DNA of 64,000 nt. Source: Haloferax sp. Q22. Lineage in GTDB: Archaea; Halobacteriota; Halobacteria; Halobacteriales; Haloferacaceae. Within the stretch, counting starts at the first letter, position 1; every line of letters begins with the position of its first letter. This document shows, piece after piece, positions 1 to 64,000 of the stretch. Made by a program: the position numbers and the translations under genes. Under the pieces are notes generated by a model. The model made no database searches and had not been told where the DNA came from. It saw only the letters and a program-made list of their open reading frames with translations. Location: assembly GCF_001482285.1 (NCBI RefSeq), contig NZ_LOEP01000016.1:186001-250000 (forward strand). The letters are read 5' to 3'.

Positions 1-1163
1 TTGCCGGACAGGGAGCCGCGGAAGCGACCCTCCTTGCCCTTCAGGCGCTGACTGAGCGTCTTCAGCGGGCGGCCGGAGCGGTGGCGCGCCGGCGGCGTGC
101 CCGAAATCTCGTTGTCGATGAACGTGGTGACGTGGTACTGGAGCAGTTCCCACAGGTCCTCGATAATCAGCTGCGGGGCACCCGCCTCGCGGTTCTCCAT
201 GAACCGCTGGTTGATGCGGATGATGTCCACGAGCTTGTGGGTCAGGTCGTCCTCGGAGCGCTGGCCGTTGTCCAGCGTGATGGAGGGACGCGCCGTGACC
301 GGCGGGACGGGGAGGACGGTCAGAATCATCCACTCGGGGCGCGACCGGTCGGGGTCGATGCCGAGCGTGATGAGGTCCTCGTCCGGTATGTCCTCGAACC
401 AGTCGCGGATGTCCGAGGGCATCAGCTTGTTCATGTCCTCTTCGGTGAGGTCGAGGTCAAGCGCCTTTTCGAGCGCCTTGCGGTCGTCGCCGACCGGGCG
501 GAACTCGCCGGCGAGCACCTGGTTGACGCGCTCGGCGTCGAGTCCGGTCTCGTTGGCGAGGGTGACGGGGTCGACGCCCTCGTCGTCCTCGTCGTCGGGG
601 TCCGGCTGCATCGCTTCGGCGATGCGCTCGGAGTAGTCCCCGGCGAGCACGTTCTGGACCTCGTAGTAGGTCGTCGGCTTCTCGTGTTTGATGTCGTGCT
701 GCGGCGAGCCGCAGTGGGGACAGCGGTGGGCCTTGCGGGCCTGCCGGACCGCCGACTTCATCACGTCGCTCCAGTCGTCGCCGAGTTCCTTCGTGCGACC
801 GAGCTTGTCGCGGTACTCGTCTGCCTCCTCCTGGGTGAGCGAGAGGCGACCGCACTCGCGACACGTCGAGCGGAGCAGGCGGCGGATGAGCTTCGTGAAG
901 CCGACGTGGATGACGGGCGCGGCCAGTTCGATGTGGCCGAAGTGCCCGTTACACGACCCGGAGTGCTGGCCGCAGGTGCGGCACTGCAGCCCGGGGTCGA
1001 TGACGCCCAGCCGCGGGTCCATGAGACCCATGTCGATTGGGTAGCCGTCGTCGTCGTAGGTGTCCGCGGTGATGACCTTCGTCGCGGACATGTCTCGGTA
1101 CGTCTCCGGGTCCATCAACCCGAACTGGATGCTGCCGATTTCTTTGGGTGTCTGAATTGACAT
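1..1163 (-). CDS. rpoA1: DNA-directed RNA polymerase subunit A' (N-terminal part, truncated by window edge)
   Basis: Starts MSIQTPKEIGSIQFGLMDPE and runs off the left edge in frame, so only the first 387 residues are present. A' is the large catalytic subunit of the archaeal polymerase and, with A'', corresponds to bacterial beta'. The visible part carries the clamp zinc-binding cysteines (CRTCG, CNGHFGH, then CRECG and CPHCG pairs) and ends in the basic stretch before the active-site region. The ATG lies 6 nt after the rpoB' stop, so it is the fourth gene of the rpoH-rpoB''-rpoB'-rpoA' operon. The catalytic NADFDGD loop would lie outside the window. Confidence 0.97.
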   Translation of the reverse strand, partial: MSIQTPKEIGSIQFGLMDPETYRDMSATKVITADTYDDDGYPIDMGLMDPRLGVIDPGLQCRTCGQHSGSCNGHFGHIELAAPVIHVGFTKLIRRLLRSTCRECGRLSLTQEEADEYRDKLGRTKELGDDWSDVMKSAVRQARKAHRCPHCGSPQHDIKHEKPTTYYEVQNVLAGDYSERIAEAMQPDPDDEDDEGVDPVTLANETGLDAERVNQVLAGEFRPVGDDRKALEKALDLDLTEEDMNKLMPSDIRDWFEDIPDEDLITLGIDPDRSRPEWMILTVLPVPPVTARPSITLDNGQRSEDDLTHKLVDIIRINQRFMENREAGAPQLIIEDLWELLQYHVTTFIDNEISGTPPARHRSGRPLKTLSQRLKGKEGRFRGSLSG

Positions 1164-1169
1164 GAGTGG

Positions 1170-2999
1170 TTAGACCGCGTCCTTCAGTTCGATTCGCGGC
1201 CGGACGCCGAGCGCGACCATCTCGTCGAGGAGCAGCTTGAACGCGTAGCTGATCTCGATCTCGTGGATGTTGTCCTCGTCGCCGGTGACCGGGTCGTAGA
1301 TGCGGCGCTGGTCGCGGTCCTCGACGGCGACCATGCCGGTGTCGGCGGAGATGTAGACCTTCTCCTTGTCGGAGGAGTCGAGCAGGCGCTCCTGGAGCAC
1401 CATCGCGGCACCGTGGCCGATGACGGTGTCACGCTCCATCTCCCCGAGACGGAGGCCACCCTCGCGGGCGCGCCCCTCCGTCGGCTGGCGGGTGAGCACC
1501 TGCACGGGACCGCGTGAGCGGGCGTGCAGCTTGTTGCTCACCATGTGGTACAGCTTGTGGTAGAAGATGATGCCGACGAAGATTTCGGCCTCGATCTTCT
1601 CGCCGGTGACGCCGGAGTACATGACCTCCTTGCCGGAGGACATGAACCCGCGCTCTTCGAGCGCCGAGCGGAGTTCCTCTTCGTTTTCGCCCTGGAAGGC
1701 GGTGCCGTCGACGCGGCGGCCTTCGAGCGCGCCGACCTTGCCGCCGAGCATCTCCAGCACGTGGCCGACCGTCATCCGCGACGGCAGGGCGTGCGGGTTG
1801 AGCACGAGGTCGGGAACGACGCCGTCGGCGGTGAAGGGCATGTCCTCCTGGGGTGCCAGGTGGCCCACGACGCCCTTCTGTCCGTGACGGGACGCGAACT
1901 TGTCGCCGAGTTCCGGAACGCGCTGGTCGCGGACGGACACCTTGGCGAGTTTCGAGCCGTCTTCGCCCTCCATGAGGGTGACCGTGTCCACGACGCCGGA
2001 CTCGCCCGAGCGCATCGTGACGGAGGTCTCGCGGCGCTTCTGCGGCGAGAGCCCCGCCATGTCGTCGGGTTCCTCGAGGAACCGCGGCGGCGAGGTCTTG
2101 CCGAGCAGCACGGAGTTCTCGTCGACGACCGTCTCGGGGTTGACGAGGCCGTCCTCGTCGAGGTGCGAGTACGCGTCTTCACCGCGCGCGCCGCGCACGT
2201 CCTGCGACGGAATCTCGAAGCGGTCTTCCTGACCGCCGGGGTAGCGGCGCTCTTCGCCCTCGTAGGTGCGGAAGAAGTGCGAGCGGGCGAGGGCGCGTTC
2301 GACGGACCCCTTGTTCATGACGAGCGCGTCCTCGATGTTGAAGCCCTCGTAGGACATGACGGCCACGACGAAGTTCTGGGCCGCCGGTCGCTCGTCGAAC
2401 CCGATCTGCTCCGTGGTCTGCGTTTTGACCATCGAGAGCTGCGGGTAGTGCATGAGGTGCTGACGGGTGTCCGGGCGGATTCGGTAGTTCGCCGCGGGCA
2501 GCCCGAGGGACTGCTTCATCATCCCTGCACCCATCGTAATGCGGGGCGAGGCGTTGTGTTCCGGGTACGGAATCATCCCGGCACCGATGCCAAAGATGAG
2601 CTGCGGGTCGATTTCGAGGTGCGTGTGGTCCTCGTTGAGTTCGTCCTCGTCGACCGCGACGTAGATGTCCTCTTCCTCCTCGGCGTCGATGAACTCGACG
2701 AGTCCGCGCTCGACGAGGTCGTCGAAGTCGAGTTCGTTGTTGTCGAGCGCCTCGACGTGGTCGTCGTCGAGGAGCGGCTCGCCGTCTTCGACGACGATGA
2801 GCGGACGGCGGGCGCGGCCCGCGTCGGCGTTGATGATGACTTCGCGGGTGCGCTCTTTGACGGAGACGTTCACCATCTGGCTCACGTCGCCGCGGCGGCG
2901 CGCCTCTCGGATCTGTGCCGCGAGTTGGTTGGGGTCCGGGTGGGTCCCGACGAGACTACCGTTGACGTATACTTTCGCTTCTCGCTGTGCCTGAGCCAT
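1170..2999 (-). CDS. rpoB1: DNA-directed RNA polymerase subunit B' (B1)
   Basis: 609 residues from [18 protein letters not shown]. This is the C-terminal half of the beta-like subunit, which forms the catalytic wall, hybrid-binding domain and clamp. The [12 protein letters not shown] motif and the [12 protein letters not shown] segment are clear. The frame opens further upstream, but ATG 2999 is preferred because it follows the rpoB'' stop by one base and gives the family N-terminus. Oddity: the C-terminal zinc site of other archaea (C-x2-C and C-x2-H) is replaced by Ser, Thr, Asp and Thr near residues 551-572, although the following [13 protein letters not shown] is kept. Confidence 0.98.
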
Positions 3000-3000
3000 G

Positions 3001-4566
3001 TTAGTCGTCCGCGGGTGTGGCGTCGACGCTGTCGATGCCGGGAATACCCTCGACACCCATCGACGCGAGTTCTCGTTTCAGCGACTGTTCGTCTTCGACG
3101 TTCTGGGAGAGCTCCATCGCCTGCGCGAAGTTCTTCACCAGTCCACAGTTCGGTCCCTCGGGGGTCTCGGAGGGACAGATGCGACCCCACTGGGTCGCGT
3201 GCAGGTCGCGCGCCTCGAAGTGCGGCTGCGACCGCGACAGCGGACTGCGAAGGCGGCGAAGGTGCGACAGCACACCCATGTAGTCGGTGCGGTCGACGAG
3301 CTGGGAGACGCCGGAGCGGCCGCCGACCCAGTTGCCCGTCGCGATGGGGTGTTCGAGCCGCTCGGTGAGCACGTCGGACCGGACGACGGTGTTGACCGTC
3401 AGGTTCCGGTTCCGCATGTTGGCGCGTTCGAGCTGGTACTTCACGTCGCGCGCCAGCTTGTTGAGCGCCGTCCGGAAGAGGTCCTTCATGAGGTCGCCGG
3501 AGACCTTCAGGCGCTTGTTGGCGTAGTGGTCCTTGTCGTCGGAGTCGCGGCGCTGCAGCGCGAGTTCGAAGCACGCCTCGGCCATGCGACAGAGGTAGTA
3601 CGCCTTGTTCATGCGCACTTCCTCTTCCTCCGCGCCCTCCTCGTGGAGGTGCGGGAGCAGGTAGCGGTCGATGACGTAGTTGGCGCGCTTGAGCTGGTAG
3701 TTCTTGCCCTGCCCGCCGGCGACGCGCTTACCGAGCGCCTCGATGGCCTGTTCTTGGGTCTGCACCTCGGCCTCCTCGAGGTTCTCGAGCATGAACTTCA
3801 CAATCTCCGGGTCGTCGGAGACGCGGTGGACGATCTCCTCGTCGGATTCGAGGCCGAGCGCGCGGACGAGCGTGACGAAGTTGACGCTCCCGGAGACGGA
3901 CGGGAACGACACTTCGAGGAGCCCCTCGCGGTTGCGCTCGCAGAGCACGAGCGCGCGGTAACCGCGGCGCTGGCTGAACGTCTTCGCGACCTGAATCTCG
4001 TCGCCGTACTTCGTGTCGTACTCGGCGAGAATCTTGTTCGGTGCCAGGTCCTCCGAGGTCATGAGCACGCGCTCGGAGCCGTTGACGATGAAGTAGCCAC
4101 CGGGGTCGACGGGGTCCTCGCCGATTTCGACGAGATCCTCGTCGGAGAGCTCCGCGATGTTACACTTCGAGGAGCCGACCATGATGGGCATCCGGCCGAC
4201 CTTCGTCTCGGCGGTGTCGACGACGACCTCCTCTTCTTCCTCGCCGCCGCGGACGATGGACATCTCCATGAACACGGGGGCGGAGTAAGTGATGTTGCGC
4301 AGGCGCGCTTCCTGCGGGAAGAGCAGTTCCTCGGAGCCGTCGGCCTCGCGGACGCGGGGCGTCTCCACGCGGACGCCACCGAGTTCGACGTAGACGGGTT
4401 CCTCGCCCTCCTTGTCGCCGATGTCGGTCTCGATGGTCGCCTTCTCCTCGACGACGTCCATCATGCCGCGTTCGAGGAACGCGTTAAACGAGCGGAAGTG
4501 GTGTTCAGCGAGCCGTTCTTCAGAGAAGTACTTGCGAGAGACCTCGCGTCGCGCTTGTCGGTTCAT
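3001..4566 (-). CDS. rpoB2: DNA-directed RNA polymerase subunit B'' (B2)
   Basis: 521 residues from [19 protein letters not shown]. It is the N-terminal half of the beta-like subunit (protrusion, lobe, fork). [16 protein letters not shown] and the C-terminal [14 protein letters not shown] (fork-loop/rifampicin-pocket region) identify it. Its ATG overlaps the rpoH stop in an ATGA (4563-4566), and its stop is one base before rpoB', so the genes are translationally coupled. The B''/B' split is normal for this archaeal lineage and is not a frameshift. Confidence 0.98.
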
Positions 4567-4790
4567 TCGATCACCAGTCGGTATACGACTGCTTTGTCTG
4601 TCGTTCGAGAGTTCCGAACGATCTTGATGACGTCGCCGGGCTCTGCGTCCTCGGGGAGCGCCGGGTCCTTCAGCTTGATCTTCGGGAGGTTCGTCTTCTC
4701 GACGTTGTACTCCTGTAACACGTCCTCGACGGCCTCGTCGTCGAGTTTCGTGTGTTCCGGAACCAGTTTGTGTTGGCTTACGTCTACCAT
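4563..4790 (-). CDS. rpoH: DNA-directed RNA polymerase subunit H
   Basis: 75 residues starting [16 protein letters not shown] and ending AVVYRLVIE, the typical RpoH/Rpb5-C fold ([24 protein letters not shown]). The open frame extends upstream to 4907, but the extension is unlike the family, so ATG 4790 is chosen. It is the first gene of the polymerase operon and overlaps rpoB'' by 4 nt. Confidence 0.96.
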
Positions 4791-4854
4791 GTATGGTGCT
4801 GCTGGGTGCTGGAAGAAGCTGTCACGGGATACTACGGCTGATTTTGGGACGCAC

Positions 4855-4863
4855 CCATTTAAC
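4855..4863 (-). promoter_or_regulatory. Probable TATA box of the polymerase operon
   Basis: On the minus strand GTTAAATGG lies about 65-70 nt before the rpoH ATG, which would leave a leader of about 40 nt. It is the best TATA-like element in this intergenic region. Assigned by eye only. Confidence 0.45.
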
Positions 4864-5017
4864 ACTTGCCAACTGCCTCGAAGAAAGGCGGCGCTATCGG
4901 AGGTCACGCACCGGAGATGCGCGAATCGTCACGTGTTGGCATGGGGTATCCCAATATAAATGTCTTCGGGGCAAGAATCGCGGTACCGCGGGCCAAGGGC
5001 AACCCAGATGGTAAGTC

Positions 5018-5030
5018 TTATCTATAAACC
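5018..5030 (+). promoter_or_regulatory. TATA box of the tRNA-Asp transcript
   Basis: TTATCTATAAACC sits about 30 nt before the first tRNA-Asp. A second TATA-like element (AATATAAATG, about 4951-4960) lies some 65 nt further upstream. No TATA element is visible in the 29-nt spacer between the two tRNAs, so both are probably made from one transcript. Confidence 0.65.
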
Positions 5031-5057
5031 TCGGCTACGGATGAGTGCAGACGGAGG

Positions 5058-5130
5058 GCCCGGGTGGTGTAGTGGCCCATCATACGACCCTGTCACGGTC
5101 GTGACGCGGGTTCAAATCCCGCCTCGGGCG
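5058..5130 (+). tRNA. tRNA-Asp (anticodon GTC), copy 1
   Basis: The 73-nt cloverleaf folds cleanly: acceptor GCCCGGG pairs with CTCGGGC, the anticodon stem CGACC/GGTCG encloses CTGTCAC with GTC at 5092-5094, and the T-stem GCGGG/CCCGC encloses TTCAAAT. Discriminator is G. CCA is not encoded and no intron is seen. It is identical to the copy 29 nt downstream. Confidence 0.97.
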
Positions 5131-5159
5131 CTCTCCGTACCGCAAACTCACTTCAGTAA

Positions 5160-5232
5160 GCCCGGGTGGTGTAGTGGCCCATCATACGACCCTGTCACGG
5201 TCGTGACGCGGGTTCAAATCCCGCCTCGGGCG
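5160..5232 (+). tRNA. tRNA-Asp (anticodon GTC), copy 2
   Basis: Identical in all 73 positions to the copy at 5058-5130. The last bases of this copy begin a 52-bp direct repeat that returns at 5439-5490, so the downstream fragment field starts at its 3' end. Confidence 0.97.
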
Positions 5233-5270
5233 CTTTTCCGAACGTTACAGGCCAAGCGACGCGTCTTGTC
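5219..5270 (+). repeat. Direct repeat unit 1: tRNA-Asp 3' end plus flank
   Basis: This 52-bp stretch (end of the T-stem, 3' acceptor strand and about 38 bp of flank) recurs without mismatch at 5439-5490, 220 bp away. The shared flank includes CGCTTTTCCGAACGTTACAG. The second unit has no tRNA 5' part. Confidence 0.9.
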
Positions 5271-5309
5271 GCGTCGTGACCCCCAACGTGCTGTAAACGC
5301 CCAGACAAA

Positions 5310-5389
5310 GGGATTTGAACACGAACAGTCGTATGCCCGCACAGCGACCGAAGGGAGCGAGCAGGAACGTCTGTGAATGGGTTCAAATC
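5310..5389. repeat. T-arm inverted repeat with long loop
   Basis: GATTTGAAC at 5312-5320 is the reverse complement of GTTCAAATC at 5381-5389. Between them lies AGCGACCGAAGGGAGCGAGC, a variant of the core found in the neighbouring hairpins. A second small hairpin (CTCGGCGAGACGAAGTCTCGCCGA-like, about 5390-5413) follows directly. Confidence 0.7.
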
Positions 5390-5438
5390 TCGGCGAGACG
5401 AAGTCTCGCCGACGTGCCACTCGCTCCGCTCGCGGCAC

Positions 5439-5490
5439 TCCCGCCTCGGGCGCTTTTCCGAACGTTACAGGCCAAGCGACGCGTCTTGTC
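5439..5490 (+). repeat. Direct repeat unit 2: orphan tRNA-Asp 3' fragment
   Basis: Identical to 5219-5270 over 52 bp. It carries the T-stem end and acceptor 3' strand of tRNA-Asp but no D-arm or anticodon arm, so it cannot make a tRNA. Confidence 0.9.
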
Positions 5491-5527
5491 ACGTTGCGAC
5501 CCCGACGTGCTGTAACCGCCAGACAGA

Positions 5528-5600
5528 GGGATTTGAATCGGGGAGCAATGCGAACGGAGTGAGCGGAGCGACCGAGGTTCAAATCCCGCCTCGGGCGCTT
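5528..5600. repeat. T-arm hairpin element plus tRNA-Asp 3' fragment
   Basis: GGGATTTGAA (5528-5537) and TTCAAATCCC (5578-5587) form a perfect 10-bp inverted repeat. The loop holds GGGGAGC and ends GCGACCGAGG. The right arm is the tRNA-Asp T-loop and T-stem and continues through the acceptor strand to CGGGCGCTT at 5600. Confidence 0.85.
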
Positions 5601-5677
5601 CTCTGATTTCAACTCCTCCAGCGAGGCGTCTCGTCGCCGAGCGACAGCGAGTGGAATCTGTAAGCGGTGACAGGTGG

Positions 5678-5734
5678 GATTTGAACCAAGGAGCGACGCG
5701 AGCGCCAGCGAGCAAAGCGACCGAGGTTCAAATC
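5678..5734. repeat. T-arm hairpin element without acceptor end
   Basis: GATTTGAACC (5678-5687) pairs with GGTTCAAATC (5725-5734). The loop again contains GGAGCGACG and ends GCGACCGA. Unlike the 5528-5600 copy it does not continue into the acceptor strand. The whole 5233-5808 stretch holds no credible gene. Confidence 0.8.
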
Positions 5735-5808
5735 TAGGACTCGCCACCGCCTGAGAGCCGGAGACGCGTCACTACCGCCATATTCTCGCGTGACGTCTGT
5801 ACAGTATC

Positions 5809-6597
5809 GTGAACAGCACAACGGATGGGCGAGTCGTCGTCGTAACCGGCGCGAACGAGGGTATCGGCTACCACACGCTGACGGCGCTCCTGAAGAAGGG
5901 ATATCGGGTCGCCGGACTCGACATTAACGTTGACAATCTCCGGCCGCTTCAGGAGGCGTCTCCCGACCGCGTCCGCGTCTACGAGTGCGACGTCACGAAC
6001 GATGACGACGTGGAGGCGGCGGTGGCCGAAATTCTCGACGAGTGGGGGCACATCGACATCCTCCTCAACAACGCGGCGATATTCAACTTCGGCCTGTTCG
6101 ACGACCGAACGCTCGACGACACGCGCGAAGAGTTCGAGGTGAACTACTTCGGCTACCTCCGGATGATACGGGCCGTTCTACCACACATGCGGGCCCGGAA
6201 CTCCGGGCACATCCACAACGTGAGCTCCGGCGTCGGACTCGTCGGCACGCCGGGACTATCGGGGTACGCGTCGACGAAGGGCGCAATCGAGGCGTTCACC
6301 CGGTCGCTTCGGATGGAACTGCAACGCGAGAACGTCTCCTGTTCCGTGATGCACCCACCTTACACCGCCACCCGGTCGGCGGCCCGACTCGGGCTCCCGT
6401 CGTCGATGATGAGTGACCCCGAAGACGTAGGGCGGAAGTTCGCCGACAAAATCGAATCTACCCGCCTCGTCGTCACCGCCGACCTGACGACCAGAATCGG
6501 GCTGTACCTCGCCCGCCGCTTCCCGTTCATCGTCAAGCGGGGTACCAAGCAGTTCCTCGACGAGCGCGAGGCGACCGCCGAATCAGTCGGGCGGTGA
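5809..6597 (+). CDS. Short-chain dehydrogenase/reductase
   Basis: 262 residues from a GTG start placed about 30 nt after a TATA-like CATATTC, giving a leaderless message. It has a complete classical SDR layout: TGANEGIG nucleotide-binding turn at residues 13-20, NNAA at 87-90, Ser near 139-140 and the YASTK catalytic pair Tyr153/Lys157. The Asp at the end of strand 2 (GLDIN) suggests NAD(H) preference. Substrate cannot be told from sequence. It starts just beyond the tRNA-Asp repeat field and has no operon partner. Confidence 0.9.
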   Translation: MNSTTDGRVVVVTGANEGIGYHTLTALLKKGYRVAGLDINVDNLRPLQEASPDRVRVYECDVTNDDDVEAAVAEILDEWGHIDILLNNAAIFNFGLFDDRTLDDTREEFEVNYFGYLRMIRAVLPHMRARNSGHIHNVSSGVGLVGTPGLSGYASTKGAIEAFTRSLRMELQRENVSCSVMHPPYTATRSAARLGLPSSMMSDPEDVGRKFADKIESTRLVVTADLTTRIGLYLARRFPFIVKRGTKQFLDEREATAESVGR

Positions 6598-6615
6598 CGG
6601 GCGCGAGCGCCGGAC

Positions 6616-6972
6616 TCACCCGACGAAGCCGCCGACTGCTCCGCCAATCGCCACGCCGACCAACGCCGCAACGAGCGTCCCGAAGGCGTACCGCACCGCC
6701 GTATCGTAGTCGCCCGCGTCCGCGAGTTCCGCGACGCCGACCGCGAACGAGGAGAACGTCGTGAAGGCCCCGCAGAATCCGGTTCCGGCGAGCGTCACGG
6801 CCGCGTCGCCGACGGGCGCGGAGACGAGAAAACCCAGCGCGACGCTCCCGAGGACGTTGACGGTGACGGTGCTCCACTTGCCGACGACTCGCTGGTCGAC
6901 AGTGTGCCGGGCGACCGCGCCGGCCATCCCGCCGACGCCGACGAGGGCGGCCGAGAGAAGCGAGAGAGTCAT
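6616..6972 (-). CDS. crcB: CrcB/FluC fluoride channel subunit 1
   Basis: 118 residues, four membrane segments. The family signature GTGFCGAFTTFSSFAVG and the VNVLGS motif are present. FluC proteins export fluoride as dual-topology dimers. The ATG overlaps the stop of the second crcB copy (ATGA at 6969-6972). The open frame continues far upstream through that copy, but the family N-terminus begins at MTLSLLSAALVG. Confidence 0.93.
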   Translation of the reverse strand: MTLSLLSAALVGVGGMAGAVARHTVDQRVVGKWSTVTVNVLGSVALGFLVSAPVGDAAVTLAGTGFCGAFTTFSSFAVGVAELADAGDYDTAVRYAFGTLVAALVGVAIGGAVGGFVG

Positions 6973-7304
6973 TGCCGCCCTCCGAACGCGAGGCCGAGCG
7001 CGGCGGCGGCGAAGCCGAGCACGTAGTTCGCGCCGACGTTGAGCGCGCCGCCCATCGGCGACAGCGACACGGTCTGGACGGCGAACGTGCTGTACGTCGT
7101 GAACGACGAGAGCAGCCCGGTCCCGAAGAACAACTGCGCCCGGCGGGAGGAGACCGACGTGATGAACGTCCCGAGGAGGAAGCTCCCGAGGACGTTCACC
7201 GCGAGCGTGCCGCCCGCACCGGGAATCGCGACGGAGACGCCGTAGCGCAGTATCGCGCCGGCGAAGCCACCGAGGGCGACCAGCGCCAGTTCCGAGCGGT
7301 CCAT
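6969..7304 (-). CDS. crcB: CrcB/FluC fluoride channel subunit 2
   Basis: 111 residues with the same four-helix layout, VNVLGSFLLGTF and GTGLLSSFTTYSTFAVQ. It is first in the pair, upstream of and overlapping subunit 1. Two adjacent divergent copies usually make an obligate heterodimer whose halves have fixed opposite topology. No fluoride riboswitch was recognised upstream. Confidence 0.93.
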   Translation of the reverse strand: MDRSELALVALGGFAGAILRYGVSVAIPGAGGTLAVNVLGSFLLGTFITSVSSRRAQLFFGTGLLSSFTTYSTFAVQTVSLSPMGGALNVGANYVLGFAAAALGLAFGGRQ

Positions 7305-7324
7305 ACGGCTGTTCTCCGGCCAGA

Positions 7325-8374
7325 CTACTCCATGGTTTCGGAACGGTCACCCTCGGGGACCGCCCGTGGCGTCGCGCCGCCGTCTGGCGTCTCTCGGGGA
7401 CGCACCCGAACGTCGTGGACCGTCTCCGTGGTGTCGTCGACGACGAGGGCGCAGCCGCGTTCGCGCGGGAGCCGGGACCGGAGCGACTCGTCGAAGTACG
7501 TCGGGTCGGCGGCGGCCATCGCCGACACGTCGGGGCCAGCGGTGAGTCGGTGGACGACCCGGAGGTCGGCCTGCGAAACGGCGACCTCGGGGAGCGCGGA
7601 GGGTCGCTGGGTCGCGAGAACGACGCCGACGCCGGGGGCTCGCCCGCGCGTGAGAAGCGTTCGAAGCGCGGCGTCCGCGAGACCGCCGACGAACGCGTGA
7701 GCCTCGTCGAGAAGCACCCACGGAATGCGAGAGACCGAACCCGCGACGCGGGCGTCGTAGAGGCCGCGGGCGACGACGCGGACGACCGCGCTCGCGGGGG
7801 TCTCGTCCAGCCCGGAGAGGTCGAGCACGTCGGGTGCGGGACCGCAGAGCGACCGTGGGTCGAGCCCGTCGGGGTGGAACACGTCCCACGAGTCGGCGAG
7901 TGCGAGGTGGTTCGCCGCGGCTCTGCGCGTTTCGGGTGCGGTGTCGGCGTCGTCGACCGCTCCGCGCATCGCCAAGAGCGAGTCTTCCTCGGCCGCGAGT
8001 CGCCACACGAGCGACCCCGCGGGGCCGGTCGGGTCGAGACCGAGCAGGTCCGGCCACGCGGTCGGCGGGAGCGCGTCGGCGCGGACAGTCGGCGCGTCGT
8101 GGACTGTCCCGTCTATCGGCGACTCGGCGAGCCCCCCGAAGACGCCCATCGGGTCGATGACGACCGGTGCGACGCCCACGGCGCGCGCCAGTCCCTCGGC
8201 GACGACGCCGAGCGTGTGGGACTTCCCGCTGCCGCGCTTGCCGACGACGACGGCCGCGTGCGGGCGGTTCACGTCGAGGCCGACGGCCGCCCCGTCGCTC
8301 CCGTCGCGGGCGCGGTAGTTCCCGAACCGGCAGACTGGACTATCGTCGTCCGACTCGCGACCGATGATGTGCAT
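7325..8374 (-). CDS. HerA/FtsK-like P-loop ATPase
   Basis: 349 residues. Walker A is GKRGSGKS at residues 45-52, and Walker B VLLDEAHAF lies near 215-225, followed by LLTRGRAPGVGVVLATQRPSALP, a sensor/arginine segment typical of HerA and other DUF87-like DNA translocases. The N-terminus MHIIGRESD suits a short beta-barrel cap. It is short for a full HerA (usually about 500 residues) and no nurA partner is adjacent, so its role in DNA processing is inferred from the fold only. The fluoride channel pair follows after 20 nt. Confidence 0.8.
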   Translation of the reverse strand: MHIIGRESDDDSPVCRFGNYRARDGSDGAAVGLDVNRPHAAVVVGKRGSGKSHTLGVVAEGLARAVGVAPVVIDPMGVFGGLAESPIDGTVHDAPTVRADALPPTAWPDLLGLDPTGPAGSLVWRLAAEEDSLLAMRGAVDDADTAPETRRAAANHLALADSWDVFHPDGLDPRSLCGPAPDVLDLSGLDETPASAVVRVVARGLYDARVAGSVSRIPWVLLDEAHAFVGGLADAALRTLLTRGRAPGVGVVLATQRPSALPEVAVSQADLRVVHRLTAGPDVSAMAAADPTYFDESLRSRLPRERGCALVVDDTTETVHDVRVRPRETPDGGATPRAVPEGDRSETME

Positions 8375-8419
8375 GGGACGGGTTGGTCCCGTGATGCGAC
8401 TTGAACCCCGGGACGAGGG

Positions 8420-8428
8420 TTTATATAC
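8420..8428 (+). promoter_or_regulatory. TATA box of the membrane-anchored protein at 8450
   Basis: TTTATATAC ends 21 nt before the ATG at 8450, placing the transcription start at or next to the start codon (leaderless). It lies in the short gap shared with the divergent ATPase. Confidence 0.7.
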
Positions 8429-8449
8429 GAACCCGCGGCCAGACGGCCC

Positions 8450-8914
8450 ATGCTCGATACGTTTCGGTCAGACACGCGCGCCATCGAAGGGCTCCCGGTC
8501 CGTCTCGTCGTCGCTCTCGTGGTCGGCGTCGCCAGCATGAGCGTCATGCTCAACATGCTCTCGGGAGTGCAGGGCCTCGCCACCTCGGAACTCGACGTGA
8601 AGCCGGCGCCCGACGTGGTCGGCCCGGGCGCACAGGACCTCGACTTCACCGTCGTCGACCACGAAGGAAACCCCGTCGAGGGCGCGACGGTTATCGTGAA
8701 ATCTGGAACCGCAGAAATCGACGGCGTGGCGACGGCGAAGACCGGCGGCGGCGGGGCAGCGACTGTTCACGTCGACGCCGAACTCGGTGCGAACCGCGAG
8801 GACGGAACGCTCGTCGTGGACGTGAAACCGCCCGCAGGGAGTTCGTTCGTCGACCGTCGCGAGAACACGAACGTGCTCGTCGTTCAAGACTGGGCGCGGT
8901 ACTCGGAGTCCTAA
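8450..8914 (+). CDS. Membrane-anchored protein with an Ig-like/carboxypeptidase-regulatory-like domain
   Basis: 154 residues. A hydrophobic helix at about 17-40 (VRLVVALVVGVASMSVMLNM) anchors the N-terminus and the rest is predicted extracellular. Residues 60-150 (DLDFTVVDHEGNPVEGATV, then a beta-rich run) look like a carboxypeptidase-regulatory or CNA-B beta-sandwich. It is a conserved haloarchaeal type of unknown function. Confidence 0.75.
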   Translation: MLDTFRSDTRAIEGLPVRLVVALVVGVASMSVMLNMLSGVQGLATSELDVKPAPDVVGPGAQDLDFTVVDHEGNPVEGATVIVKSGTAEIDGVATAKTGGGGAATVHVDAELGANREDGTLVVDVKPPAGSSFVDRRENTNVLVVQDWARYSES

Positions 8915-8938
8915 ACGCAGAAACCGCGGGCCGCGACC

Positions 8939-10207
8939 TCAGCGTTCGGGGTGCGTCGCCGCGTCGAATCCACCGCGAACGAGCGGTTTGGCGATGTGTC
9001 GGCGGGCGCACGGCGGCACCTCGTACCAGCCGAGTTCGAGGTCACGGTCGACCGCCCGCTCGACTTTGCCGGGCGCGTCGGTCCCGCAGTCGCGACACCG
9101 GTAGCCCTGATTCCGTCCGGCACTTTTCATCGTCCGCCCGCAGTCGGGACAGACGGGCGTCGCGGGTTCCGTCCGAACGAGGTCGCGGACCGCGAACTTC
9201 TCCAGTTTGAGCGTCCCGTCTCCGACCTCGCCGCAGGCGGTGAGCGCGTCGCCGACGCGGAGCGCCCGCACTCGGTGTCGGAAGCGCTTCGTCGGTTCGA
9301 AGGCGGCGACGGAGACCGTCGAGTCGCCGGCTTCGAGGTCGAAAAAGACGTGGCCGCCGGCGCGCGTCTCCGGGCCGGAGGCGACGGTCCCGGCGACGCG
9401 GTAGGCGCGGCCGTCGCGGAGGTCCGAGACGACGCCGTCGCGGAGGTGCGCGTCGGTCCCCTGGTTCGTGAGAAACGTCGCCGAGCGGTCGATGGGCTCC
9501 GAGTCGATGGCCGCAGCAACCTCGCGGACGGTGTCGGCGTCGTCGCCGCGGATGCCGTGGAGAATCGGCCCCGGCGCGTTCGGCACGCAGACGGCCTCGC
9601 CCTCCTCGCGGTCCACGGTGTCCCACGCGTCGGGATACGCCGCGTCGGCGGCGTCGAAGACGGAGTCCAAATCGACCTCGCGGGGCGTCCCGCAGCGGTG
9701 GAACTCGCGGTAGGAGATGTGTTCGTAGGTCCACTCGTCGAAGGCGGCCCACGCGCCGACGGCCGCGAGCGAGCCGATGCGGCCCCGCCCACCGTGCCAG
9801 CCCTCGGTCAGGAACCCGGAGCGCTCGGCGAGGTCGACCGCGGCGTCGAGGTCGTGGAAGTCGCGGACGGCGTCGCGGGCGAAGTCGGCGACGGCGGTCG
9901 AAACCGTGTCGGCGGACCCCGGCGCGACGACGATGCCCGGACTGGTTCGGTCGTCGTCGAGGACGGCCCAGCGGTCGAGTTCCTCGCGGGCGAGGTCGAA
10001 CGCCGCGCCTGCGGGGAGGTCGGTGTGAATCGCCAGCGCCGCGTTCCCGCGGGTCTTGTGTTCGACCGCCGGGTTCAGGCGGACGAGAAGTCGTCGCTCG
10101 ACGTTCCCCCCGTGGGCCTCGACGGCCTCGGCGACGAGCGTCGCCAGGTAGGTCGTACACATCCCGAGGGTGCGGGAGTCGGTGTCGTCGAGGCCGATGA
10201 CGGTCAT
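8939..10207 (-). CDS. tiaS: tRNA(Ile2) 2-agmatinylcytidine synthetase
   Basis: 422 residues. TiaS attaches agmatine to C34 of tRNA-Ile2 so that it reads AUA only. The N-terminus MTVIGLDDTDSRTLGMCTTY and VRLNPAVEHKTRGNAALA are family signatures. An OB-fold region (about 285-350) is followed by a zinc ribbon (CPDCG, CRDCG) near 360-385. ATG 10207 is preferred over an upstream in-frame start because DDTDS normally lies close to the N-terminus. A TATA-like TTTATATAG (minus strand, about 10257-10265) lies upstream. Confidence 0.95.
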   Translation of the reverse strand: MTVIGLDDTDSRTLGMCTTYLATLVAEAVEAHGGNVERRLLVRLNPAVEHKTRGNAALAIHTDLPAGAAFDLAREELDRWAVLDDDRTSPGIVVAPGSADTVSTAVADFARDAVRDFHDLDAAVDLAERSGFLTEGWHGGRGRIGSLAAVGAWAAFDEWTYEHISYREFHRCGTPREVDLDSVFDAADAAYPDAWDTVDREEGEAVCVPNAPGPILHGIRGDDADTVREVAAAIDSEPIDRSATFLTNQGTDAHLRDGVVSDLRDGRAYRVAGTVASGPETRAGGHVFFDLEAGDSTVSVAAFEPTKRFRHRVRALRVGDALTACGEVGDGTLKLEKFAVRDLVRTEPATPVCPDCGRTMKSAGRNQGYRCRDCGTDAPGKVERAVDRDLELGWYEVPPCARRHIAKPLVRGGFDAATHPER

Positions 10208-10349
10208 CGGCGGAGATTGCCGGAGGGCGCAGTAACGCCTTTCGGGTCGGTCGCGGCTATATAAATGCGGCATCGAGAAGGGATACACGTCGGCGAGGGC
10301 GACGATACCGGGGAAAACGCTTTATGGGCCGAATCGCTTATTGCCCCCT

Positions 10350-11324
10350 ATGTCCCGGTCAGCGCTGGTTGGTAATGTCGCCGCGATGCTCCAAGACGCG
10401 GGCTTCGTCGTGAGCGACCGCATCGCCATCCGGCCGAAGAGCTTCGACCTCGCCGCCCGCAGGGGTGAGGACCTGTTGCTCCTCAAGATACTGGGGAACA
10501 TCGACGCGTTCGACGGCATCACCGGCTCCGAGATGCGACGCCTCGGTTCGTACCTCGACGCCACGCCGTTGGTCGTCGGGCTTCGGACCCGAGACGAGGA
10601 CCTCAAACCCGGCGTCGTCTACTTCCGCCACGGCGTGCCGGTGTTGAACCCCGACACCGCCATGGACCTGTTCGTCGAGGAGGTTCCCCCGCTCATCTAC
10701 GCCGCCCCCGGCGGACTGTATGTGAGCCTCGACGGCGACGTGCTCGCCGAAGAGCGGCAAGAACGCGGGTGGAGCCTCGGACAGCTCGCGACCGAGCTCG
10801 GCGTCTCGCGGCGCACCGTCTCGAAGTACGAAAACGGCATGAACGCGAGCATCGAAGTGGCGATTCACCTCGAAGAGCTGTTCGACCGGCCGTTCTCGAA
10901 CCCGGTCGACGTGCTCACGGGCGCGGAGGACGTGCGCGACGCCGAGCCGACGCCCGACGACCCCGACGTGGACCCCGACGACGAACACGTCCTGTCGGTG
11001 TTGACGCGCGCCGGCTTCACCGTCCACCCGACCGCCCGCGCACCGTTCAAGGCCGTCAGCGAGGACGCCGGACGCAAGAAGGAGACGAACGTCCTCACGG
11101 GTCACTCGTCGTTCACCAGGAGCGCCGAAAAGCGCGCCCAAATCATGTCTTCGCTCGGCGAAATCACGCGGACGCGCTCCGTCTACTTCGTCGAGGAACA
11201 GCAGAAGCGCGAGTCGGTCGACGGCACCGGCATCGTCAGCTGTGAGGAACTCGCCGCCATCGACGACCCCGACGAGATTCGCGACCTGATTCGCGAGCGG
11301 ACCCGCGACCCCGCAGAGAGCTAA
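10350..11324 (+). CDS. Archaeal HTH regulator with N-terminal nuclease-like domain
   Basis: 324 residues from ATG 10350. The first ~110 residues ([26 protein letters not shown]) resemble a restriction-endonuclease-like fold; an HTH_3 domain follows ([29 protein letters not shown], about 130-170). It matches the conserved archaeal putative HTH transcriptional regulatory family whose targets are not known to me. A TATA-like CTTTATGG at 10320-10327 is about 25 nt upstream, so the message is leaderless. Confidence 0.88.
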
Positions 11325-11394
11325 CCGCAGGGTCGCGGCACGCTATCGTGCGGTTAGTACTATGGTTATCATCGTCGCCAGCGTAGCGGTTGCT

Positions 11395-11778
11395 ATGTCG
11401 AACGTGCGAGGGCCGAACGGGAACGACGGGGTGAGTGAGAAATCGCGGGCCGCCGTCGAAACGCTCGCGGCCGCGGCGTGGCGCGAGGCCGCGTCGTGGC
11501 CGGCGGTCGAGCGGACGGTGCTTTTCGGCTGCCCGTCGTTTCGGGCGAACGGGACGCTCTTCGCCGTCGTCTCCGAGCAGGGGCTCTCGCTTACGTCGCT
11601 GTCGGCCGAGTCGCGAGCGGCGGTGGCGGAACGACACCGCGTCCTGCCGTTCGAGGCGAACGGTCGCGTCGTCGGGTCGTGGGCGACCGTCGATATCGAA
11701 CCGAGCCGAATCGCCGAACTCTCGGACGCGCTCCGCGCGAGCTACGAGGCGGCTGTGGGTCGAAAACGAGAACAGTAA
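11395..11778 (+). CDS. Conserved small protein, MmcQ/YjbR- or TfoX-N-like
   Basis: 127 residues from MSNVRGPNGN. The pattern FGCPSFRANGTLFAVVSEQG followed by a small beta-alpha fold and VDIEP is reminiscent of MmcQ/YjbR and TfoX N-terminal domains, whose biochemical role is unclear. An in-frame ATG at 11362 would add a short hydrophobic N-terminus; 11395 gives the more family-like start. No operon partner. Confidence 0.6.
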   Translation: MSNVRGPNGNDGVSEKSRAAVETLAAAAWREAASWPAVERTVLFGCPSFRANGTLFAVVSEQGLSLTSLSAESRAAVAERHRVLPFEANGRVVGSWATVDIEPSRIAELSDALRASYEAAVGRKREQ

Positions 11779-11827
11779 GCGAGAGCGCGACGCTCACCGT
11801 GGGACGAACCGGACGGAGGGGACGGAG

Positions 11828-12082
11828 TTACGCCGCCGAGCCGTAGGTCTCTTCGAGGTAGTCGACGATATCGTCGCTCTCGGGCATCCCCTCGACGCCG
11901 TGTTCCTCGTCGACGAGGACGGGGACGCCAGTCTGGCCGCTTACCTCCTCGACCTCCGTGCGCTCGGCGTGAGCGCTGGGGACCATCTGCGACTCGTATT
12001 CGAGGTTGAGTTCAGCGAGCTTGTTCTTCACTTTCGCGCAGTACGGACAGCCCTGCAGTTCGTAGAGGACGAGTTGAGACAT
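11828..12082 (-). CDS. Glutaredoxin family protein
   Basis: 84 residues, starting MSQLVLYELQGCPYCAKVKN. The CPYC dithiol active site is at residues 12-15, with the cis-Pro loop GVPVLVD and C-terminal MPESDDIVDYL expected of the fold. It would reduce disulfides in the cytoplasm, probably with a haloarchaeal thiol such as gamma-glutamylcysteine rather than glutathione. The frame opens upstream to 12265, inside the purine permease, but the fold begins at 12082. Confidence 0.93.
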   Translation of the reverse strand: MSQLVLYELQGCPYCAKVKNKLAELNLEYESQMVPSAHAERTEVEEVSGQTGVPVLVDEEHGVEGMPESDDIVDYLEETYGSAA

Positions 12083-12192
12083 CGCTCGGAGGTATGGAGT
12101 CCGAGCGGAAAAACGCGGCGGTGGTGTGTGTCGCGGACGCATCGGAGAGAAACGCACGCCTGCGGGGGGACCGAGCGGTCGCGAGCGGCGCC

Positions 12193-13665
12193 TCAGACCT
12201 GCGCTTGCAGCATGCCCGAGGTGCGGATGACGAAGTAGAGGAAGAACGCGACGGCGAGTGCCCACTGGCCGGCACTGACCTCGTCGTACTCACCGGCTGC
12301 GACCTTCACGAGCGGGTACGAGACGATGCCCGCCGCGATGCCGTAGGCGATGGAGTACGTGAAGGGCATGACGAGGATGGTCATGCCGGCGGGGATAGTG
12401 ACGGTGATGTCGTCCCACGCGACGTCGACGACGTTGCGGAGCATCACGACGCCGATGACGACGAGCGCGATGTGGGAGGCGTACTGCGGGATAGCAGTTG
12501 CGAGCGGGACGATGGCGAGCGAACCGAGGAACAAGAGGGCGACGACGAGCGCGGAGAGGCCCGTGCGGCCGCCCTCTTCGACGCCGGTGGCGGACTCGAT
12601 GTACGTCGTGACCGTCGAGGTGCCGAGCATCGCGCCCGCGGTGGTGCCGACCGCGTCGGCCATGAGCGGCTTGTCGATGTCGGGGAGGTCGCCGTTCTCG
12701 TCGAGGAAGCCCGCGACCTGACCGACGCCGACGAGGGTGCCGGCGGTGTCGAAGAAGTCGACGAAGAAGAACGTGATGACGATGAGGGCGAAACTGAACG
12801 CCTCGACGTTGCCGAAGCCGGAGATGAACGCGCCTGCGAGGGGCGTGATGTCGTAGGTGGCGGCACCTCCACCGGGCATAACGAGGTCAACAGCACCAAG
12901 CAGAGGGAGCGAAATCGTTGTCGTCGTTGCACCTACGACCAGACCCGCATCAGGAGCAACGAATCCGAAGGCAGTAACTGCCCATCCGACAATCGCCGTG
13001 CCGGCGATGCCGATGATAATCGAACCTGGAATACCTGCGGCGTAGAGCGCGAACGTGAAGAACAGGCCGACGATGGAGACGATGGCGACGGGGTTCGACG
13101 CGAGGTCGCCCATCGTGATGAGCGTCGCATTGTCGTTGACGACGATGCCCATCGCCTGTAACCCGATAATCGCTAAGAACAGCCCGATACCGGTTCCGAC
13201 GGCCATCTTGACCGGTTCGGGGAACACCTTGATGATGGCTTCCCGCGCGCCGACGGCGGTGAGCGCGATGAAGATGACACCCTCGACGAAGACGGCCGCG
13301 AGCGCCGTCTGCCACGGGACGCCTAACGCGCCGACGACGGTGAACGCGAAGAAGGCGTTCAGGCCGAGGCCCGGCGCTTGCGCGAAGGGTCGATTGGCGT
13401 AGAACGCCATAACCATAGTCGCGATGGCGGCCGCGAGGATGGTGACGACGGCGAGCATGGACTGAACCTCCCCCGGCGTGTACCCGGCGATGGCGATGCC
13501 GTCGACGCCCTCGATGTACGGTTGGTCTGTGAGAAGCGACGGGTTGACGACGACGATGTACGACATCGTGAGGAACGTCGTGATGCCCGCGAGAATCTCG
13601 GTCCTGACCGTGGACCCGTGTTTATGCACGTCGAAGTAGTTTGCGAGGGTTTCAGAGAGCCCCAT
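12193..13665 (-). CDS. NCS2-type (AzgA-like) purine permease
   Basis: 490 residues with about 12-14 membrane segments. The start MGLSETLANYFDVHKHGSTVRTE, FLTMSYIVVVNP, AQAPGLGLNAFFAFTVV and FVDFFDTAGTLVGVG are hallmarks of the AzgA/PbuG hypoxanthine-guanine-adenine permeases. It lies downstream of an HTH-phosphoribosyltransferase and pyrE on the same strand, which fits nucleobase salvage. A TATA-like GCTTATGTG about 35 nt upstream suggests its own promoter. Confidence 0.9.
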   Translation of the reverse strand: MGLSETLANYFDVHKHGSTVRTEILAGITTFLTMSYIVVVNPSLLTDQPYIEGVDGIAIAGYTPGEVQSMLAVVTILAAAIATMVMAFYANRPFAQAPGLGLNAFFAFTVVGALGVPWQTALAAVFVEGVIFIALTAVGAREAIIKVFPEPVKMAVGTGIGLFLAIIGLQAMGIVVNDNATLITMGDLASNPVAIVSIVGLFFTFALYAAGIPGSIIIGIAGTAIVGWAVTAFGFVAPDAGLVVGATTTTISLPLLGAVDLVMPGGGAATYDITPLAGAFISGFGNVEAFSFALIVITFFFVDFFDTAGTLVGVGQVAGFLDENGDLPDIDKPLMADAVGTTAGAMLGTSTVTTYIESATGVEEGGRTGLSALVVALLFLGSLAIVPLATAIPQYASHIALVVIGVVMLRNVVDVAWDDITVTIPAGMTILVMPFTYSIAYGIAAGIVSYPLVKVAAGEYDEVSAGQWALAVAFFLYFVIRTSGMLQAQV

Positions 13666-13854
13666 GATGCACGACTAAGCATACCCACGATTGCACACAT
13701 AAGCATTACCATCCTCCCGAACAGAATTATCCACGGACGTGAGTTAAACTACCTATTCAGTGTGTGAGAACGGCACAGAAGTGCCTATTTCCCCACCAGT
13801 TGTAAGTGAACTAACGAGTTTTGAACCGTTTATTCGAGCGACCGCGGGAGCGCC

Positions 13855-14568
13855 TCAGTCGAAACTGCTCAGCGCGCCGACCGGGGCGTCGGTGAGCTCG
13901 CGGGCGCGGTTCGTCCCCTCGTCGCCGACGGCGATGAGCGCGAAGACGCCGGCGATGTCGGCGTCGGCCTGCAGCGCGATGTCCAAGAGGAGTTCCTGCG
14001 TCTCGCCCGAGCGGATGAGGTCGTCGACGACGAGGACGCGCTCGCCGTCGTCGATGGCGCTGGCGGGGAGGTAGTAGGTGAGTTCGATGCCGGACGCGAG
14101 GCGCTGGCGCGACTCGATGAAGTCCTCGACGGCGGTCTCTTTCGACTTCTTCGCGTACGCGAGGCGCGCGCCGAAGTAGCTCGCCATCGCCGCGCCGAGG
14201 GTGATGCCGTCGGTCGCCGCGGTCAGAATCACGTCGGGCCGTTCGAGGTTCAGTGTGTTCGCCGCGACGGGCGCGACGAGGTCGAGGAACGACTGGTCGA
14301 AGACGACGCCGGAGTTATCGACGTAGCCTTCGTCGTCGAATCGGACGCGGGCTTCGAGTTCGTCGGCGAGCGCGTCGCGGCCAACGCCCTCGACGACCTC
14401 GCGGGCGCGTTCGACCCCGGGCAGGACGTGCCCGTTGACGTAACGGTTGAGGTCGCCGGCCGGCAGTCCCGTGAGTTCGGCCAGCTCGTCGTACGTCCGG
14501 GTCTCTTTGAGCATCCGGAGCACGGAGACAGCCTGCAACTGGAGTGCGGCCTTCTCTGCTCTGTTCAT
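13855..14568 (-). CDS. HTH-phosphoribosyltransferase (PyrE homologue, possible regulator)
   Basis: 237 residues from MNRAEKAALQLQAVSV. An N-terminal HTH (TYDELAELTGLPAGDLNRYV, about 30-50) is fused to a type I phosphoribosyltransferase domain with the PRPP loop VLVVDDLIRSGETQ and the VILTAATDGITLGAA segment. The architecture resembles the archaeal COG0856/GfcR-type proteins in which the PRTase domain senses PRPP; I cannot tell enzyme from regulator by sequence. It sits between pyrE and a purine permease. ATG 14568 follows a GGCGGAGG ribosome-binding-like run; an upstream ATG (14592) is less likely. Confidence 0.85.
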   Translation of the reverse strand: MNRAEKAALQLQAVSVLRMLKETRTYDELAELTGLPAGDLNRYVNGHVLPGVERAREVVEGVGRDALADELEARVRFDDEGYVDNSGVVFDQSFLDLVAPVAANTLNLERPDVILTAATDGITLGAAMASYFGARLAYAKKSKETAVEDFIESRQRLASGIELTYYLPASAIDDGERVLVVDDLIRSGETQELLLDIALQADADIAGVFALIAVGDEGTNRARELTDAPVGALSSFD

Positions 14569-14642
14569 GCCTCCGCCTTCGTACTTGCACAAAAATGAAT
14601 ACTTCGATTGCCGATTCCGAGTGAATTAGTCACAAGCGTGTA

Positions 14643-15173
14643 TTAGCGGTCGGCGTCAGCCAGCAGGTCCTCGGCGGTGAGAAGCGACTCCAGTTCGATG
14701 TCGTGTTCGGCTAACAGCTCGGCTGCGCCCTCCTGTCGGTCCACGACGACGATGACGCGGTCAACGACCGCGCCGGCCTCGCGGAGCGCCTCCACGGCGT
14801 CGACGGCGCTCTGGCCCGTCGTCGCGATGTCTTCGAGGACGACGACCTCCTCGCCCTCCTCCAGTGCGCCTTCGATTCGCTTTGCCGTCCCGTACTCCTT
14901 CGCCTTCTTGCGGGCGATGACGTACGGCTTGTTCGTCTCGACCGCGGTCGCGGCCACGAGCGGGACCGCGCCGAGCGCGACGCCGGCCAGTTTGTCGTCG
15001 TCCGCGACGCGCTCCGCGAACGCCTCGGCGATGAGCTTCAGACACCGGGGGTCGGTCTCGAAGAGGTACTTGTCCACGTAGTAGCTCGACGTGCCGCCGT
15101 GAGAGAGCTCGAACTCGCCGAACTGGACCGCGTCGGCGGCTCGGAGCGCCTCGATGAGTGCTGTGTTCGCCAT
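14643..15173 (-). CDS. pyrE: Orotate phosphoribosyltransferase
   Basis: 176 residues. It converts orotate and PRPP to OMP in pyrimidine synthesis. [19 protein letters not shown] is the orotate-binding N-terminus; [14 protein letters not shown] is the flexible catalytic loop and [18 protein letters not shown] the PRPP loop. Length is typical for archaeal PyrE. A TATA-like CGCTTAAGCG lies about 35 nt upstream. The HTH-PRTase gene follows after 74 nt. In Haloferax this gene type is known as pyrE2. Confidence 0.95.
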
Positions 15174-15282
15174 CTTGTTTCGAGAGGGTTCAGGGAGGCG
15201 CTTAAGCGGGTTGGTTCGGGGTGAGCGGCACAAATAGTCGGCCGTACCCGAGAAATAGATCACCCTACCTATAAGAGAAGAT

Positions 15283-15782
15283 ATGAATTCGTTCTCCGAC
15301 CCGGACCACCTGTGGAACCGAGTTGAAGTTCCGTTCGACGACGAAACGAGACAGCTTCCTTCAGAGGCGTTCGAGTCAGTTGCTGAGAGGGTCGACAGCC
15401 ACGCAGTTGTCGGTATAACCAACGCCAAGGGAGACGTGCTGCTGCTGGACGATGGTTCTCACGGGTGGACACTTCTCGCCTTCCCTGTGGAACACGGCAA
15501 AGACTGGCTGGTTGTGGCTCGACAGGAAACCGGGTCACTTCTCGATACCTCAGTCGTCTTAGAGAAGGTTGAGTTCGTCCGCTGTATCGAGTTTCAATCC
15601 GCGGACGAGGACGACGGACGCACCACGATGCACAACGTGGTCTTTCGTGTTTCATATCTGATGATGTAGTTATTGGGGAGACACAGAAACAGGAAGACCG
15701 GGTGCTTAGCTGGTTTGCAGGAGTTCCTGAGGAACAGGAAGGAGACGTTGCCGACGATATTCGACAGTTCGTGGAGAACTGA
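15283..15782 (+). pseudogene. Decayed Nudix-type hydrolase
   Basis: The first frame (15283-15669) gives [16 protein letters not shown], a beta strand [21 protein letters not shown], then a TAG at 15667. From about 15660 another frame continues DDVVIGETQKQEDRVLSWF to a TGA at 15780-15782, so a small indel (apparently a duplicated AT near 15653-15657) breaks the gene. The Nudix box also looks damaged: after GKDWLVVAR only QETG remains, so the catalytic REUxEE run is missing. Base composition is clearly lower in GC than the neighbours. Confidence 0.7.
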
Positions 15783-15847
15783 CGTGTCGAGGTCCGGTTG
15801 AACCGGTTCAGCAATCGTTCTGTTACTGTACCGCGAACGAGGCCGAA

Positions 15848-15870
15848 GGCCGAGTCTCGCGGCCTTTTTT
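15848..15870 (+). terminator. Stem followed by T-run
   Basis: GGCCG and CGGCC arms (15848-15852 and 15860-15864) are followed by six T. It lies after the broken Nudix gene. On the opposite strand a separate T-run at about 15918-15925 directly follows carS, so transcription from both sides would end here. Confidence 0.55.
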
Positions 15871-15929
15871 CCTCCAGGTTTTTCAAGGAGCGGGTCGCCG
15901 GAGGCGACCCCGACGCAGAAAAAAGTGGG

Positions 15930-16472
15930 TCACCAGGGCTCGTTTTTCAGCCCGAGGAGGTACGCGCCGACGTTGGTGACGACGTGGAGCACGGGCGTCA
16001 TCACGAGCACGACCGCGAGCACGGGCAGGGTGAACGTCGCCGAGAACCACCCGGGCGCGGCGACCAGCGCGAGGACGAGCGCGCCGACGACGAAGTCGAG
16101 TTGGTCGAGACCGGGGAACGCGGCACCGCGCTCGCGGCCCGAGCGGCGCTTGAGGAACGACGCGCCGATATCGCCGAGCATCGCGCCGAGCGCGAGGCCG
16201 AACCCGGCGGCGAGCGGGAACGTCGGAAGCGAGACGCCGAGCGCGCCCGAGACCGCGGGCCCGACGGCGTTGAGGGCGACGGCGAGGAGCGTCCCGGCCA
16301 GCGTCCCGGCGGCGGTGCCGCGCCACGTCTTTCCGTCCCCGAGGACGCGCCGGCCGCCCCACGTGCGCCCGCCGTCGATGGGACGACCGCCGCCCGCGAG
16401 GACGGCGGCGTTGTTCGGCACGTACGCGGGCAGCATCGCCCAGAAGGCGGTGGCGACGAGAGAGACGACCAT
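15930..16472 (-). CDS. carS: CDP-archaeol synthase
   Basis: 180 residues with five hydrophobic segments. CarS activates digeranylgeranylglyceryl phosphate with CTP, the step before head groups are added to archaeal membrane lipids. [27 protein letters not shown] and the [15 protein letters not shown] segment with the acidic residue are family hallmarks. ATG 16472 is chosen over upstream in-frame ATGs because family members start next to the first membrane helix. A prenyl diphosphate synthase for the same pathway lies at 45.2 kb. Confidence 0.93.
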
Positions 16473-16566
16473 ACCGACCCGTCGGCGGCGAGGAATGTAA
16501 GTTCCGACGGTTCGTCGCCGGGCGAGGCGCCGGAGTCGTTCGATTTCGCGTCCGAATCGATGATAA

Positions 16567-16583
16567 CCCTCAATAGCTGAGGG
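16567..16583. promoter_or_regulatory. Inverted repeat at the proline dehydrogenase promoter
   Basis: CCCTCA and TGAGGG (16567-16572 and 16578-16583) form a perfect 6-bp inverted repeat with a 5-nt spacer, ending 15 nt before the ATG. This is where the transcription start and downstream promoter would be, so a repressor site is plausible. Confidence 0.45.
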
Positions 16584-16598
16584 TCGTAATCGTTCGTT

Positions 16599-17438
16599 AT
16601 GATTCCGCCCATCGCGAGCAGGTTCGTCGCGGGAGAGTCCGCGGCGGGAGCGCTCGACCACGCCCGACGGATGAACGACGACGGCGTGGCGGTCATCCTC
16701 AACCTCCTCGGGGAGCACTACGACGACCGCGCCCCCGCGGACGAGGACGCGGCGGCCTACGTCCGGCTCGTCGAGGACATCGCCTCGACCGGCATCGACG
16801 CCTGCGTGTCGGTCAAACCCTCACAAATCGGCCTCGACGCGGGCGACCACGTGTTCGAGGAGAACTACCGGCGCATCGCCGAGGCGGCCGACGAGCACGG
16901 CGTCTTCCTGTGGTGCGACATGGAGGACCACGAGACGACCGACGTGACCCTCGACGCCTTCGAGGAACTCGCCCGCGAGTTCGACGGCGGGATGGGACTG
17001 TGCGTGCAGGCGAACCTCAAGCGCACGCCCGACGACCTCGAACGCCTCGCCGACGTGCCGGGGAAGATTCGCCTCGTCAAGGGCGCGTACGACGAGCCCG
17101 CCGCGGTCGCCCACAAGCAGAAATCGGCGGTGAACGAGGCGTACAAGGAACTCCTCGCGTACCTGTTTCGGGAGTACGACGGCGGTATCGCCGTCGGGAG
17201 CCACGACCCCGAGATGATAACCTACGCGCGCGACCTCGGTGCAGAGTACGACCGCGACTACGAGGTGCAGATGCTCATGGGCGTGCGCGAGGACGCCCAG
17301 CGCGAACTCGCCGCCGACGGCGTCGAGGTGTGGCAGTACGCGCCCTACGGCGACAAGTGGTTCTCGTACTTCTATCGCCGGGTCCGCGAGCGCAAGGAAA
17401 ACGCCCTGTTCGCGCTCCGGGCCGTCGTCGGCGTCTGA
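16599..17438 (+). CDS. Proline dehydrogenase
   Basis: 279 residues, a single TIM-barrel domain as in monofunctional bacterial and archaeal ProDH. It oxidises proline to pyrroline-5-carboxylate with [58 protein letters not shown] and the C-terminal [19 protein letters not shown] (substrate-binding Arg pair) are diagnostic. It is divergent from carS with 126 nt between them. No P5C dehydrogenase is nearby. Confidence 0.93.
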
Positions 17439-17519
17439 GCGAGCGCTGGAACGCGGCGCGTGTCTCTCGTCCCACACTAGAAATCCCCTTATGCCCGCGG
17501 GTTCACGTACCCGATATCA

Positions 17520-18164
17520 ATGTCCTCGTGGAGACGCGACTTCGCCAGCGGCCTCGTGGTTCTCGTTCCGCTCATCGTCATCCTGTACATCCTCGCCTTC
17601 TTTTATAACGGAATCACGTCGATTCCGTACGTTGCGACAATTCTTTCCACCGACGGGACGGTGACGCCGCTTTCGGAGGCGCTCGGATTTGTCATCTCCA
17701 TTATTATTTTCCTGCTGTTAGTCCTCTCGGTCGGCTACCTGATGCGGACGACGGCCGGCCGCCTGCTCGAATCCGGCCTCGACGCCTCCATGAACAAAGT
17801 CCCGCTCGTTCGCGTCGTCTACAACGCTTCTAAGCTCGCGGTCGAAACCGCGCTCACCGGCACCGAAGACCTCCAGAAGCCGGTCCGTCTCGAAACGTGG
17901 CCGGGCATCCGAATGACCGCGTTCAAGACCGGGAAGAAGACCAAAGACGGCAAGGAGATCGTCTTCATGCCGACCGCGCCGAACATCACCACCGGGTTCG
18001 TGATGGAAGTCGACCCCGAAGACATCGAGGAGACCGGCGAGAAGGTCGAAGAGGCCCTCACGCGCGTCCTCTCGGCCGGATTCGCAGAACAGGACCACGT
18101 GGACGAGTTCAACATCGAAGTGACCGAGGAGTCCGGCGACGGGCGCGTCCCCAGCAACGAGTAA
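17520..18164 (+). CDS. DUF502 family membrane protein
   Basis: 214 residues. Two membrane helices (about 8-30 and 55-78) flank a short loop; the GLLESGLDAS-like segment NKVPLVRVVYNASKLAVE, then FKTGKKTKDGKEIVFMPTAPNITTGFV, match DUF502. The C-terminus is acidic and cytoplasmic. Function unknown. A TATA-like CCCTTATGC about 28 nt upstream indicates a leaderless message. Confidence 0.88.
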   Translation: MSSWRRDFASGLVVLVPLIVILYILAFFYNGITSIPYVATILSTDGTVTPLSEALGFVISIIIFLLLVLSVGYLMRTTAGRLLESGLDASMNKVPLVRVVYNASKLAVETALTGTEDLQKPVRLETWPGIRMTAFKTGKKTKDGKEIVFMPTAPNITTGFVMEVDPEDIEETGEKVEEALTRVLSAGFAEQDHVDEFNIEVTEESGDGRVPSNE

Positions 18165-18248
18165 GGATTCGGCGGCGGCGGCCGTCGCTATCGGGACGCG
18201 GCGGTACAGTGACGTGAAAAGGAAGCTCGTTTTCGCGGGCGTCTACGG

Positions 18249-19187
18249 CTACTGCTCGTCGACGTAGGTGAACCACTCTTCGTGGTCGTCGGTGCGACGC
18301 TCCACGAGGTCGAAGAAGGCGGTCTGCAGCTCCTCCGTGACCGGGCCGCGGGTGCCCTCGCCGATGACGACGTTGTCGACCTTGCGGATGGGAGTCACTT
18401 CGGCGGCGCTGCCGGTGAAGAACAGCTCGTCGGCCGTGTTGAGTTCGCCGCGGCTGATAGTCGCGCTGTCGTCGACCTCGTAGCCGCGCTCGCGGGCGAG
18501 CGTGATGACGGTGTCGCGGGTGATGCCGTCGAGGATGCTCTGGGAGAGACCGGGGGTGTAAATCTTCCCGTCGCGGACCATGAAGATGTTCTCGCCGGGG
18601 CCCTCGGCGACGTTGCCCTCCTTGTTCAGGACGATGGCTTCGACGTAGCCGTTGCGGCGGGCTTCCTCGCCCGCGAGCATGGAGTTCACGTAGAGACCGG
18701 TCGTCTTCGCGTTCGTCGGAATCTGGCTGGAGGCGTGCTTGCGCCACGACGAGACCATCACGTCGACGCCGTTTTCGAGCGCGTCCTCGCCGAGGTAGGT
18801 GCCCCACGGCCACGCCGCGATGGCGACCTCGGTCGGGTTGTCCTTGGGGCTGACGCCGAGCGAGTCGTAGCCGTAGAACGCGATGGGACGGATGTAGCCG
18901 CCGTCGAGGTCGTTGCGCCGGATGACCTCCAGCGTCGCCTCGGTGAGTTCCTCGCGCGTGTAGGGAATCTCCATGTCGTAGGGCTTCGCGGACTGATAGA
19001 GCCGTTCGAGGTGCTCCTCCCAGCGGAAGATGGCCGGGCCGCGGTCGGTGTCGTAGGCCCGAACCCCCTCGAAGACGCCCGTCCCGTAGTGGAGACCGTG
19101 AGTGAGGACGTGCACCGTCGCGTCCTCCCAGTCCTTGTACTCTCCACTCTGCCAGATCGTCGAGACATCCATCTCTTCAAATCCCAT
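18249..19187 (-). CDS. ilvE: Branched-chain amino acid aminotransferase
   Basis: 312 residues, fold-type IV PLP enzyme. It performs the last transamination of Ile, Leu and Val synthesis. THGLHYGTGVFEGVRAY, the Lys in NAKTTGLYVNSMLAG, EAIVLNKEGNVAEGPGENIF and FFTGSAAEVTPI are all present. A TATA-like GATTTTAGAG lies about 30 nt upstream of ATG 19187. Confidence 0.96.
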   Translation of the reverse strand: MGFEEMDVSTIWQSGEYKDWEDATVHVLTHGLHYGTGVFEGVRAYDTDRGPAIFRWEEHLERLYQSAKPYDMEIPYTREELTEATLEVIRRNDLDGGYIRPIAFYGYDSLGVSPKDNPTEVAIAAWPWGTYLGEDALENGVDVMVSSWRKHASSQIPTNAKTTGLYVNSMLAGEEARRNGYVEAIVLNKEGNVAEGPGENIFMVRDGKIYTPGLSQSILDGITRDTVITLARERGYEVDDSATISRGELNTADELFFTGSAAEVTPIRKVDNVVIGEGTRGPVTEELQTAFFDLVERRTDDHEEWFTYVDEQ

Positions 19188-19277
19188 GTAGTGGCCTTCG
19201 GCGGCCCCCCTCTAAAATCATGACGACCCGACCACCGCCGCCCCCGGCGTTTTGTTCGCGGGCCGCCATGTCGGAGT

Positions 19278-20168
19278 ATGAGCCTCGAATCCGTCGCGGT
19301 CACGGGTGGGACCGGAAATATCGGACCGGCCGTCGTCGCCCACCTCCGCGCGAGCGGTTACACCGTCACGAACCTCTCGCGGCACAGCGAGTCGTCGCTC
19401 GCGGACCACGACTACCGCGTGAGCGCGCTCGACCCGGGCGACCTCACCGCGGCGCTCAGCGACGTCGACGCCGACGCGCTCGTCCACCTCGGAACCATCT
19501 CGACGCCGACGAACGACCCCGGCCACCGCGTCTTCGAGAGCAACGTCCAATCGACCTACGTCGTCCTCGAAGTCGCCGCCGCGCTCGGCATCGACCGCGT
19601 GGTCGTCGCCTCCAGCATGAGCGCCATCGGCGGGAGCTTCGAACCCGACCCCGCTCGAATCGACTTCCTCCCGGTGGACGAGACTCACCGCGCGACGCCC
19701 TCGAACCCCTACGGCCTCGGGAAGTACGTCGCCGAGCAGACCGCCGCGGGGTTCGTCCGCCGCGACGACGCTCCCGAGACGGTCGCCAGCCTCCGATTCC
19801 CGTGGATGCCGAGCGAGGAGGAGGCGAGGCAAACGTTCGCCGAGGCCGACCGATCGCTGTCGGGACTGCAGGACGCGGGGCACTTCCACACCGCGCGCAA
19901 CACACTCTTTTCGTACCTCGGCAAAGAGGACGCCGCGCGGCTCGTCCGCCGGGCGCTCGAAGCCGACTTCGCGGGCCACGAGGTGTTCTGGGCCGCGGCC
20001 GCCGACACCTCGACGACCGTCGAGTCAGAGACAGTCGCCCGGGAGGTCTACCCCGGCGCGGAGGTGAGAACGCCGCTTTCGGGCCACGAGGCGCTCGTCT
20101 CGACCGAGAAGGCGGAGCGGCTGCTCGGCTGGGAACCGACGTGGTCGTGGCGCGACGGGCGCGCGTGA
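19278..20168 (+). CDS. NAD-dependent epimerase/dehydratase
   Basis: 296 residues, extended SDR. TGGTGNIGPAVVAHL is the Rossmann turn at residues 10-20, with Tyr/Lys in NPYGLGKYVAEQTA as the catalytic pair and a lower-conservation C-terminal substrate domain. Substrate is unknown; related haloarchaeal proteins are annotated as sugar-nucleotide epimerases. Divergent from ilvE. Confidence 0.85.
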   Translation: MSLESVAVTGGTGNIGPAVVAHLRASGYTVTNLSRHSESSLADHDYRVSALDPGDLTAALSDVDADALVHLGTISTPTNDPGHRVFESNVQSTYVVLEVAAALGIDRVVVASSMSAIGGSFEPDPARIDFLPVDETHRATPSNPYGLGKYVAEQTAAGFVRRDDAPETVASLRFPWMPSEEEARQTFAEADRSLSGLQDAGHFHTARNTLFSYLGKEDAARLVRRALEADFAGHEVFWAAAADTSTTVESETVAREVYPGAEVRTPLSGHEALVSTEKAERLLGWEPTWSWRDGRA

Positions 20169-20197
20169 GAAGGTAAACCGGGGCGGTCGCCTGTCGC

Positions 20198-20887
20198 TCA
20201 GACGAGTTCGTCGATGAGGCCGTCGCCGTCGACGAAGGCGAAGCCGTGTCGGTCGGCGTAGTCGCGGGCGGCGTCCTTCGAGAGGGCCGCGCCGGTCTCG
20301 TCGTCGAGCATCTCGCAGACGACGACCGCGGGCGGGATACCAGCCACGTCGGCCAAGGCGAGGCCGAGTTCGGTGTGGCCCTGCCGGTCCGAAAGCAGGT
20401 TCGGCGCGCCGCGGAGCAGGTGGACGTGGCCGGGCGCGCGGAACTCGCCGCCGAAGTCGTCGGCGTCGTACTCGCCGGCGCGGGCGGCCTCGGCGACGGG
20501 CGCGAGTCGAGAGATGGTCATCGCGCGGTCGCGGTCGGTGATGCCCGTAAACGAGTCGCGATGGTTCACGGTGAACGAAAACGACGACCGCGAGTCGTAC
20601 GCGAGGTCGTGCGACGACGCGGCCGGGTGGTCGAGCACGTCGTCCATAAACGGGAGGCCGAGGGACTCGGACACGTCGTTCGGGAGGGCGACGCAGACGA
20701 GGCCGCCGGCGTCGTTGCGCATCCGGGCCACGTCGGCGGGGCCGACCGCACCCGCGGGGTAGACGAGGTCAGTCTCGCCCTCGCGGTCGTCGAAGTCGTG
20801 GATGAGCACCGGCTCGCCGGCGCGGAAGGCGTCGAGAACGCACGAGACGGCGTCGAAGTCGCCGGTGGATTCGGCAGTTCGGCTCAT
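20198..20887 (-). CDS. ribB: 3,4-dihydroxy-2-butanone 4-phosphate synthase
   Basis: 229 residues. It makes the four-carbon precursor of riboflavin from ribulose 5-phosphate. [13 protein letters not shown] holds the acidic metal site; [44 protein letters not shown] and [14 protein letters not shown] follow in family order. Its ATG overlaps the ribK stop (ATGA at 20884-20887), so the two genes are coupled. The long open frame further upstream is only a shadow of ribK. Confidence 0.95.
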
Positions 20888-21597
20888 TCGTACGCCGCCT
20901 CCTCGACGCGGACCGTGACCGCGTCGCCGTCGTCGAGGTCGAGTTCGTCGCGGAGTTTGTCCGGCGCGATTATCTCCAGTTGCGACTCGTCGTGGTGTGT
21001 CCGCTCGGGGACGATGATGTGGACCGGCTCGTAGGACTCGTCGCCGACTGCGACCGAGGCGGCGTAGCACGTCGCCGGGCCGAAGGTGCGCTCGTCGTCC
21101 TCCCAGCCGTCGATGGGAACCGCGTCGAGGGCGGTCATCCCGGCGCGGGCGCGGACCGCGTCGTCGTCGAGGCGGACGTTCAGCGTGCCGGGGAACGGCT
21201 CGTAGCCGAGTCGGTCTTTGAACTGTTCCATGTAGCCCGAAAGCGAGATGTAGTGGCGGCCCTCGCCCATTCCCCCGGTGACCTCGCCGTCGAAAACGAC
21301 CACGGAAGGCGTCTCGAAGATTCGCCGGTAGTCGGCGTACTCCTTTCTGAGCGCGGACTCGCCCGCGTCGGTGATGGTTATCCACTGGCCGTCGGCGACG
21401 ACCTCGCGGTCGATGAAGTCGGCCTCTTCGAGCCGCTGGAGGCGGCGCGAGGCCGTCTGGTTCGACACGTCGAGTCGGTTCGCGACGCCGGAACAGGAGA
21501 GCTTGACCGGGCCGGAGCGCCCGCCGTCGAGCGCGACGAGTTTGAGCGTAGCCAACTCGTCGTACCCGACCGCCGCGGCGACTGCCGATTCTGACAT
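20884..21597 (-). CDS. ribK: HTH/CTP-dependent riboflavin kinase (RbkR type)
   Basis: 237 residues from [16 protein letters not shown] winged HTH (about 10-90, with [19 protein letters not shown]) precedes the archaeal CTP-dependent riboflavin kinase domain ([29 protein letters not shown], about 105-230), which makes FMN. This two-domain arrangement is the RbkR regulator-enzyme described in archaea. ATG 21597 is about 28 nt after a TATA-like CGCTTATGAGG, so leaderless; an upstream ATG at 21624 would fall inside the promoter. Confidence 0.93.
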
Positions 21598-21638
21598 ACT
21601 CCCGGCTTCGAACGCGCGCCTCATAAGCGTATCGTATG

Positions 21639-21652
21639 TGGAATGCGTTCCA
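21639..21652. promoter_or_regulatory. Candidate RbkR operator
   Basis: TGGAATGCGTTCCA has perfect 5-bp arms around 4 nt. It lies immediately upstream of the TATA element of the ribK-ribB operon. Autoregulation by RibK/RbkR is inferred from position and the HTH domain. Confidence 0.5.
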
Positions 21653-21862
21653 AAAGTGAGATGGTTGACGCGGAGGGAAGCGGCGGGGCGGGACCGCCGT
21701 GGATACGCGACAGTTCCAATCGCGGACGGGTAAGTCCGTCGGTCAGTCTATCGCGGTGAGAAGGGGACGTTCCGGGGGAAGCGTAGTCGTACCGCGTGAT
21801 TTGGGGGATCGGTGTCGACCGCCGAAGTCGGTGTGGGTGCGTGGATACGCGGGGAGTGCTGT

Positions 21863-21900
21863 GGGGGCAGTGGGGTGGGGTGAGGTGGGGTGGCGGTGGG
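21863..21900 (+). other. G-rich tract with G-quadruplex potential
   Basis: Runs of five, four, four, four and three G separated by 1-6 nt occur in 38 bp of the plus strand. Together with 21653-21953 this is a region of about 300 bp with no credible gene; I see nothing else in it. The tract lies downstream of the small zinc protein gene, on its template side. Confidence 0.7.
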
Positions 21901-21953
21901 CGTGTGATTCCGCGAACTTCGGACCCGGCAAGGTCGACGGGCGAACAGCGACT

Positions 21954-22106
21954 TCAGAGGGAGGACGCTCTCCGCTCGGTGCTGACCTGTGAGATACCCG
22001 CGTTCGCCGAGCAACTGGGACACGCGTAGACGTTGCCGTCCTCGTCGCCGAAGACGCGGACGAAGTTGTTCGACACGAACGCATCGCAGTGGTTGCATTG
22101 ACTCAT
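21954..22106 (-). CDS. Small zinc-ribbon protein (DUF7563-like)
   Basis: 50 residues, starting MSQCNHCDAFVSNNFVRVFG and containing DGNVYACPSCS. Two C-x2-C pairs (CNHC and CPSC) make a complete single zinc ribbon. Many haloarchaea carry such one-domain CPxCG-type proteins; I believe this belongs to the DUF7563 group. A TATA-like GGTATATCG lies upstream on the minus strand at about 22162-22172. It is short enough to be missed by length filters. Confidence 0.85.
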   Translation of the reverse strand: MSQCNHCDAFVSNNFVRVFGDEDGNVYACPSCSANAGISQVSTERRASSL

Positions 22107-22176
22107 GGGTGGGGTGGTGAGAGCGGCGGGTCGCCGCCCGTGATTTGAATGTCGTCCGCTTACGATATACCACTAT

Positions 22177-22220
22177 TACCTAACTGGTAAGGTATTGGCA
22201 CAGGTGGTGCTAAGACCACC
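22177..22220. promoter_or_regulatory. Two inverted repeats between the zinc protein and argS
   Basis: TACCT/AGGTA (22177-22181 and 22190-22194) and GGTGGT/ACCACC (22203-22208 and 22215-22220) lie between divergent promoters. They could be operators or part of a leader; the argS TATA-like GCCTTTAGCC is further downstream at about 22287-22297. Confidence 0.4.
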
Positions 22221-22319
22221 CCGTAAACCGAGGGAAACGAACGTCCCCAGCCAGCGGGACCCGCGGGTCGCTCGGGCGGTTCGGAAAGGCCTTTAGCCGC
22301 CTATCGAGAATCCGCGTAC

Positions 22320-24083
22320 ATGTTCAGACAGTTCCGTGAGGAGGTCGAGACGGCGCTCTCTGCGGCGCTCTCGTCGCTCGACCTGCCCACCGACGACCTC
22401 GGGGTCGAGGAACCGCCGGAGGACGTACCCGCGACGCTCGCCTCCAGCGTCGCCTTCCGACTCGCCGGGGTCGTCGGCGCGCCGCCGCCGAAAATCGCCG
22501 CCGACATCGCCGAGGAACTCTCCGTCGAGGGCTACGACTACCTCGCCGCGGTCGACACGCAGGGCCCGTACGTCAACTTCCACGTCTCCGACGCCTACTA
22601 CGACGACACCCTCGACGCCGCCGCGGCCGACGAGGAGTACGGTCGCCTGCCCGCGACCGGCGACAGCGTCGTCGTCGAGCACACGAGCGCGAACCCGACC
22701 GGTCCGGTCCACGTCGGCCGCACCCGCAACCCGGTCATCGGCGACGCCGTCGCCAACCTGCTCGACTTCGCCGGCAACGACGTCGACCGCCACTACTACG
22801 TGAACGACGCCGGTCGCCAGATGGCTGTCTTCACGTGGGCCTACGAGACGTTCGACGAGGACGAACTCGACGGCGAACCCGCGCGCGAGCGCGTCGAGTA
22901 CGACCTCGTCCGTTACTACCGCAAGGGCAACGCCTTCCTCGAGGAGGCCGACCCCGAGGAAGTCGAACAGGCCGAAGCCGAAATCACCGAGATTCTCCAG
23001 GGCATCGAGGAGGGCGACGAAGAGACGTACGCCCGCGTCGAGACCGTGGTCGACCAGGTGCTCGGCGGCATGCGCGAGTGTCTCGAACGCCTCCCCGCGG
23101 AGTTCGACGAGTTCGTCAAGGAGACGCGATTCATGTTCGACGGGAGCACCCGCGACCTCGCCGAGCGCCTCAAGGAGACCGACCACGCCGTCTACGAGGA
23201 AGACGCGTGGCAGCTCGAACTCGACGACTACGGCTTCGAGAAGAATCTCGTGTTCCTCCGGTCGGACGACACCTCGCTGTACACGACGCGCGACCTCGCC
23301 CACCACGAGTGGAAGTTCGACAACTACGACCGCGCCGTGACCGTCCTCGGCGAGGACCACAAACTCCAGTCCGGACAGCTCCGGGCCGCGCTCGACATCC
23401 TCGGCAACGACGTGGACAAACTGGAGAACGTCATCTACTCGTGGGTCAACCTCCCCGGCGGCGAGACGATGTCCACCCGAAAGGGGACGGGCGTCATGCT
23501 CGACGACCTCCTCGACGAGGCCATCGACCGCGCCCGCGACGAGGTCGAGACCCGCCTCGAAGGCCGCACCCGCGACGACGACCTCGGCGAGGCCGACATC
23601 GACCGCATCGCCCGGCAGGTCGGCATCGGCGCGGTTCGCTACGACATCGTCTCCAAACAGCCCACGAAGACCATCACCTTCGAGTGGGACCAGGCGCTCA
23701 ACTTCGAGGCCCAGTCCGCGCCCTACATCCAGTACGTCCACGCGCGCTGTTGCGGCATCGCCAACGAGGCGGCCGCCGCCGGCCTCGACGCGAACGAGGT
23801 CGACCCCGCCGTGCTGACGACCGACGCCGAGCGCGACCTACTGGCGACCATCGCGCGGTTCCCCGCGGTCGTCGAGGCCGCGGCCGACGACCTCGAACCC
23901 CACACCGTGGCGACGTTCGCCCGCGAACTCGCCGAGGTGTTCAACACCTTCTACCGCGAGTGCCCCGTGCTCGACGCCGACGAGGAGGTCGGCGCGGCCC
24001 GCCTCGCGCTCGTCGAAGCCTCGCGGAACGCGGTGGCGAACGCGCTCTCCATCGTGGGCGTGGAAGCGCCCGAGTCGATGTGA
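22320..24083 (+). CDS. argS: Arginyl-tRNA synthetase
   Basis: 587 residues, class I synthetase of normal length. An N-terminal Add-1 domain (about 1-110, [11 protein letters not shown]) precedes [19 protein letters not shown], the HIGH region, which here reads HVGR. The catalytic domain contains [19 protein letters not shown], and [21 protein letters not shown] replaces KMSKS as usual for ArgRS. The DALR anticodon-binding domain (about 460-587) ends VEAPESM. TATA-like element about 25 nt upstream, so leaderless. Confidence 0.97.
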
Positions 24084-24103
24084 CCGCGGGCTAAGCGAGT
24101 TCT

Positions 24104-24120
24104 TCGGCGACGGCTTTTTT
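24104..24120 (+). terminator. T-run after argS
   Basis: CGGCGACGGCTTTTTT starts about 20 nt after the argS stop. A T-run of this type ends transcription in archaea. Confidence 0.5.
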
Positions 24121-24128
24121 CGAGCGAT

Positions 24129-24266
24129 TCAGAAGAAAAGCGGGAGTGCCGCGGCCCCGGCGAGGAGCGACCCGCCGACCGAGAAGACGACGGCGGCACC
24201 GCTGCCGAGCGCGAGGACGAGAAACAACACTATCCACCAGAAGGGAACGGACTCAGAGTCTGCCAT
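24129..24266 (-). CDS. 45-residue single-pass membrane protein
   Basis: MADSESVPFWWIVLFLVLAL opens a frame with one strong hydrophobic helix and ends AAALPLFF. It lies 39 nt downstream of the minD4-like gene on the same strand and could be co-transcribed. No family recognised; the clean start, acidic N-terminus and helix favour a real gene. Confidence 0.55.
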   Translation of the reverse strand: MADSESVPFWWIVLFLVLALGSGAAVVFSVGGSLLAGAAALPLFF

Positions 24267-24305
24267 AGAGGGCTTTCCGCAGACGCGACTAAAAGGCCTT
24301 CCCGT

Positions 24306-26108
24306 TTAGCCGAGGAAGCGACTGAAGAACCCCTTTTTCTTCTCGTCGCGCTCGTCGTCGTCGAACGACTCGACCTCCTCGACGAGCGAGGTGGTGTAGA
24401 CGCCCTCCTCGTCGCCGCCGGCTTCGGGCGATTCGTCGGCGTCAGCATCAGTGTCGGCGGTGCTCGGCTCGGCCTCGGCGACGAGGGGTTCGTCCGCGCC
24501 GAGCGCGTCCGTCTCCTCGGCGTCGGGATCGAAGTCCGCAGGGACGGACTCCGCGGATTCGGAATCCTCAGCTTCGGACCCCTCAGTCACCGGGTCGGCA
24601 TCGTCCGCCCGCCCCTCGGGAGCCTCGACGGCGTCGTCGGACGGTGAACTGGGCGACAGGTCGCCGACCGACTCCTCTTCGACCGCCCCTTCAGCGAGCG
24701 GGTCCGCATCCGTCGCACCGGCGTCGGCGTCGACATCCAAGGCGGCCTCGTCGGCGGTCGAGGTGCCGCGAGTGACCGCTTCGAGGTCCGCCGCCAGCGG
24801 GTCACTCTCCGGTTCCACGTCGCCGACCGGTTCGGGGTCGGCGACCATCGAGTCGTCGGACGTGTCCGCCGCCAACGGGTCGGCCGGCGCGTCGTCATCA
24901 CCGGCTTCGGCGGCGGCCTGACGAGCGTCTGGGGCTTCGACGACATCGTCGGGTTCGACGGCGTCGTCACCGCCCATCGGGTCGGCGACTGCATCCGTTT
25001 CGACCGCCGGTTCGCCCGGCTCCTCGGCGGGGTCCGCGTCGAGTTCGGCGGAGTCGTCCGACGCCTCGACGGAGCCGCCGGAGAACGGAATCGACGCCTC
25101 AAGGTCGTCGTCCGGTTCGGGGGCGTCAATGGTCTCGGCCGCCGACTCTGGGTCCGTGTCAGTGGTCTCGGCTTCGGCGTCGGGTTCCGGTTCCGGCTCG
25201 GACTCCGCTTCGGGGGCTGCATCGACCTGAACGACCGACGTGTGCTCACTCTCCTCCGGCGTGTCCGTTTCGTCGTCGGCCGTGCCGTCGTCGCTGGCCA
25301 CGTCGGAAGCTGATTCCGCGGTGGCCGCCGGTTCGGGTTCCGTGTCCGACTCGTCCGCGGTGGCCTCGGGCTCCACCGAATCGACCGCATCGTCCGGAAT
25401 CGGGACCGGCTTACCGGTGAGCGCTTCGGCGAGGGCGCGGTAGCCCGCGGCCGCGATGCTGTCGGGCGAGCGGGCGACGACCGGAACCTGCGTGCTGAGC
25501 GCCTCGCGGATGGCCGGGTCCTCGGGGACGACGGCGATGACGCCAGCGTCGAGGAGCGAGGCGACCACGTCGGCGTTCGGGTTCGACTGGTTAACGCGCG
25601 TGAGGACGACGCCGACCACGTCAGCGCCGATGCGCTCGCCGAGCTGTCGGGTCTTTTCGGTGTCGCCGAGCGCCTCGCGCTCGGTCGTCGAGACCAAGAC
25701 GACCTCGTCGGCGAGCTTCAGCGGGACGAAGGTGTCGTCACTCAGCCCCGCGCCGGTGTCGATGATGACGATATCGTAGCTCGCTTCGAGCGCCGAGACG
25801 ACCGGTTCGAGCTCCTTCGCGTTCGCCGTCGCGAACGCTTCGAGGGCGTTCGAGCCGGGGAGCACCGAGAGTCCTACCGGTCCCTCGTAGACGGCCGCCT
25901 CGACCGCCGACTCGCCTGTCAATACGTCGTGAAGCGTCGCCCCATCCGGGTCGACGCCGAGCGCGCCGGCGAGATTCGGCATCCCGAGGTCACCGTCGAC
26001 GACGACGACATCGTGACCGGCCATCGCGAGCGTCGTCCCGAGGTTGGCCGTGGTCGTCGTCTTTCCAACCCCGCCTTTCGCGCTGGCAACTGCGTACACC
26101 CGGGCCAT
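24306..26108 (-). CDS. minD4: MinD-like ATPase with long acidic tail (MinD4 type)
   Basis: 600 residues. Residues 1-250 are a ParA/MinD ATPase: deviant Walker A KGGVGKTTT at about 10-18, VVVDGDLGMPNLAGAL, IIDTGAGLSDDTFVPL and LTRVNQSNPNADVV. Residues 260-585 are a low-complexity tail of Asp, Glu, Ala, Ser and Pro with recurring ADPLA, DADP and DSPE-like words. The end DDDERDEKKKGFFSRFLG is a basic-hydrophobic helix suited to membrane or partner contact. The long tail matches the oscillating MinD4 that positions archaella and chemoreceptors in Haloferax volcanii. ATG 26108 gives the usual MARVYAVASAKGG start. Confidence 0.9.
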   Translation of the reverse strand: MARVYAVASAKGGVGKTTTTANLGTTLAMAGHDVVVVDGDLGMPNLAGALGVDPDGATLHDVLTGESAVEAAVYEGPVGLSVLPGSNALEAFATANAKELEPVVSALEASYDIVIIDTGAGLSDDTFVPLKLADEVVLVSTTEREALGDTEKTRQLGERIGADVVGVVLTRVNQSNPNADVVASLLDAGVIAVVPEDPAIREALSTQVPVVARSPDSIAAAGYRALAEALTGKPVPIPDDAVDSVEPEATADESDTEPEPAATAESASDVASDDGTADDETDTPEESEHTSVVQVDAAPEAESEPEPEPDAEAETTDTDPESAAETIDAPEPDDDLEASIPFSGGSVEASDDSAELDADPAEEPGEPAVETDAVADPMGGDDAVEPDDVVEAPDARQAAAEAGDDDAPADPLAADTSDDSMVADPEPVGDVEPESDPLAADLEAVTRGTSTADEAALDVDADAGATDADPLAEGAVEEESVGDLSPSSPSDDAVEAPEGRADDADPVTEGSEAEDSESAESVPADFDPDAEETDALGADEPLVAEAEPSTADTDADADESPEAGGDEEGVYTTSLVEEVESFDDDERDEKKKGFFSRFLG

Positions 26109-26262
26109 AATTCCAACGTCGAAGTCCACCCGTGACAGCCACATAAATGTTCTCCGACCGCGCTCGTCTCGAAGTCGGGTCGTAGGGCGGCTCGTGCGGC
26201 GGGATACCGCGGAACGTGACCAGTCAAAGGTTACTTAGCCGCTGGAGGGACTAGGTGGAGTG

Positions 26263-27507
26263 ATGAGTAGCGACGCCGAGGAGGCGAGCGAGGACCGCCG
26301 AAAGTACGAATTCAAGAAGGTCATCGAGGACCTGCGAGAGTACGAAGGGTCAGGAACGCAGCTCGTCACCATCTACATCCCCGAAGACAAGCAGATTTCC
26401 GACGTGGTCGAACACGTCATCACAGAGCACAGCGAAGCGTCTAACATCAAATCGAAGCAGACGCGAACGAACGTCCAAGACGCCCTGACGAGCATCAAGG
26501 ACCGTCTCCGTTACTACGACACCTTCCCACCGGACCGCGGTATCGTCATGTTCTCCGGTGCGGTCAACTCCGGCGGCGGCCAGACCGACATGGTCACGAA
26601 GGTGCTGGAGAGCCCGCCGGAGCCGATTCAGTCGTTCCGGTACCACTGCGACTCGAACTTCCTCACCGGACCGCTCGAGGACATGCTCATGGACAAGGGC
26701 CTGTTCGGGCTCATCGTCCTCGACCGCCGCGAGGCCAACGTCGGCTGGCTCAAGGGCAAGCGCGTCGAGCCGGTCAAGAGCGCCTCGTCGCTCGTCCCCG
26801 GGAAGCAGCGCAAAGGTGGTCAGTCCGCCCAGCGTTTCGCCCGCCTCCGCCTCGAAGCCATCGACAACTTCTATCAAGAGGTCGCCGGCATGGCGAACGA
26901 CCTGTTCGTCCCCAAGCGACACGAGATGGACGGCATCCTCGTGGGCGGCCCCTCGCCGACGAAAGACGAGTTCCTCGACGGAGACTACCTCCACCACGAA
27001 CTGCAGGACCTCGTCGTCGGGAAGTTCGACGTGGCCTACACCGACGAGTCCGGCCTCTACGACCTCGTCGACGCCGGTCAGGACGCGCTGGCCGACCAGG
27101 AGGTCATGAAGGACAAAAAGCAGATGGAGGAGTTCTTCGAGAAGCTCCACCGCGGCAACGAGTCCACCTACGGGTTCGAGGCGACCCGGAAGAACCTCGT
27201 GATGGGGTCGGTCGACCGCCTCCTCATCTCCGAGGACCTCCGAAAGGATATCGCCATCTACGACTGCGACGGCCAAGAGGAGTACGAACTCGTCGACCAC
27301 CGTCACAACACGCCCACCCACGAGTGCGAAGGCGGCTCGGAGGCCGAACTGAAAGAGCGCGAGGACGTCATCGAGTGGCTCATGGACCTCGCCGACCAGC
27401 GCGGCACCGAGACGAAGTTCATCAGCACGGACTTCGAGAAAGGCGAACAGCTCTACGACGCGTTCGGCGGTATCGCCGGCATTCTCCGGTACTCCACCGG
27501 CGTCTAA
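26263..27507 (+). CDS. prf1: Peptide chain release factor aRF1
   Basis: 414 residues. It recognises all three stop codons and triggers peptide release. The codon-reading motif NIKS is in EASNIKSKQTR (about 60-70), and the catalytic GGQ is in GKQRKGGQSAQRF (about 183-195). The C-terminal domain contacts aRF3/ABCE1. GTG 26260 directly precedes ATG 26263 in frame; ATG is chosen. Confidence 0.97.
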   Translation: MSSDAEEASEDRRKYEFKKVIEDLREYEGSGTQLVTIYIPEDKQISDVVEHVITEHSEASNIKSKQTRTNVQDALTSIKDRLRYYDTFPPDRGIVMFSGAVNSGGGQTDMVTKVLESPPEPIQSFRYHCDSNFLTGPLEDMLMDKGLFGLIVLDRREANVGWLKGKRVEPVKSASSLVPGKQRKGGQSAQRFARLRLEAIDNFYQEVAGMANDLFVPKRHEMDGILVGGPSPTKDEFLDGDYLHHELQDLVVGKFDVAYTDESGLYDLVDAGQDALADQEVMKDKKQMEEFFEKLHRGNESTYGFEATRKNLVMGSVDRLLISEDLRKDIAIYDCDGQEEYELVDHRHNTPTHECEGGSEAELKEREDVIEWLMDLADQRGTETKFISTDFEKGEQLYDAFGGIAGILRYSTGV

Positions 27508-27566
27508 GCGACTCCTCCTCGGCGTCTTCGCGCGCCACGGTGTCAAACGGTACAGAGCGGCGGCGC

Positions 27567-27950
27567 TCAGAGGAACGCGTCCAACTGCGCCTGCCGACGG
27601 GCGACATCGAAGTGCGGGTCGGCCGCCTCCCGCTGGAGCCGGTCGAGCGTGAGATGCACGTCGATTCCAGACCGTTCGGCGAACTCGACGCAGTCGACGA
27701 TGCCGGCGCGGTTGAGCGCCAGCGAGTCGAGCATGCCGACGAGAAGCACGACCGCAGCGCCCGCGTCGCCCTCGGGAAGCACGTCCGCGAACGGCCGCGA
27801 GTCGCCGTCGGTCGGCACCGTCTCCGTCGGATGAAGTCGGAGGCAGCCGGCGCACAACCCGACGGTCAGCGCCGCCTCGGGCGCGTGAGACGCTAGCGGT
27901 TCGGGCACTGCGAAGACGGCGAGTTCACCGTCGCAGTCGGGACAGGACAT
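27567..27950 (-). CDS. DUF6276-like zinc-ribbon protein
   Basis: 127 residues beginning MSCPDCDGELAVFAVPE, then GLCAGCLRLHPTE. The two C-x2-C pairs make an N-terminal zinc ribbon; the rest is a predicted helical domain ending DVARRQAQLDAFL. Function unknown. Convergent with aRF1. Confidence 0.8.
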   Translation of the reverse strand: MSCPDCDGELAVFAVPEPLASHAPEAALTVGLCAGCLRLHPTETVPTDGDSRPFADVLPEGDAGAAVVLLVGMLDSLALNRAGIVDCVEFAERSGIDVHLTLDRLQREAADPHFDVARRQAQLDAFL

Positions 27951-28037
27951 GAGAGTCTCTACGCGCCGAGACGGTGAAAAACGGTCGGAGACTCGACCGA
28001 GAAGAGAACGGAATCGAGAGAGAACGGATCAGTCGGG

Positions 28038-28727
28038 TCAGTCGGCCGTCGCCGCTTCCGCTTCGGCCGCCGCTTTCTCGGCGGCGCGCTCTTCCTTCTC
28101 TTCTTCTTCCTTCTTCGCCTTGATCTTCTTCAGACGGAAGATTTCCTCGCGTTCCTGTTCTTCGAGCTTCTGCTCGATGTACTCCTGGTTCTCGTAGAGC
28201 TCCGGCAGGAGCTTGAACTCGAGCGCGTTGACGCGGCGCTTCGTCGTCTCGATCTCTTCGAGCATCTTCTTCATCGCCGTCTCGACCTCCGCGGCGAGGA
28301 TGATGGATTCGAGGAGTTGCTCGTAGGCGTCCGCGGCCTCGTCGATGCGGGCCGAGGAGCCGAGCAGGCCGTAGCCGCGCTGGTCGAGGCTCTTTTTCAC
28401 GCGCGAGGACTCGATCTGCGGGACGACGACACCCATGATGTTCTTCGACTGCGTCGTGATTTCGGGGTACTCCTTCAGCGCGGCGGCCGCGCCGCGGACC
28501 GCCACGTCGCCCTCCATGGCGCGGGCCATGTTGATTTTGTTCTGCGCGCGCTCGTAGTCCTGATTGAGGTTGGCCCGCACGTCCTGGGCCTGGTCGAGGA
28601 TGTCCATGAACTCCATGATGAGCCCGTCACGCTTCTGCTCGAGCGTGTCGTGGCCCCGCTCGGAGAGTTCGATGCGATCTTCGATCGCCATCAAGTTCTT
28701 GCGGGTCGGCTTGACGTCTTCGGCCAT
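28038..28727 (-). CDS. atpD: A-type ATP synthase subunit D (central stalk)
   Basis: 229 residues. Subunit D is the coiled-coil rotor shaft that turns inside the A3B3 head. [37 protein letters not shown] is the N-terminal helix and [21 protein letters not shown] the C-terminal helix; a charged [23 protein letters not shown]-type tail follows. It is separated from atpB by a regulator gene and has its own TATA-like AAAGATTAA at about 28755-28766. Confidence 0.96.
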
Positions 28728-28768
28728 CGTTGGCGGGGGTTGTTCGCCTGGGGTGTTAATCTTTTACT

Positions 28769-28784
28769 GTCTGGCCGGCCAGAC
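28769..28784. promoter_or_regulatory. Perfect 16-bp palindrome upstream of atpD
   Basis: GTCTGGCCGGCCAGAC reads the same on both strands. It ends about 3 nt upstream of the atpD TATA region, where an activator would sit in archaea. The regulator encoded between atpB and atpD is a candidate ligand. Confidence 0.5.
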
Positions 28785-28925
28785 CGGCCGGAACCGGTCG
28801 TGACGGGAAGGCGTCACGTCTGTGGGTCGAGACCGCGATTCAGTTCGCGGGTCGTCACGGGCGCTGATGTCGGCGTCCCGGGGGCGGGAGACATCGAGCA
28901 GCTGTCAAAAATCCGGATATACCCG

Positions 28926-30902
28926 TTAGTACGGTTCTCCATCGAAAAATCGAGAGATGAGTTTTCGCTCCGCCGCGTGCAGATGTTGGTGAAACGTCGC
29001 CCGCGAGACGCCCATCGTCTCCGCGAGTTCGTCGCCGGTGACGGCGTGCGGCCACTCGAAATACCCGCCGAGGTAGGCGAGTTGGAGGGCCGACTGCTGG
29101 CGGTCGGTGAGGTCGTCGTTGACGCTCGCGACGAACTCGCGGCGCGCCTCCGGCGGTTCGGACCGGTTCGTGACGGAGCGGAGTTCGGCGTTCGCCGCGA
29201 CCGTCTTGAAGTCGTCGAGGAGCGCCCGCCCCGCCACGCGGTCGGGGACGACGACCGTAAACCGACAGCCGAGGCGGTCTACTTCGAGGTCGACGAGTCG
29301 CCCGCCCGCGTCGGCGACGAGGTGGACGAGCGACCCGTCGGCGAAAGTGAGTTCGTAGAGTTCGGCGTCGTCACCGCGGGGAAGGACGTCGACGCTCCGA
29401 AGACCGTCGAGGTCGGTGTCGGCTTCCTCGAACTCCGTCGCGGGGTCCGTCGAGACGAACAGACTCACGGTCCCGTCGTCGTGTTGGGCCGAACCGCGGT
29501 ACGAGAGTTCGCAGTTCCCCGCGGCGGCGAGTCGGACCAGCGGCTGCGTCTCGTCGCGCACCTCGAGTTCGAGTTCGAGCCGCTCGTCGGACAGCAGGGA
29601 CCGCCGGCTCTCGAACGCGTCGATGGCCGCGCCGACCGCCCTGCCGAGCGTCCCGAACACCACCCGAACCTGGTCGTCGAGTTCCGCAGCATCGGTGTAG
29701 ACCGTCAGGACGCCGTACAGCGTCCCGCTGTGGACTAGCGGGACCGCGATGACGGAGTCGAACGGGACGAGCGCCTCCGCGGAGACGTTCTCATCGCCGA
29801 CGGTCGCCGACTGGACGGTCCGCGTCTCCGCGGCGCGGGCGGTGGGGTCGCTGGGGTCAGACCGGTCGATTTCGAGGCCGTCGAGGAATCCAGTGTCGGT
29901 TCCGGCCCGCTCGTTTGGGACGATGACCGCCGGTGCGAGGTCGCAGTGGCCAACCCACGCGCAGTCGAACGAGCCGGCGGCGGTGACTCGATCGCAGACG
30001 GCCGCTTCGAGCTCCTGTCTGCTCTCCGCGCGGACGAGCGCGCTCGTCACGTCCTCCAGCAGCCCCTCGATGTGCTCGACGAGCGTCTGGAGGCGCGCGC
30101 GCTCTTCGTCGACCCGCGCGGCGTACCGCTCGGCGGCCGCCTCCGCGCGCATGCGCTCTGTGATGTCGGTCTGGAAGCCGACGTAGTGTGTCACCTCGCC
30201 GTCCGGTCCGCTCAGTGGCGCGACATCGACCCGGTTCCAGAACGTCTCGCCGTTCGCGCGGTAGTTCAGCAGTTCGACCGACGCCGCCTCCTCGGCCTCG
30301 ATGGCGCGGCGGAGTTCGGCGACTCGCTCGGGGTCGGTGTTCGGTCCCTGAAGGTATCGGCAGTTCCGCCCCAGCGCCGCGTCGGCCGAGTAGCCGGTCA
30401 TCGTCTCGAACGCCTCGTTGACGTAGACGAGCGGTCGGTCGGGCAGCGAGCAGTCGGCGACGGTGATGCCGACCGGAGCCTCGTCTATCGCCTGTTCTTT
30501 CAGGTCCTCCGTTATCTTGCTCGCGGCCGCCGCGCCGCGGCGACGCCACGCGACGACGCTTTCGACCCGCTCCGGAAGCCGCTCGAAGAGGTTCGAATCG
30601 ACGACCGGGACCACGTCGGCCGCGCCGGCGTCGCGGGCGGCCGCCGCCGAGAGGTCACCGTCGCTCGGGACGACGACGACAAGCGGGACCGCGAGCGCGC
30701 CGTGGACCGCCTCCACGTCCGCGAGTCGGTCGGTCGCGAGCACGACGCAGTCGACCTGTTCGTCCTCGGCGCGCTGGCCCGCCGCCCCGACCGACGAGGT
30801 GACCGACACCGAAAGCGGCGAGAGTACGTCCAGCAGTCGCTCCCGGTCGACGGCGGGACCGACGACCGCGAGGACGCGAGCGAGAGACGAAGTGGCATCC
30901 AT
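28926..30902 (-). CDS. Bat-like regulator: degenerate receiver, LOV-type PAS, GAF, HTH_10
   Basis: 658 residues. Residues 1-125 resemble a receiver without the phosphoacceptor Asp (DCVVLATD). A PAS domain at about 130-250 carries GRNCRYLQGPNT, the LOV signature with the flavin-reactive Cys. A coiled linker leads to a GAF domain (about 280-430), then the bacterio-opsin activator region and a C-terminal HTH_10 (DDLTDRQQSALQLAYLGGYF, GDELAETMGVSRATFHQHL). It lies between atpB and atpD on the same strand, 129 nt after atpB. A flavin-linked light or redox sensor is inferred; its targets are unknown. Confidence 0.88.
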   Translation of the reverse strand: MDATSSLARVLAVVGPAVDRERLLDVLSPLSVSVTSSVGAAGQRAEDEQVDCVVLATDRLADVEAVHGALAVPLVVVVPSDGDLSAAAARDAGAADVVPVVDSNLFERLPERVESVVAWRRRGAAAASKITEDLKEQAIDEAPVGITVADCSLPDRPLVYVNEAFETMTGYSADAALGRNCRYLQGPNTDPERVAELRRAIEAEEAASVELLNYRANGETFWNRVDVAPLSGPDGEVTHYVGFQTDITERMRAEAAAERYAARVDEERARLQTLVEHIEGLLEDVTSALVRAESRQELEAAVCDRVTAAGSFDCAWVGHCDLAPAVIVPNERAGTDTGFLDGLEIDRSDPSDPTARAAETRTVQSATVGDENVSAEALVPFDSVIAVPLVHSGTLYGVLTVYTDAAELDDQVRVVFGTLGRAVGAAIDAFESRRSLLSDERLELELEVRDETQPLVRLAAAGNCELSYRGSAQHDDGTVSLFVSTDPATEFEEADTDLDGLRSVDVLPRGDDAELYELTFADGSLVHLVADAGGRLVDLEVDRLGCRFTVVVPDRVAGRALLDDFKTVAANAELRSVTNRSEPPEARREFVASVNDDLTDRQQSALQLAYLGGYFEWPHAVTGDELAETMGVSRATFHQHLHAAERKLISRFFDGEPY

Positions 30903-31031
30903 GTGGGGTCGTCGTGGCCGAGACGTAAGGAAGTTCTCGCGGGCGGCGCGCGGCCGCGCGGCTCGGGAGACGAACGACGCGAATAGAAGAGGAGAATCGA
31001 ACCGAGGGACGAACGCGGCGTTCGTCGGGGT

Positions 31032-32438
<1,407 letters not shown>

Positions 32439-32442
32439 GGTC

Positions 32443-34203
<1,761 letters not shown>

Positions 34204-34209
34204 GTTTGG

Positions 34210-34530
34210 TTATTCGTCCATCAGATCGATACCGATTGCTCTCTTGATCTGGTCACGGAGGCCGCTCGCGCCGCCGGAACCGCCGAGCGTCACGAGCGTC
34301 GGCTCGATGCTGCGCTCGACCGACTGCCGGGCGTTACGCGAGAGGTGGTCGAGGTCGTTTTCGTGCATCACGATGATGCCCACGTCCTCGTCCTCCAGCG
34401 TTCGCGTCACGGCCTCGTCGAGTTCGTCGTCCTTCGCTTCATCCGGGACGTTCTCGAACTTGCGGACGCCCGCAAGTCGAAAGCCCGTGGTGAAGTCCGG
34501 ACTGCCGATAACTGCGATTTCCTGGCTCAT
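34210..34530 (-). CDS. atpF: A-type ATP synthase subunit F
   Basis: 106 residues. MSQEIAVIGSPDFTTGFRLAGV begins a small Rossmann-like fold; EDVGIIVMHENDLDHL and the C-terminal GLRDQIKRAIGIDL complete it. F binds subunit D in the central stalk. ATGA overlap with atpC (34527-34530). Confidence 0.95.
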   Translation of the reverse strand: MSQEIAVIGSPDFTTGFRLAGVRKFENVPDEAKDDELDEAVTRTLEDEDVGIIVMHENDLDHLSRNARQSVERSIEPTLVTLGGSGGASGLRDQIKRAIGIDLMDE

Positions 34531-35573
34531 AGGATGACCAGCTCCTCTTCTATTGCATCGGGGCCCAGCCCGGCTTCGCGGCCGCGGGCGATGGCCCGGA
34601 TGTTGTCCACCTCGCGCTCCTTGGCGAGGATGTACGAGACGATTGGCGTGACAGAAAGCGGGAACACGTAACCGAGCGTGTCCGCGTACTCCAAGAGCGC
34701 CGCGTCGAGGGCACGCTCGAACCCGATGAGGCTGTCTGCCTCTTCGAGGTCCGAAAGGGCCGTCGAGAGGCGGTCGCCGTACCGGCTGTCACGGATTTTC
34801 GACACCAGCTCGTCCGGGCTGGTCGCCAGCGACGCGAGCTCCGACGCGCGGAACAGCGTGCCGCCCTCGATGAAGTAGTCGACGGGGTCGAGGTCGGCAC
34901 CGCTCCGCGCGATTCGGAGCGCGTTGCGGGCGTTTCGGAAGTCGATTTCGGCTTCGAGGAACTCGCGGTACTGCTTTGCCTCTTCGCCGACGACCAGGCC
35001 CTCGAGCAACTGCTCGTAGAAGGCGCGGTCGACCGCGTTCTCCAGCGGGACGAGGACGCCGACTTCCTCGTACTCCTCGTAGGCGGCCGCGAGGCCGTCT
35101 CCGAAGATGGTGCCGGAGAGGATGCTGACGACCTCCTCCATCTCGCCTGCGTCGAGCAGTCGCGAGAAGAGCCGGTCGTCGAACTCGCCGGCGCGGATGA
35201 GGTCGGATTCGACCTCGTCGCGGGACGCGCCGGAGTAGATACCGCGGATAACCGTCTTCACGTTCCACGCGTCGAACTTGCGGAGGTACCGCGCGATGAG
35301 GTCGTAGAGGCGGCCGTCTGCCCAGTCGAGGATATCGTTGAACTGCTTCGCCAGATTCCGGTTCAGCGCGTACTCGATGAGGTCGACGCCGGAAAAACGG
35401 CTCCCGAGGGCGTTGATCTCGGTCTCGTACTCCGATTCCTCCATGAACCGAGCGATTTCGGCCGGTCCCATACGGACCAGTTTGCGGTACTCCTCGTCGC
35501 CGAACAGGGCACTACGTCGCGCTCGAACGCGAGCGATGACGTATTCGGGATTCGAGCCGCCTGTAGTGCTCAT
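34527..35573 (-). CDS. atpC: A-type ATP synthase subunit C
   Basis: 348 residues, mostly helical, start MSTTGGSNPEYVIARVRARRS. C joins the central stalk to the proteolipid ring. EYALNRNLAKQFNDIL and the C-terminal FPLSVTPIVSYILAKEREVDNIR are characteristic. Overlaps atpE and atpF by 4 nt each. Confidence 0.95.
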   Translation of the reverse strand: MSTTGGSNPEYVIARVRARRSALFGDEEYRKLVRMGPAEIARFMEESEYETEINALGSRFSGVDLIEYALNRNLAKQFNDILDWADGRLYDLIARYLRKFDAWNVKTVIRGIYSGASRDEVESDLIRAGEFDDRLFSRLLDAGEMEEVVSILSGTIFGDGLAAAYEEYEEVGVLVPLENAVDRAFYEQLLEGLVVGEEAKQYREFLEAEIDFRNARNALRIARSGADLDPVDYFIEGGTLFRASELASLATSPDELVSKIRDSRYGDRLSTALSDLEEADSLIGFERALDAALLEYADTLGYVFPLSVTPIVSYILAKEREVDNIRAIARGREAGLGPDAIEEELVIL

Positions 35574-36154
35574 TGGTCGTCGAACAGTCGCGCACTCACT
35601 TCCTTCAGATTGTCCTCCCAGACTGTGTCGAGGACCGAGTCGAAGGTGTTGTTCACCCGGACGCGCGAGTTCGAGCCCTCGACCACGACGCCACCGAGGC
35701 AGTCGCGCTCGCCGGCGAACTCGTAGCCGTCGTAGTCTTCGAGGATGCTCGAAAGCAGGTCCTCGTCGGCGGCGCGGCCGTGGACGAAGACCTCGTCTTC
35801 GTCTTCGAACTCGACCGACGCCGCGTCGAGCAGCGAGCGGGTAAGCTCTTCGCGACGGTCGCCTTCCAGCTCGGCGAGTTCGCTTTCGACCTGCTCGCGG
35901 ACGCGCTGGAGCACGTCACGACGGGCGCTGAGTCGAGCCTGCTTGGCTTCGAGCTTCGCGCTGGAGAGCGCCTGTTCGCGCTCCCGTTCGAGTTGCTGCT
36001 CGACGTCCGCCTTCCGCGATTCGAGGAGCTCTTCGGCGTCGGCCTCGGCCTCGGCGACGATGTCGTCTGCCTGTTCCTGGCCGTCCTGCCTGATGTCCTC
36101 TGCGCGTGCGCGGGCTTCGTCTCGGATGTCCTCAACGACGTTGTCCAAACTCAT
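35570..36154 (-). CDS. atpE: A-type ATP synthase subunit E
   Basis: 194 residues. The N-terminal half is a long charged coiled coil (about 1-100) and the C-terminal half a globular domain (YEFAGERDCLGGVVVEGS, FDSVLDTVWEDNLKEV). E pairs with H to form the peripheral stalks. Starts 21 nt after the atpK stop. Confidence 0.95.
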   Translation of the reverse strand: MSLDNVVEDIRDEARARAEDIRQDGQEQADDIVAEAEADAEELLESRKADVEQQLEREREQALSSAKLEAKQARLSARRDVLQRVREQVESELAELEGDRREELTRSLLDAASVEFEDEDEVFVHGRAADEDLLSSILEDYDGYEFAGERDCLGGVVVEGSNSRVRVNNTFDSVLDTVWEDNLKEVSARLFDDQ

Positions 36155-36175
36155 AATGGGAAAGAGAGGGGGTGC

Positions 36176-36433
36176 TTAGGCCGCGAAGACAACGACCAGT
36201 GCGAGGATAACGAGGGTCTCGGGGAGAACCGTAAGGACCAGCCCGTTGACGAAGAGGTCCTCGTCTTCCGCGATGGCACCCATCGCAGCGGAACCGATGC
36301 CACGCTCCGCATAGCCTGCGGCGAAGGCGGCGATACCGACCGAGAGGGCCGCCGCAGCGTCGGCGGTGATAGCGGGCGAGGAAGCGGTTTCATTCTGCAG
36401 TGCAGTCATGAGGGGTTCAATTGCTTCAATCAT
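36176..36433 (-). CDS. atpK: A-type ATP synthase proteolipid subunit K
   Basis: 85 residues with a short N-terminal segment and two membrane helices. GIAAFAAGYAERGIGSAAMG and FVNGLVLTVLPETLVILALV hold the loop and the ion-binding Glu (in LPETLV) in helix 2. It is a single-hairpin proteolipid with one carboxylate per subunit. The ATG at 36433 is favoured by a TATA box and the family start; an earlier in-frame ATG would lie upstream of the predicted transcription start. Confidence 0.93.
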   Translation of the reverse strand: MIEAIEPLMTALQNETASSPAITADAAAALSVGIAAFAAGYAERGIGSAAMGAIAEDEDLFVNGLVLTVLPETLVILALVVVFAA

Positions 36434-36491
36434 TGTGTGTTCCTGAGTACCGGATTGTCGTCTCCGAACGTCTGCATGTGGCGTCAGCCGT

Positions 36492-36501
36492 ATCATAAAG
36501 G
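36492..36501 (-). promoter_or_regulatory. Internal TATA box before atpK
   Basis: CCTTTATGAT on the minus strand lies about 60 nt before the atpK ATG, in a 173-nt gap that is long for this tightly packed operon. A T-rich TTTTTTGACTTTTG just after the atpI stop (about 36572-36588) could end part of the upstream transcript. Confidence 0.55.
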
Positions 36502-36606
36502 TTCCCAAAACGTCTGGAGCGGTCTGTCTACGACGGCGGAATCGTCGTCATTGCAAAAGCAGTCGCTTCCAGCGGACAAAAGTCAAAAAAGAATCGCCGG
36601 AGAGGG

Positions 36607-38817
36607 TCAGTCTTCGGTCGTGAACTCGCGGTCGTACCCGAACGGGTTGTACTCGCGGCCGCCGCCCTCGAAGAACTTGTTGAAGAACTCGACGTACTCG
36701 AGACGCACGGCCTGTAGGCCGGCGCTCGTGACGCCGAGCGCGAGGACGACCAGGTGACCGACGACGAGGACGAGCAGTCCGCCCACGACGCCCGCGGCAC
36801 CCGTGTGGAAGATGCCGCCGAACAGGACCTCGGTCACTTCGTAGCCGTGGTAACTCAGCGTTTCACCCGCGCCGAGTGCCGCAACCGCGGCGGAGTCGGG
36901 CATTCCGCCGAGCCCGAAGTGCCAGCCGCCGTGGTCGTCGACGTACACGCCGAAGACGAGCAGGTTGACGGCGAACGCCATCGACGCCTTCGCGATGAGG
37001 ACCGCGCCGAGACGCGTGTACGACAGGACGTTCGAAAGCGGAGCGGCGAACTCGACGAGTTCGGCCAGTTCGGCCATCCCGAGGAGCACCGCGCCGAGGA
37101 CGTACATCCCGAACCCGATCCAGCCGACGGTGAACGAGAAGCCGGAGAAGCCGAGCGGGATGAGCCCGTCAGCCGCGAACGTGGTGAACAGGAACTCCGG
37201 CGGCACGCCACCGAGCGCGTCGCTGAAGATCCAGATCCACAGACCGTTCAGCATGAGGATCCACGAGCCGCTTTCGAGGACTGCGTCCTTCGCACCGTGG
37301 AGTTCGTAGTTCTCGAAGAAGTCGAGGATGTACCCCACGTTGACGTGGAAGATACCGACGGCGACGCTCACGGTGAGCCAACCGAGGGCCCACTCAGAGG
37401 TGGCCGGCGACAGTCCCTTCTCGATGGGCGGGTGCGACATCCCGAGCACGCCTTCCCAGAAGTATTCGGTGATGAGGTGGAAGCCGAATATCTCGCCGTA
37501 GAGGATGCCGAACAACGTCGTGAACAGCCCCGCGGCGATGGTGACGCCACCCATGCTCTTTATCGCGCCGTCGTCGAACTTCGAGTAGAGGAAGAAGCCG
37601 ATGGCGGTGTAGATGACACCGTACCCGAGGTCACCGATCATGAACCCGAAGAACGTCGGGAACGTCAGGAACAGGATGATGGTCGGGTCGAACTCGTAGT
37701 AGCTCGGGCGGTTGACCGCCTGCACGAGGATTTCGAACGGCTTGACTGCGCCGCTGTTCTTCTGGACGACCGGCGGGTCGTCGCTGGACATCGAGACCGT
37801 TCCGCCGTCGGTGGCGGCGGCCGTGCCGCCGGTCTCGGTGACTTCCTCGCGCGCGTGGTCGTGCCCGTCACGGGAGAACTCGGCGCGTTCGAGTTCCTCG
37901 ACGGCGACGTGCTCGCCGACCTCGTCTTTGAGCGTGCCCGCGAACGTGTTGTAGCGCTCGGTCGGAATCCAGCCCTCGGCGACGAAGGCGTTCTCCGTCG
38001 TCGCGAACGAAAGCGGCGCTTCCGTCTTCTGGACGTCGATTGCGAGGCGCTCTTCGGCCGCGAGGAGGAACTCGCCCTCCTCGACGGCGATGTCGTGAAG
38101 CTCGGACTCGACGGTCTCGAGATTCGACTCGATTTCGCGCTTCTGCTGTTCGAGGTCGCGGATGTGCTCTTCGGGGCTTCCCGAGGCGTCCGGGACTTCG
38201 AGCGTAGCGAACTCGACGCCGACGAGCGCGTCGGCGAGCGCCATCTCGTCGGCACCGTCGACCGGGCGACCGAAGATGGCGTGCGTGCGCTCACCCGAGA
38301 AGATCTCGTAGGCGTTGATGTCGTCGGCGTCGACGACGGCACGCTCGACGGGTTCGACCTTCCCCTGTCCGACGACGACCTGCAGGGTCTCGTACCCCGA
38401 AAGCAGGTCGAGGTCGAGTCCGAGGTCGACGAACGGCTCCATCGCGTCGATTTCTTCGTCCACCGCGCGGAGCTCGTTTTCGAGCTCGGAGCGGCGGTCG
38501 TCCAGTTCATTGACCTCGGCTCGAATCTCTTCGAGGGGCTCGCCGAGCGCGTCGTCGGGGACGATGCGCTGCCGGCCGGAGTCGGTGTCTTCGACCCCGA
38601 GGATGCTCTTGAGCGAGCGGACGGTGACGAGCTTGTCGGACGCACTCTCGGCGCCTTCGATGGGCGACCCCGTCTCGAATCCGAACTCCTCCTGCCACGA
38701 GCCGTCGTATTCGGTGACGTGCAGCAGTCGGAGGTCGTGGACAGCCTCGATGACCTCGGGCATGACGCCCTTGGAACCGGTCACCGAGACCTTGCTCATC
38801 TGCTCAGGTCTGAGCAT
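36607..38817 (-). CDS. atpI: A-type ATP synthase subunit I (a)
   Basis: 736 residues from MLRPEQMSKVSVTGSKGVM. The N-terminal half is cytoplasmic and coiled (about 1-370) and binds the peripheral stalks. The C-terminal half has about seven to eight membrane helices including GFMIGDLGYGVIYTAIGFF and LSYTRLGAVLIAKASMAFAVN, where the Arg in helix 7 forms the ion half-channel. The start overlaps the atpH stop by 14 nt; an alternative ATG (MSKVSV) lies 6 codons later. Confidence 0.96.
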   Translation of the reverse strand: MLRPEQMSKVSVTGSKGVMPEVIEAVHDLRLLHVTEYDGSWQEEFGFETGSPIEGAESASDKLVTVRSLKSILGVEDTDSGRQRIVPDDALGEPLEEIRAEVNELDDRRSELENELRAVDEEIDAMEPFVDLGLDLDLLSGYETLQVVVGQGKVEPVERAVVDADDINAYEIFSGERTHAIFGRPVDGADEMALADALVGVEFATLEVPDASGSPEEHIRDLEQQKREIESNLETVESELHDIAVEEGEFLLAAEERLAIDVQKTEAPLSFATTENAFVAEGWIPTERYNTFAGTLKDEVGEHVAVEELERAEFSRDGHDHAREEVTETGGTAAATDGGTVSMSSDDPPVVQKNSGAVKPFEILVQAVNRPSYYEFDPTIILFLTFPTFFGFMIGDLGYGVIYTAIGFFLYSKFDDGAIKSMGGVTIAAGLFTTLFGILYGEIFGFHLITEYFWEGVLGMSHPPIEKGLSPATSEWALGWLTVSVAVGIFHVNVGYILDFFENYELHGAKDAVLESGSWILMLNGLWIWIFSDALGGVPPEFLFTTFAADGLIPLGFSGFSFTVGWIGFGMYVLGAVLLGMAELAELVEFAAPLSNVLSYTRLGAVLIAKASMAFAVNLLVFGVYVDDHGGWHFGLGGMPDSAAVAALGAGETLSYHGYEVTEVLFGGIFHTGAAGVVGGLLVLVVGHLVVLALGVTSAGLQAVRLEYVEFFNKFFEGGGREYNPFGYDREFTTED

Positions 38818-39136
38818 CAACCGCCTCCTCGAATTGGCCGATGGCGAATTCGACCGCGTCGTCGATGTGGTCTTCCGCCTCGGCAACCAGTTCGTCGCGG
38901 GCGTCCTCGCCTTCTTCGAGGATGCGTTCCCGCTCCGACTCTATGTCCGCGCGTCCCTCCTGTAGACGCTCGGATTCGAGCTCTGCGGCCTCTTCTTCGG
39001 CCTCGGAGCGAATCTCATCGGCTTCGCGACGCGCCTCCGCGACGAGCTCCTCACGTTTGGCCTCGGCCTCTTCAACGATGTCGTCGGCCTCCTGCTCGGC
39101 CGTTTTGATTCGTTCGAGAACCTCTTGTCTCGGCAT
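38804..39136 (-). CDS. atpH: A-type ATP synthase subunit H
   Basis: 110 residues, MPRQEVLERIKTAEQEADDI, almost entirely one charged coiled coil of heptad type (AEAKREELVAEARREADEI). It pairs with E in the peripheral stalk. First gene of the operon, with a TATA box about 35 nt upstream. The open frame upstream to 39268 is not needed. Confidence 0.93.
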   Translation of the reverse strand: MPRQEVLERIKTAEQEADDIVEEAEAKREELVAEARREADEIRSEAEEEAAELESERLQEGRADIESERERILEEGEDARDELVAEAEDHIDDAVEFAIGQFEEAVDAQT

Positions 39137-39167
39137 ACTCGTATCACAGGAACGTTGCACAAGCGCT

Positions 39168-39175
39168 GTATAAGG
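39168..39175 (-). promoter_or_regulatory. TATA box of the atp operon
   Basis: CCTTATAC on the minus strand, centred about 36 nt before the atpH ATG, predicts a leader of only about 8-10 nt. Confidence 0.7.
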
Positions 39176-39291
39176 TGTTTGCGGAAAGTCTGTGACAGAC
39201 GCTCGGGAGACGCGGCGATTCACCCCCCGTGAACGCCGACCGGCGCGGCGAATCCGCACCGTTATCATCGGTGAGTCCTAATCCCGGCGCG

Positions 39292-39915
39292 ATGGGAGTC
39301 CTCGAAAACAAAGCGCGGGCCCGCCTGTTCTACAAGTACCTCTCGAAGGTGTACGACCGGGTGAACCCGTTCATCTGGAACGAGGAGATGCGCGACGAGG
39401 CGCTGGAGATGCTCGACATCCAGCAGGGCGACCGCGTCCTCGACGTGGGCTGTGGCACCGGCTTCGGAACCGAGGGACTGCTCCGCTACACCGACGACGT
39501 CCACGGCCTCGACCAGAGTATCCACCAGATGCAGAAGGCGTGGGAGAAATTCGGCAAGAACGACGAGGTCAGGTTCTATCGCGGGGACGCAGAGCGGCTC
39601 CCCTTCGCCGACGACTCCTTCGACGTCATCTGGTCGTCCGGCTCCATCGAGTACTGGCCGAACCCGGTCACCGCGCTCGAGGAGTTCCGCCGCGTCGTAA
39701 AGCCGGGGAGCAAGGTGCTCGTCGTCGGTCCCGACGACCCGAAATCCGGCGTCTTCCAGAAGCTGGCGGACGCCATCATGCTGTTCTACGACGAGGAGGA
39801 AGCCGACCGGATGTTCGAGGCTGCCGGCTTCGTCGACATCGAACACCACATCCTCCAGCGCCAGCCGGGCAGCCCGCGGGCCATCGTGACCATCGCGCGC
39901 GCACCAGAGGAATAA
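39292..39915 (+). CDS. Quinone-type SAM-dependent methyltransferase
   Basis: 207 residues from MGVLENKARARLFYKYLSKV. Class I methyltransferase with VLDVGCGTGFGTEGL (motif I, about residues 47-61), GDAERLPFADDSFDVIWSSG and VVKPGSKVLVVGPD. The N-terminal YDRVNPFIWNEEMRDEAL closely recalls the archaeal/plant-type MPBQ/MSBQ methyltransferases, so ring methylation of menaquinone is likely. It is divergent from the ATP synthase operon, which fits a respiratory setting. Substrate is inferred. Confidence 0.8.
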   Translation: MGVLENKARARLFYKYLSKVYDRVNPFIWNEEMRDEALEMLDIQQGDRVLDVGCGTGFGTEGLLRYTDDVHGLDQSIHQMQKAWEKFGKNDEVRFYRGDAERLPFADDSFDVIWSSGSIEYWPNPVTALEEFRRVVKPGSKVLVVGPDDPKSGVFQKLADAIMLFYDEEEADRMFEAAGFVDIEHHILQRQPGSPRAIVTIARAPEE

Positions 39916-39963
39916 ACGCGACCGCCGCGTTCGACTCGGACGCTCGTTTTCGTCACCGCTGAC

Positions 39964-40446
39964 TCACGACGCGCTCGCTTCGAGCGCCGCGACCGGCGTC
40001 TCCCCGTCGAAGACGCGGACGGTTACCGTCGCGCCGGGTTCGATGTCCGGGTCGTTCGTCCCCGCGAGTTCGAGCGTCGCCGTCTCGCCCGCGGTCCACC
40101 GGGAGTCGGCCGCGGCGTTGAACGGACCGGTCGGTCCGGGATGGAACCCAGTAGCCGAGAAGAACGGCACGGGCGGTTGGTGGGCGAGCGGCGCTCCGTC
40201 CACGGAGATTCGAATCGCGAGCGAGTCCACGTCGAGCGGCGCGCCGCCCTCGTGAGTCAGCGACAGCGTGTCACCCGAAACCGCGAGGGATAGTGCTGTC
40301 GGTCGGGCCGGCGTCGGCGAGGAGTCGGCCGCGTCGAACGCCGCCGCGCCCACGGCAGCCGCGACGACGACCACGAGACCGATGAGGAGCACGCTCCCGA
40401 GAAGCACGGACGAGCCGCGAGTCGAGCGGCGGAACTGACGAGACAT
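39964..40446 (-). CDS. Type IV pilin-like exported protein
   Basis: 160 residues. MSRQFRRSTRGSSVLLGSVLLIGLV has the basic leader, processing site region (RGSS-VLLGS) and hydrophobic helix of archaeal pilins (Pilin_N type). The C-terminal beta-rich domain contains LSLAVSGDTLSLTHEGGAPLD, common in haloarchaeal pilin-domain proteins. It is exported and processed by the prepilin peptidase if a true pilin. No assembly genes lie nearby. Confidence 0.82.
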   Translation of the reverse strand: MSRQFRRSTRGSSVLLGSVLLIGLVVVVAAAVGAAAFDAADSSPTPARPTALSLAVSGDTLSLTHEGGAPLDVDSLAIRISVDGAPLAHQPPVPFFSATGFHPGPTGPFNAAADSRWTAGETATLELAGTNDPDIEPGATVTVRVFDGETPVAALEASAS

Positions 40447-40449
40447 CGA

Positions 40450-40466
40450 GACGGGGTGGCCCCGTC
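40450..40466. promoter_or_regulatory. Operator-like hairpin between TATA box and pilin start
   Basis: GACGGGG and CCCCGTC (40450-40456 and 40460-40466) form a perfect 7-bp inverted repeat around TGG. The TATA-like TTCTTATG lies at about 40471-40478 and the ATG at 40446, so the repeat covers the transcription start. Confidence 0.55.
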
Positions 40467-40485
40467 ATGGCATAAGAACCTCCGG

Positions 40486-41853
40486 TCAGATGACTGCCGG
40501 CGGACCGACCGCCGCACCGTGTGAGACGACCGAGACGCTCTCGCTCGACTCTGTCGGCGTCGACGACGCCATCGCGGCGGTCTCGTTCGTCCCCGCGGTC
40601 GTGTTCGTCACGAGGACGGGTATCGACGTCGGTGAAGTGGTGAGGACGACCGCCGAGTTGCCCTTAATCACCGTAATCGTGTAGGGAGACGACGGCGAGA
40701 CGGTCCAGAGCATCCCGTCGGAACCGGTGTGACCGAGAAGCGTACTCTCCTGGCTGGCCTCGAGCCCGATGGTGACGTTCGCGTCTACCGGGTCGTCGCT
40801 TCCGCTTTCGTTCAGTTGGATCCGGAGCGGTCCGCCGGGGTAGGTCCGGTCGACAGTGAGCGTGAGGCCGTCTTTGACCTCGGTCGCGACGGCACTGGTC
40901 GTTATCGAGGTGAGGGGTCGGGTCTGCGATTCCTTGAACACGCGCCCGCTTCCGGTGTCGACGTAGGCGGTCAGCTGGCCGCGGTCGTAGTTGATTCGCA
41001 CCCGGTGGCTGTCGCCGGCGCTGATGACGTTGGTCCCGTTCTGCGCGGCGCGGCTCGAATAGATGGTGGGGTAACTCTCCGCGACGATGTCGAGGGCCTC
41101 CTCGTAAGAGACCGTGCTCTGGTCGCGGTTGCGGAGCCCGGCGCGGTAGGCCTCGCGGACGTACTCGCCGTCGGCCACGACGCTGAGGACGACGCCCGTC
41201 TCGCTCGTTCGGACGGAGAACCGAGCGGTGTCGGACTGGCCGGACATGACCGTGACGGCGTACTTCCGAACCGGACCGGTGAACGTGTCGAGCTCGCGTT
41301 CGAGCGCCGCGAGCCGGCCGGAGTTGATAGAGAAGTCCGGCGTCTCGGTGGCGAGTTCGCGGAGGGCGACGCGTCGCTCGTTGAGTCCGCGGGCCTCGGC
41401 GTCGATTCGCGCGAGTTCGACGAGGAGTTCGCGCGCGGTGAGGTCCCCCCCGTTGAACCGTTCGATTGCGGAGCGTTGCGCGCTTTGCAGTGCAATCGCG
41501 CGCTGCTCGATGCTGTTTAGCTCGTCGAGAATGAGCTGTTGTCGGGTGTTGTCGTTAGTCGCCGATTCGATGCGCTCGATGGACGCCCCCGTCTGAATCT
41601 GTTCACCGGCCCTGAGGGCGGCGAAGTCGAGGGACGGACCGAGGTCGACGTGGTGTGCTTCGACCGTCGCCTGAACCAGTTCAGACGACGGGATATCGAG
41701 GACGTGAATCGTCTCGTTGGACGGCGACTCTACCTGCGCGGGGTCCGTCCCGTCGAGAGCCGCCGCTCGGGTCGAACCGTCGGCGGGTCCGACCGCGCCG
41801 AGCACTGGCGACGCCAGTAAAAGCATGACGACGACGAGCGGGAGGGCCTTCAT
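40486..41853 (-). CDS. Secreted/cell-surface protein (DUF7094-like)
   Basis: 455 residues from MKALPLVVVMLLLASPVLGAVG, a clear signal peptide cleaved near residue 20. A helical region (about 90-220, with NSIEQRAIALQSAQRSAIERF) is followed by beta-rich segments and a C-terminal hydrophobic-poor Ser/Thr-rich end. Many Asn-x-Ser/Thr sites suit glycosylation outside the cell. I believe it is in the haloarchaeal DUF7094 group; function unknown. The TATA-like CATTTTAGTACC is about 30 nt upstream. Confidence 0.75.
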   Translation of the reverse strand: MKALPLVVVMLLLASPVLGAVGPADGSTRAAALDGTDPAQVESPSNETIHVLDIPSSELVQATVEAHHVDLGPSLDFAALRAGEQIQTGASIERIESATNDNTRQQLILDELNSIEQRAIALQSAQRSAIERFNGGDLTARELLVELARIDAEARGLNERRVALRELATETPDFSINSGRLAALERELDTFTGPVRKYAVTVMSGQSDTARFSVRTSETGVVLSVVADGEYVREAYRAGLRNRDQSTVSYEEALDIVAESYPTIYSSRAAQNGTNVISAGDSHRVRINYDRGQLTAYVDTGSGRVFKESQTRPLTSITTSAVATEVKDGLTLTVDRTYPGGPLRIQLNESGSDDPVDANVTIGLEASQESTLLGHTGSDGMLWTVSPSSPYTITVIKGNSAVVLTTSPTSIPVLVTNTTAGTNETAAMASSTPTESSESVSVVSHGAAVGPPAVI

Positions 41854-41998
41854 CGACGTGGGGGTACACGGCGCCGGTACTAAAATGACCCTCTTGCCGC
41901 CGTCGACGACAGTGACCAAGGAGAACACACCTCGGCAGCGTATGACGCTGTTGAATCGATGGAAAGCGTTTTCATCGCCGGATGAAACGGATTTACGT

Positions 41999-43189
41999 AT
42001 GCGGAGCGCCGCCCTCATCGTTGCCCTCCTCACCATCGTCTCCGGTGTCGCAGTCCCGGCGGCGGCCACAGATATGACTGCGGCTGGCGCTCACGGCGTT
42101 GACGCGGCAGTCGACGACTCCGGAGTCGACGGTTTCGGTTCCGACCCGCGCTCGCAAGCGCCCACCGCCCTCGGCCGCGCACCGCTCGTCACCCAGCAGT
42201 CGAGTCTCGAACGGTCGCCACAGACGGAGATATCGATTCGGGTTCGCGACGACCGCTCGGCGGACTGGCGCATCGAGATGCGCTACGATCTCGAGACGCG
42301 AAACGAAACCGCGGCGTTCGAAGCGTTCGTACAGGAGTACGAGCAGGGAGCCACCGACGTCGGCCCCGATGCCGCCTTCTTTCAGCGCGTCAGCCAGACG
42401 GCCGCCGAGCAGACCGGCCGGTCGATGACCGTCCAGAACGCGACAACGACGGGCTACGTCGAAAACGGGACCGGCGTCCTCGTGTTGAGGTTCACATGGA
42501 CGAACTTCGCGGAACAGACCGACGAGGGACTGCGCGTCGGGGACGCCTTCTCGGCCGCCGATGGCGGGACGTGGCTCTCCTCGCTGCAGTCGAACCAGAA
42601 CCTCACGATTCAGACGCCCCCGGGCTACGCCGTCAGTGACACGGACATCCCGCTGGAGAACAACGCTGTCGTCGCCGAGGGGCCGCGGACGTTCGAGTCG
42701 ACCGAGCAACTAAGCGTGAGTTACGTTTCCACAGGGTCGGACGGAGCCATCCCGTGGACGCTCGTCGGTGGCGGTGCCATCATCTTCCTGGTGCTCGTGG
42801 CAGGAGTCGTCCTGTTCGCCCGGCGGCGGCCGGCCGACGCTGACACGGCCGGACCGTCGGCATCGACGCCTGCGCGGCGTCAGGAGCCGATGCCGGAGCC
42901 GGCCGACGAACTCGGCACCGACGAAGAGGGTGACGACGACGGCGAAGCAGGCGAAGCGCCCGACGATATCAACCTCGACTTACTCTCGGACGAAGAGCGG
43001 GTCGAACTCCTCTTGGAACGGAGCGGCGGGCGGATGAAGCAGGCGAACATCGTCAAGGAGACCGGCTGGTCCGACGCCAAGGTCTCACAGCTCCTGTCGG
43101 CGATGGCCGACGAGGGGCGCGTCGAGAAACTGCGCCTCGGCCGCGAGAACCTCATCTCGCTCCCCGACGAGGACGAAGACGAGGAGTAA
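41999..43189 (+). CDS. Membrane-anchored winged-HTH protein with extracellular domain
   Basis: 396 residues. Signal-like N-terminus MRSAALIVALLTIVSGVAV, an extracellular domain (about 30-250, QTEISIRVRDDRSADWRIEM), a membrane helix (IPWTLVGGGAIIFLVLVAGV, about 252-272), an acidic linker, and a cytoplasmic winged HTH (LLSDEERVELLLERSGGRM, ANIVKETGWSDAKVSQLL, about 330-390). The topology puts a sensing domain outside and DNA binding inside. It is divergent from the DUF7094-like gene with 145 nt between starts. Related to haloarchaeal DUF7343/DUF7345 proteins. Confidence 0.82.
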   Translation: MRSAALIVALLTIVSGVAVPAAATDMTAAGAHGVDAAVDDSGVDGFGSDPRSQAPTALGRAPLVTQQSSLERSPQTEISIRVRDDRSADWRIEMRYDLETRNETAAFEAFVQEYEQGATDVGPDAAFFQRVSQTAAEQTGRSMTVQNATTTGYVENGTGVLVLRFTWTNFAEQTDEGLRVGDAFSAADGGTWLSSLQSNQNLTIQTPPGYAVSDTDIPLENNAVVAEGPRTFESTEQLSVSYVSTGSDGAIPWTLVGGGAIIFLVLVAGVVLFARRRPADADTAGPSASTPARRQEPMPEPADELGTDEEGDDDGEAGEAPDDINLDLLSDEERVELLLERSGGRMKQANIVKETGWSDAKVSQLLSAMADEGRVEKLRLGRENLISLPDEDEDEE

Positions 43190-43258
43190 TCGGGCGACGG
43201 CGTCGCCGACGGCCGCGGTGCGAAAACGTTTATTCTCCCCCGTCGGTAGTGAACGTTG

Positions 43259-44056
43259 ATGAAAGTTCTCGTAACCGTCAAGGAGGTCGCCGAGGTCGAA
43301 GAGGACTTCGAGCTCGACGGGCTCCGCGTGGCGGACCAGTACCTCGACTACGACCTCAACGAGTGGGACGAGTACGCGGTCGAGGAAGCCGTCCAAATCG
43401 CCGAGGAGAGCGACGACGACGTGGAGGTCGTCGCCGTCACCATCGGCCCCGAGCGGTCCGAGGAGACCATTCGCATGGCGCTCGCCAAGGGCGTCGACCG
43501 CGCGGTCCGCGTGTGGGACGACGCGCTCGACGGCGTGGACCTGCTCGACGTGGGCGCGAAGACGCGCCTCCTCTCGGCGGTCGTCGAGGAGGAAGACCCC
43601 GACCTCGTCCTGACGGGCGTGCAGGCGAACGACGACAGCTTCGGCGCGACCGGCGTCTCGCTCGCCTCGGCAATCGACTTCGAGTGGGCCGCGGTCGTGA
43701 ACGCGCTCGACCTCGATACCGACGGCGGCGTGGCGAACGTCCGCCGCGAGCTCGAAGGCGGCGTGGAGGAACTCACCGAGGTTGACCTGCCCGCGGTCCT
43801 CACCATCCAGACCGGTATCAACGAGCCCCGCTACGCGAGCCTGCGCGGGATTCGGCAGGCCCAGTCGAAGGAGATCAAGCCGCTCGCGCTCTCCGACCTC
43901 GGCCTCGACGCCGCGGCGGTCGAGTCCGACCTCGTCCTGACCGACGTGTACGAGCCGGAGACCGAGTCCGACGCGACCTACTTCGAGGGTGACGCCGGGG
44001 AGCAGGCCGCCGACCTTGCGACCGTCCTCCGCGAGAAGGGGGTGGGCGCGCAATGA
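43259..44056 (+). CDS. etfB: Electron transfer flavoprotein subunit beta
   Basis: 265 residues, MMKVLVTVKEVAEVEEDFEL. With EtfA it carries electrons from acyl-CoA and related dehydrogenases to the quinone pool. YDLNEWDEYAVEEAVQIAEE, LTGVQANDDSFGATGVSLA and INEPRYASLRGIRQAQSKEI (beta-subunit recognition loop) are diagnostic. Leaderless: TATA-like CGTTTATTC about 27 nt upstream. Overlaps etfA by 4 nt. Confidence 0.96.
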   Translation: MKVLVTVKEVAEVEEDFELDGLRVADQYLDYDLNEWDEYAVEEAVQIAEESDDDVEVVAVTIGPERSEETIRMALAKGVDRAVRVWDDALDGVDLLDVGAKTRLLSAVVEEEDPDLVLTGVQANDDSFGATGVSLASAIDFEWAAVVNALDLDTDGGVANVRRELEGGVEELTEVDLPAVLTIQTGINEPRYASLRGIRQAQSKEIKPLALSDLGLDAAAVESDLVLTDVYEPETESDATYFEGDAGEQAADLATVLREKGVGAQ

Positions 44057-45006
44057 GCGACGTGCTCGCCGTCGTCGAGCACCGCCGCGGAAGCCTCCGC
44101 GACGTGTCGTTCGAACTCGTGACGGCCGGCGCAGACCTCGTCGGCGACACCGGCGGCGACCTCCACCTGGCGGTCATCGGCGGCGACGTGGACGCCTTCG
44201 CCGAGGAGCTCTCGCTCGCCGGCGTGGACGCGATTCACACCGTCGCCGAGGGCGACGAGTTCAACCACGACGTGTACGTACAGGCCGTCGCGGCCCTCTT
44301 CGAGGAACTCGACCCCACGTACGTCCTCATGGGCAACACGGTCAACGGCCTCGACTACGCCCCCGCGGTCGCAGAGCGCCTCGACCTCCCGCTCGTGACC
44401 GACGCCATCGGCCTGCAGAACGACGGCGGCCTCGTCGTCACCCGCGAGATGTACGCCTCGAAGGTCGAATCGACCGTCGAGGTCGACGCCGACCGCGCCG
44501 CGGTCACCGTCCGCCCCGGCGAGTGGGACGCCGCCGAGGAGTCGGGTGAGCCCGCGGTCGAGGCCTTCTCGTTCGACCTTGACGAATCTCGCGTGCGCTC
44601 GCGCGTGACCGGCTTCGAGGAAGTCGGCAGCGGCGACGTGGACATCACCGACGCCGACGTGCTCGTCTCCGTCGGCCGCGGCATCGAAGAAGAAGAGAAC
44701 ATCGAACTCGTACAGGAACTCGCCGACGCGCTCGGCGCGACGCTCTCGTCGTCGCGGCCCATCGTCGACAACGGCTGGCTCCCGAAGGACCGACAGGTCG
44801 GCCAGTCCGGAAAGGTCGTCACGCCGAAGTTCTACATCGCAATCGGCATCTCCGGCGCCGTCCAGCACGTCGCCGGGATGAAGGGTGCCGAGAACATCGT
44901 CGCCATCAACACCGACCCCGACGCGCCCATCTTCGACATCGCCGACTACGGTATCGTCGGCGACCTCTTCGAGGTCGTTCCGGAACTCATCGAGCAGTTC
45001 GAGTAA
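44053..45006 (+). CDS. etfA: Electron transfer flavoprotein subunit alpha
   Basis: 317 residues. N-terminal domain [21 protein letters not shown] and the C-terminal FAD domain [75 protein letters not shown]. All FAD-contact motifs are present. Coupled to etfB by ATGA. A terminator-like repeat follows the stop. Confidence 0.97.
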
Positions 45007-45017
45007 GCGACCACCTG

Positions 45018-45040
45018 TTTTTGGTCCAGATTTTTGCGGT
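45018..45040 (+). repeat. TTTTTGGTCCAGATTTTT element, copy 1
   Basis: Begins 12 nt after the etfA stop. The same 23 nt including flanking G and GCGG recurs exactly at 50319-50341, and a shorter match at 50422-50438. Two T-runs around GGTCCAGA suggest a terminator. Confidence 0.75.
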
Positions 45041-45155
45041 GCGAACTCGTGAGCGACGTCTCCGGGGCGCGTTTTCTCCGACTACCGCCGCACCCCAGTC
45101 GCGCGGTTTCTCCAAATCCGGTACGTACTTCCCTACCCAACCCTACGAACCGACA

Positions 45156-45998
45156 ATGGAATACCTGGAGCGCCGGGTCACGATGGTAAACGACCGCCTC
45201 GAGGAGGTCGTCTCGGCGGTCGAGCCGTCGGAACTCGCCGACCAACTCGACCACGTCGCTCTCGCGGGGGGCAAGCGCGTCCGCCCCGCCGTGACCATCC
45301 TCGCCTGCGAGGCCGTCGGTGGCACCCCCGAAGACGCCGTCGACTTCGCGGTCGGCGTCGAACTCGTCCACAACGCCTCGCTCGTCGTCGACGACATCAT
45401 CGACCGGTCCGACATCCGCCGCGGCACGCCGAGCGCGTGGGCCGAGTACGGCTACGGCCCGGCCATCATCGCCTCCGACGGCCTGCTCGGCGAGGCGTTC
45501 GCCCTCCTCTCGTCGTCCGACCGCGCCACCCGCATCGTCGCCGAGTCGATGGTCGAACTCGGCGAGGGCGAGGCGACCGAACTGGTCGCGGTCCCATCCA
45601 ACGAAGACGAGTACATGCAGCTCGCCCACCGCAAGACGGGCGCGCTGTTCCGCGCCGCCGCCGAACTCGGTGCGGTTGCCGCCGGTGGCGACGCCCACGT
45701 CGTCGAGGCGTTCGGCGACTACGCGGCCCGCGTCGGCGTCGCCTTCCAGATTCGCGACGACGTGCTGGACGCCACGGCCGACGCCGAGGAACTCGGCAAG
45801 CCCACGGGACAGGACGCCGAGATGGGCCGGCCGTCGCTCGTACAGGTGACGGACCTGACCCCCGAGGAAGCGAACCGCCGGGCCAGACAGCAGGCCGACG
45901 AAGCGCTTTCGGCTCTCGACTCGTCGGGCGTCGAGGACTCGGAGCCGCTTGAATACCTCCGCGACCTCGCGGAGTTCGTCATCGTCCGCGAGAGCTAA
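45156..45998 (+). CDS. Polyprenyl diphosphate synthase (geranylgeranyl type)
   Basis: 280 residues. Both aspartate-rich motifs are present: DDIIDRSD (about 76-83) and RDDVLDAT (about 198-205), with GGKRVRPAV at 29-37. It condenses isoprenyl diphosphates to C20 or C25 chains for archaeal lipids, quinones and carotenoids. The residues just before DDIID (LVHNASLV) are small, which usually allows long products, but chain length cannot be fixed here. ATG 45156 chosen over the upstream ORF extension. Confidence 0.92.
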   Translation: MEYLERRVTMVNDRLEEVVSAVEPSELADQLDHVALAGGKRVRPAVTILACEAVGGTPEDAVDFAVGVELVHNASLVVDDIIDRSDIRRGTPSAWAEYGYGPAIIASDGLLGEAFALLSSSDRATRIVAESMVELGEGEATELVAVPSNEDEYMQLAHRKTGALFRAAAELGAVAAGGDAHVVEAFGDYAARVGVAFQIRDDVLDATADAEELGKPTGQDAEMGRPSLVQVTDLTPEEANRRARQQADEALSALDSSGVEDSEPLEYLRDLAEFVIVRES

Positions 45999-46077
45999 AC
46001 GGGGCGAGTTCGAGTTCGGAACCGTCGATGCCGAAAAACCACAGAACACGCCGAGTGGCGATGCCGCCCGCGACTGA

Positions 46078-47205
46078 TTACGCCGGTTGCTCGCCGTCCG
46101 AGCCGGTCGGATAGCGCGACTCCGCCACCGCGAACGTGAGCGTGCTCAGCACACCGAGGAGCGTGCCGACCGTGAGTGCGACGGCGAGGCCGGGGAGGTA
46201 GAACTTCTGGACGCCGAAGACGCCCTCGGGGAGGAAGAAGCCGGAGAGCGCGTACAGCACGATGGCGATGGCGAACACGTAGAACGGCGCGTTGAGGTAG
46301 CGCCACTTGAACCGGTCGTGGAGGTACTCGTCGGTCACCTGGCCGAGACTGCTCGTGATGCCGGCGGCAGCGAACCACTCGACAGCGCCGTGGACGAGCG
46401 TCGCGAGGATGAGTCCCGGCGCGGGGTCACCGCCGACGCTGTCGGAGACGGTTTCGAGGAGTTCGACCCCGCGGACGCCGCCGACGACGAGGAGCGCCGC
46501 GGCGGCGACGTAGGTGATGATGGTGACGCGACCGGCGTAGAGGACGTTGCGCGCCCGGTTTGCCGCCTCGTCGACGGCGGATTCGAGGCCGAGCCCGCGG
46601 AACAGCGTGTACAGGCCGAGCAGCGCCGAGATGAGGCCGAGGACGACCGCACCGGGCACGTCGAAGAAACTGGCGATGGTGACGAATGGGTAGATGAGAA
46701 GCAGGATGCCGAGCGGGACGAGGATGGTCCCGCGGGTTTCGGGGTCGGCGAGCACCTGCTTCATCGTGTAGTACATCGATTCGAGGTTCTGGGCCTGTCT
46801 GACGACGACCCGACGGACCCCGTCGATGGGGACGCGAGAGCGGATGACCGGCAGGACCGACTCGTCCTGTGCGCCGTCGGTGATGACGATGGCGTGGACG
46901 GGCTCACCGGTCGAGAGGCTCGCGAGGACGGTGTCTATCTCGTCGCCGATAGCGCGGTTCGCTTTCACGTCGCTGCCTTCCAACCCGGTGACCGCCGCGA
47001 CCTCGACCTCCTCGTCCTCCGATTCGAGGAGTTCGTCGTGGACCTGAATGCCCTGAAAGAGGACGTTCACGTCGGAGTCCTCCGGGTCCGCGGTTGCCAG
47101 CGCCACCGCGGCGTCCTCGACGCGCTGTCGGCCGACGACGGGCGTCGAGAGACCCGTCTTGCGGCCGAGGTCGTCGTCGAGGTCGACACAGAGGACCAAG
47201 AGCAT
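46078..47205 (-). CDS. DUF373 family membrane protein
   Basis: 375 residues. MLLVLCVDLDDDLGRKTGL opens a soluble Rossmann-like domain (about 1-145) with AIVITDGAQDESVLPVIRSR; about six membrane helices follow. This is the typical archaeal DUF373 layout. Function unknown; acidic C-terminus. Confidence 0.9.
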   Translation of the reverse strand: MLLVLCVDLDDDLGRKTGLSTPVVGRQRVEDAAVALATADPEDSDVNVLFQGIQVHDELLESEDEEVEVAAVTGLEGSDVKANRAIGDEIDTVLASLSTGEPVHAIVITDGAQDESVLPVIRSRVPIDGVRRVVVRQAQNLESMYYTMKQVLADPETRGTILVPLGILLLIYPFVTIASFFDVPGAVVLGLISALLGLYTLFRGLGLESAVDEAANRARNVLYAGRVTIITYVAAAALLVVGGVRGVELLETVSDSVGGDPAPGLILATLVHGAVEWFAAAGITSSLGQVTDEYLHDRFKWRYLNAPFYVFAIAIVLYALSGFFLPEGVFGVQKFYLPGLAVALTVGTLLGVLSTLTFAVAESRYPTGSDGEQPA

Positions 47206-47333
47206 CGTTGACTCCTATGCCACGGGGATATATCTGCTTTCGGGGGCGCGTCCGCGGTGGTGCGGTCGGTCGGTCTCGCGGGGCGGACGGACGGCCGTCG
47301 CGGCGAGGTCGTGGCCCCCGCAAGCCGCGCCGG

Positions 47334-49208
47334 TCAGTCGGACGCGCCGGCCTCGCCGACGGGGTCGAAAAGCACCTCGAAGCGCGCCCCGGACTCGCCG
47401 TCGACGACCCGAATTATCCAGCCGTGGGAGTCGACAATCTGCCGGACGATACCGAGTCCGAGGCCGTTTCCGTCGCCGTCCTTGGTCGAAAAGCCCGAGT
47501 CGAAGATGCGGTCGCGAATCGATCCCGGGATACCGGGGCCGTTGTCCTCGATGAAAAAGCCGCGGTGTGACGGGAGGGCACCGACGCGAATCACGAGTTC
47601 GGAGCCGCTGTCGGGCGCGTCGCCCCGGGCGTGCTGAAGCGCGTTCCGAAACAGGTTCTCGAAGAGGCGCGTCGCCCGGCTCTCGTCGGCTTCGACCACC
47701 GGAAGTTCGCCGATTTCACAGCGCACGTTGCCGGCGTTCGAAGAGCACATCTCCCACGCGGTGGCCGCGGCGTCCGCCAGGGAGACCTCCTCCGCGTCGA
47801 GGACGGACCGTTCGTCGCGGGCGAGAGACAGCACGTCTTCGACCACGTCGGTGATGCGCCGGTGGGCGCGTTCGACGTGGTCGAGGTGGCCGTCGTCGCC
47901 GAGTTCACGGGCGAGTTCGAGTCGTCCCTGAGCGACCGCCAGCGGCCCGCGAATGTCGTGTGAGAGGACGCGGGCGAAAGCGTCGAGTCGGGCGTTCTGC
48001 TGGGCGAGTTCGCGCTCGTGGCTGATGCGCTCGGTGAGGTCCGACATCACGCCGAGGATGTTCGTCACGTCGCCGTTCTCGTCGAGGAGTGGGACCGCGC
48101 GGGCGTTCGCCCAGCGGATGGTCTCGCTCTCCTCGGAGATGAACCGGAATTCGTACTCGTACTGCTCGTCGACGACGCCGTCTCGGATGTCGGTGAACAT
48201 CTCGTCGATGGCCCGCCGCAGTTGGTCGCGGTCGTCGACGTGGACGAGGTCGAGGAACGAACGCGGGTCCTCGTAGAGGAGCGACACGTCTCGTCCCCAG
48301 ACGTTCTCGAACTGGTCGTTGATGTAGACGATGTCCAGTTCGGTCGGCTCCGAGATGAACACCATGTCCGGAAGCGACGAGATTATCTGCCTGGTGAGGC
48401 GCTCGGAGCGCCGGAGGAGCCGTTCGGACTCCAGTCGGGCCGTGACGTCCATCGCGGTGCCGACGACGACCGGCTCGCCGTCGACCGTCGTCCGCTGGCC
48501 GGTGATTTCCAGCGTGGTCAGCTCGTCGGCGTGGTTGCTGACGCGGACGGTGTACGACATCGATTCGACGCTCCCGTGCTCCCGGCTCTTCAGGCTCTCA
48601 TCGACGATGGCGCGGTCTTCCTCGACGATGAAGTCCGTGATGGGCCGACCGACTATCTCATCGATGTCGTAGCCGAGCAGGTTCGAGAGGTACTCGTTGA
48701 CGAACTCGATTCGGCCGTCGCGTATCACGTACAGGCCGACGAGCGACTGCTCGGCGATGACCTGGAGCCAGGCGTACAGCTCGCTGAGTTCGGTCGACTG
48801 CCGAGCCGCGACGACCGCGTTCGAGATGCGGTGGGCGAGCACCGCGAGTTGCACGTCGGTCGGCCGCTTGTCGACCACGTCGGCGACGCCGGCGGCGAAC
48901 GCTTCGCGGACAACGTCCTCCGAATCGAGCCGCGTGAACAGAATCACCGGCGGCGGGTTCGGCGACTCGCGGACGCGGAGCAGCGTGTCGAGACCGGCCG
49001 TGCCGTCGAACTCGAACTCGGTGACTATACAGTCGAACGGCGACTCGGCGTGCGCCTCGAGCGCCGCGGCCGGGTCGTCGACCGCCGAGATCTCGAGACG
49101 GCCGCACGCCTCGAGCGCCGGAACCGTGTCTGCGACGGTTTCGGGGTCATCGTCGACGAGAAGGACCCGGACCGGACCTTCAGCGTGGACGACGGGACCG
49201 ATAGACAT
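47334..49208 (-). CDS. Hybrid sensor histidine kinase (pseudo-receiver, two PAS, HisKA, HATPase)
   Basis: 624 residues. A receiver-like domain (about 13-120, VRVLLVDDDPETVADT) has Glu in place of the phosphoacceptor Asp (IVTEFEFDG). Two PAS domains follow (about 140-250 and 265-390), then VLSHDIRGPLAVAQGRLELA (phospho-His near 412) and an ATPase domain with LFRNALQHA, DNGPGIPGSIRDRIFDSG and GLGLGIVRQIVD. No membrane helix, so it is cytoplasmic. No response regulator gene is adjacent. TATA-like element about 22-25 nt upstream, leaderless. Confidence 0.93.
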   Translation of the reverse strand: MSIGPVVHAEGPVRVLLVDDDPETVADTVPALEACGRLEISAVDDPAAALEAHAESPFDCIVTEFEFDGTAGLDTLLRVRESPNPPPVILFTRLDSEDVVREAFAAGVADVVDKRPTDVQLAVLAHRISNAVVAARQSTELSELYAWLQVIAEQSLVGLYVIRDGRIEFVNEYLSNLLGYDIDEIVGRPITDFIVEEDRAIVDESLKSREHGSVESMSYTVRVSNHADELTTLEITGQRTTVDGEPVVVGTAMDVTARLESERLLRRSERLTRQIISSLPDMVFISEPTELDIVYINDQFENVWGRDVSLLYEDPRSFLDLVHVDDRDQLRRAIDEMFTDIRDGVVDEQYEYEFRFISEESETIRWANARAVPLLDENGDVTNILGVMSDLTERISHERELAQQNARLDAFARVLSHDIRGPLAVAQGRLELARELGDDGHLDHVERAHRRITDVVEDVLSLARDERSVLDAEEVSLADAAATAWEMCSSNAGNVRCEIGELPVVEADESRATRLFENLFRNALQHARGDAPDSGSELVIRVGALPSHRGFFIEDNGPGIPGSIRDRIFDSGFSTKDGDGNGLGLGIVRQIVDSHGWIIRVVDGESGARFEVLFDPVGEAGASD

Positions 49209-49314
49209 GGAATATTGTCAGTCATATACAACAATAACCGTACCGGCGAGCGGAAGGTCCCCGGACAAAGTCGGACGCCTTTTGACGATGCGCCAAGTAC
49301 GGTTCCGTAATCGA

Positions 49315-50310
49315 ATGATCTCGAAGGGATGCGAACAGTGCGCCATGGGCGGGAAGATGGTGCTGTTCGTCTACGGGTACTGCGACCAGCGCGATTGTTT
49401 CTACTGCCCGCTCGGCGAGAATCGCAAGAACGTCACCGACGTGTACGCCAACGAGCGAAAGGTCGAGTCCGACGCGGACGTCATCGAGGAGGCGAAACGC
49501 ATGGACGCACTCGGCTCGTCTATCACCGGCGGCGAACCGCAGGAAGCGCTCGACAAGACCTGCCGCTACATCTCGCTTCTCAAAGACGAGTTCGGCGAGG
49601 ACCATCACATCCACCTCTACACGGGTATCACGGGCGGGCGCGAGAACATGCGCCGCCTCGCCGAGGCCGGCCTCGACGAGATTCGCTTCCACCCGCCGCT
49701 CGAACTCTGGGGCGACATGCACGGCACCGAGTGGGAGGACATCCTTTACATCGCCCGCGAGGAGGGACTCACCCCGGCGTTCGAGATCCCGGGCATCCGC
49801 GCGGAACGGGAGTTCCTCGACTTCCTCGACGAGGGGGCCGCGGAGTTCTGCAACATCAACGAGTTCGAGATGTCAGACGGCAACTACCGCCGGATGCAGG
49901 AGAAGGGCTACGAACTGCAGGACGGCCACATGTCGGCGGTCGACGGCTCGAAGGAGGCCATCCTCGACGAGATGGGCGACCACGAGCGCGTCTACTTCTG
50001 TACCTCCGTGTTCAAGGACGCCGCCCAGCACCGAAACCGCCTGAAGCGCATGGCCCGCAACCTCCGCCGCCCGTTCGACGAGGTGACGGACGACGGCACG
50101 CTCGTCTACGGCAAGACCTACACGCCCGCCGAGCGCTTCATCGAACTCGGCGTCCCCGACGAGTTCTACAGCATCAAGTCGAACCATGTCGAGGTCGCGT
50201 GGTGGCTCCTCGAAGAGATGATCGAAGACGGTGACGTTGACGACGGCGAAATCGTCGAGCAGTACCCGACCTACGACGGGACGGTCGTCGAGCGGACGCC
50301 GCTGGCCTGA
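49315..50310 (+). CDS. Radical SAM protein
   Basis: 331 residues from MISKGCEQCAMGGKMVLFVYGYC. The cluster motif is atypical: CDQRDCFYC, that is C-x4-C-x2-C rather than C-x3-C-x2-C; a separate CEQC pair lies at residues 6-9. GGEPQEALDKTCRYISLL, HLYTGITGG and IRFHPPLELWG form the barrel. Archaeal homologues are common but uncharacterised as far as I know. ATG 49315 is preferred over ATG 49288 because the TATA-like CCTTTTGACG at 49276-49285 predicts a start near 49307-49315. Its last 33 bp are duplicated 100 bp downstream. Confidence 0.88.
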   Translation: MISKGCEQCAMGGKMVLFVYGYCDQRDCFYCPLGENRKNVTDVYANERKVESDADVIEEAKRMDALGSSITGGEPQEALDKTCRYISLLKDEFGEDHHIHLYTGITGGRENMRRLAEAGLDEIRFHPPLELWGDMHGTEWEDILYIAREEGLTPAFEIPGIRAEREFLDFLDEGAAEFCNINEFEMSDGNYRRMQEKGYELQDGHMSAVDGSKEAILDEMGDHERVYFCTSVFKDAAQHRNRLKRMARNLRRPFDEVTDDGTLVYGKTYTPAERFIELGVPDEFYSIKSNHVEVAWWLLEEMIEDGDVDDGEIVEQYPTYDGTVVERTPLA

Positions 50311-50438
50311 GTGTCTCCGTTTTTGGTCCAGATTTTTGCGGAGTGAGCGTGAGCGAACTCCGGAAAAAGGTGGGACTGGGACGGTCGTCGAGCGGACGCC
50401 GCTGGCCTGAGTTCTACGTTCTTTTTGGTCCAGATTTT
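50278..50438 (+). repeat. Tandem duplication of gene end plus terminator-like motif
   Basis: The 35 bp 50278-50312 (end of the radical SAM gene with stop) recur exactly at 50378-50412. Each copy is followed by TTTTTGGTCCAGATTTT (50320-50336 and 50422-50438). The period is about 100 bp. Between copies lies a GAGTTCGCTC-type inverted repeat at about 50340-50363. Confidence 0.85.
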
Positions 50439-50448
50439 CACGCCGCCA

Positions 50449-51138
50449 TCACGACTGAAAGCGGTGGTTCCGCCGCGCCCGGTTTCTCGTGAGTGCGACG
50501 AACAGACTCGGCGTGAGCGCGAGCGCCACGGCCGCGGCCGTCGTCGGACCGAGCGGAAGCTGCATCGCGATGCCGATGACCGCGACCGATACGCCGACGA
50601 GCACGCCCGCGGCGATACCGGCGCGCTGTTGGCGATGTGTCGGCCGGAACCCGCGGGCGTCGGCGTAGAGCGCCCCCGACAGTCCGAGGACGAACCCGAG
50701 GAGCGCGCTCACCGTTCCGAGTCGGGGCGCGAGCGCGAGGAACGCCGCGCCGATGACCGCACAGCAGACGAGTGACTGGACTGGGGAAAGCGGGTTCACG
50801 TCCGCGCCGAACCGGACCGCGTAGGCGACAGGCGGAAGTGAGACCACCACCGCGGCGAACACGCCGTCGAGTGGTTCGACCGTCGCGCGTTCGAGGACGG
50901 CGGTCGCCGCGGTCAGCAGGCCGATTGCCGCGCCGAGGCCGAGGACGACCCGCGGCGGGAGCGCCTCCGAGGGGTCGGCCGACCGGAGGACGCCGAAGGC
51001 GGCGAAGGGGTAACAGACGACGGCACCGAAGAGGAGCGGGCGAAACAGCGTCCCCGAGAGAACCGCCGCGGAGACGGTCGCCGACAGGCCGAGGAAGACG
51101 CCGATGAGGAGTGCGAACTCGGGGACGCGTTCTGCCAT
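50449..51138 (-). CDS. Multi-pass membrane protein of unknown function
   Basis: 229 residues, MAERVPEFALLIGVFLGLSATV, with seven to eight hydrophobic helices and almost no soluble parts; C-terminus basic (RNRARRNHRFQS). No family recognised. Its stop is 10 nt from the duplicated terminator motif, which may end both convergent genes. Confidence 0.7.
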   Translation of the reverse strand: MAERVPEFALLIGVFLGLSATVSAAVLSGTLFRPLLFGAVVCYPFAAFGVLRSADPSEALPPRVVLGLGAAIGLLTAATAVLERATVEPLDGVFAAVVVSLPPVAYAVRFGADVNPLSPVQSLVCCAVIGAAFLALAPRLGTVSALLGFVLGLSGALYADARGFRPTHRQQRAGIAAGVLVGVSVAVIGIAMQLPLGPTTAAAVALALTPSLFVALTRNRARRNHRFQS

Positions 51139-51228
51139 ACCGCGGGGTTCGAGCGAGCGACGGAAAGCGTTTCGGCGGCGGACGGGCTACCCGCAAGCGT
51201 TTAGAGTGCCCCTAGTGTACCTCCCCGC

Positions 51229-51699
51229 ATGTCCGACTGTCCACTCGCGGACGACTGCCCGAGCTTCTCAGAACGAATCGCGGGCATGGGGTGCCAGTAC
51301 TACGGCGACCGCGGCGGCGCGGAGTGGTGCGACCACTACGAGCGCCCCATCTACGAGCTCAAACAGCAGCCCGTCAAGCCGGGCGAGGAGGTCATCGTCA
51401 CCGTCGAGGACATCCACGAGAGCGGTGCCGGAGTCGGCCGGACCGAAGACGGCTTCATCGTCTTCGTGGACGGGCTCCTGCCGGACGCGCGCGCCATCGT
51501 CCGCATCGACCGGGTGAAGGGGAGCCACGCCCGCGCGAAGAAAATCGTCGAGCGCCTGCCGCTGGACCCCGAAGCCGAAGACGTCGAGTCGGACGCGGGC
51601 GAGAAGACCGGAGCCGACTCCGAGAAGAAGCAGAGCGGTCGCAACGGCCCGAAGCGCCCCGAGGCGCTCGGGAGCCGAGACAACTTCTGGGGCGAATAA
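51229..51699 (+). CDS. TRAM-domain protein with N-terminal four-Cys cluster
   Basis: 156 residues. Cys4, Cys10, Cys22 and Cys34 form a compact N-terminal cluster (zinc or iron-sulfur). A TRAM domain follows at about 46-105 (PVKPGEEVIVTVEDIHESGAG, GFIVFVDGLLPDA, ARAKKIVERL), which binds RNA or tRNA. The C-terminus is an acidic, low-complexity tail. Stand-alone TRAM proteins are proposed archaeal RNA chaperones; the function of this variant is unknown. Confidence 0.88.
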   Translation: MSDCPLADDCPSFSERIAGMGCQYYGDRGGAEWCDHYERPIYELKQQPVKPGEEVIVTVEDIHESGAGVGRTEDGFIVFVDGLLPDARAIVRIDRVKGSHARAKKIVERLPLDPEAEDVESDAGEKTGADSEKKQSGRNGPKRPEALGSRDNFWGE

Positions 51700-51745
51700 C
51701 GCCGACTCGTCGGCGGCGTCCCGTGGACAGTCAGCCTGCTGTATC

Positions 51746-51751
51746 TTTTTT
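51746..51751 (+). terminator. T-run after the TRAM gene
   Basis: Six T about 45 nt after the TRAM stop and 25-30 nt before the Tfx start. It may serve as terminator of the first gene and lie in the promoter of the second. Confidence 0.4.
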
Positions 51752-51775
51752 CACCCCCGAGACCTACCCCGAGGT

Positions 51776-52270
51776 ATGAGCGACGCCGGACGCGACGACG
51801 AGACGGTCCCCGACGTAGACGAACTCCTCGATAGAGCCGGGTTCGACCCGGAGACGAGCGTCCTCACCCGGAGGCAAGCGGAGGTGCTCGCGCTGCGCGA
51901 GCGGGACATCCGCCAGTCGACTATCGCCGACTCCCTCGGCACCTCGCGGGCGAACGTCTCCAGCATCGAAGCCAGCGCCCGCGCCAACGTCGAGAAGGCC
52001 CGCGAGACGGTGACGTTCGTCGACGCGCTCACCGCGCCGGTCCGCGTCGAGGTCCCCGCCGGAAGCGACCTCTACGACGTGCCCAAGCAGGTGTACGACG
52101 CCTGCGACGAGGCGGGCGTGAAGGTGAACCAGACCGCGCCGGACCTGATGAAGATCGTCTCCGACGCGGCCGGCGACGCGGTGGAAGGGAGAGAAATCAA
52201 AGAACAACTCTTCGTCGGCGTCACGAGCGACGGGCGCGTCCGGGTCCGCCGGCACGCCGACGGAGTCTGA
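51776..52270 (+). CDS. Tfx family DNA-binding protein
   Basis: 164 residues. The HTH (LTRRQAEVLALRERDIRQST, then IADSLGTSRANVSSIEASA, about 30-75) and the C-terminal domain (PVRVEVPAGSDLYDVPKQVY) match archaeal Tfx. The first Tfx was found next to a molybdenum formylmethanofuran dehydrogenase operon in Methanothermobacter; no such gene is here. Confidence 0.92.
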   Translation: MSDAGRDDETVPDVDELLDRAGFDPETSVLTRRQAEVLALRERDIRQSTIADSLGTSRANVSSIEASARANVEKARETVTFVDALTAPVRVEVPAGSDLYDVPKQVYDACDEAGVKVNQTAPDLMKIVSDAAGDAVEGREIKEQLFVGVTSDGRVRVRRHADGV

Positions 52271-52373
52271 CCGCGCACCCGCGCTGGAACCGCGTCGCGT
52301 CCGACGCCTCCGGTTCACCCCACGTCGTGCCGCGAGGCCCACGCTTTTGCTCGCGGCGGTCGTCGCACCGGAC

Positions 52374-53159
52374 ATGGACCTCGGACTCGACGGCGACACG
52401 GTCGTCGTCACGGCGAGTTCGGCCGGCCTCGGGCGCGCGAGCGCCGCGGCGCTGGCCGACGAAGGAGCGAACGTCGTCGTCTGCGGGCGCGACCCGGAGC
52501 GCCTCGCGGCGACCGAATCGGAACTGGGCGACCTCGACGGCGACGTGCTCGGCGTCGAGACCGACATCACGAGCAAGCACGACGTCGAGGCGCTCGTCGA
52601 GGCGGCCGTCGAGGAGTTCGGCGGCGTCGACCACGTCGTCACCTCGGCCGGCGGCGTGCCGCCGGGCGGCTTCGCCGACCTGACCGAACAGGAGTGGTAC
52701 GGCGCGTTCGACATGCTCGTCATGAGCGCCGTCTGGACCGTGCGGGCGGCGCGGCCGCACCTCGAAGCGAGCGACGCGGGCACGATTACCTGCATCACCT
52801 CCACGTCGGTCAAAGAAGTCATCGACGACCTCATCCTCTCGAACGCGGTCCGGCGCGGCGTCATCGGCCTCGTGAAGTCGCTGTCGCGCGAACTCGCGCC
52901 GGGCGTGCGGGTGAACGCGGTGCTGCCGGGCGCACACGAGACGAGTCGCATCGAGGAGTTGGTCGAGGCGGCCGTCGAGCGCGGCGACCACGACACCTAC
53001 GAGGAGGGCCTCGACTCGTGGTCCGACGGGATTCCGCTGGGCCGCGTCGGCGACCCGCGCGAACTCGGCGACGTGGTCGCGTTCCTCGCCAGTGACCGCG
53101 CGAGCTTCGTCACCGGGGCCTGCGTCCCAGTCGACGGCGGGCGACTGCGGAGCGCCTGA
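52374..53159 (+). CDS. SDR-fold protein lacking the YxxxK pair
   Basis: 261 residues. TASSAGLGRASA (about 13-24) is a near-normal nucleotide turn and VCGRD suggests NADP preference. NAG is replaced by TSAGG (90-94). At the catalytic position the sequence reads SNAVRRG, so Tyr is Asn157 and Lys is Arg161. The remainder (NAVLPGAHETSR, FVTGACVPVDGG) is standard. Either a divergent enzyme class or a non-canonical oxidoreductase. Confidence 0.88.
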   Translation: MDLGLDGDTVVVTASSAGLGRASAAALADEGANVVVCGRDPERLAATESELGDLDGDVLGVETDITSKHDVEALVEAAVEEFGGVDHVVTSAGGVPPGGFADLTEQEWYGAFDMLVMSAVWTVRAARPHLEASDAGTITCITSTSVKEVIDDLILSNAVRRGVIGLVKSLSRELAPGVRVNAVLPGAHETSRIEELVEAAVERGDHDTYEEGLDSWSDGIPLGRVGDPRELGDVVAFLASDRASFVTGACVPVDGGRLRSA

Positions 53160-53177
53160 CGCGGCGCTCGACCCGTC

Positions 53178-54182
53178 TCAGAACGCGTCGCGGTCGCGGA
53201 GGACCGAGACCGCGTCGCGGACGTTCTGCGCTTGTTCTTTCGGCACGACGAGTACGCGGTCATCCCACGCGACGACCGCGAGGTCGGAGACGCCGACGAG
53301 CGAGATGTTCGCGCCGTCGGTAGCGACCACGTTGTCGGCGGCGTCGACGAACACCGGGTCGTCGCCGAGCGCGACGTTACCGTCCTCGTCGGCGGCGACG
53401 ATTCGTTCGAGGGCGTCCCACGAACCGAGGTCGTCCCACTCGAAGTGGACCGGGACGACCGCCGCGTCGGCGGCGCGCTCCATCACCGCGTAGTCGATGC
53501 TGACGCCCTCGACCGCCTCGAATCCGGCGTCCGTGTCGCCGGCGTCGAGGGCATCGAGGAGGGGCGCGAGCGGCGAGTCGCGCGCAGCGGAAAACAGCGC
53601 CTCTGGCGTCCACGCGAACATCCCGGCGTTCCAGAGATAGCCCTCGTCGACGTAGCGGGCGGCCGTCTCGGCGTCCGGCTTCTCGTGGAACGCGGCGAGG
53701 TCGCGGTAGTCGCCACGGTCCGCGCCGGGTTCGATGTAGCCGTAGCCGGTGTCCGGGCGGGTCGGGTCGACGCCGAAGGCGACGAGTGCGCCGGTGTCGG
53801 CGGCGACGCGTGCGCCGCGGGTCATCGCCTCGGCGAAGCCGTCGCCGACGTGGTGGTCGCTCGGGAGGACGACGACGACCGGGTCGTCGTACAACTCGGC
53901 GATTCGGTGGGTCGCGTAGACGAGCGCCGGGCCGGTGTCCTTGGCCGCGGGTTCGACCACGACCTCGGCGTCGGGCGCGTGGTGGGCGACGCCGTCCGCG
54001 AACTCTGGGCGCGTCGAGACAACGACGTGGTCGGCGAAATCGGCGCGGGCGACGGTCTCGGCGAGGAGAGAGCGGTCGCCGCCGAGCGGGAGGAACTGTT
54101 TGGGCCGGTCGCTCCGGCTCGCGGGGTACAGGCGGGTGCCGGTGCCGCCGGCGAGGACGAGCGCGACGAGTGGTCGGTCCAT
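53178..54182 (-). CDS. Mannose-1-phosphate guanylyltransferase
   Basis: 334 residues. LVLAGGTGTRLYPASRSDRPKQFLPL is the GTP/Mg signature of GDP-mannose pyrophosphorylases; VVVLPSDHHVGDG, GVDPTRPDTGYGYIEPG, AFHEKPD, LWNAGMFAW and FEWDDLGSWDAL are all present. It makes GDP-mannose for glycosylation of surface proteins or compatible glycans. The C-terminal cupin isomerase domain of bifunctional homologues is absent. Confidence 0.93.
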   Translation of the reverse strand: MDRPLVALVLAGGTGTRLYPASRSDRPKQFLPLGGDRSLLAETVARADFADHVVVSTRPEFADGVAHHAPDAEVVVEPAAKDTGPALVYATHRIAELYDDPVVVVLPSDHHVGDGFAEAMTRGARVAADTGALVAFGVDPTRPDTGYGYIEPGADRGDYRDLAAFHEKPDAETAARYVDEGYLWNAGMFAWTPEALFSAARDSPLAPLLDALDAGDTDAGFEAVEGVSIDYAVMERAADAAVVPVHFEWDDLGSWDALERIVAADEDGNVALGDDPVFVDAADNVVATDGANISLVGVSDLAVVAWDDRVLVVPKEQAQNVRDAVSVLRDRDAF

Positions 54183-54283
54183 ATCGGTGGGTGGCGCTAC
54201 AGCCTCAAAACCGTACCACGTCGCGGCCTACGTCACCGGCCACGTCGCTGACCATATCGCTGCCCACGGCTCGACTATTCCGC

Positions 54284-54565
54284 CTACCACGTCTCGACCA
54301 TCCCTTCGCGGATGTCCTCGACACAGCCCTGACAGTCGGGGTGGTCGGGGTCGAAGCAGGCGGGGCGGCCCTTCCCGTCGACGGCGACGGCGCGGCGCTC
54401 GGCGTGGCGGCGACAGACGATTTTGGCGCGGCCCTCACCGTCCCGCGGGAGGGAGTGCGCCGGAGACGAGTCGCGACCGTCTCGATAGGCGCGTTTGGCC
54501 TCCTCGTAGCGCTTGCCGGCGTTTCGAGCGGCGCTGCGAATGATGCTTTCGAGGCGGTCGTCCAT
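54284..54565 (-). CDS. Small Cys/His protein (DUF7091-like)
   Basis: 93 residues, MDDRLESIIRSAARNAGKRY. CRRHAERRAVAV, then CFDPDHPDCQGC near the C-terminus, give a likely zinc site (Cys, His, Cys, Cys). Conserved in haloarchaea, function unknown. Confidence 0.72.
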   Translation of the reverse strand: MDDRLESIIRSAARNAGKRYEEAKRAYRDGRDSSPAHSLPRDGEGRAKIVCRRHAERRAVAVDGKGRPACFDPDHPDCQGCVEDIREGMVETW

Positions 54566-54664
54566 GCTGTCGAATGCGTCTCCGAGGCTATCAATTCCTC
54601 GCTCGGTGCGACGGTTCTGACGCGCTCTCCGGCGTGACGTTCACTTTCACTGCGCCGTTTGCAA

Positions 54665-54675
54665 CTTTTTATATG
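54665..54675 (+). promoter_or_regulatory. TATA box of the rpa3 operon
   Basis: CTTTTTATATG is centred 26-27 nt before ATG 54696, not before the rpa3 ATG at 54736. Transcription is therefore expected to begin at the micro-ORF start codon. Confidence 0.7.
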
Positions 54676-54695
54676 AGTACGCATCCAAGCTCAGT

Positions 54696-54743
54696 ATGCC
54701 TCCCAATGGAAACCAAGGTGGAGGCGAGGTAGACCATGACTGA
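54696..54743 (+). CDS. Leaderless 15-codon upstream ORF overlapping rpa3
   Basis: MPPNGNQGGGEVDHD then TGA. The ATG coincides with the predicted transcription start and the stop lies 8 nt inside rpa3. The mRNA of codons 8-11 supplies a GGTGGAGG run complementary to the 16S 3' end (about 54717-54724). It may be a translated leader peptide that couples to rpa3. Reality as protein is unproven. Confidence 0.45.
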   Translation: MPPNGNQGGGEVDHD

Positions 54744-55671
54744 TTTGCGAACCCACGCGGCTGAGATAGCCGACCAGTTCTCGGACCACCTAGACGTGTC
54801 CGCGGACGAAGTCGAAGAACGATTAGAGAGCCTCGTCAGCGAGTACCGTGTCCCCGTCGACGAAGCGCGGCGGAGCGTCGTCAACAGTTACCTCGACGAG
54901 GCCGGCATCGAGCGCGACGAGCTCGCCGGCGGCTCCGGCGGGAACGAACAGACCCTGCTCAACGACATCGACCAAGACGAGCAGTGGGTCGACGTGCGCG
55001 CGAAGGTCGTCGAACTCTGGGAACCCCGGAGCGAGTCCGTCGCGCAGGTCGGCCTGCTCGGCGACGACTCCGGGCGGATGAAGTTCATCGCCTTCACCAC
55101 GTCCGAACTCCCCGAACTCGAAGAGGGGAAGTCGTACGCGCTCGGCAACGTCGTCACAGACGAGTACCAGGGCAACTTCTCCGTGAAGCTCAACCGGACG
55201 ACGAGCATCACCGAACTCGACGAAGAGATCGAAGTCGGCGACGACTCGACCAGCGTCGAGGGCGCGCTCGTGGACATCCAGTCCGGGAGCGGCCTCATCA
55301 AGCGCTGTCCCGAGGAGGGCTGTACGCGCGTCCTCCAGAACGGGCGCTGTTCCGAACACGGCAGCGTCGAAGGCGAGTTCGACCTCCGCATCAAGGCCGT
55401 CGTCGACGACGGCGAGGAGGTCCACGAAGTCATCTTCAACCGCGAGATGACGGAGGAGCTGACCGGTATCGAACTGGACGAGGCGAAGCAGATGGCCATG
55501 GACGCCCTCGACACCACCATCGTCGAAGAGGAGATGCGCGGTGACCTCGTGGGGTTCTACTACCGCGTCACCGGTCCGACGCTGGGTCGGTACGTGCTCG
55601 CCAACGAAGTCGAGCGGCTGAGCGAGCCGGCGGACGCAGAAGAACTGCTCATCAAAGCGAGGTCGATGTAA
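54736..55671 (+). CDS. rpa3: Replication protein A, RPA3 type
   Basis: 311 residues. Single-stranded DNA-binding protein. An N-terminal helical part (about 1-70) precedes one OB fold (EQWVDVRAKVVELWEPRSES, about 80-165), then a zinc-finger domain CPEEGCTRVLQNGRCSEHG (about 198-216) and a second OB-like region. No in-frame start exists upstream (TAG at 54730-54732), so the start is fixed. Followed directly by rpap3. Confidence 0.95.
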   Translation: MTDLRTHAAEIADQFSDHLDVSADEVEERLESLVSEYRVPVDEARRSVVNSYLDEAGIERDELAGGSGGNEQTLLNDIDQDEQWVDVRAKVVELWEPRSESVAQVGLLGDDSGRMKFIAFTTSELPELEEGKSYALGNVVTDEYQGNFSVKLNRTTSITELDEEIEVGDDSTSVEGALVDIQSGSGLIKRCPEEGCTRVLQNGRCSEHGSVEGEFDLRIKAVVDDGEEVHEVIFNREMTEELTGIELDEAKQMAMDALDTTIVEEEMRGDLVGFYYRVTGPTLGRYVLANEVERLSEPADAEELLIKARSM

Positions 55672-56262
55672 ATGAGTTCCAACGAAATCCCCACCCGAGA
55701 GGTCGCCCGGCGCGTCTTCGCACAGGAGTTCAACGACGCCGGTTACACGTTCAAAGAGTCCGACGACGAGCGCGCGCCCGTCTACCTGCTGCTCCCGACG
55801 GGAGAGAGCGCGAACCGCGTCTTCCTCGTCGGCACGCTGACCGAGAAGGAAGACGTCGGCGAGGACAACGAGTACTGGCGCGGTCGCATCGTCGACCCGA
55901 CGGGGACGTTCTTCGTCTACGCCGGCCAGTATCAGCCCGAGGCTGCCAGCGCGCTGCGCGACCTCGACGCGCCCGCCTACGTCGCGGTCGTCGGCAAGCC
56001 GCGGACCTACGAGACCGACGACGGCAGCATCAACGTCTCCGTCCGCCCCGAGTCCATCACCGAGGTCGACGCGGCCACGCGCGACCGCTGGGTGACCGAG
56101 ACCGCGGACAAGACGCTCGACCGCATCGCGGCGTTCGACGACGAGGGCAACGAGTACGCGCGGATGGCCCGCGAGCACTACGACCTCGACCCCGAGGAGT
56201 ACAAACGCGCCGCCATCGCCGCGCTCGAAAGCCTCGAACAGGCCGACGAACTGAGCGCGTAA
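55672..56262 (+). CDS. rpap3: RPA-associated protein, RPAP3
   Basis: 196 residues from MSSNEIPTREVARRVFAQEF, with an OB-fold core (RVFLVGTLTEKEDVG, GRIVDPTGTFFVYAGQYQPE) of the COG3390 type. In Haloferax the partner of RPA3 encoded in the same operon. ATG directly follows the rpa3 stop with no gap. Confidence 0.93.
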   Translation: MSSNEIPTREVARRVFAQEFNDAGYTFKESDDERAPVYLLLPTGESANRVFLVGTLTEKEDVGEDNEYWRGRIVDPTGTFFVYAGQYQPEAASALRDLDAPAYVAVVGKPRTYETDDGSINVSVRPESITEVDAATRDRWVTETADKTLDRIAAFDDEGNEYARMAREHYDLDPEEYKRAAIAALESLEQADELSA

Positions 56263-56371
56263 GCGAGCGTCTCGCCCGCGACCAGACGCGTCAGCGGGGC
56301 GCGCACCGGTCGACGAACCCACCAAACGTATCAAACGCCGACTGACGGCCGATTTCCACCGTCATACGCCC

Positions 56372-56378
56372 CTTTTTT
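56372..56378 (+). terminator. T-run downstream of rpap3
   Basis: CCCCTTTTTTG about 110 nt after the rpap3 stop and about 75 nt before the next gene. 56263-56371 otherwise holds nothing recognisable. Confidence 0.4.
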
Positions 56379-56450
56379 GACGAATCACGACGCCCGCGAC
56401 CCCTCGTCTGACGAACCATTAAGTGGCCTCACCACGGACCGACGAATATC

Positions 56451-56864
56451 ATGGGCAACAAGAACAAGACCATCTCGTTTCGCGTCAACGAGGACGCGTT
56501 CGAGACCCTTCGGGAGATCGCCGAGGAGCGGGACATCTCCCTGTCCGCCGTCTTCCGCGACTACGTGGACACGTTAGTTGCCCACGACGGTCAGGTGCAG
56601 GTCGTCCCCAAACACGAACTCGAAAAGCTGCGCGAGGGGGAAGACGAGTCGTTCCCCCCGACCGTGGAGGTTCCCAAGAGCTTCATCCGCGAGCACGAGC
56701 GCCTCGAACTGGAGGCCGAACACCTCCGCGAACAGCTCGAAGAGCACAAGGGCTACGTGAACTACCTGCGCGAGCAGGTCGAAAACGACCACGACGACGT
56801 CGAAGAGGTCATCCAACTGGAAGACCTCGACACGGGCGACGAGCCGTCGTTCCGCCTCGGCTAA
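56451..56864 (+). CDS. Ribbon-helix-helix protein with coiled-coil tail
   Basis: 137 residues. MGNKNKTISFRVNEDAFETLREIA is a ribbon-helix-helix DNA-binding N-terminus (1-45); residues 75-115 (ERLELEAEHLREQLEEHKGYV) form a coiled coil. Conserved haloarchaeal type, targets unknown. TATA-like CCATTAAGTGG is about 30 nt upstream. Confidence 0.82.
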   Translation: MGNKNKTISFRVNEDAFETLREIAEERDISLSAVFRDYVDTLVAHDGQVQVVPKHELEKLREGEDESFPPTVEVPKSFIREHERLELEAEHLREQLEEHKGYVNYLREQVENDHDDVEEVIQLEDLDTGDEPSFRLG

Positions 56865-56904
56865 GCGCTGTACTGTCCTCTGTGGCGTCCACGCTCACCG
56901 ATAT

Positions 56905-57366
56905 TCAGCGAGGACCGACGAGGTCCTGCTTCGCCCGCCGCGCGTCGTCCTGCATCTCTCTGTTTCCTTCCACGTCCGCGAGCGCCTCGACCGATTCGAG
57001 CGTCCGGACCGCGTCGTCGAGAAACGAGAGCACGTCTCCGGGGTAGGCGTACACCATGTAGTCGTCGCTCATCACGTCCACGATGGCGTCGGGGCCGAGG
57101 CCCTGCGCGCGGAGTTCGAGCAGGTACTCGATGAACTGGCGCTCGGGGTAGCCGGTGTAGATGTCGTCCGAATTTTCGCAGTCGAGGAAGTCCTGCGCGA
57201 AGTCGAGCAGGCGGTCTCGGGTGGCGTCGTCAACCTTGGCGAGCCCCTCGCCGGAGTAGAGGATTTCGAGGGTCGCACCACTGAAGACGCGCTTGGGGAT
57301 GTTCGTATCCAGTTGCGAGACGATTTGGCGGTGGTTTTTGAGATAAATCTTGTCGGTGATAGCCAC
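56905..57366 (-). CDS. Conserved haloarchaeal protein of unknown function
   Basis: 153 residues, MAITDKIYLKNHRQIVSQLD. An N-terminal IPKRVFSGATLEILYSGEGLA is followed by a helical domain with acidic surface. It has the look of a soluble, well-conserved protein, but I do not recognise the family. Confidence 0.7.
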   Translation of the reverse strand: MAITDKIYLKNHRQIVSQLDTNIPKRVFSGATLEILYSGEGLAKVDDATRDRLLDFAQDFLDCENSDDIYTGYPERQFIEYLLELRAQGLGPDAIVDVMSDDYMVYAYPGDVLSFLDDAVRTLESVEALADVEGNREMQDDARRAKQDLVGPR

Positions 57367-57515
57367 TGCTACCCGTGACTTCGGGCCTCCGCGGCAAAAG
57401 CGTCCCGCTCGCCGACGCAGCGTCGGCGACGCGGGTGAGCTCTGTTACGTACTGTCATTCCGGGACCGTAGCGTAACGTATTTTAGTCGTAGCGGATTAG
57501 GAAGGATTGCAGCGT

Positions 57516-57589
57516 GTCCGGGTTGGGGTAGTGGACTATCCTTCAGCCTTGTGGAGGCTGAGACGCGGGTTCAATTCTCGCACCTGGAC
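57516..57589 (+). tRNA. tRNA-His (anticodon GTG)
   Basis: G-1 is encoded (57516) opposite discriminator C73 (57589). Acceptor TCCGGGT pairs with ACCTGGA, the anticodon stem CAGCC/GGCTG encloses TTGTGGA with GTG, and the T-stem GCGGG/CTCGC encloses TTCAATT. No intron, no encoded CCA. The TATA-like GTATTTTAG lies about 35 nt upstream. Confidence 0.96.
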
Positions 57590-57660
57590 CTCTTCTTTAC
57601 ATTTCGACCGGTGAGCGCCGCGTAGCGTGCGCGAACCCATTCTCGAAATGTACTGTGAGG
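57569..57660 (+). repeat. Long direct repeat unit 1: tRNA-His T-arm plus flank
   Basis: 92 bp beginning with the T-loop of tRNA-His and running 71 bp past its end. The same 92 bp return at 57851-57942, 282 bp downstream, with one mismatch (AAATG against AACTG). Confidence 0.9.
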
Positions 57661-57666
57661 GACGAC

Positions 57667-57728
57667 TGCGAGAATTGAGCCAGGGAGCAACTTGTTGCGA
57701 CCGAGGTTCAATTCTCGCACCTGGACCT
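57667..57728. repeat. T-arm hairpin plus tRNA-His 3' fragment, copy 2
   Basis: TGCGAGAATTGA (57667-57678) and TCAATTCTCGCA (57708-57719) form a perfect 12-bp inverted repeat. The loop has GGGAGC, an inner GCAAC/GTTGC hairpin and ends GCGACCGAGG. The right arm continues through the acceptor strand to GGACCT. Confidence 0.88.
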
Positions 57729-57811
57729 TCTTCACATTCTCACTCTTTCGAGCGTGTGCTCGCGTCAGCGAGCACCGCGAGAACTCACGAGAATGTGCGA
57801 CGTCGAACCGA

Positions 57812-57861
57812 GAGAATTGAATCGGGGAGCGAACGAAGTGAGCGACCGGGGTTCAATTCTC
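57812..57861. repeat. T-arm hairpin, copy 3
   Basis: GAGAATTGAA (57812-57821) and TTCAATTCTC (57852-57861), perfect over 10 bp. The loop is TCGGGGAGCGAACG, then AAGTGAGCGACCGGGG. The right arm is the beginning of long direct repeat unit 2. Confidence 0.88.
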
Positions 57862-57942
57862 GCACCTGGACCTCTTCTTTACATTTCGACCGGTGAGCGC
57901 CGCGTAGCGTGCGCGAACCCATTCTCGAACTGTACTGTGAGG
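57851..57942 (+). repeat. Long direct repeat unit 2
   Basis: Second copy of the 92-bp tRNA-His-derived repeat. It contains the T-loop, 3' T-stem and acceptor strand but none of the 5' half of the tRNA. Confidence 0.9.
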
Positions 57943-57949
57943 TGTGGCT

Positions 57950-58069
57950 GCGAGATTGAATCAGGGAGCGATGCGAACGAAGTGAGCAGAGCGACCGAGG
58001 TTCACGCGAGTGAAACGAGCGTGAGTACGTGAGGCGGAGCCTCACGCCGTTCAATTCTCGCACCTGAAC
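57950..58069. repeat. Disrupted hairpin and tRNA-His 3' fragment, copy 4
   Basis: CGAGATTGAATC and GGGAGCGATGCG open another copy, but the right arm is cut: GACCGAGGTTCA ends near 58003 and the fragment resumes as GTTCAATTCTCGCACCTGAA at 58049-58068. The insert contains its own GTGAGGC/GCCTCAC hairpin (about 58028-58046). The 57590-58095 region has no credible gene. Confidence 0.75.
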
Positions 58070-58095
58070 TGACGACACGCCCACCAGAACCAAGT

Positions 58096-58242
58096 ATGTC
58101 ATTGAACAACATTCAACGTGGGATGAGTACCCAACTCCGCGCGGACAACTCGGTGTTCGACCGCATCCGCGACGCGATACTCAACCGCGGCGACCCGGAG
58201 GACAACGAAGCACCCGTCGGCCCAACAGTTCCGACGGGGTGA
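58096..58242 (+). CDS. Small protein of 48 residues
   Basis: MSLNNIQRGMSTQLRADNSV opens a frame with haloarchaeal codon use and an acidic C-terminus (GDPEDNEAPVG). A second possible start is MSTQLRADN. No family recognised. It lies between the tRNA-His repeat field and the CinA-like gene. Confidence 0.45.
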   Translation: MSLNNIQRGMSTQLRADNSVFDRIRDAILNRGDPEDNEAPVGPTVPTG

Positions 58243-58402
58243 CCGTCGCTCCGCAGTATCGCCGTCGGTCCACCTCGTTTTTCGGCGCTCGAACGCCGAG
58301 CGAGAGCCGTCTCGAACCGTCGATAGCGGGGCCGTCGCCGACAACCCGATGGGAACACCGGAAACGAGCACGTCTTTCTATCGGGCGTCCTACGACCCGG
58401 CC

Positions 58403-59173
58403 ATGCAGGTCGCCATCGTCACCGTCGGCAACGAACTGCTCGCGGGGGACATCGAGAACACGAACGCGACGTGGTTAGCCAGACGGCTCACCGAGGGCGG
58501 GGCGACGGTGGCGCGGATTCAGACGGTCCCCGACGACCACGAGGTCATCGCGGAGACGGTCGCCGACTGGGCGGCCGCCTTCGACGCCGTGCTCGTCACC
58601 GGCGGCCTCGGGGGGACGCCGGACGACATCACGATGGAGGCCGTCGCCGCCGGTCTCGACAGGGCGTTCGTCGTCAACGACGAGGCCGAAACGCAGGTCG
58701 AAGCGACCATCGCGGCGATTCTCGAACGCCGACCCGACATCGACTTCGACCTCGAACCGGAGTGGTACGCCTCGATGCCCGCCGACGCCGAGGTACTCCC
58801 GAACGAAGAGGGCCTCGCACCCGGCTGTCGGGCGGGGAACGTCTACGTCCTGCCGGGTATCCCCACGGAGATGAAGCCGATGTTCGAGGGCATCGCCGAG
58901 CGGTTCGCGGGCGATGCGCAGTCACGGGAGTGCTACGCCGACGCACCGGAAGGGGCCGTCGCCCGCGAACTCGGGGAGGTCGCCGAGCGGTTCGGCGTCG
59001 GCGTCGGGAGCTACCCCAACAGCGGCGGGCCGACGCGAATCAAACTCACCGGCGGCGACCCGGCGGTGCTCGACGAGGCGATGGCGTGGTTCCGGGCGAA
59101 CGCGGCGGTCGACCTCTACGAGAGCGAGGCGGCCGTGATGGCGGCGCGCGGAGAGAAAACGGACGGCGAGTAA
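58403..59173 (+). CDS. CinA/MoaB-like molybdopterin-binding-fold protein
   Basis: 256 residues from MQVAIVTVGNELLAGDIENT. VTGGLGGTPDDITMEAVA is the MoCF/CinA signature (T-G-G-x-G-x-x-x-x-D). GLAPGCRAGNVYVLPGIPTEM also matches CinA N-terminal domains; the C-terminal deamidase domain is absent. Nucleotide or cofactor hydrolysis is the usual role proposed for such proteins. ATG 58403 preferred to an upstream in-frame ATG (58349). Confidence 0.88.
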   Translation: MQVAIVTVGNELLAGDIENTNATWLARRLTEGGATVARIQTVPDDHEVIAETVADWAAAFDAVLVTGGLGGTPDDITMEAVAAGLDRAFVVNDEAETQVEATIAAILERRPDIDFDLEPEWYASMPADAEVLPNEEGLAPGCRAGNVYVLPGIPTEMKPMFEGIAERFAGDAQSRECYADAPEGAVARELGEVAERFGVGVGSYPNSGGPTRIKLTGGDPAVLDEAMAWFRANAAVDLYESEAAVMAARGEKTDGE

Positions 59174-59197
59174 CCGAGCCAGCGGGCGGCTGGCCGG

Positions 59198-60370
59198 TCA
59201 GCGGAGTTGGGCGAGGCCGGCGTCGGAGCGGGGCATGGCGTCGAGCGACCCGCGACTGCGGATGATGTTGAAGGCGGTGACGAGGTCCGACCGGGAGACG
59301 AGCCCGACGAGTTCGCCCGCCTCGTCGACGACCGGGAGGCGGCCCACGCCGCGTTCCTGCATGAGCGCGATGGCGTCCATCGCGTCGGCATCGGGGGTAA
59401 TGGTCGCCAGTTCGTCGCTCATGATGTCGTCCACGCGGAAGGCGTCGCGTTCGACCTCTTTGACGCCGCGGGCGTCGTCGAGAGTGACCATACCGACGAG
59501 GTTGCCGTTTCTGAGGACCGGGTAGCCCGTGTGGCGTTCGACGAACATGCGTTCGAGAAGCTCCGCGACGGAGGTCCGCTCGTCGACCACGTCGAGGTCC
59601 TCGCGGCCGGTCATGATGTCGCGGACGATCACGTCCTGGAACGTCGCCTTGAGGACCGTCTGTTGGGCCTCGCCGGACGCGCCCATGTAGATGAAGAAGG
59701 CGAGCGCGACGAGAAACAGGTTGAAGAAGAGGCCGAACAGGCCGAGCAGGAACGCGAACACCTTGCCGACCTCGGCGGCCATCTGGGTCGCTTTCGCGTG
59801 CGGACGGTTGCGCGCGAGAAGCGCCCGGAGGACACGCCCGCCGTCCATCGGGAAGCCGGGGAGCATGTTGAACACGGCGAGCGAGACGTTCACCAGCGCG
59901 AGGTAGCCGAGGACGAACTGCGCGGGGGCCTGCGACTCAGGGAGCAGGAGGAAGCCGGCGTAGGAGACGACGCCGATGGCGACCGAGACGAGCGGGCCGG
60001 CGACGGCGATGGTGAACTCCTGTTTCCAGTCCTCGGGTATCTCCTTGAACCGGGCGACGCCACCGAAGAGCCAGAGCGTGATGGACTCGATTTCGTAGCC
60101 GTAGCGCATGGCGACGAGCGAGTGGCCGAACTCGTGGAGCAGGACGCCCGCGAACAGGCCGATGGCGGCCGCGCTCCCGAGCACCCACTGCATCGACCCC
60201 GCGGAGATGGCCGCGCCGTCGATGTTCGCGCCGAAGAGGTCGTTGACGACGAGCGCGAGATTCGCCACGTCCGAGCCGATGAGCCACGCGAAAAGCGGGA
60301 GAACAATGAGGAACGTGAGATCCAACTTTATCGGGATGCCGAAGGCGCTACCGATGCGGATTCCTCGCAT
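59198..60370 (-). CDS. Site-2 protease family membrane metalloprotease with CBS domains
   Basis: 390 residues. HEFGHSLVAMRYG gives the HExxH zinc site (about residue 84), and GFPMDGGRVLRALL supplies the third ligand Asp (about 175). About six membrane helices, then a CBS pair (about 235-375: VIVRDIMTGREDLDVVDE, RRLPVVDE-like GVGRLPVVDEAGELVG). CBS domains suggest control by an adenine nucleotide. Likely intramembrane proteolysis in signalling; substrate unknown. Confidence 0.92.
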   Translation of the reverse strand: MRGIRIGSAFGIPIKLDLTFLIVLPLFAWLIGSDVANLALVVNDLFGANIDGAAISAGSMQWVLGSAAAIGLFAGVLLHEFGHSLVAMRYGYEIESITLWLFGGVARFKEIPEDWKQEFTIAVAGPLVSVAIGVVSYAGFLLLPESQAPAQFVLGYLALVNVSLAVFNMLPGFPMDGGRVLRALLARNRPHAKATQMAAEVGKVFAFLLGLFGLFFNLFLVALAFFIYMGASGEAQQTVLKATFQDVIVRDIMTGREDLDVVDERTSVAELLERMFVERHTGYPVLRNGNLVGMVTLDDARGVKEVERDAFRVDDIMSDELATITPDADAMDAIALMQERGVGRLPVVDEAGELVGLVSRSDLVTAFNIIRSRGSLDAMPRSDAGLAQLR

Positions 60371-60456
60371 ACCCGTAGTAACCCCGGAGGGGCCTTAAGC
60401 AGTCAGGGCGGAGAGACGGGGAAATGCTTACGCGGGCGGGCAATCGACGGGGAGTC

Positions 60457-60846
60457 ATGAGCGATTCCCGACCGGAGCCGGTGGTCAAGCGGAGCGCGGA
60501 CATCGAGTACGAGCGGGTCGGCGCGGCCGACGGGATGTCGAAGGGCGTCCTCGTCTCCGAGGCCGACGGCGCGCCGAACTTTGCCATCCGGCGGTTCGTC
60601 CTCGACCCCGACGCGTCGGTGCCGAAACACACCAACGAGGTCGAACACGAGCAGTACGTCCTCTCGGGTCGGTACGTCGTCGGCATCGGCGACGAAGAGT
60701 ACGAGGTCGAAGCCGGCGACTCGCTTTTGATTCCCGCCGGCGTCGTCCACTGGTACCGAAACGAGTCCGACGAGGAGGGGTCGTTCCTCTGTGCGGTCCC
60801 CAACGGCGACGACGCCATCGAACTCGCCGACGACGCCGACGCCTGA
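60457..60846 (+). CDS. Cupin-domain protein
   Basis: 129 residues. The two cupin motifs are PKHTNEVEHEQYVLSG and AGDSLLIPAGVVHWYRN; the metal ligands are His, His, Glu and His. Single small barrel; substrate unknown. ATG 60457 is preceded by a GGGGAG run. Confidence 0.88.
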   Translation: MSDSRPEPVVKRSADIEYERVGAADGMSKGVLVSEADGAPNFAIRRFVLDPDASVPKHTNEVEHEQYVLSGRYVVGIGDEEYEVEAGDSLLIPAGVVHWYRNESDEEGSFLCAVPNGDDAIELADDADA

Positions 60847-60959
60847 GCGTGGTCAAGGGGCGGTGGCCGTAGCGGTCGAGGTGCGGAGCCGCATGCGGGT
60901 CGCTGTCGAGAGCGTTCGCAGGCGAATCGCTGAAATACCACGTCGCCGTAGCAGGCACC

Positions 60960-63014
60960 GTGTCTAAACAGGTCACCCGCGTCGACACGCTGTTTCTCCA
61001 CCAGACGGGAGACGACTACCTCGTCGTCGCCCGCCGGGACGGAAAGCGGGTGCTCCGCGGCAAGCTCGAACTCAAAGAGACGAACGCGGGGCCTCGTCCC
61101 CTGCGCTTTCTGGTGACTCGAAAGGGAAACGACTCGCCGCGCGACCCGAGTCAGTTCGTCGAGCTCGCCCGGTCAGCCGCCCGTATCCGCATCTCACAAC
61201 AGACGCCGAAAGCCGGCCGCGACGAGCTGAAAGAGATGCTCGACGGCTACCAGTTGGAGGCGCTGACGGTTCGGACCTGCCGCCGCTGCGCCGTCAACGG
61301 TCGGTACTCGCCCATCACCGACGACACGGCCATCAAGGCCGAACACGAGCACATCTGTCGCGACTGCGCCGTCCAAGAACTGGAGGGTGAACTCTCCTTC
61401 GCGGGCGGGCTCACGCAGGCGGCCCAAGAGCGCCTGGAGGAACTCCTCTACGAGACGGGCGACCTGACCCGCATCACGAACTTGCTGCAGGGCGAGTTGG
61501 ACCCCGACCTGACGAAATTCGACACCATCAGTGCGACGACCGAGGACGTGGAGCTGGTCGAAACGGAGACGCTCGACCTCCACCCGAACCTGAAGTCGAT
61601 GCTGACCGAGCGCTTCGACACCCTGCTCCCCGTCCAGAGCCTCGCCATCGACAACGGACTGCTCGACGGCGACGACCAACTCGTCGTGAGCGCGACGGCG
61701 ACCGGGAAGACGCTCGTCGGCGAACTCGCCGGTATCAACCGAATGCTGAACGACGACGGGAAGATGCTGTTTCTCGTCCCGCTGGTCGCGCTCGCGAACC
61801 AGAAGCACGAGGACTTCAAGGAGCGCTACAGCCACCTCGGCAAGGTGACCATCCGCGTCGGCGCGAGCCGAATCAACGACGACGGCAACCGCTTCGACCC
61901 GAACGCCGACGTCATCGTCGGCACCTACGAGGGCATCGACCACGCGCTCCGGACGGGCAAGGACCTCGGCGACATCGGCACGGTCGTCATCGACGAGGTC
62001 CACACCCTGAAAGAAGAAGAGCGCGGCCACCGCCTCGACGGGATGATAGCCCGCCTGAAACACTACTGCGAGGCCCGCGCGAAGCGCCGCGAGAGCTACG
62101 GCGGCGCGCAGTGGATTTACCTCTCTGCGACCGTCGGGAACCCGAAGTGGCTCGCCCAGAACCTCCGGGCCAATCTCGTCGAGTACGAGGACCGCCCCGT
62201 CCCCATCGAGCGCCACGTGACCTTCGCCGACGGCCAAGAGAAGCCGCGCATCGAAAACCGCCTCGTGCGGCAGGCGTTCGACTCGAAGTCCTCGAAGGGC
62301 TACCGCGGCCAGACCATCATCTTCACCAACTCGCGGCGGCGGTGTCACGAGATCTCCCGGAAGATAGACTACAACGCCGCGGCGTACCACGCCGGCCTGG
62401 ACTACGGCCAGCGAAAGCGCGTCGAACGACAGTTCGCCAATCAGGACCTCGCGGCCGTCGTGACGACCGCCGCGCTCGCCGCCGGCGTCGACTTCCCGGC
62501 GTCACAGGTCATCTTCGACACGCTGGCGATGGGCATCGAGTGGCTCTCCGTCCAGGAGTTCAGCCAGATGCTCGGCCGCGCCGGCCGCCCCGACTACCAC
62601 GACAAGGGCGTCGTCTACCTGCTCGTCGAACCCGACGCCAGCTATCACAACACGATGGAGATGACCGAAGACGAGGTCGCGTTCAAGCTCCTCAAAGGCG
62701 AGATGGAAGAGGTTCGCACGGAGTACGACCAGTCCTCGGCGGTCGAAGAGACGCTGGCGAACATCGTCGTCGCCGGCAAGAAAGCGAAGGCGCTCAACAA
62801 CCGGATGCTCGGCGAGGTGCCGACGACCCACGCAGTGGGCAAGCTTCTGGAGTGGGGCTTCATCGACGGCCTCGACCCGACCCCGCTCGGGCTCGCCGTG
62901 ACGCGGCAGTTCCTCTCGCCGAGAGAGGCGTTCGCCATCCTCGACGGCATCCGAAAGGGGTCGTCACCGTACGAAATCGTCGCCGACCTCGAACTCGACG
63001 AGGAAGGCCGGTAG
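60960..63014 (+). CDS. DEAD/DEAH-box helicase with N-terminal zinc module (DUF5814-like)
   Basis: 684 residues from a GTG start. An N-terminal region (1-200) contains a four-Cys module (CRRCAVNGRYSP and CRDCAVQEL, about 102-142). The helicase core follows: SATATGKTLVGELAG (motif I, about 243), DEVHTLKEEERGH (motif II), YLSATVGNP (motif III), then NSRRRCHEISRKI, TAALAAGVDFPAS and QMLGRAGRPDYHD (motif VI). Superfamily 2, related to Ski2/Hel308-like enzymes. I believe the N-terminus is the haloarchaeal DUF5814. DNA or RNA substrate is not known. Confidence 0.88.
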   Translation: MSKQVTRVDTLFLHQTGDDYLVVARRDGKRVLRGKLELKETNAGPRPLRFLVTRKGNDSPRDPSQFVELARSAARIRISQQTPKAGRDELKEMLDGYQLEALTVRTCRRCAVNGRYSPITDDTAIKAEHEHICRDCAVQELEGELSFAGGLTQAAQERLEELLYETGDLTRITNLLQGELDPDLTKFDTISATTEDVELVETETLDLHPNLKSMLTERFDTLLPVQSLAIDNGLLDGDDQLVVSATATGKTLVGELAGINRMLNDDGKMLFLVPLVALANQKHEDFKERYSHLGKVTIRVGASRINDDGNRFDPNADVIVGTYEGIDHALRTGKDLGDIGTVVIDEVHTLKEEERGHRLDGMIARLKHYCEARAKRRESYGGAQWIYLSATVGNPKWLAQNLRANLVEYEDRPVPIERHVTFADGQEKPRIENRLVRQAFDSKSSKGYRGQTIIFTNSRRRCHEISRKIDYNAAAYHAGLDYGQRKRVERQFANQDLAAVVTTAALAAGVDFPASQVIFDTLAMGIEWLSVQEFSQMLGRAGRPDYHDKGVVYLLVEPDASYHNTMEMTEDEVAFKLLKGEMEEVRTEYDQSSAVEETLANIVVAGKKAKALNNRMLGEVPTTHAVGKLLEWGFIDGLDPTPLGLAVTRQFLSPREAFAILDGIRKGSSPYEIVADLELDEEGR

Positions 63015-63088
63015 CGACCGACACGCTCGGCCGAGGCTGATATTCCGAATCCCGCACGCTTTTTGGCCGCCGACGCGTCGATGACCGC

Positions 63089-64000
63089 GTGGTAGCGATA
63101 ACGCCGGATATCCTCGTCGTCTTCGCCGTCATCCTCGTCGCGTTGGCGTTCTTCGCGACCGAGCCCGTGCCGGTCGACGTGACGGCAATCGGCGTGATGG
63201 TGTCGTTGATGCTGATTCAACCCGCCTCGGAGGCGCTCGCCTCGGCGGGGATGCTCGGCGCACCTATCGTTCTCTTCGACTCTTACCCCGGCGACGCCCT
63301 CTCAGGGTTCGCCAACACGGCGACGCTGACCGTCCTCGCGATGTTCATCCTCAGCGAGGGCGTCCAGCGAACCGGTATCATCCAGCTTCTAGGCGCGAAG
63401 ATATCGACGTTCACCGGCGATAGCGAACTCCGGCAACTCGGCGCGACCGTCGGCGTCGTCGGCCCCATCTCCGGCTTTATCAACAACACCGCCGCGGTCG
63501 CCATCCTGCTGCCGATGGTGACCGATCTCGCCGAGCGCGGGCAGACCTCACCCTCGAAGCTCCTCTTACCGCTGTCGTACGCCTCGATGTTCGGCGGCAT
63601 GCTGACGCTCATCGGGACCTCGACCAACATCCTCGCCAGCGACGTCTACTCGCGCATCACGGGCGAAGCGCCCTTCTCGATGTTCGAGTTCACTGCGCTC
63701 GGCGCGGTGGTCATGGCCGTCGGCGTCGTCTACCTCATGACAATCGGCCGGCGGCTCACGCCGGCGCGAATCGAGCCCCGGCGCGACCTCACCGAGGAGT
63801 TCGAGATGGCCGACTACCTGACCGAGGTCGTCGTCCGCGAGGACTCCCCGCTCGTCGGCCAACAGGTCCAGCGGGCGCTCGTCGAAACCGAGTTCGACGT
63901 GGACCTCCTCCAGCTGATCCGCGGCGAGAGCGTCTTCCTCGAACCGCTCGGCCCGAAGGAGATTCAGCCGGGCGACGTGTTCACCCTCCGGACCGACCGC
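63089..64000 (+). CDS. SLC13/DASS-type transporter with TrkA-C domain (truncated by window edge)
   Basis: 304 residues of an open frame from GTG 63089 (MVAITPDILVVFAVILVAL). About eight membrane helices with GPISGFINNTAAVAILLPM and LIGTSTNILASDVYSRITG, the paired SNT-like and NNT motifs of the divalent anion:Na+ symporter family. From about residue 245 a cytoplasmic TrkA-C-like domain begins (TEVVVREDSPLVGQQV) and reaches the right edge. Substrate may be carboxylate, phosphate or sulfate. Confidence 0.85.
   Translation, partial: MVAITPDILVVFAVILVALAFFATEPVPVDVTAIGVMVSLMLIQPASEALASAGMLGAPIVLFDSYPGDALSGFANTATLTVLAMFILSEGVQRTGIIQLLGAKISTFTGDSELRQLGATVGVVGPISGFINNTAAVAILLPMVTDLAERGQTSPSKLLLPLSYASMFGGMLTLIGTSTNILASDVYSRITGEAPFSMFEFTALGAVVMAVGVVYLMTIGRRLTPARIEPRRDLTEEFEMADYLTEVVVREDSPLVGQQVQRALVETEFDVDLLQLIRGESVFLEPLGPKEIQPGDVFTLRTDR

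Follow-up and report, generated by a model that had tools for sequence, protein, structure and literature searches.

No landing sites of archaeal and bacterial mobile elements are better known than the 3' ends of tRNA genes. Archaeal integrases that use these sites (SNJ2, pNOB8, pTN3 and others) target the T-arm or the 3' end, keep the tRNA intact and place a partial copy of it on the far side (PMC8371274). Family 2 casposons also insert at a tRNA 3' end with target duplication, and their casposase recognises TCAAATC in the leader (PMC6614799). Palindromic repeats of a different sort, the PATEs and SMRs, have been described in Haloquadratum (PMC3119063). In the tyrTV operon of Escherichia coli K-12, where our comparison covers the tRNA-Tyr locus, the 19 nt at the 3' end of tRNA-Tyr recur without a mismatch three times at 178-bp spacing. 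In every unit, the 10-nt inverted copy GGGGAAGGAT precedes the direct ATCCTTCCCC by 101 nt, and a hairpin lies between them.

Our analysis of a 64-kb stretch of the genome of Haloferax sp. Q22 (hereafter the window) revealed units of ~145-200 bp arrayed behind tRNA-Asp and tRNA-His (Table 1). Each unit consists of a variable hairpin A followed by a long hairpin B. On its left arm, hairpin B carries 10 nt of the local T-arm in inverted copy; its right side repeats the last 20 nt of the tRNA in direct orientation, from T54 to the 3' end. Because hairpin B ends in a direct copy of tRNA positions 54-73, the unit sits between two 20-bp T54-to-3'-end copies and the tRNA remains intact. The arm pair is GGGATTTGAA...TTCAAATCCC behind tRNA-Asp and GAGAATTGA...TTCAATTCTC behind tRNA-His, the left arm being in each case the reverse complement of the T-arm of that tRNA.

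A first-pass annotation of this DNA had proposed that the hairpins of the two loci share a core, with GGGAGC-like boxes on the left and arms that follow the local tRNA. A scan of the window confirmed the core, two of whose coordinates had been placed one base off: GCGACCGAGGTTCAA occurs exactly at 5568-5582, 5717-5731 and 57697-57711, and variants with one mismatch occur at 57842-57856 (GCGACCGGGGTTCAA) and 57991-58005 (GTTCAC). The first two cores follow tRNA-Asp(gtc) and the remaining cores and variants follow tRNA-His(gtg), with left boxes and arms as proposed at both loci. Every core of this type in the window is the right foot of a long hairpin, and the hairpins B fold on the tRNA strand with z-scores of -3.7 to -6.8 relative to 200 dinucleotide shuffles. 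Taken as a plain 15-mer at 3 mismatches in the window alone, the core is not significantly enriched (8 observed vs 4.6 expected); its significance derives from its position, its arms and the genome-wide and class-wide data. The only Rfam matches in the window were tRNAs, and the only match in a search of plasmid records was the neighbouring SDR gene. Two differing palindromic inserts, at 5390-5439 and 58005-58049, are both nested in T-loop copies. Inserts resembling the former occur at the orthologous tRNA-Asp locus in other species, and the type of the latter is present in other Haloferax species.

Table 1. Features of the two tRNA-associated arrays (positions in the window; R1, covariance model, see text).
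Feature	Positions	Strand	Basis and details
tRNA-Asp(gtc), first copy	5058..5131	+	ARAGORN, Rfam
tRNA-Asp(gtc), second copy, followed by the array	5160..5233	+	ARAGORN, Rfam
Hairpin A of Asp unit 1 (variable trailer segment)	5234..5309	+	Fold z -1.5, weak; unit types a/b/c common across species
Hairpin B of Asp unit 1	5310..5389	+	Left arm GGGATTTGAA 5310-5319, right arm TTCAAATC 5382-5389, interior atypical; sequence, unit finder
Hairpin-rich 50-bp insert splitting the tail copy of Asp unit 1	5390..5439	+	Tail restarts at 5440 (CCCGCCTCGGGCG); sequence
Hairpin B of Asp unit 2 (singled out by the first-pass annotation)	5528..5597	+	Left arm 5528-5537, core 5538-5577, T54-to-3'-end copy 5578-5597; z -3.9; R1 74.8 bits
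Hairpin B of Asp unit 3	5676..5734	+	Left arm 5676-5685, core 5686-5726, right arm 5727-5734, tail copy beyond decayed; z -4.9; R1 63.4 bits
tRNA-His(gtg), followed by the array	57517..57590	+	ARAGORN, Rfam
Hairpin A of His unit 1 (TACATTTCGA...TCGAAATGTA)	57591..57667	+	Fold z -2.2; unit type A1 across species
Hairpin B of His unit 1	57668..57726	+	Left arm 57668-57679, core 57680-57706, direct tail copy 57707-57726; z -6.8; R1 59.1 bits
Hairpin B of His unit 2	57812..57871	+	Left arm 57812-57821, core 57822-57851, direct tail copy 57852-57871; z -3.7; R1 64.4 bits
Hairpin B of His unit 3, right arm broken after TTCA	57952..58004	+	Sequence; R1 48.1 bits
Second palindromic insert (CGCGAGTGAAACGAGCG...) in the T-loop copy of His unit 3	58005..58049	+	TTCA on either side; sequence

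The association with tRNA genes extends to the whole genome. At up to one mismatch the core matches 16 places; in 14 cases the place follows a tRNA or is one of the two matching ends of a tRNA-Met contig (the tRNAs being Asp, His, Phe, Ser, Met, Val, Glu and Arg). About half of the 50 tRNA genes have an 8-mer of their T-arm, inverted or direct, within ~250 nt downstream, and almost none have one upstream beyond the copies in neighbouring tandem tRNAs. An alignment of 20 units fits a structure of 16 pairs, in which 89.7% of positions are paired, 11 pairs are changed on both sides and covariation is 0.365 (vs 0.177 in shuffles). The covariance model R1, built from these 20 aligned copies and used with a cut-off of E <= 0.01, has 28 matches in the genome: 26 directly behind a tRNA, one displaced and one unrelated (C14:74913). 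This is not the dispersal in intergenic regions that is typical of REP sequences and PATEs. Two of the 26 matches follow tRNA-Pro(cgg), a tRNA absent from the Rfam list, and another is the start of contig C56, which repeats the other contig end with the tRNA cut off. This contig is broken within a tRNA-Met array; since the same unit stands at both of its ends, the repeats seem to break assemblies. The GA palindrome GAGCGAANGNAGTGAGCG has 7 matches in the genome, all 7 at tRNA flanks, and we discarded the idea of a generic genome-wide GA palindrome because in this genome it is found at tRNAs only.

These units are widespread in haloarchaea. R1 matches 231 of 242 Halobacteria genomes, which represent 72 of the 74 genera. 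In a draw across the whole phylum, it matched nearly all genomes of Halobacteria and 1 of about 231 from other classes. We took 100 distinct strong matches from about 70 genomes, and 99 have a tRNA on the same strand 23-342 nt upstream. When named genomes were scanned blind with a 16-mer, about 22 of the loci were haloarchaeal, 18 of them behind a tRNA with fitting arms, and about 58 were bacterial or other, none of which has the element; as a string match alone, the 16-mer is also present in 44 viral contigs. The units are a Halobacteria-specific family of non-coding palindromic repeats that accompany tRNA 3' ends. The earlier suggestion of one hairpin family, placed nearly exclusively at tRNA 3' flanks, is borne out by the data from this genome and from the class, and a core occurring mostly away from tRNAs was not found. 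The first-pass annotation also knew of no named element with this behaviour. The family seems to lack a name in the open-access papers that we searched, among which the archaeal integrase review, the Haloquadratum repeat paper, the tRNA-fragment paper and the REP survey contain no description of these arrays. Since the search was confined to open-access literature, this is weak evidence of novelty, and the E. coli tyrTV/RtT repeats do share the layout.

The anatomy of the units is sharply defined relative to the tRNA. The direct copy, as measured across 184 units, runs from T54 to the mature 3' end (complete in 140 of them), and the inverted copy spans T54-63. The two Gs before T54 are the element's own, yet identical, and the right junction is GTTCRAA in nearly all units. 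In 99 matches, the left arm has on average 1.15 mismatches of 12 to its own tRNA and 2.63 to shuffled tRNAs (minimum 2.31 of 1,000 shuffles), the values for the right arm being 0.22 and 2.38. This covariation with the local tRNA, anticipated from the two loci of the window, covers more than 20 isotypes and many genera, and a general failure of the arms to fit the local tRNAs of other loci was not seen. At 1,840 arm positions, there are 65 departures from the tRNA in the left arm alone, 27 in the right arm alone and one in both jointly (0.39 expected); the unit finder allowed each arm at most 2 mismatches to the tRNA, which limits the visible departures without favouring single over joint ones. 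Since nearly all departures are single, the arms are copies of the tRNA and not a self-compensating stem. The first-pass proposal that the element copies the T-arm in reverse when it inserts fits the arms, each of which matches the tRNA without mutual compensation, but the insertion itself is something that we only infer.

In the core between the inverted and the direct copy, a tandem G.A/A.G mismatch is nearly invariant, being present in 142 and 140 of the 142 units with the usual core (the right-hand GA belonged to the core filter, the left-hand GA did not), and the pairs next to it covary: L8-R0 is CG in 109 units and TA in 28, and L7-R1 is GC in 109 and AT in 25. Two candidate readings were rejected. 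A kink-turn or box C/D guide does not fit, because the GA motif has Watson-Crick pairs on both sides and no three-base bulge agrees with the covarying pairs. Pure palindrome correction does not fit either, as it is at odds with the persistence of the G.A mismatches and with arms that do not track each other.

The family changes rapidly, and whole units are gained or lost as blocks. In 15 Haloferax species, the tRNA-His arrays read A1-A2-A1, A1-A2, A2-A1(truncated), A1, A2 or none, and the tRNA-Asp arrays are made of unit types a, b and c in varying order and number. Two close species (G014 and G001) differ by exactly one 142-bp unit between flanks that are 98.7% identical; this may be a deletion, because the unit type also occurs in other species. 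In another relative (G007; L371, L377), tRNA-His apparently stands twice in tandem before the array. Variation also occurs below the level of the unit: in orthologous tRNA-Asp arrays the interiors of hairpin B vary independently of hairpin A, and hairpin A is common to different isotypes (up to 93% identity over 61 nt), with the arms fitted to each tRNA. Such arm switching with a common hairpin A is found between Gly(tcc) and Gly(ccc) and between Val(cac) and Val(gac). Finally, a single tRNA-Lys is followed by four identical 111-bp units.

We tentatively propose, with confidence that falls just short of even, that the units behave as a non-autonomous cassette that restores the tRNA, takes its T-arm copies from the target and forms arrays that then evolve by recombination among the 20-bp tails. 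The observations on which this proposal draws directly are the anatomy, the specificity, the adaptation of the arms, the block-wise gain and loss, and the sharing of interiors. The sharp copy boundaries, the restriction to tRNA flanks and the arms that fit their own tRNA without compensation all speak for it, and so do the 142-bp presence/absence difference, the varied unit orders, the hairpin A common across isotypes and the identical units behind tRNA-Lys. The parts that we infer are the insertion, the T-loop break and the copying step. Units would enter, now or formerly, through a break or strand exchange at the T-loop's first base, with a moving form that may be single-stranded DNA or RNA, and during entry the local T-arm would be copied around the hairpin once in each direction. 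Later, the repeated tails might recombine, so that the arrays grow, shrink and shuffle. Several points stand against the cassette. No recombinase or transposase was linked to the units. A tyrosine-recombinase crossover in the T-loop between tRNAs would give a chimeric tRNA, so that the cassette depends on an assumed copying step. Homologous recombination or slippage between repeats can also produce the gain and loss of blocks, their shuffling and the tandem identity, and no fresh unit in a never-occupied tRNA was seen among the compared arrays. We are more doubtful about a broader version, in which a class-wide, non-autonomous mobile cassette would break the tRNA gene at the first T-loop base and copy the target T-arm both ways around its hairpin, so that almost any tRNA could be used unharmed, with tyrTV as the bacterial case of the same process.

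Selection on a transcript could instead explain why the units are always on the tRNA strand. Under this explanation, which we consider unlikely, hairpin B would be transcribed by read-through from the tRNA promoter and selected as a trailer RNA (for processing, stability, or as a sponge or small RNA), as in RttR of the tyrTV operon, an annotated small RNA of E. coli with the same layout. The strong covariation of the core and its near-invariant tandem G.A mismatches agree with such a role. At one core pair, G.T outnumbers A.C on the tRNA strand by 43 to 3 (p about 5e-10), which is at most suggestive of a folded tRNA-sense strand: no such excess is found at the other core pairs (10 vs 9) or in the arms (19 vs 11), and its confinement to one pair position makes this weak evidence of strand bias. 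Some Haloferax species have no unit at the same tRNA, so the unit is not essential there. Moreover, arms that follow the tRNA and not each other are not predicted by selection for pairing alone.

The array dynamics might also be thought sufficient by themselves. An old hairpin behind tRNAs could have been amplified and kept uniform by nothing more than unequal recombination, gene conversion and replication slippage, acting between the tRNA-tail copies. By our reasoning, every order of the Asp and His arrays can be derived from a longer ancestral array by deletion or duplication. The identical units in tandem fit this process, and repeat-mediated deletion, partial tRNA copies included, is on record in Haloquadratum (PMC3119063). 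Yet, these dynamics do not explain why the inverted T-arm copy is always that of the local tRNA, how hairpin A spread between isotypes or why the direct copy ends at the mature 3' end and not in the flank, and replication-based palindrome correction should have erased the conserved G.A mismatches. We find such a passive origin rather improbable, though, like the trailer-RNA role, it keeps some probability.

The integrase elements of this genome make it very improbable that hairpin B is the attR end remaining after deletion of a provirus or plasmid. The idea has appeal, since archaeal integrases favour tRNA 3' ends above other targets and attR is marked by a partial tRNA copy (PMC8371274). We rejected it because three integrase elements end without hairpin B. 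One, of ~6.5 kb, lies in tRNA-Thr(cgt) (C26:168679-175338) with the core CCCTCCACCGGCT on each side, and parts this tRNA from an old hairpin unit (C26:168679), which stands beyond the far end of the element, placed as it would be behind the bare tRNA. Two candidate elements, in tRNA-Ala(agc) (~12 kb, C45:151000-163344) and tRNA-Arg(ccg) (~3 kb, C45:249179-252400), each have an integrase and a far-end tail copy that is likewise not bounded by hairpin B. The units are thus not ordinary att scars; their size and layout are, furthermore, stereotyped in 231 of 242 genomes. Elsewhere (C4:17956-19269), an integrase gene lies beside a second tRNA-Tyr(gta), which is divergent, has a changed acceptor end and is perhaps carried by a plasmid or provirus. 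As for chance likeness of GC-rich palindromes near tRNAs, GC-rich DNA does readily form GA-rich palindromes, but this explanation has practically no probability left and is refuted by the counts: 99 of 100 strong matches lie behind tRNAs, stretches that by strand make up an estimated ~0.6% of a genome, the GA palindrome of this genome is confined to tRNA flanks, and the roughly 58 non-haloarchaeal matches of the 16-mer in the blind scan lack the element.

The occupation of tRNA 3' ends by one repeat family in nearly every haloarchaeon has several consequences. The family provides a model for target-copied arms. Its arrays account for many haloarchaeal 'partial tRNA' signals, which are open to misreading as provirus ends, and the puzzle of the E. 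coli tyrTV repeats becomes a comparative question. Because Haloferax volcanii is genetically tractable, the RNA and DNA readings can be tested directly.

The units share traits with several known systems. Like integrase att sites, they lie at the tRNA 3' end, leave the tRNA intact and are flanked by a duplicate of its 3' end. They differ in being hairpins of ~100-200 bp without a gene, with no integrase gene between the repeats and too short to hold one. The casposon motif TCAAATC is the T-loop sequence that is duplicated in the archaeal units. However, casposons have terminal inverted repeats and cas1 and duplicate 14-15 bp downstream of the motif, whereas the archaeal units duplicate 20 bp starting at the T-loop itself, and the inspected unit sequences of ~100-200 bp have no terminal inverted repeat of the whole unit. 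REP sequences, PATEs and SMRs (IS200/IS605-related) are likewise short non-coding palindromes and partly strain-specific, but PATEs and SMRs are dispersed and untied to tRNAs, PATEs lack target duplication, and none of these repeats has been described with target-copied arms. Integron attC sites resemble the units in having an imperfect single-strand hairpin beside the junction and cassette arrays of varying order. The attC consensus is GTTRRRY; this R' box is not found in the units, where the universal T-loop gives GTTC, and the units have neither an integrase nor a reading frame.

The closest likeness in layout is with the tyrTV/RtT repeats, which have the same order of tRNA tail, spacer, inverted copy, hairpin and direct copy, in tandem units each with a copy of the tRNA 3' end, as in the archaeal arrays. 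The E. coli copy differs by starting inside the T-loop and including the encoded CCA, and the interior is different. The RtT model (RF00391) has four matches at E. coli tyrTV (133-138 bits) and no match up to E 1 at four archaeal loci. One of the four E. coli matches falls between the two tRNA-Tyr genes (L400:911-1695). By this comparison, we file the archaeal units as built, and presumably working, like the tyrTV repeats (RF00391, rttR, tpr), and not as members of the RtT RNA family.

What the first reader, a model, noticed from the sequence alone, without database searches (positions are those of the whole stretch)
24129..26108. MinD4 with 330-residue acidic tail and a neighbouring 45-residue membrane protein
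The ATPase ends in a long disordered acidic region and a basic-hydrophobic terminus (KKKGFFSRFLG). The small single-pass protein encoded 39 nt downstream could be an unnoticed membrane partner for the polar oscillation system, which lacks a known MinE in archaea.
Basis: inference. Interest (0 to 1): 0.5.

Follow-up and report, generated by a model that had tools for sequence, protein, structure and literature searches.

The report
Conserved membrane microprotein gene beside minD4
Next to the gene for the oscillating archaeal protein MinD4 lies a real, widely conserved gene for a tiny membrane protein, but that gene often survives where MinD4 is gone, and MinD4 often survives without it, so it is probably not MinD4's missing partner.

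Summary
In a Haloferax genome, minD4 (24306-26108, minus strand) encodes a MinD ATPase, a 341-residue acidic tail predicted disordered, and a C-terminal DEKKKGFFSRFLG resembling the membrane-targeting helix of E. coli MinD. A 45-codon ORF starts 39 nt downstream. The ORF is a real gene: found in 15 of 15 Haloferax genomes, 96 of 170 in the family (E <= 1e-7) and 129 of 392 in the order (E <= 1e-3). It shows purifying selection, is predicted as one transmembrane helix, and has a promoter-like signal of its own. Three relatives with glycosylation-sequon tails point to N-terminus inside, C-terminus outside. No Pfam, NCBIfam or PDB family matched convincingly.

The interpretation, a missing MinE-like partner, is not supported. 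The gene sits in an old block aRF1-minD4-smORF-argS that comes apart both ways. In 21 of 84 loci minD4 is not beside it, and 19 of those 21 genomes showed no MinD4-grade match anywhere. Several genera keep minD4 without it. minD4 goes with archaellin genes; the smORF does not (37 of 59 with it, 13 of 21 without). I read it as an independently transcribed membrane microprotein, probably a helper helix of another membrane complex. A facultative MinD4 link is not excluded.

The parts
24129..24266 (-). smORF: 45-aa predicted single-pass membrane microprotein (helix about residues 9-29)
   Evidence: 15 of 15 genus genomes, pN/pS 0.32, AlphaFold2 helix 9-29, profile hits across the order
24267..24305 (-). 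39-nt spacer with a promoter-like signal for the smORF: CGGGAA (24299-24304) and TTTTA (24290-24294, 24-28 nt before the ATG)
   Evidence: A+T peak 0.91 at -27 in 93 upstream regions, same peak in 16 minD4-less loci
24306..26108 (-). minD4, 600 aa
   Evidence: TIGR01969 210.9 bits, cut-off 201.75; PDB 1hyq E 8.5e-45
25389..26108 (-). MinD4 ATPase domain (residues 1-240)
   Evidence: AlphaFold2 pLDDT mostly 90 or more over 1-235; KGGVGKT invariant in 28 aligned sequences
24345..25367 (-). MinD4 acidic tail (residues 248-588), predicted disordered
   Evidence: 36% D+E, 0 K; pLDDT about 40-50
24309..24344 (-). MinD4 C-terminal membrane-targeting-like helix (residues 589-600)
   Evidence: compare E. 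coli MinD C-terminus; similar end in 55 of 63 orthologues
22320..24083 (+). argS, convergent neighbour, most constant neighbour of the smORF
   Evidence: TIGR00456; within 250 nt in 72 of 84 loci
26260..27507 (+). aRF1 (peptide chain release factor), divergent from minD4; other edge of the conserved block
   Evidence: TIGR03676

Best explanation
The ORF downstream of minD4 is a genuine, independently transcribed single-pass membrane microprotein of haloarchaea (core about 33-50 aa, N-terminus inside, C-terminus outside), for which I found no description. It is an ancestral neighbour of minD4 in the block aRF1-minD4-smORF-argS, not a dedicated MinD4 partner. Shown by comparison: conservation, reading-frame selection, a promoter-like signal of its own, double dissociation from minD4, no association with archaellin genes in the sample. 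Inferred: it works as a small helper or stabilising helix in a larger membrane complex unrelated to motility, packing through its conserved interfacial W start and Gly-rich helix. MinD4 itself most likely reaches the membrane with its own C-terminal targeting helix, held off the ATPase by the acidic linker.
For: Conservation: 15 of 15 genus genomes, 96 of 170 family genomes at E <= 1e-7 (my count of rows), 129 of 392 order genomes at E <= 1e-3. Selection: pN/pS 0.32, 20/10/33 variable columns by codon position. Promoter-like signal in 93 upstream regions and in 16 minD4-less loci. Kept without adjacent minD4 in 21 of 84 loci, and 19 of those 21 genomes lack a MinD4-grade match; at least 7 changes of minD4 state among smORF-bearing rows of an argS tree. 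minD4 without the smORF. Archaellin in 4 of 21 smORF-only genomes and 33 of 38 with both; 37 of 59 smORF+ against 13 of 21 smORF-. Topology: all tail Asn in sequons, 20 of 20, 19 of 19, 11 of 11, in three relatives.
Against: minD4 is directly upstream in most loci (63 of 84; all 11 f12 loci read), often 38-45 nt away, and this may be more than inertia. Several smORF-only genomes are incomplete drafts (14 of the 21 are at least 90% complete). In three g87 genomes and G431 a MinD4-grade match exists elsewhere in the genome, in G393 about 2.9 kb away. No partner complex was identified, no protein-level evidence was seen, and the helper-helix mechanism is a guess by analogy.
Confidence: 0.6

Rival explanations
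1. Dedicated or facultative MinD4 membrane partner: the microprotein binds membrane-bound MinD4 through its acidic N-terminus or its helix and modulates its residence time or polar caps, as MinE does functionally but without homology.
For: Directly downstream of minD4, same strand, in 63 of 84 loci and 11 of 13 more, over several families; N-terminus predicted inside, where MinD4 is; no MinE-like partner is known in H. volcanii (PMC11621097, passages).
Against: Kept in 19 of 21 smORF-only genomes with no MinD4-grade match, 17 of these 21 without archaellin; minD4 kept without it in several genera; in the 73 loci with both genes I saw no case where the pair had moved together away from both argS and aRF1 (a few stretches were too short to tell); own promoter-like signal.
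Confidence: 0.2
2. Small accessory subunit of a respiratory complex: the helix resembles the N-terminal helix of CcoP (FixP_N) and would pack on an oxidase.
For: FixP_N is the most frequent weak Pfam match (14 of 54 members, best E 0.0026), over the start of the helix.
Against: The three members shown with FixP_N score 11-15 bits against a cut-off of 24.9, over about 17-20 residues; other unrelated membrane helices match weakly too. Co-occurrence with oxidases was not tested.
Confidence: 0.07
3. The conserved stretch acts as DNA or RNA (promoter, insulator or 3' region between convergent genes) and the ORF is incidental.
For: The spacer is as conserved as the ORF within Haloferax.
Against: Amino-acid conservation across families with third-position change, low pN/pS, coherent single-helix prediction, C-terminal sequon extensions.
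Confidence: 0.03

Closest known systems
Haloferax volcanii MinD4 (HVO_0322), Nussbaum et al. 2020 (seen only as cited in PMC11621097 and PMC11588486; the 2020 paper itself not seen)
   Same: MinD ATPase of Haloferax with an extended C-terminal tail. That the window gene is this orthologue is inferred from genus and tail; no named H. volcanii record was compared.
   Different: Nothing essential in the ATPase. The passages I read do not mention the MinD-type targeting helix at the end of MinD4's tail or the downstream ORF; the original paper may.
E. coli MinD/MinE (NC_000913)
   Same: MinD ends in the same kind of helix (EEEKKGFLKRLFGG), and a small gene lies directly downstream of minD.
   Different: The smORF product has no MinE match in Pfam or NCBIfam at the thresholds used, is about half as long, and is predicted to be a transmembrane helix.
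HVO_0596, gene downstream of H. volcanii minD2 (PMC11588486, passages)
   Same: Conserved gene of unknown function next to a minD, proposed as its partner.
   Different: HVO_0596 is reported as probably in one operon with minD2, predicted to bind it (AlphaFold 3 ipTM 0.83), yet its deletion had no growth, shape or motility phenotype. The smORF has its own promoter-like signal and is not known to have been tested.

Membership tests
MinD (ParA/MinD ATPases) | Deviant Walker A KGGxGKT | tested here: met
   K11-T17 invariant in 28 aligned sequences
MinD (ParA/MinD ATPases) | Curated archaeal MinD model above cut-off | tested here: met
   TIGR01969 210.9 bits, cut-off 201.75; best PDB sequence match 1hyq
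MinD (ParA/MinD ATPases) | C-terminal amphipathic membrane-targeting helix | tested here: met
   By sequence resemblance to E. coli MinD only; AlphaFold2 shows only three helical residues there at low confidence; membrane binding itself not testable
MinD (ParA/MinD ATPases) | ATP-dependent dimerisation and pole-to-pole movement | not testable with these tools
   Reported for H. volcanii MinD4 in PMC11621097 (passages); movement there does not need the Walker motifs
MinE | Match to a MinE family model | tested here: not met
   No MinE model among matches of the smORF or of its 54 relatives at E <= 1
MinE-like functional partner of MinD4 (no homology required) | Present when, and only when, MinD4 is present | tested here: not met
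   19 of 21 smORF-only genomes without a MinD4-grade match; minD4 without smORF
MinE-like functional partner of MinD4 (no homology required) | Binds MinD4 and alters its dynamics | not testable with these tools
   No complex prediction with interface scores and no experiment available
FixP_N / CcoP N-terminal helix (PF14715) | Score above the gathering cut-off of 24.9 bits | tested here: not met
   11-15 bits in the three of six smORF relatives that matched; best E 0.0026 among 54 members

The most novel reading that the evidence does not exclude
In the lineages that keep both genes, including Haloferax, the microprotein is a membrane-embedded, non-homologous modulator of MinD4, recruited from an older general membrane role; it would supply the ATPase-independent part of MinD4's pole-to-pole movement.
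Probability: 0.12. Interest if true: 0.7.

Novelty: new member of a known kind. Interest (0 to 1): 0.35.

Why it matters
What drives MinD4 oscillation in archaea is open, and a conserved neighbour is a tempting answer. The comparison shows that this neighbour comes apart from MinD4 and, in the sample, from motility, which lowers its priority as a partner and makes it a conserved haloarchaeal membrane microprotein in its own right. A second point bears on published work: MinD4's last 12 residues look like a MinD membrane-targeting helix, so a truncation of the tail would remove linker and membrane anchor together. Separating the two is a simple experiment.

Tried and rejected
Spurious ORF: rejected. 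Expression only through minD4: not needed, since the spacer holds BRE-like and TATA-like elements at leaderless spacing, also where minD4 is absent; no random-ORF control was run, the 15 Haloferax sequences are near-identical, and smaller A+T peaks occur at -40/-39 (the minD4 stop codon in Haloferax), -10 and -1. A diverged smORF missed by the profile downstream of minD4: looked for by hydropathy in 14 loci of non-hit genera (one, L101, ends with its contig inside minD4; in the others no ORF under 130 aa with a membrane-like stretch within 400 nt) and in 20 more: a 33-aa version in f12 genome G220 (already a hit), a 67-aa membrane ORF in L232, a different 74-76-aa ORF in three f9 loci, none in the other 15. 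The profile census is a lower bound. minD4 elsewhere in the 21 smORF-only genomes: G431 and G393 only. Relatives outside the order: all 14 positives among 294 genomes sampled from the phylum lie in the order. PDB, Pfam, NCBIfam: nothing convincing. I thought of folding a read-through fusion of MinD4 and the smORF and did not, since no interface score would be returned. The MinD4 model was not sent to fold search.

Literature: searches for HVO_0225, HVO_0322, HVO_0321A/0322A/0321/0323 (the last found 0 papers), MinD4, small proteome, MinD/MinE/archaea/membrane targeting. No listing or passage that I saw describes this ORF. The H. volcanii ribosome-profiling paper (Hadjeras et al. 2023) is not held and no supplementary file could be read, so prior annotation or detection is not excluded.

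Selection of rows: the 84 loci are all 64 hits outside family f1 with E <= 2e-4 (one per genome), 16 f1 loci chosen to span genera, and 4 f1 loci taken because minD4 seemed missing. Among the 64, 17 lack minD4 beside the smORF. Twelve weaker hits outside f1 were read after the first check of this report: minD4 directly upstream in all 10 of family f12, and in neither of 2 of genus g87, whose genomes have a MinD4-grade match elsewhere. Some lengths under 31 aa come from a nearest-start rule that picked GTG; the true start may be upstream. The 80 genomes were chosen by hand. G194 was first counted as minD4-only and moved to 'both', which changes the counts slightly and the conclusion not at all. 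One search counts include chance hits in long frames (G235, G053).

Full report
The observation. The window lies in a Haloferax genome (G000, contig C8; the near relatives carry Haloferax names). On the minus strand, minD4 runs 26108 to 24306 (600 aa) and is followed after 39 nt by a 45-codon ORF, 24266 to 24129. The flanking genes are argS (22320-24083, plus strand, convergent with the ORF) and aRF1 (26260-27507, plus strand, divergent from minD4).

MinD4. The first 235 residues are a MinD ATPase: TIGR01969 scores 210.9 bits against a cut-off of 201.75, the best PDB sequence match is 1hyq at E 8.5e-45, and KGGVGKT is invariant in 28 aligned sequences. AlphaFold2 gives most of this domain pLDDT above 90 and the tail mostly 40-50. 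The tail (248-588) has 65 D, 58 E, no K and 4 R in 341 residues. The end, DEKKKGFFSRFLG, resembles the end of E. coli MinD, EEEKKGFLKRLFGG. A comparable end, by a loose pattern of mine, was found in 55 of 63 orthologues that lie upstream of a smORF; 6 of the 8 without it belong to family f7. Length from the match start runs from 273 to 645 aa over the same 63, so both ends are kept and the linker drifts. PMC6803595 (passages) describes the MinD membrane-targeting sequence and cites a 2002 paper whose title says that the motif is conserved in archaea. PMC11621097 (passages) says that truncation of MinD4's extended tail causes motility defects and that no clear MinE equivalent is known. Such a truncation would remove linker and targeting helix together. 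That the linker is a flexible spacer for the helix is inference.

The small ORF is a gene. It was found in 15 of 15 genomes of the genus and in 11 of 11 named Haloferax loci. Within the genus the pooled raw pN/pS is 0.32, and 20, 10 and 33 of 45 columns vary at codon positions 1, 2 and 3. A profile of 13 rows found it in 96 of 170 genomes of the family at E <= 1e-7 (my count from the rows; the printed tally, 143 of 170 at E <= 1, includes chance hits). A profile of 54 rows found it in 129 of 392 genomes sampled from the order at E <= 1e-3, a few being chance hits inside longer frames. In 294 genomes sampled from the phylum all 14 positives lie in the order. Some versions are shorter and diverged (33-35 aa in family f12), so these are lower bounds. 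Across 54 sequences W11 is invariant and F15, L18, G21, G31 and G32 are nearly so. AlphaFold2 predicts one long helix, residues 9-29. No curated family covers it.

Its promoter-like signal. In 93 upstream regions with an ATG start, A+T content reaches 0.91 at -27 (0.76 and 0.80 at -28 and -26) and 0.85 and 0.78 at -34 and -33, where most positions lie between 0.15 and 0.55; lesser peaks occur at -40/-39, -10 and -1. That is the layout of a haloarchaeal TATA box and BRE for a transcript that starts at the ATG (layout recalled, not from a call; no random-ORF control run). The same -28 to -26 peak appears in the 16 minD4-less loci with an ATG start. The minD4-smORF gap is 38-45 nt in 33 of 63 loci (range 26-224), about what such a promoter needs.

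Topology. Three relatives in family f5 carry C-terminal extensions in which every Asn lies in an N-X-S/T sequon (20 of 20, 19 of 19, 11 of 11; shuffled means 4.8, 4.8, 2.7). This indicates exposure to the external glycosylation machinery, hence C-terminus out and the acidic N-terminus in. For the Haloferax protein this is inference from relatives.

Does it belong to MinD4? I read 84 smORF loci (selection told in Tried and rejected). minD4 lies directly upstream on the same strand in 63; argS is found downstream in 79 and within 250 nt in 72. Thirteen loci read later add 11 with minD4, all of family f12, and 2 without, both of genus g87. Of the 21 loci without minD4 in the first set, 15 still have argS within 250 nt and 15 have aRF1 within 400 nt: minD4 has dropped out of the block, or was never there, and the smORF is present. 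A genome-wide search of these 21 found a MinD4-grade match (E <= 1e-38) only in G431 and in G393 (there about 2.9 kb from the smORF, other strand); 7 had no MinD match at E <= 1e-12; 14 of the 21 genomes are at least 90% complete. On an argS tree of 85 rows the minD4 state changes at least 7 times among smORF-bearing rows (many forks weakly supported). The reverse holds too: minD4 stands without any such ORF in 13 readable loci of non-hit genera and in 15 of 20 further loci, in 6 of them with argS only 4-51 nt after minD4. minD4 itself is widespread (330 of 392 genomes at E <= 1e-38).

Motility. Archaellin (PF01917) was found in 4 of 21 smORF-only genomes, 33 of 38 with both genes, 12 of 17 with minD4 only, and 1 of 4 with neither (grouping corrected for G194). 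MinD4+ 45 of 55 against MinD4- 5 of 25 differ (Fisher p = 2e-7; also if G431 and G393 are counted as MinD4+); smORF+ 37 of 59 against smORF- 13 of 21 do not (p = 1). The sample was hand-picked and its species are related, so these figures describe rather than test. They fit MinD4's reported motility role and give no such role to the smORF.

Verdict. The proposed role as the missing partner of MinD4 oscillation is not supported by its distribution, though a role in genomes that keep both genes, Haloferax included, is not excluded; the later f12 loci, all with minD4, are the best hint in that direction. The nearest precedent, HVO_0596 beside minD2, was conserved and predicted to bind, yet its deletion had no phenotype (PMC11588486, passages). 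I expect a general membrane helper role with an unknown partner.

Noticed in passing
L233 1163-1390 (+), also L234 and L235: In three f9 genomes a MinD-like gene without an acidic tail is followed after 4-16 nt by a 74-76-aa ORF with one membrane helix and a coiled-coil-like stretch (weak Pfam matches DUF5798 8e-6, DivIC 4e-4, both under cut-off). A different candidate MinD neighbour.
   Followed up: partly
L225 2263-2796 (-); gaps of similar size in L226-L229: In f7 genomes about 0.9-1 kb lies between minD4 and argS; in L225 it holds a 177-aa ORF with a lipobox-like start, on the same strand as minD4, in the place of the smORF.
   Followed up: no
L170, L188, L193 (family f5, genus g67): smORF relatives with long low-complexity C-terminal extensions full of N-glycosylation sequons.
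   Followed up: yes
L135, L137, L138, L140, L144, L148, L154 (family f17, genus g53): The smORF frame runs on into the antisense strand of the argS 3' end (84-85 aa), so the convergent coding regions overlap by about 130 nt.
   Followed up: no
L156, L160, L166, L168, L145, L151 (family f7), also L225-L229: Syntenic MinD4 orthologues of f7 are about 280-340 aa and lack the MinD-type C-terminal helix; those of L225-L229 share the end SSAITEAES instead.
   Followed up: no
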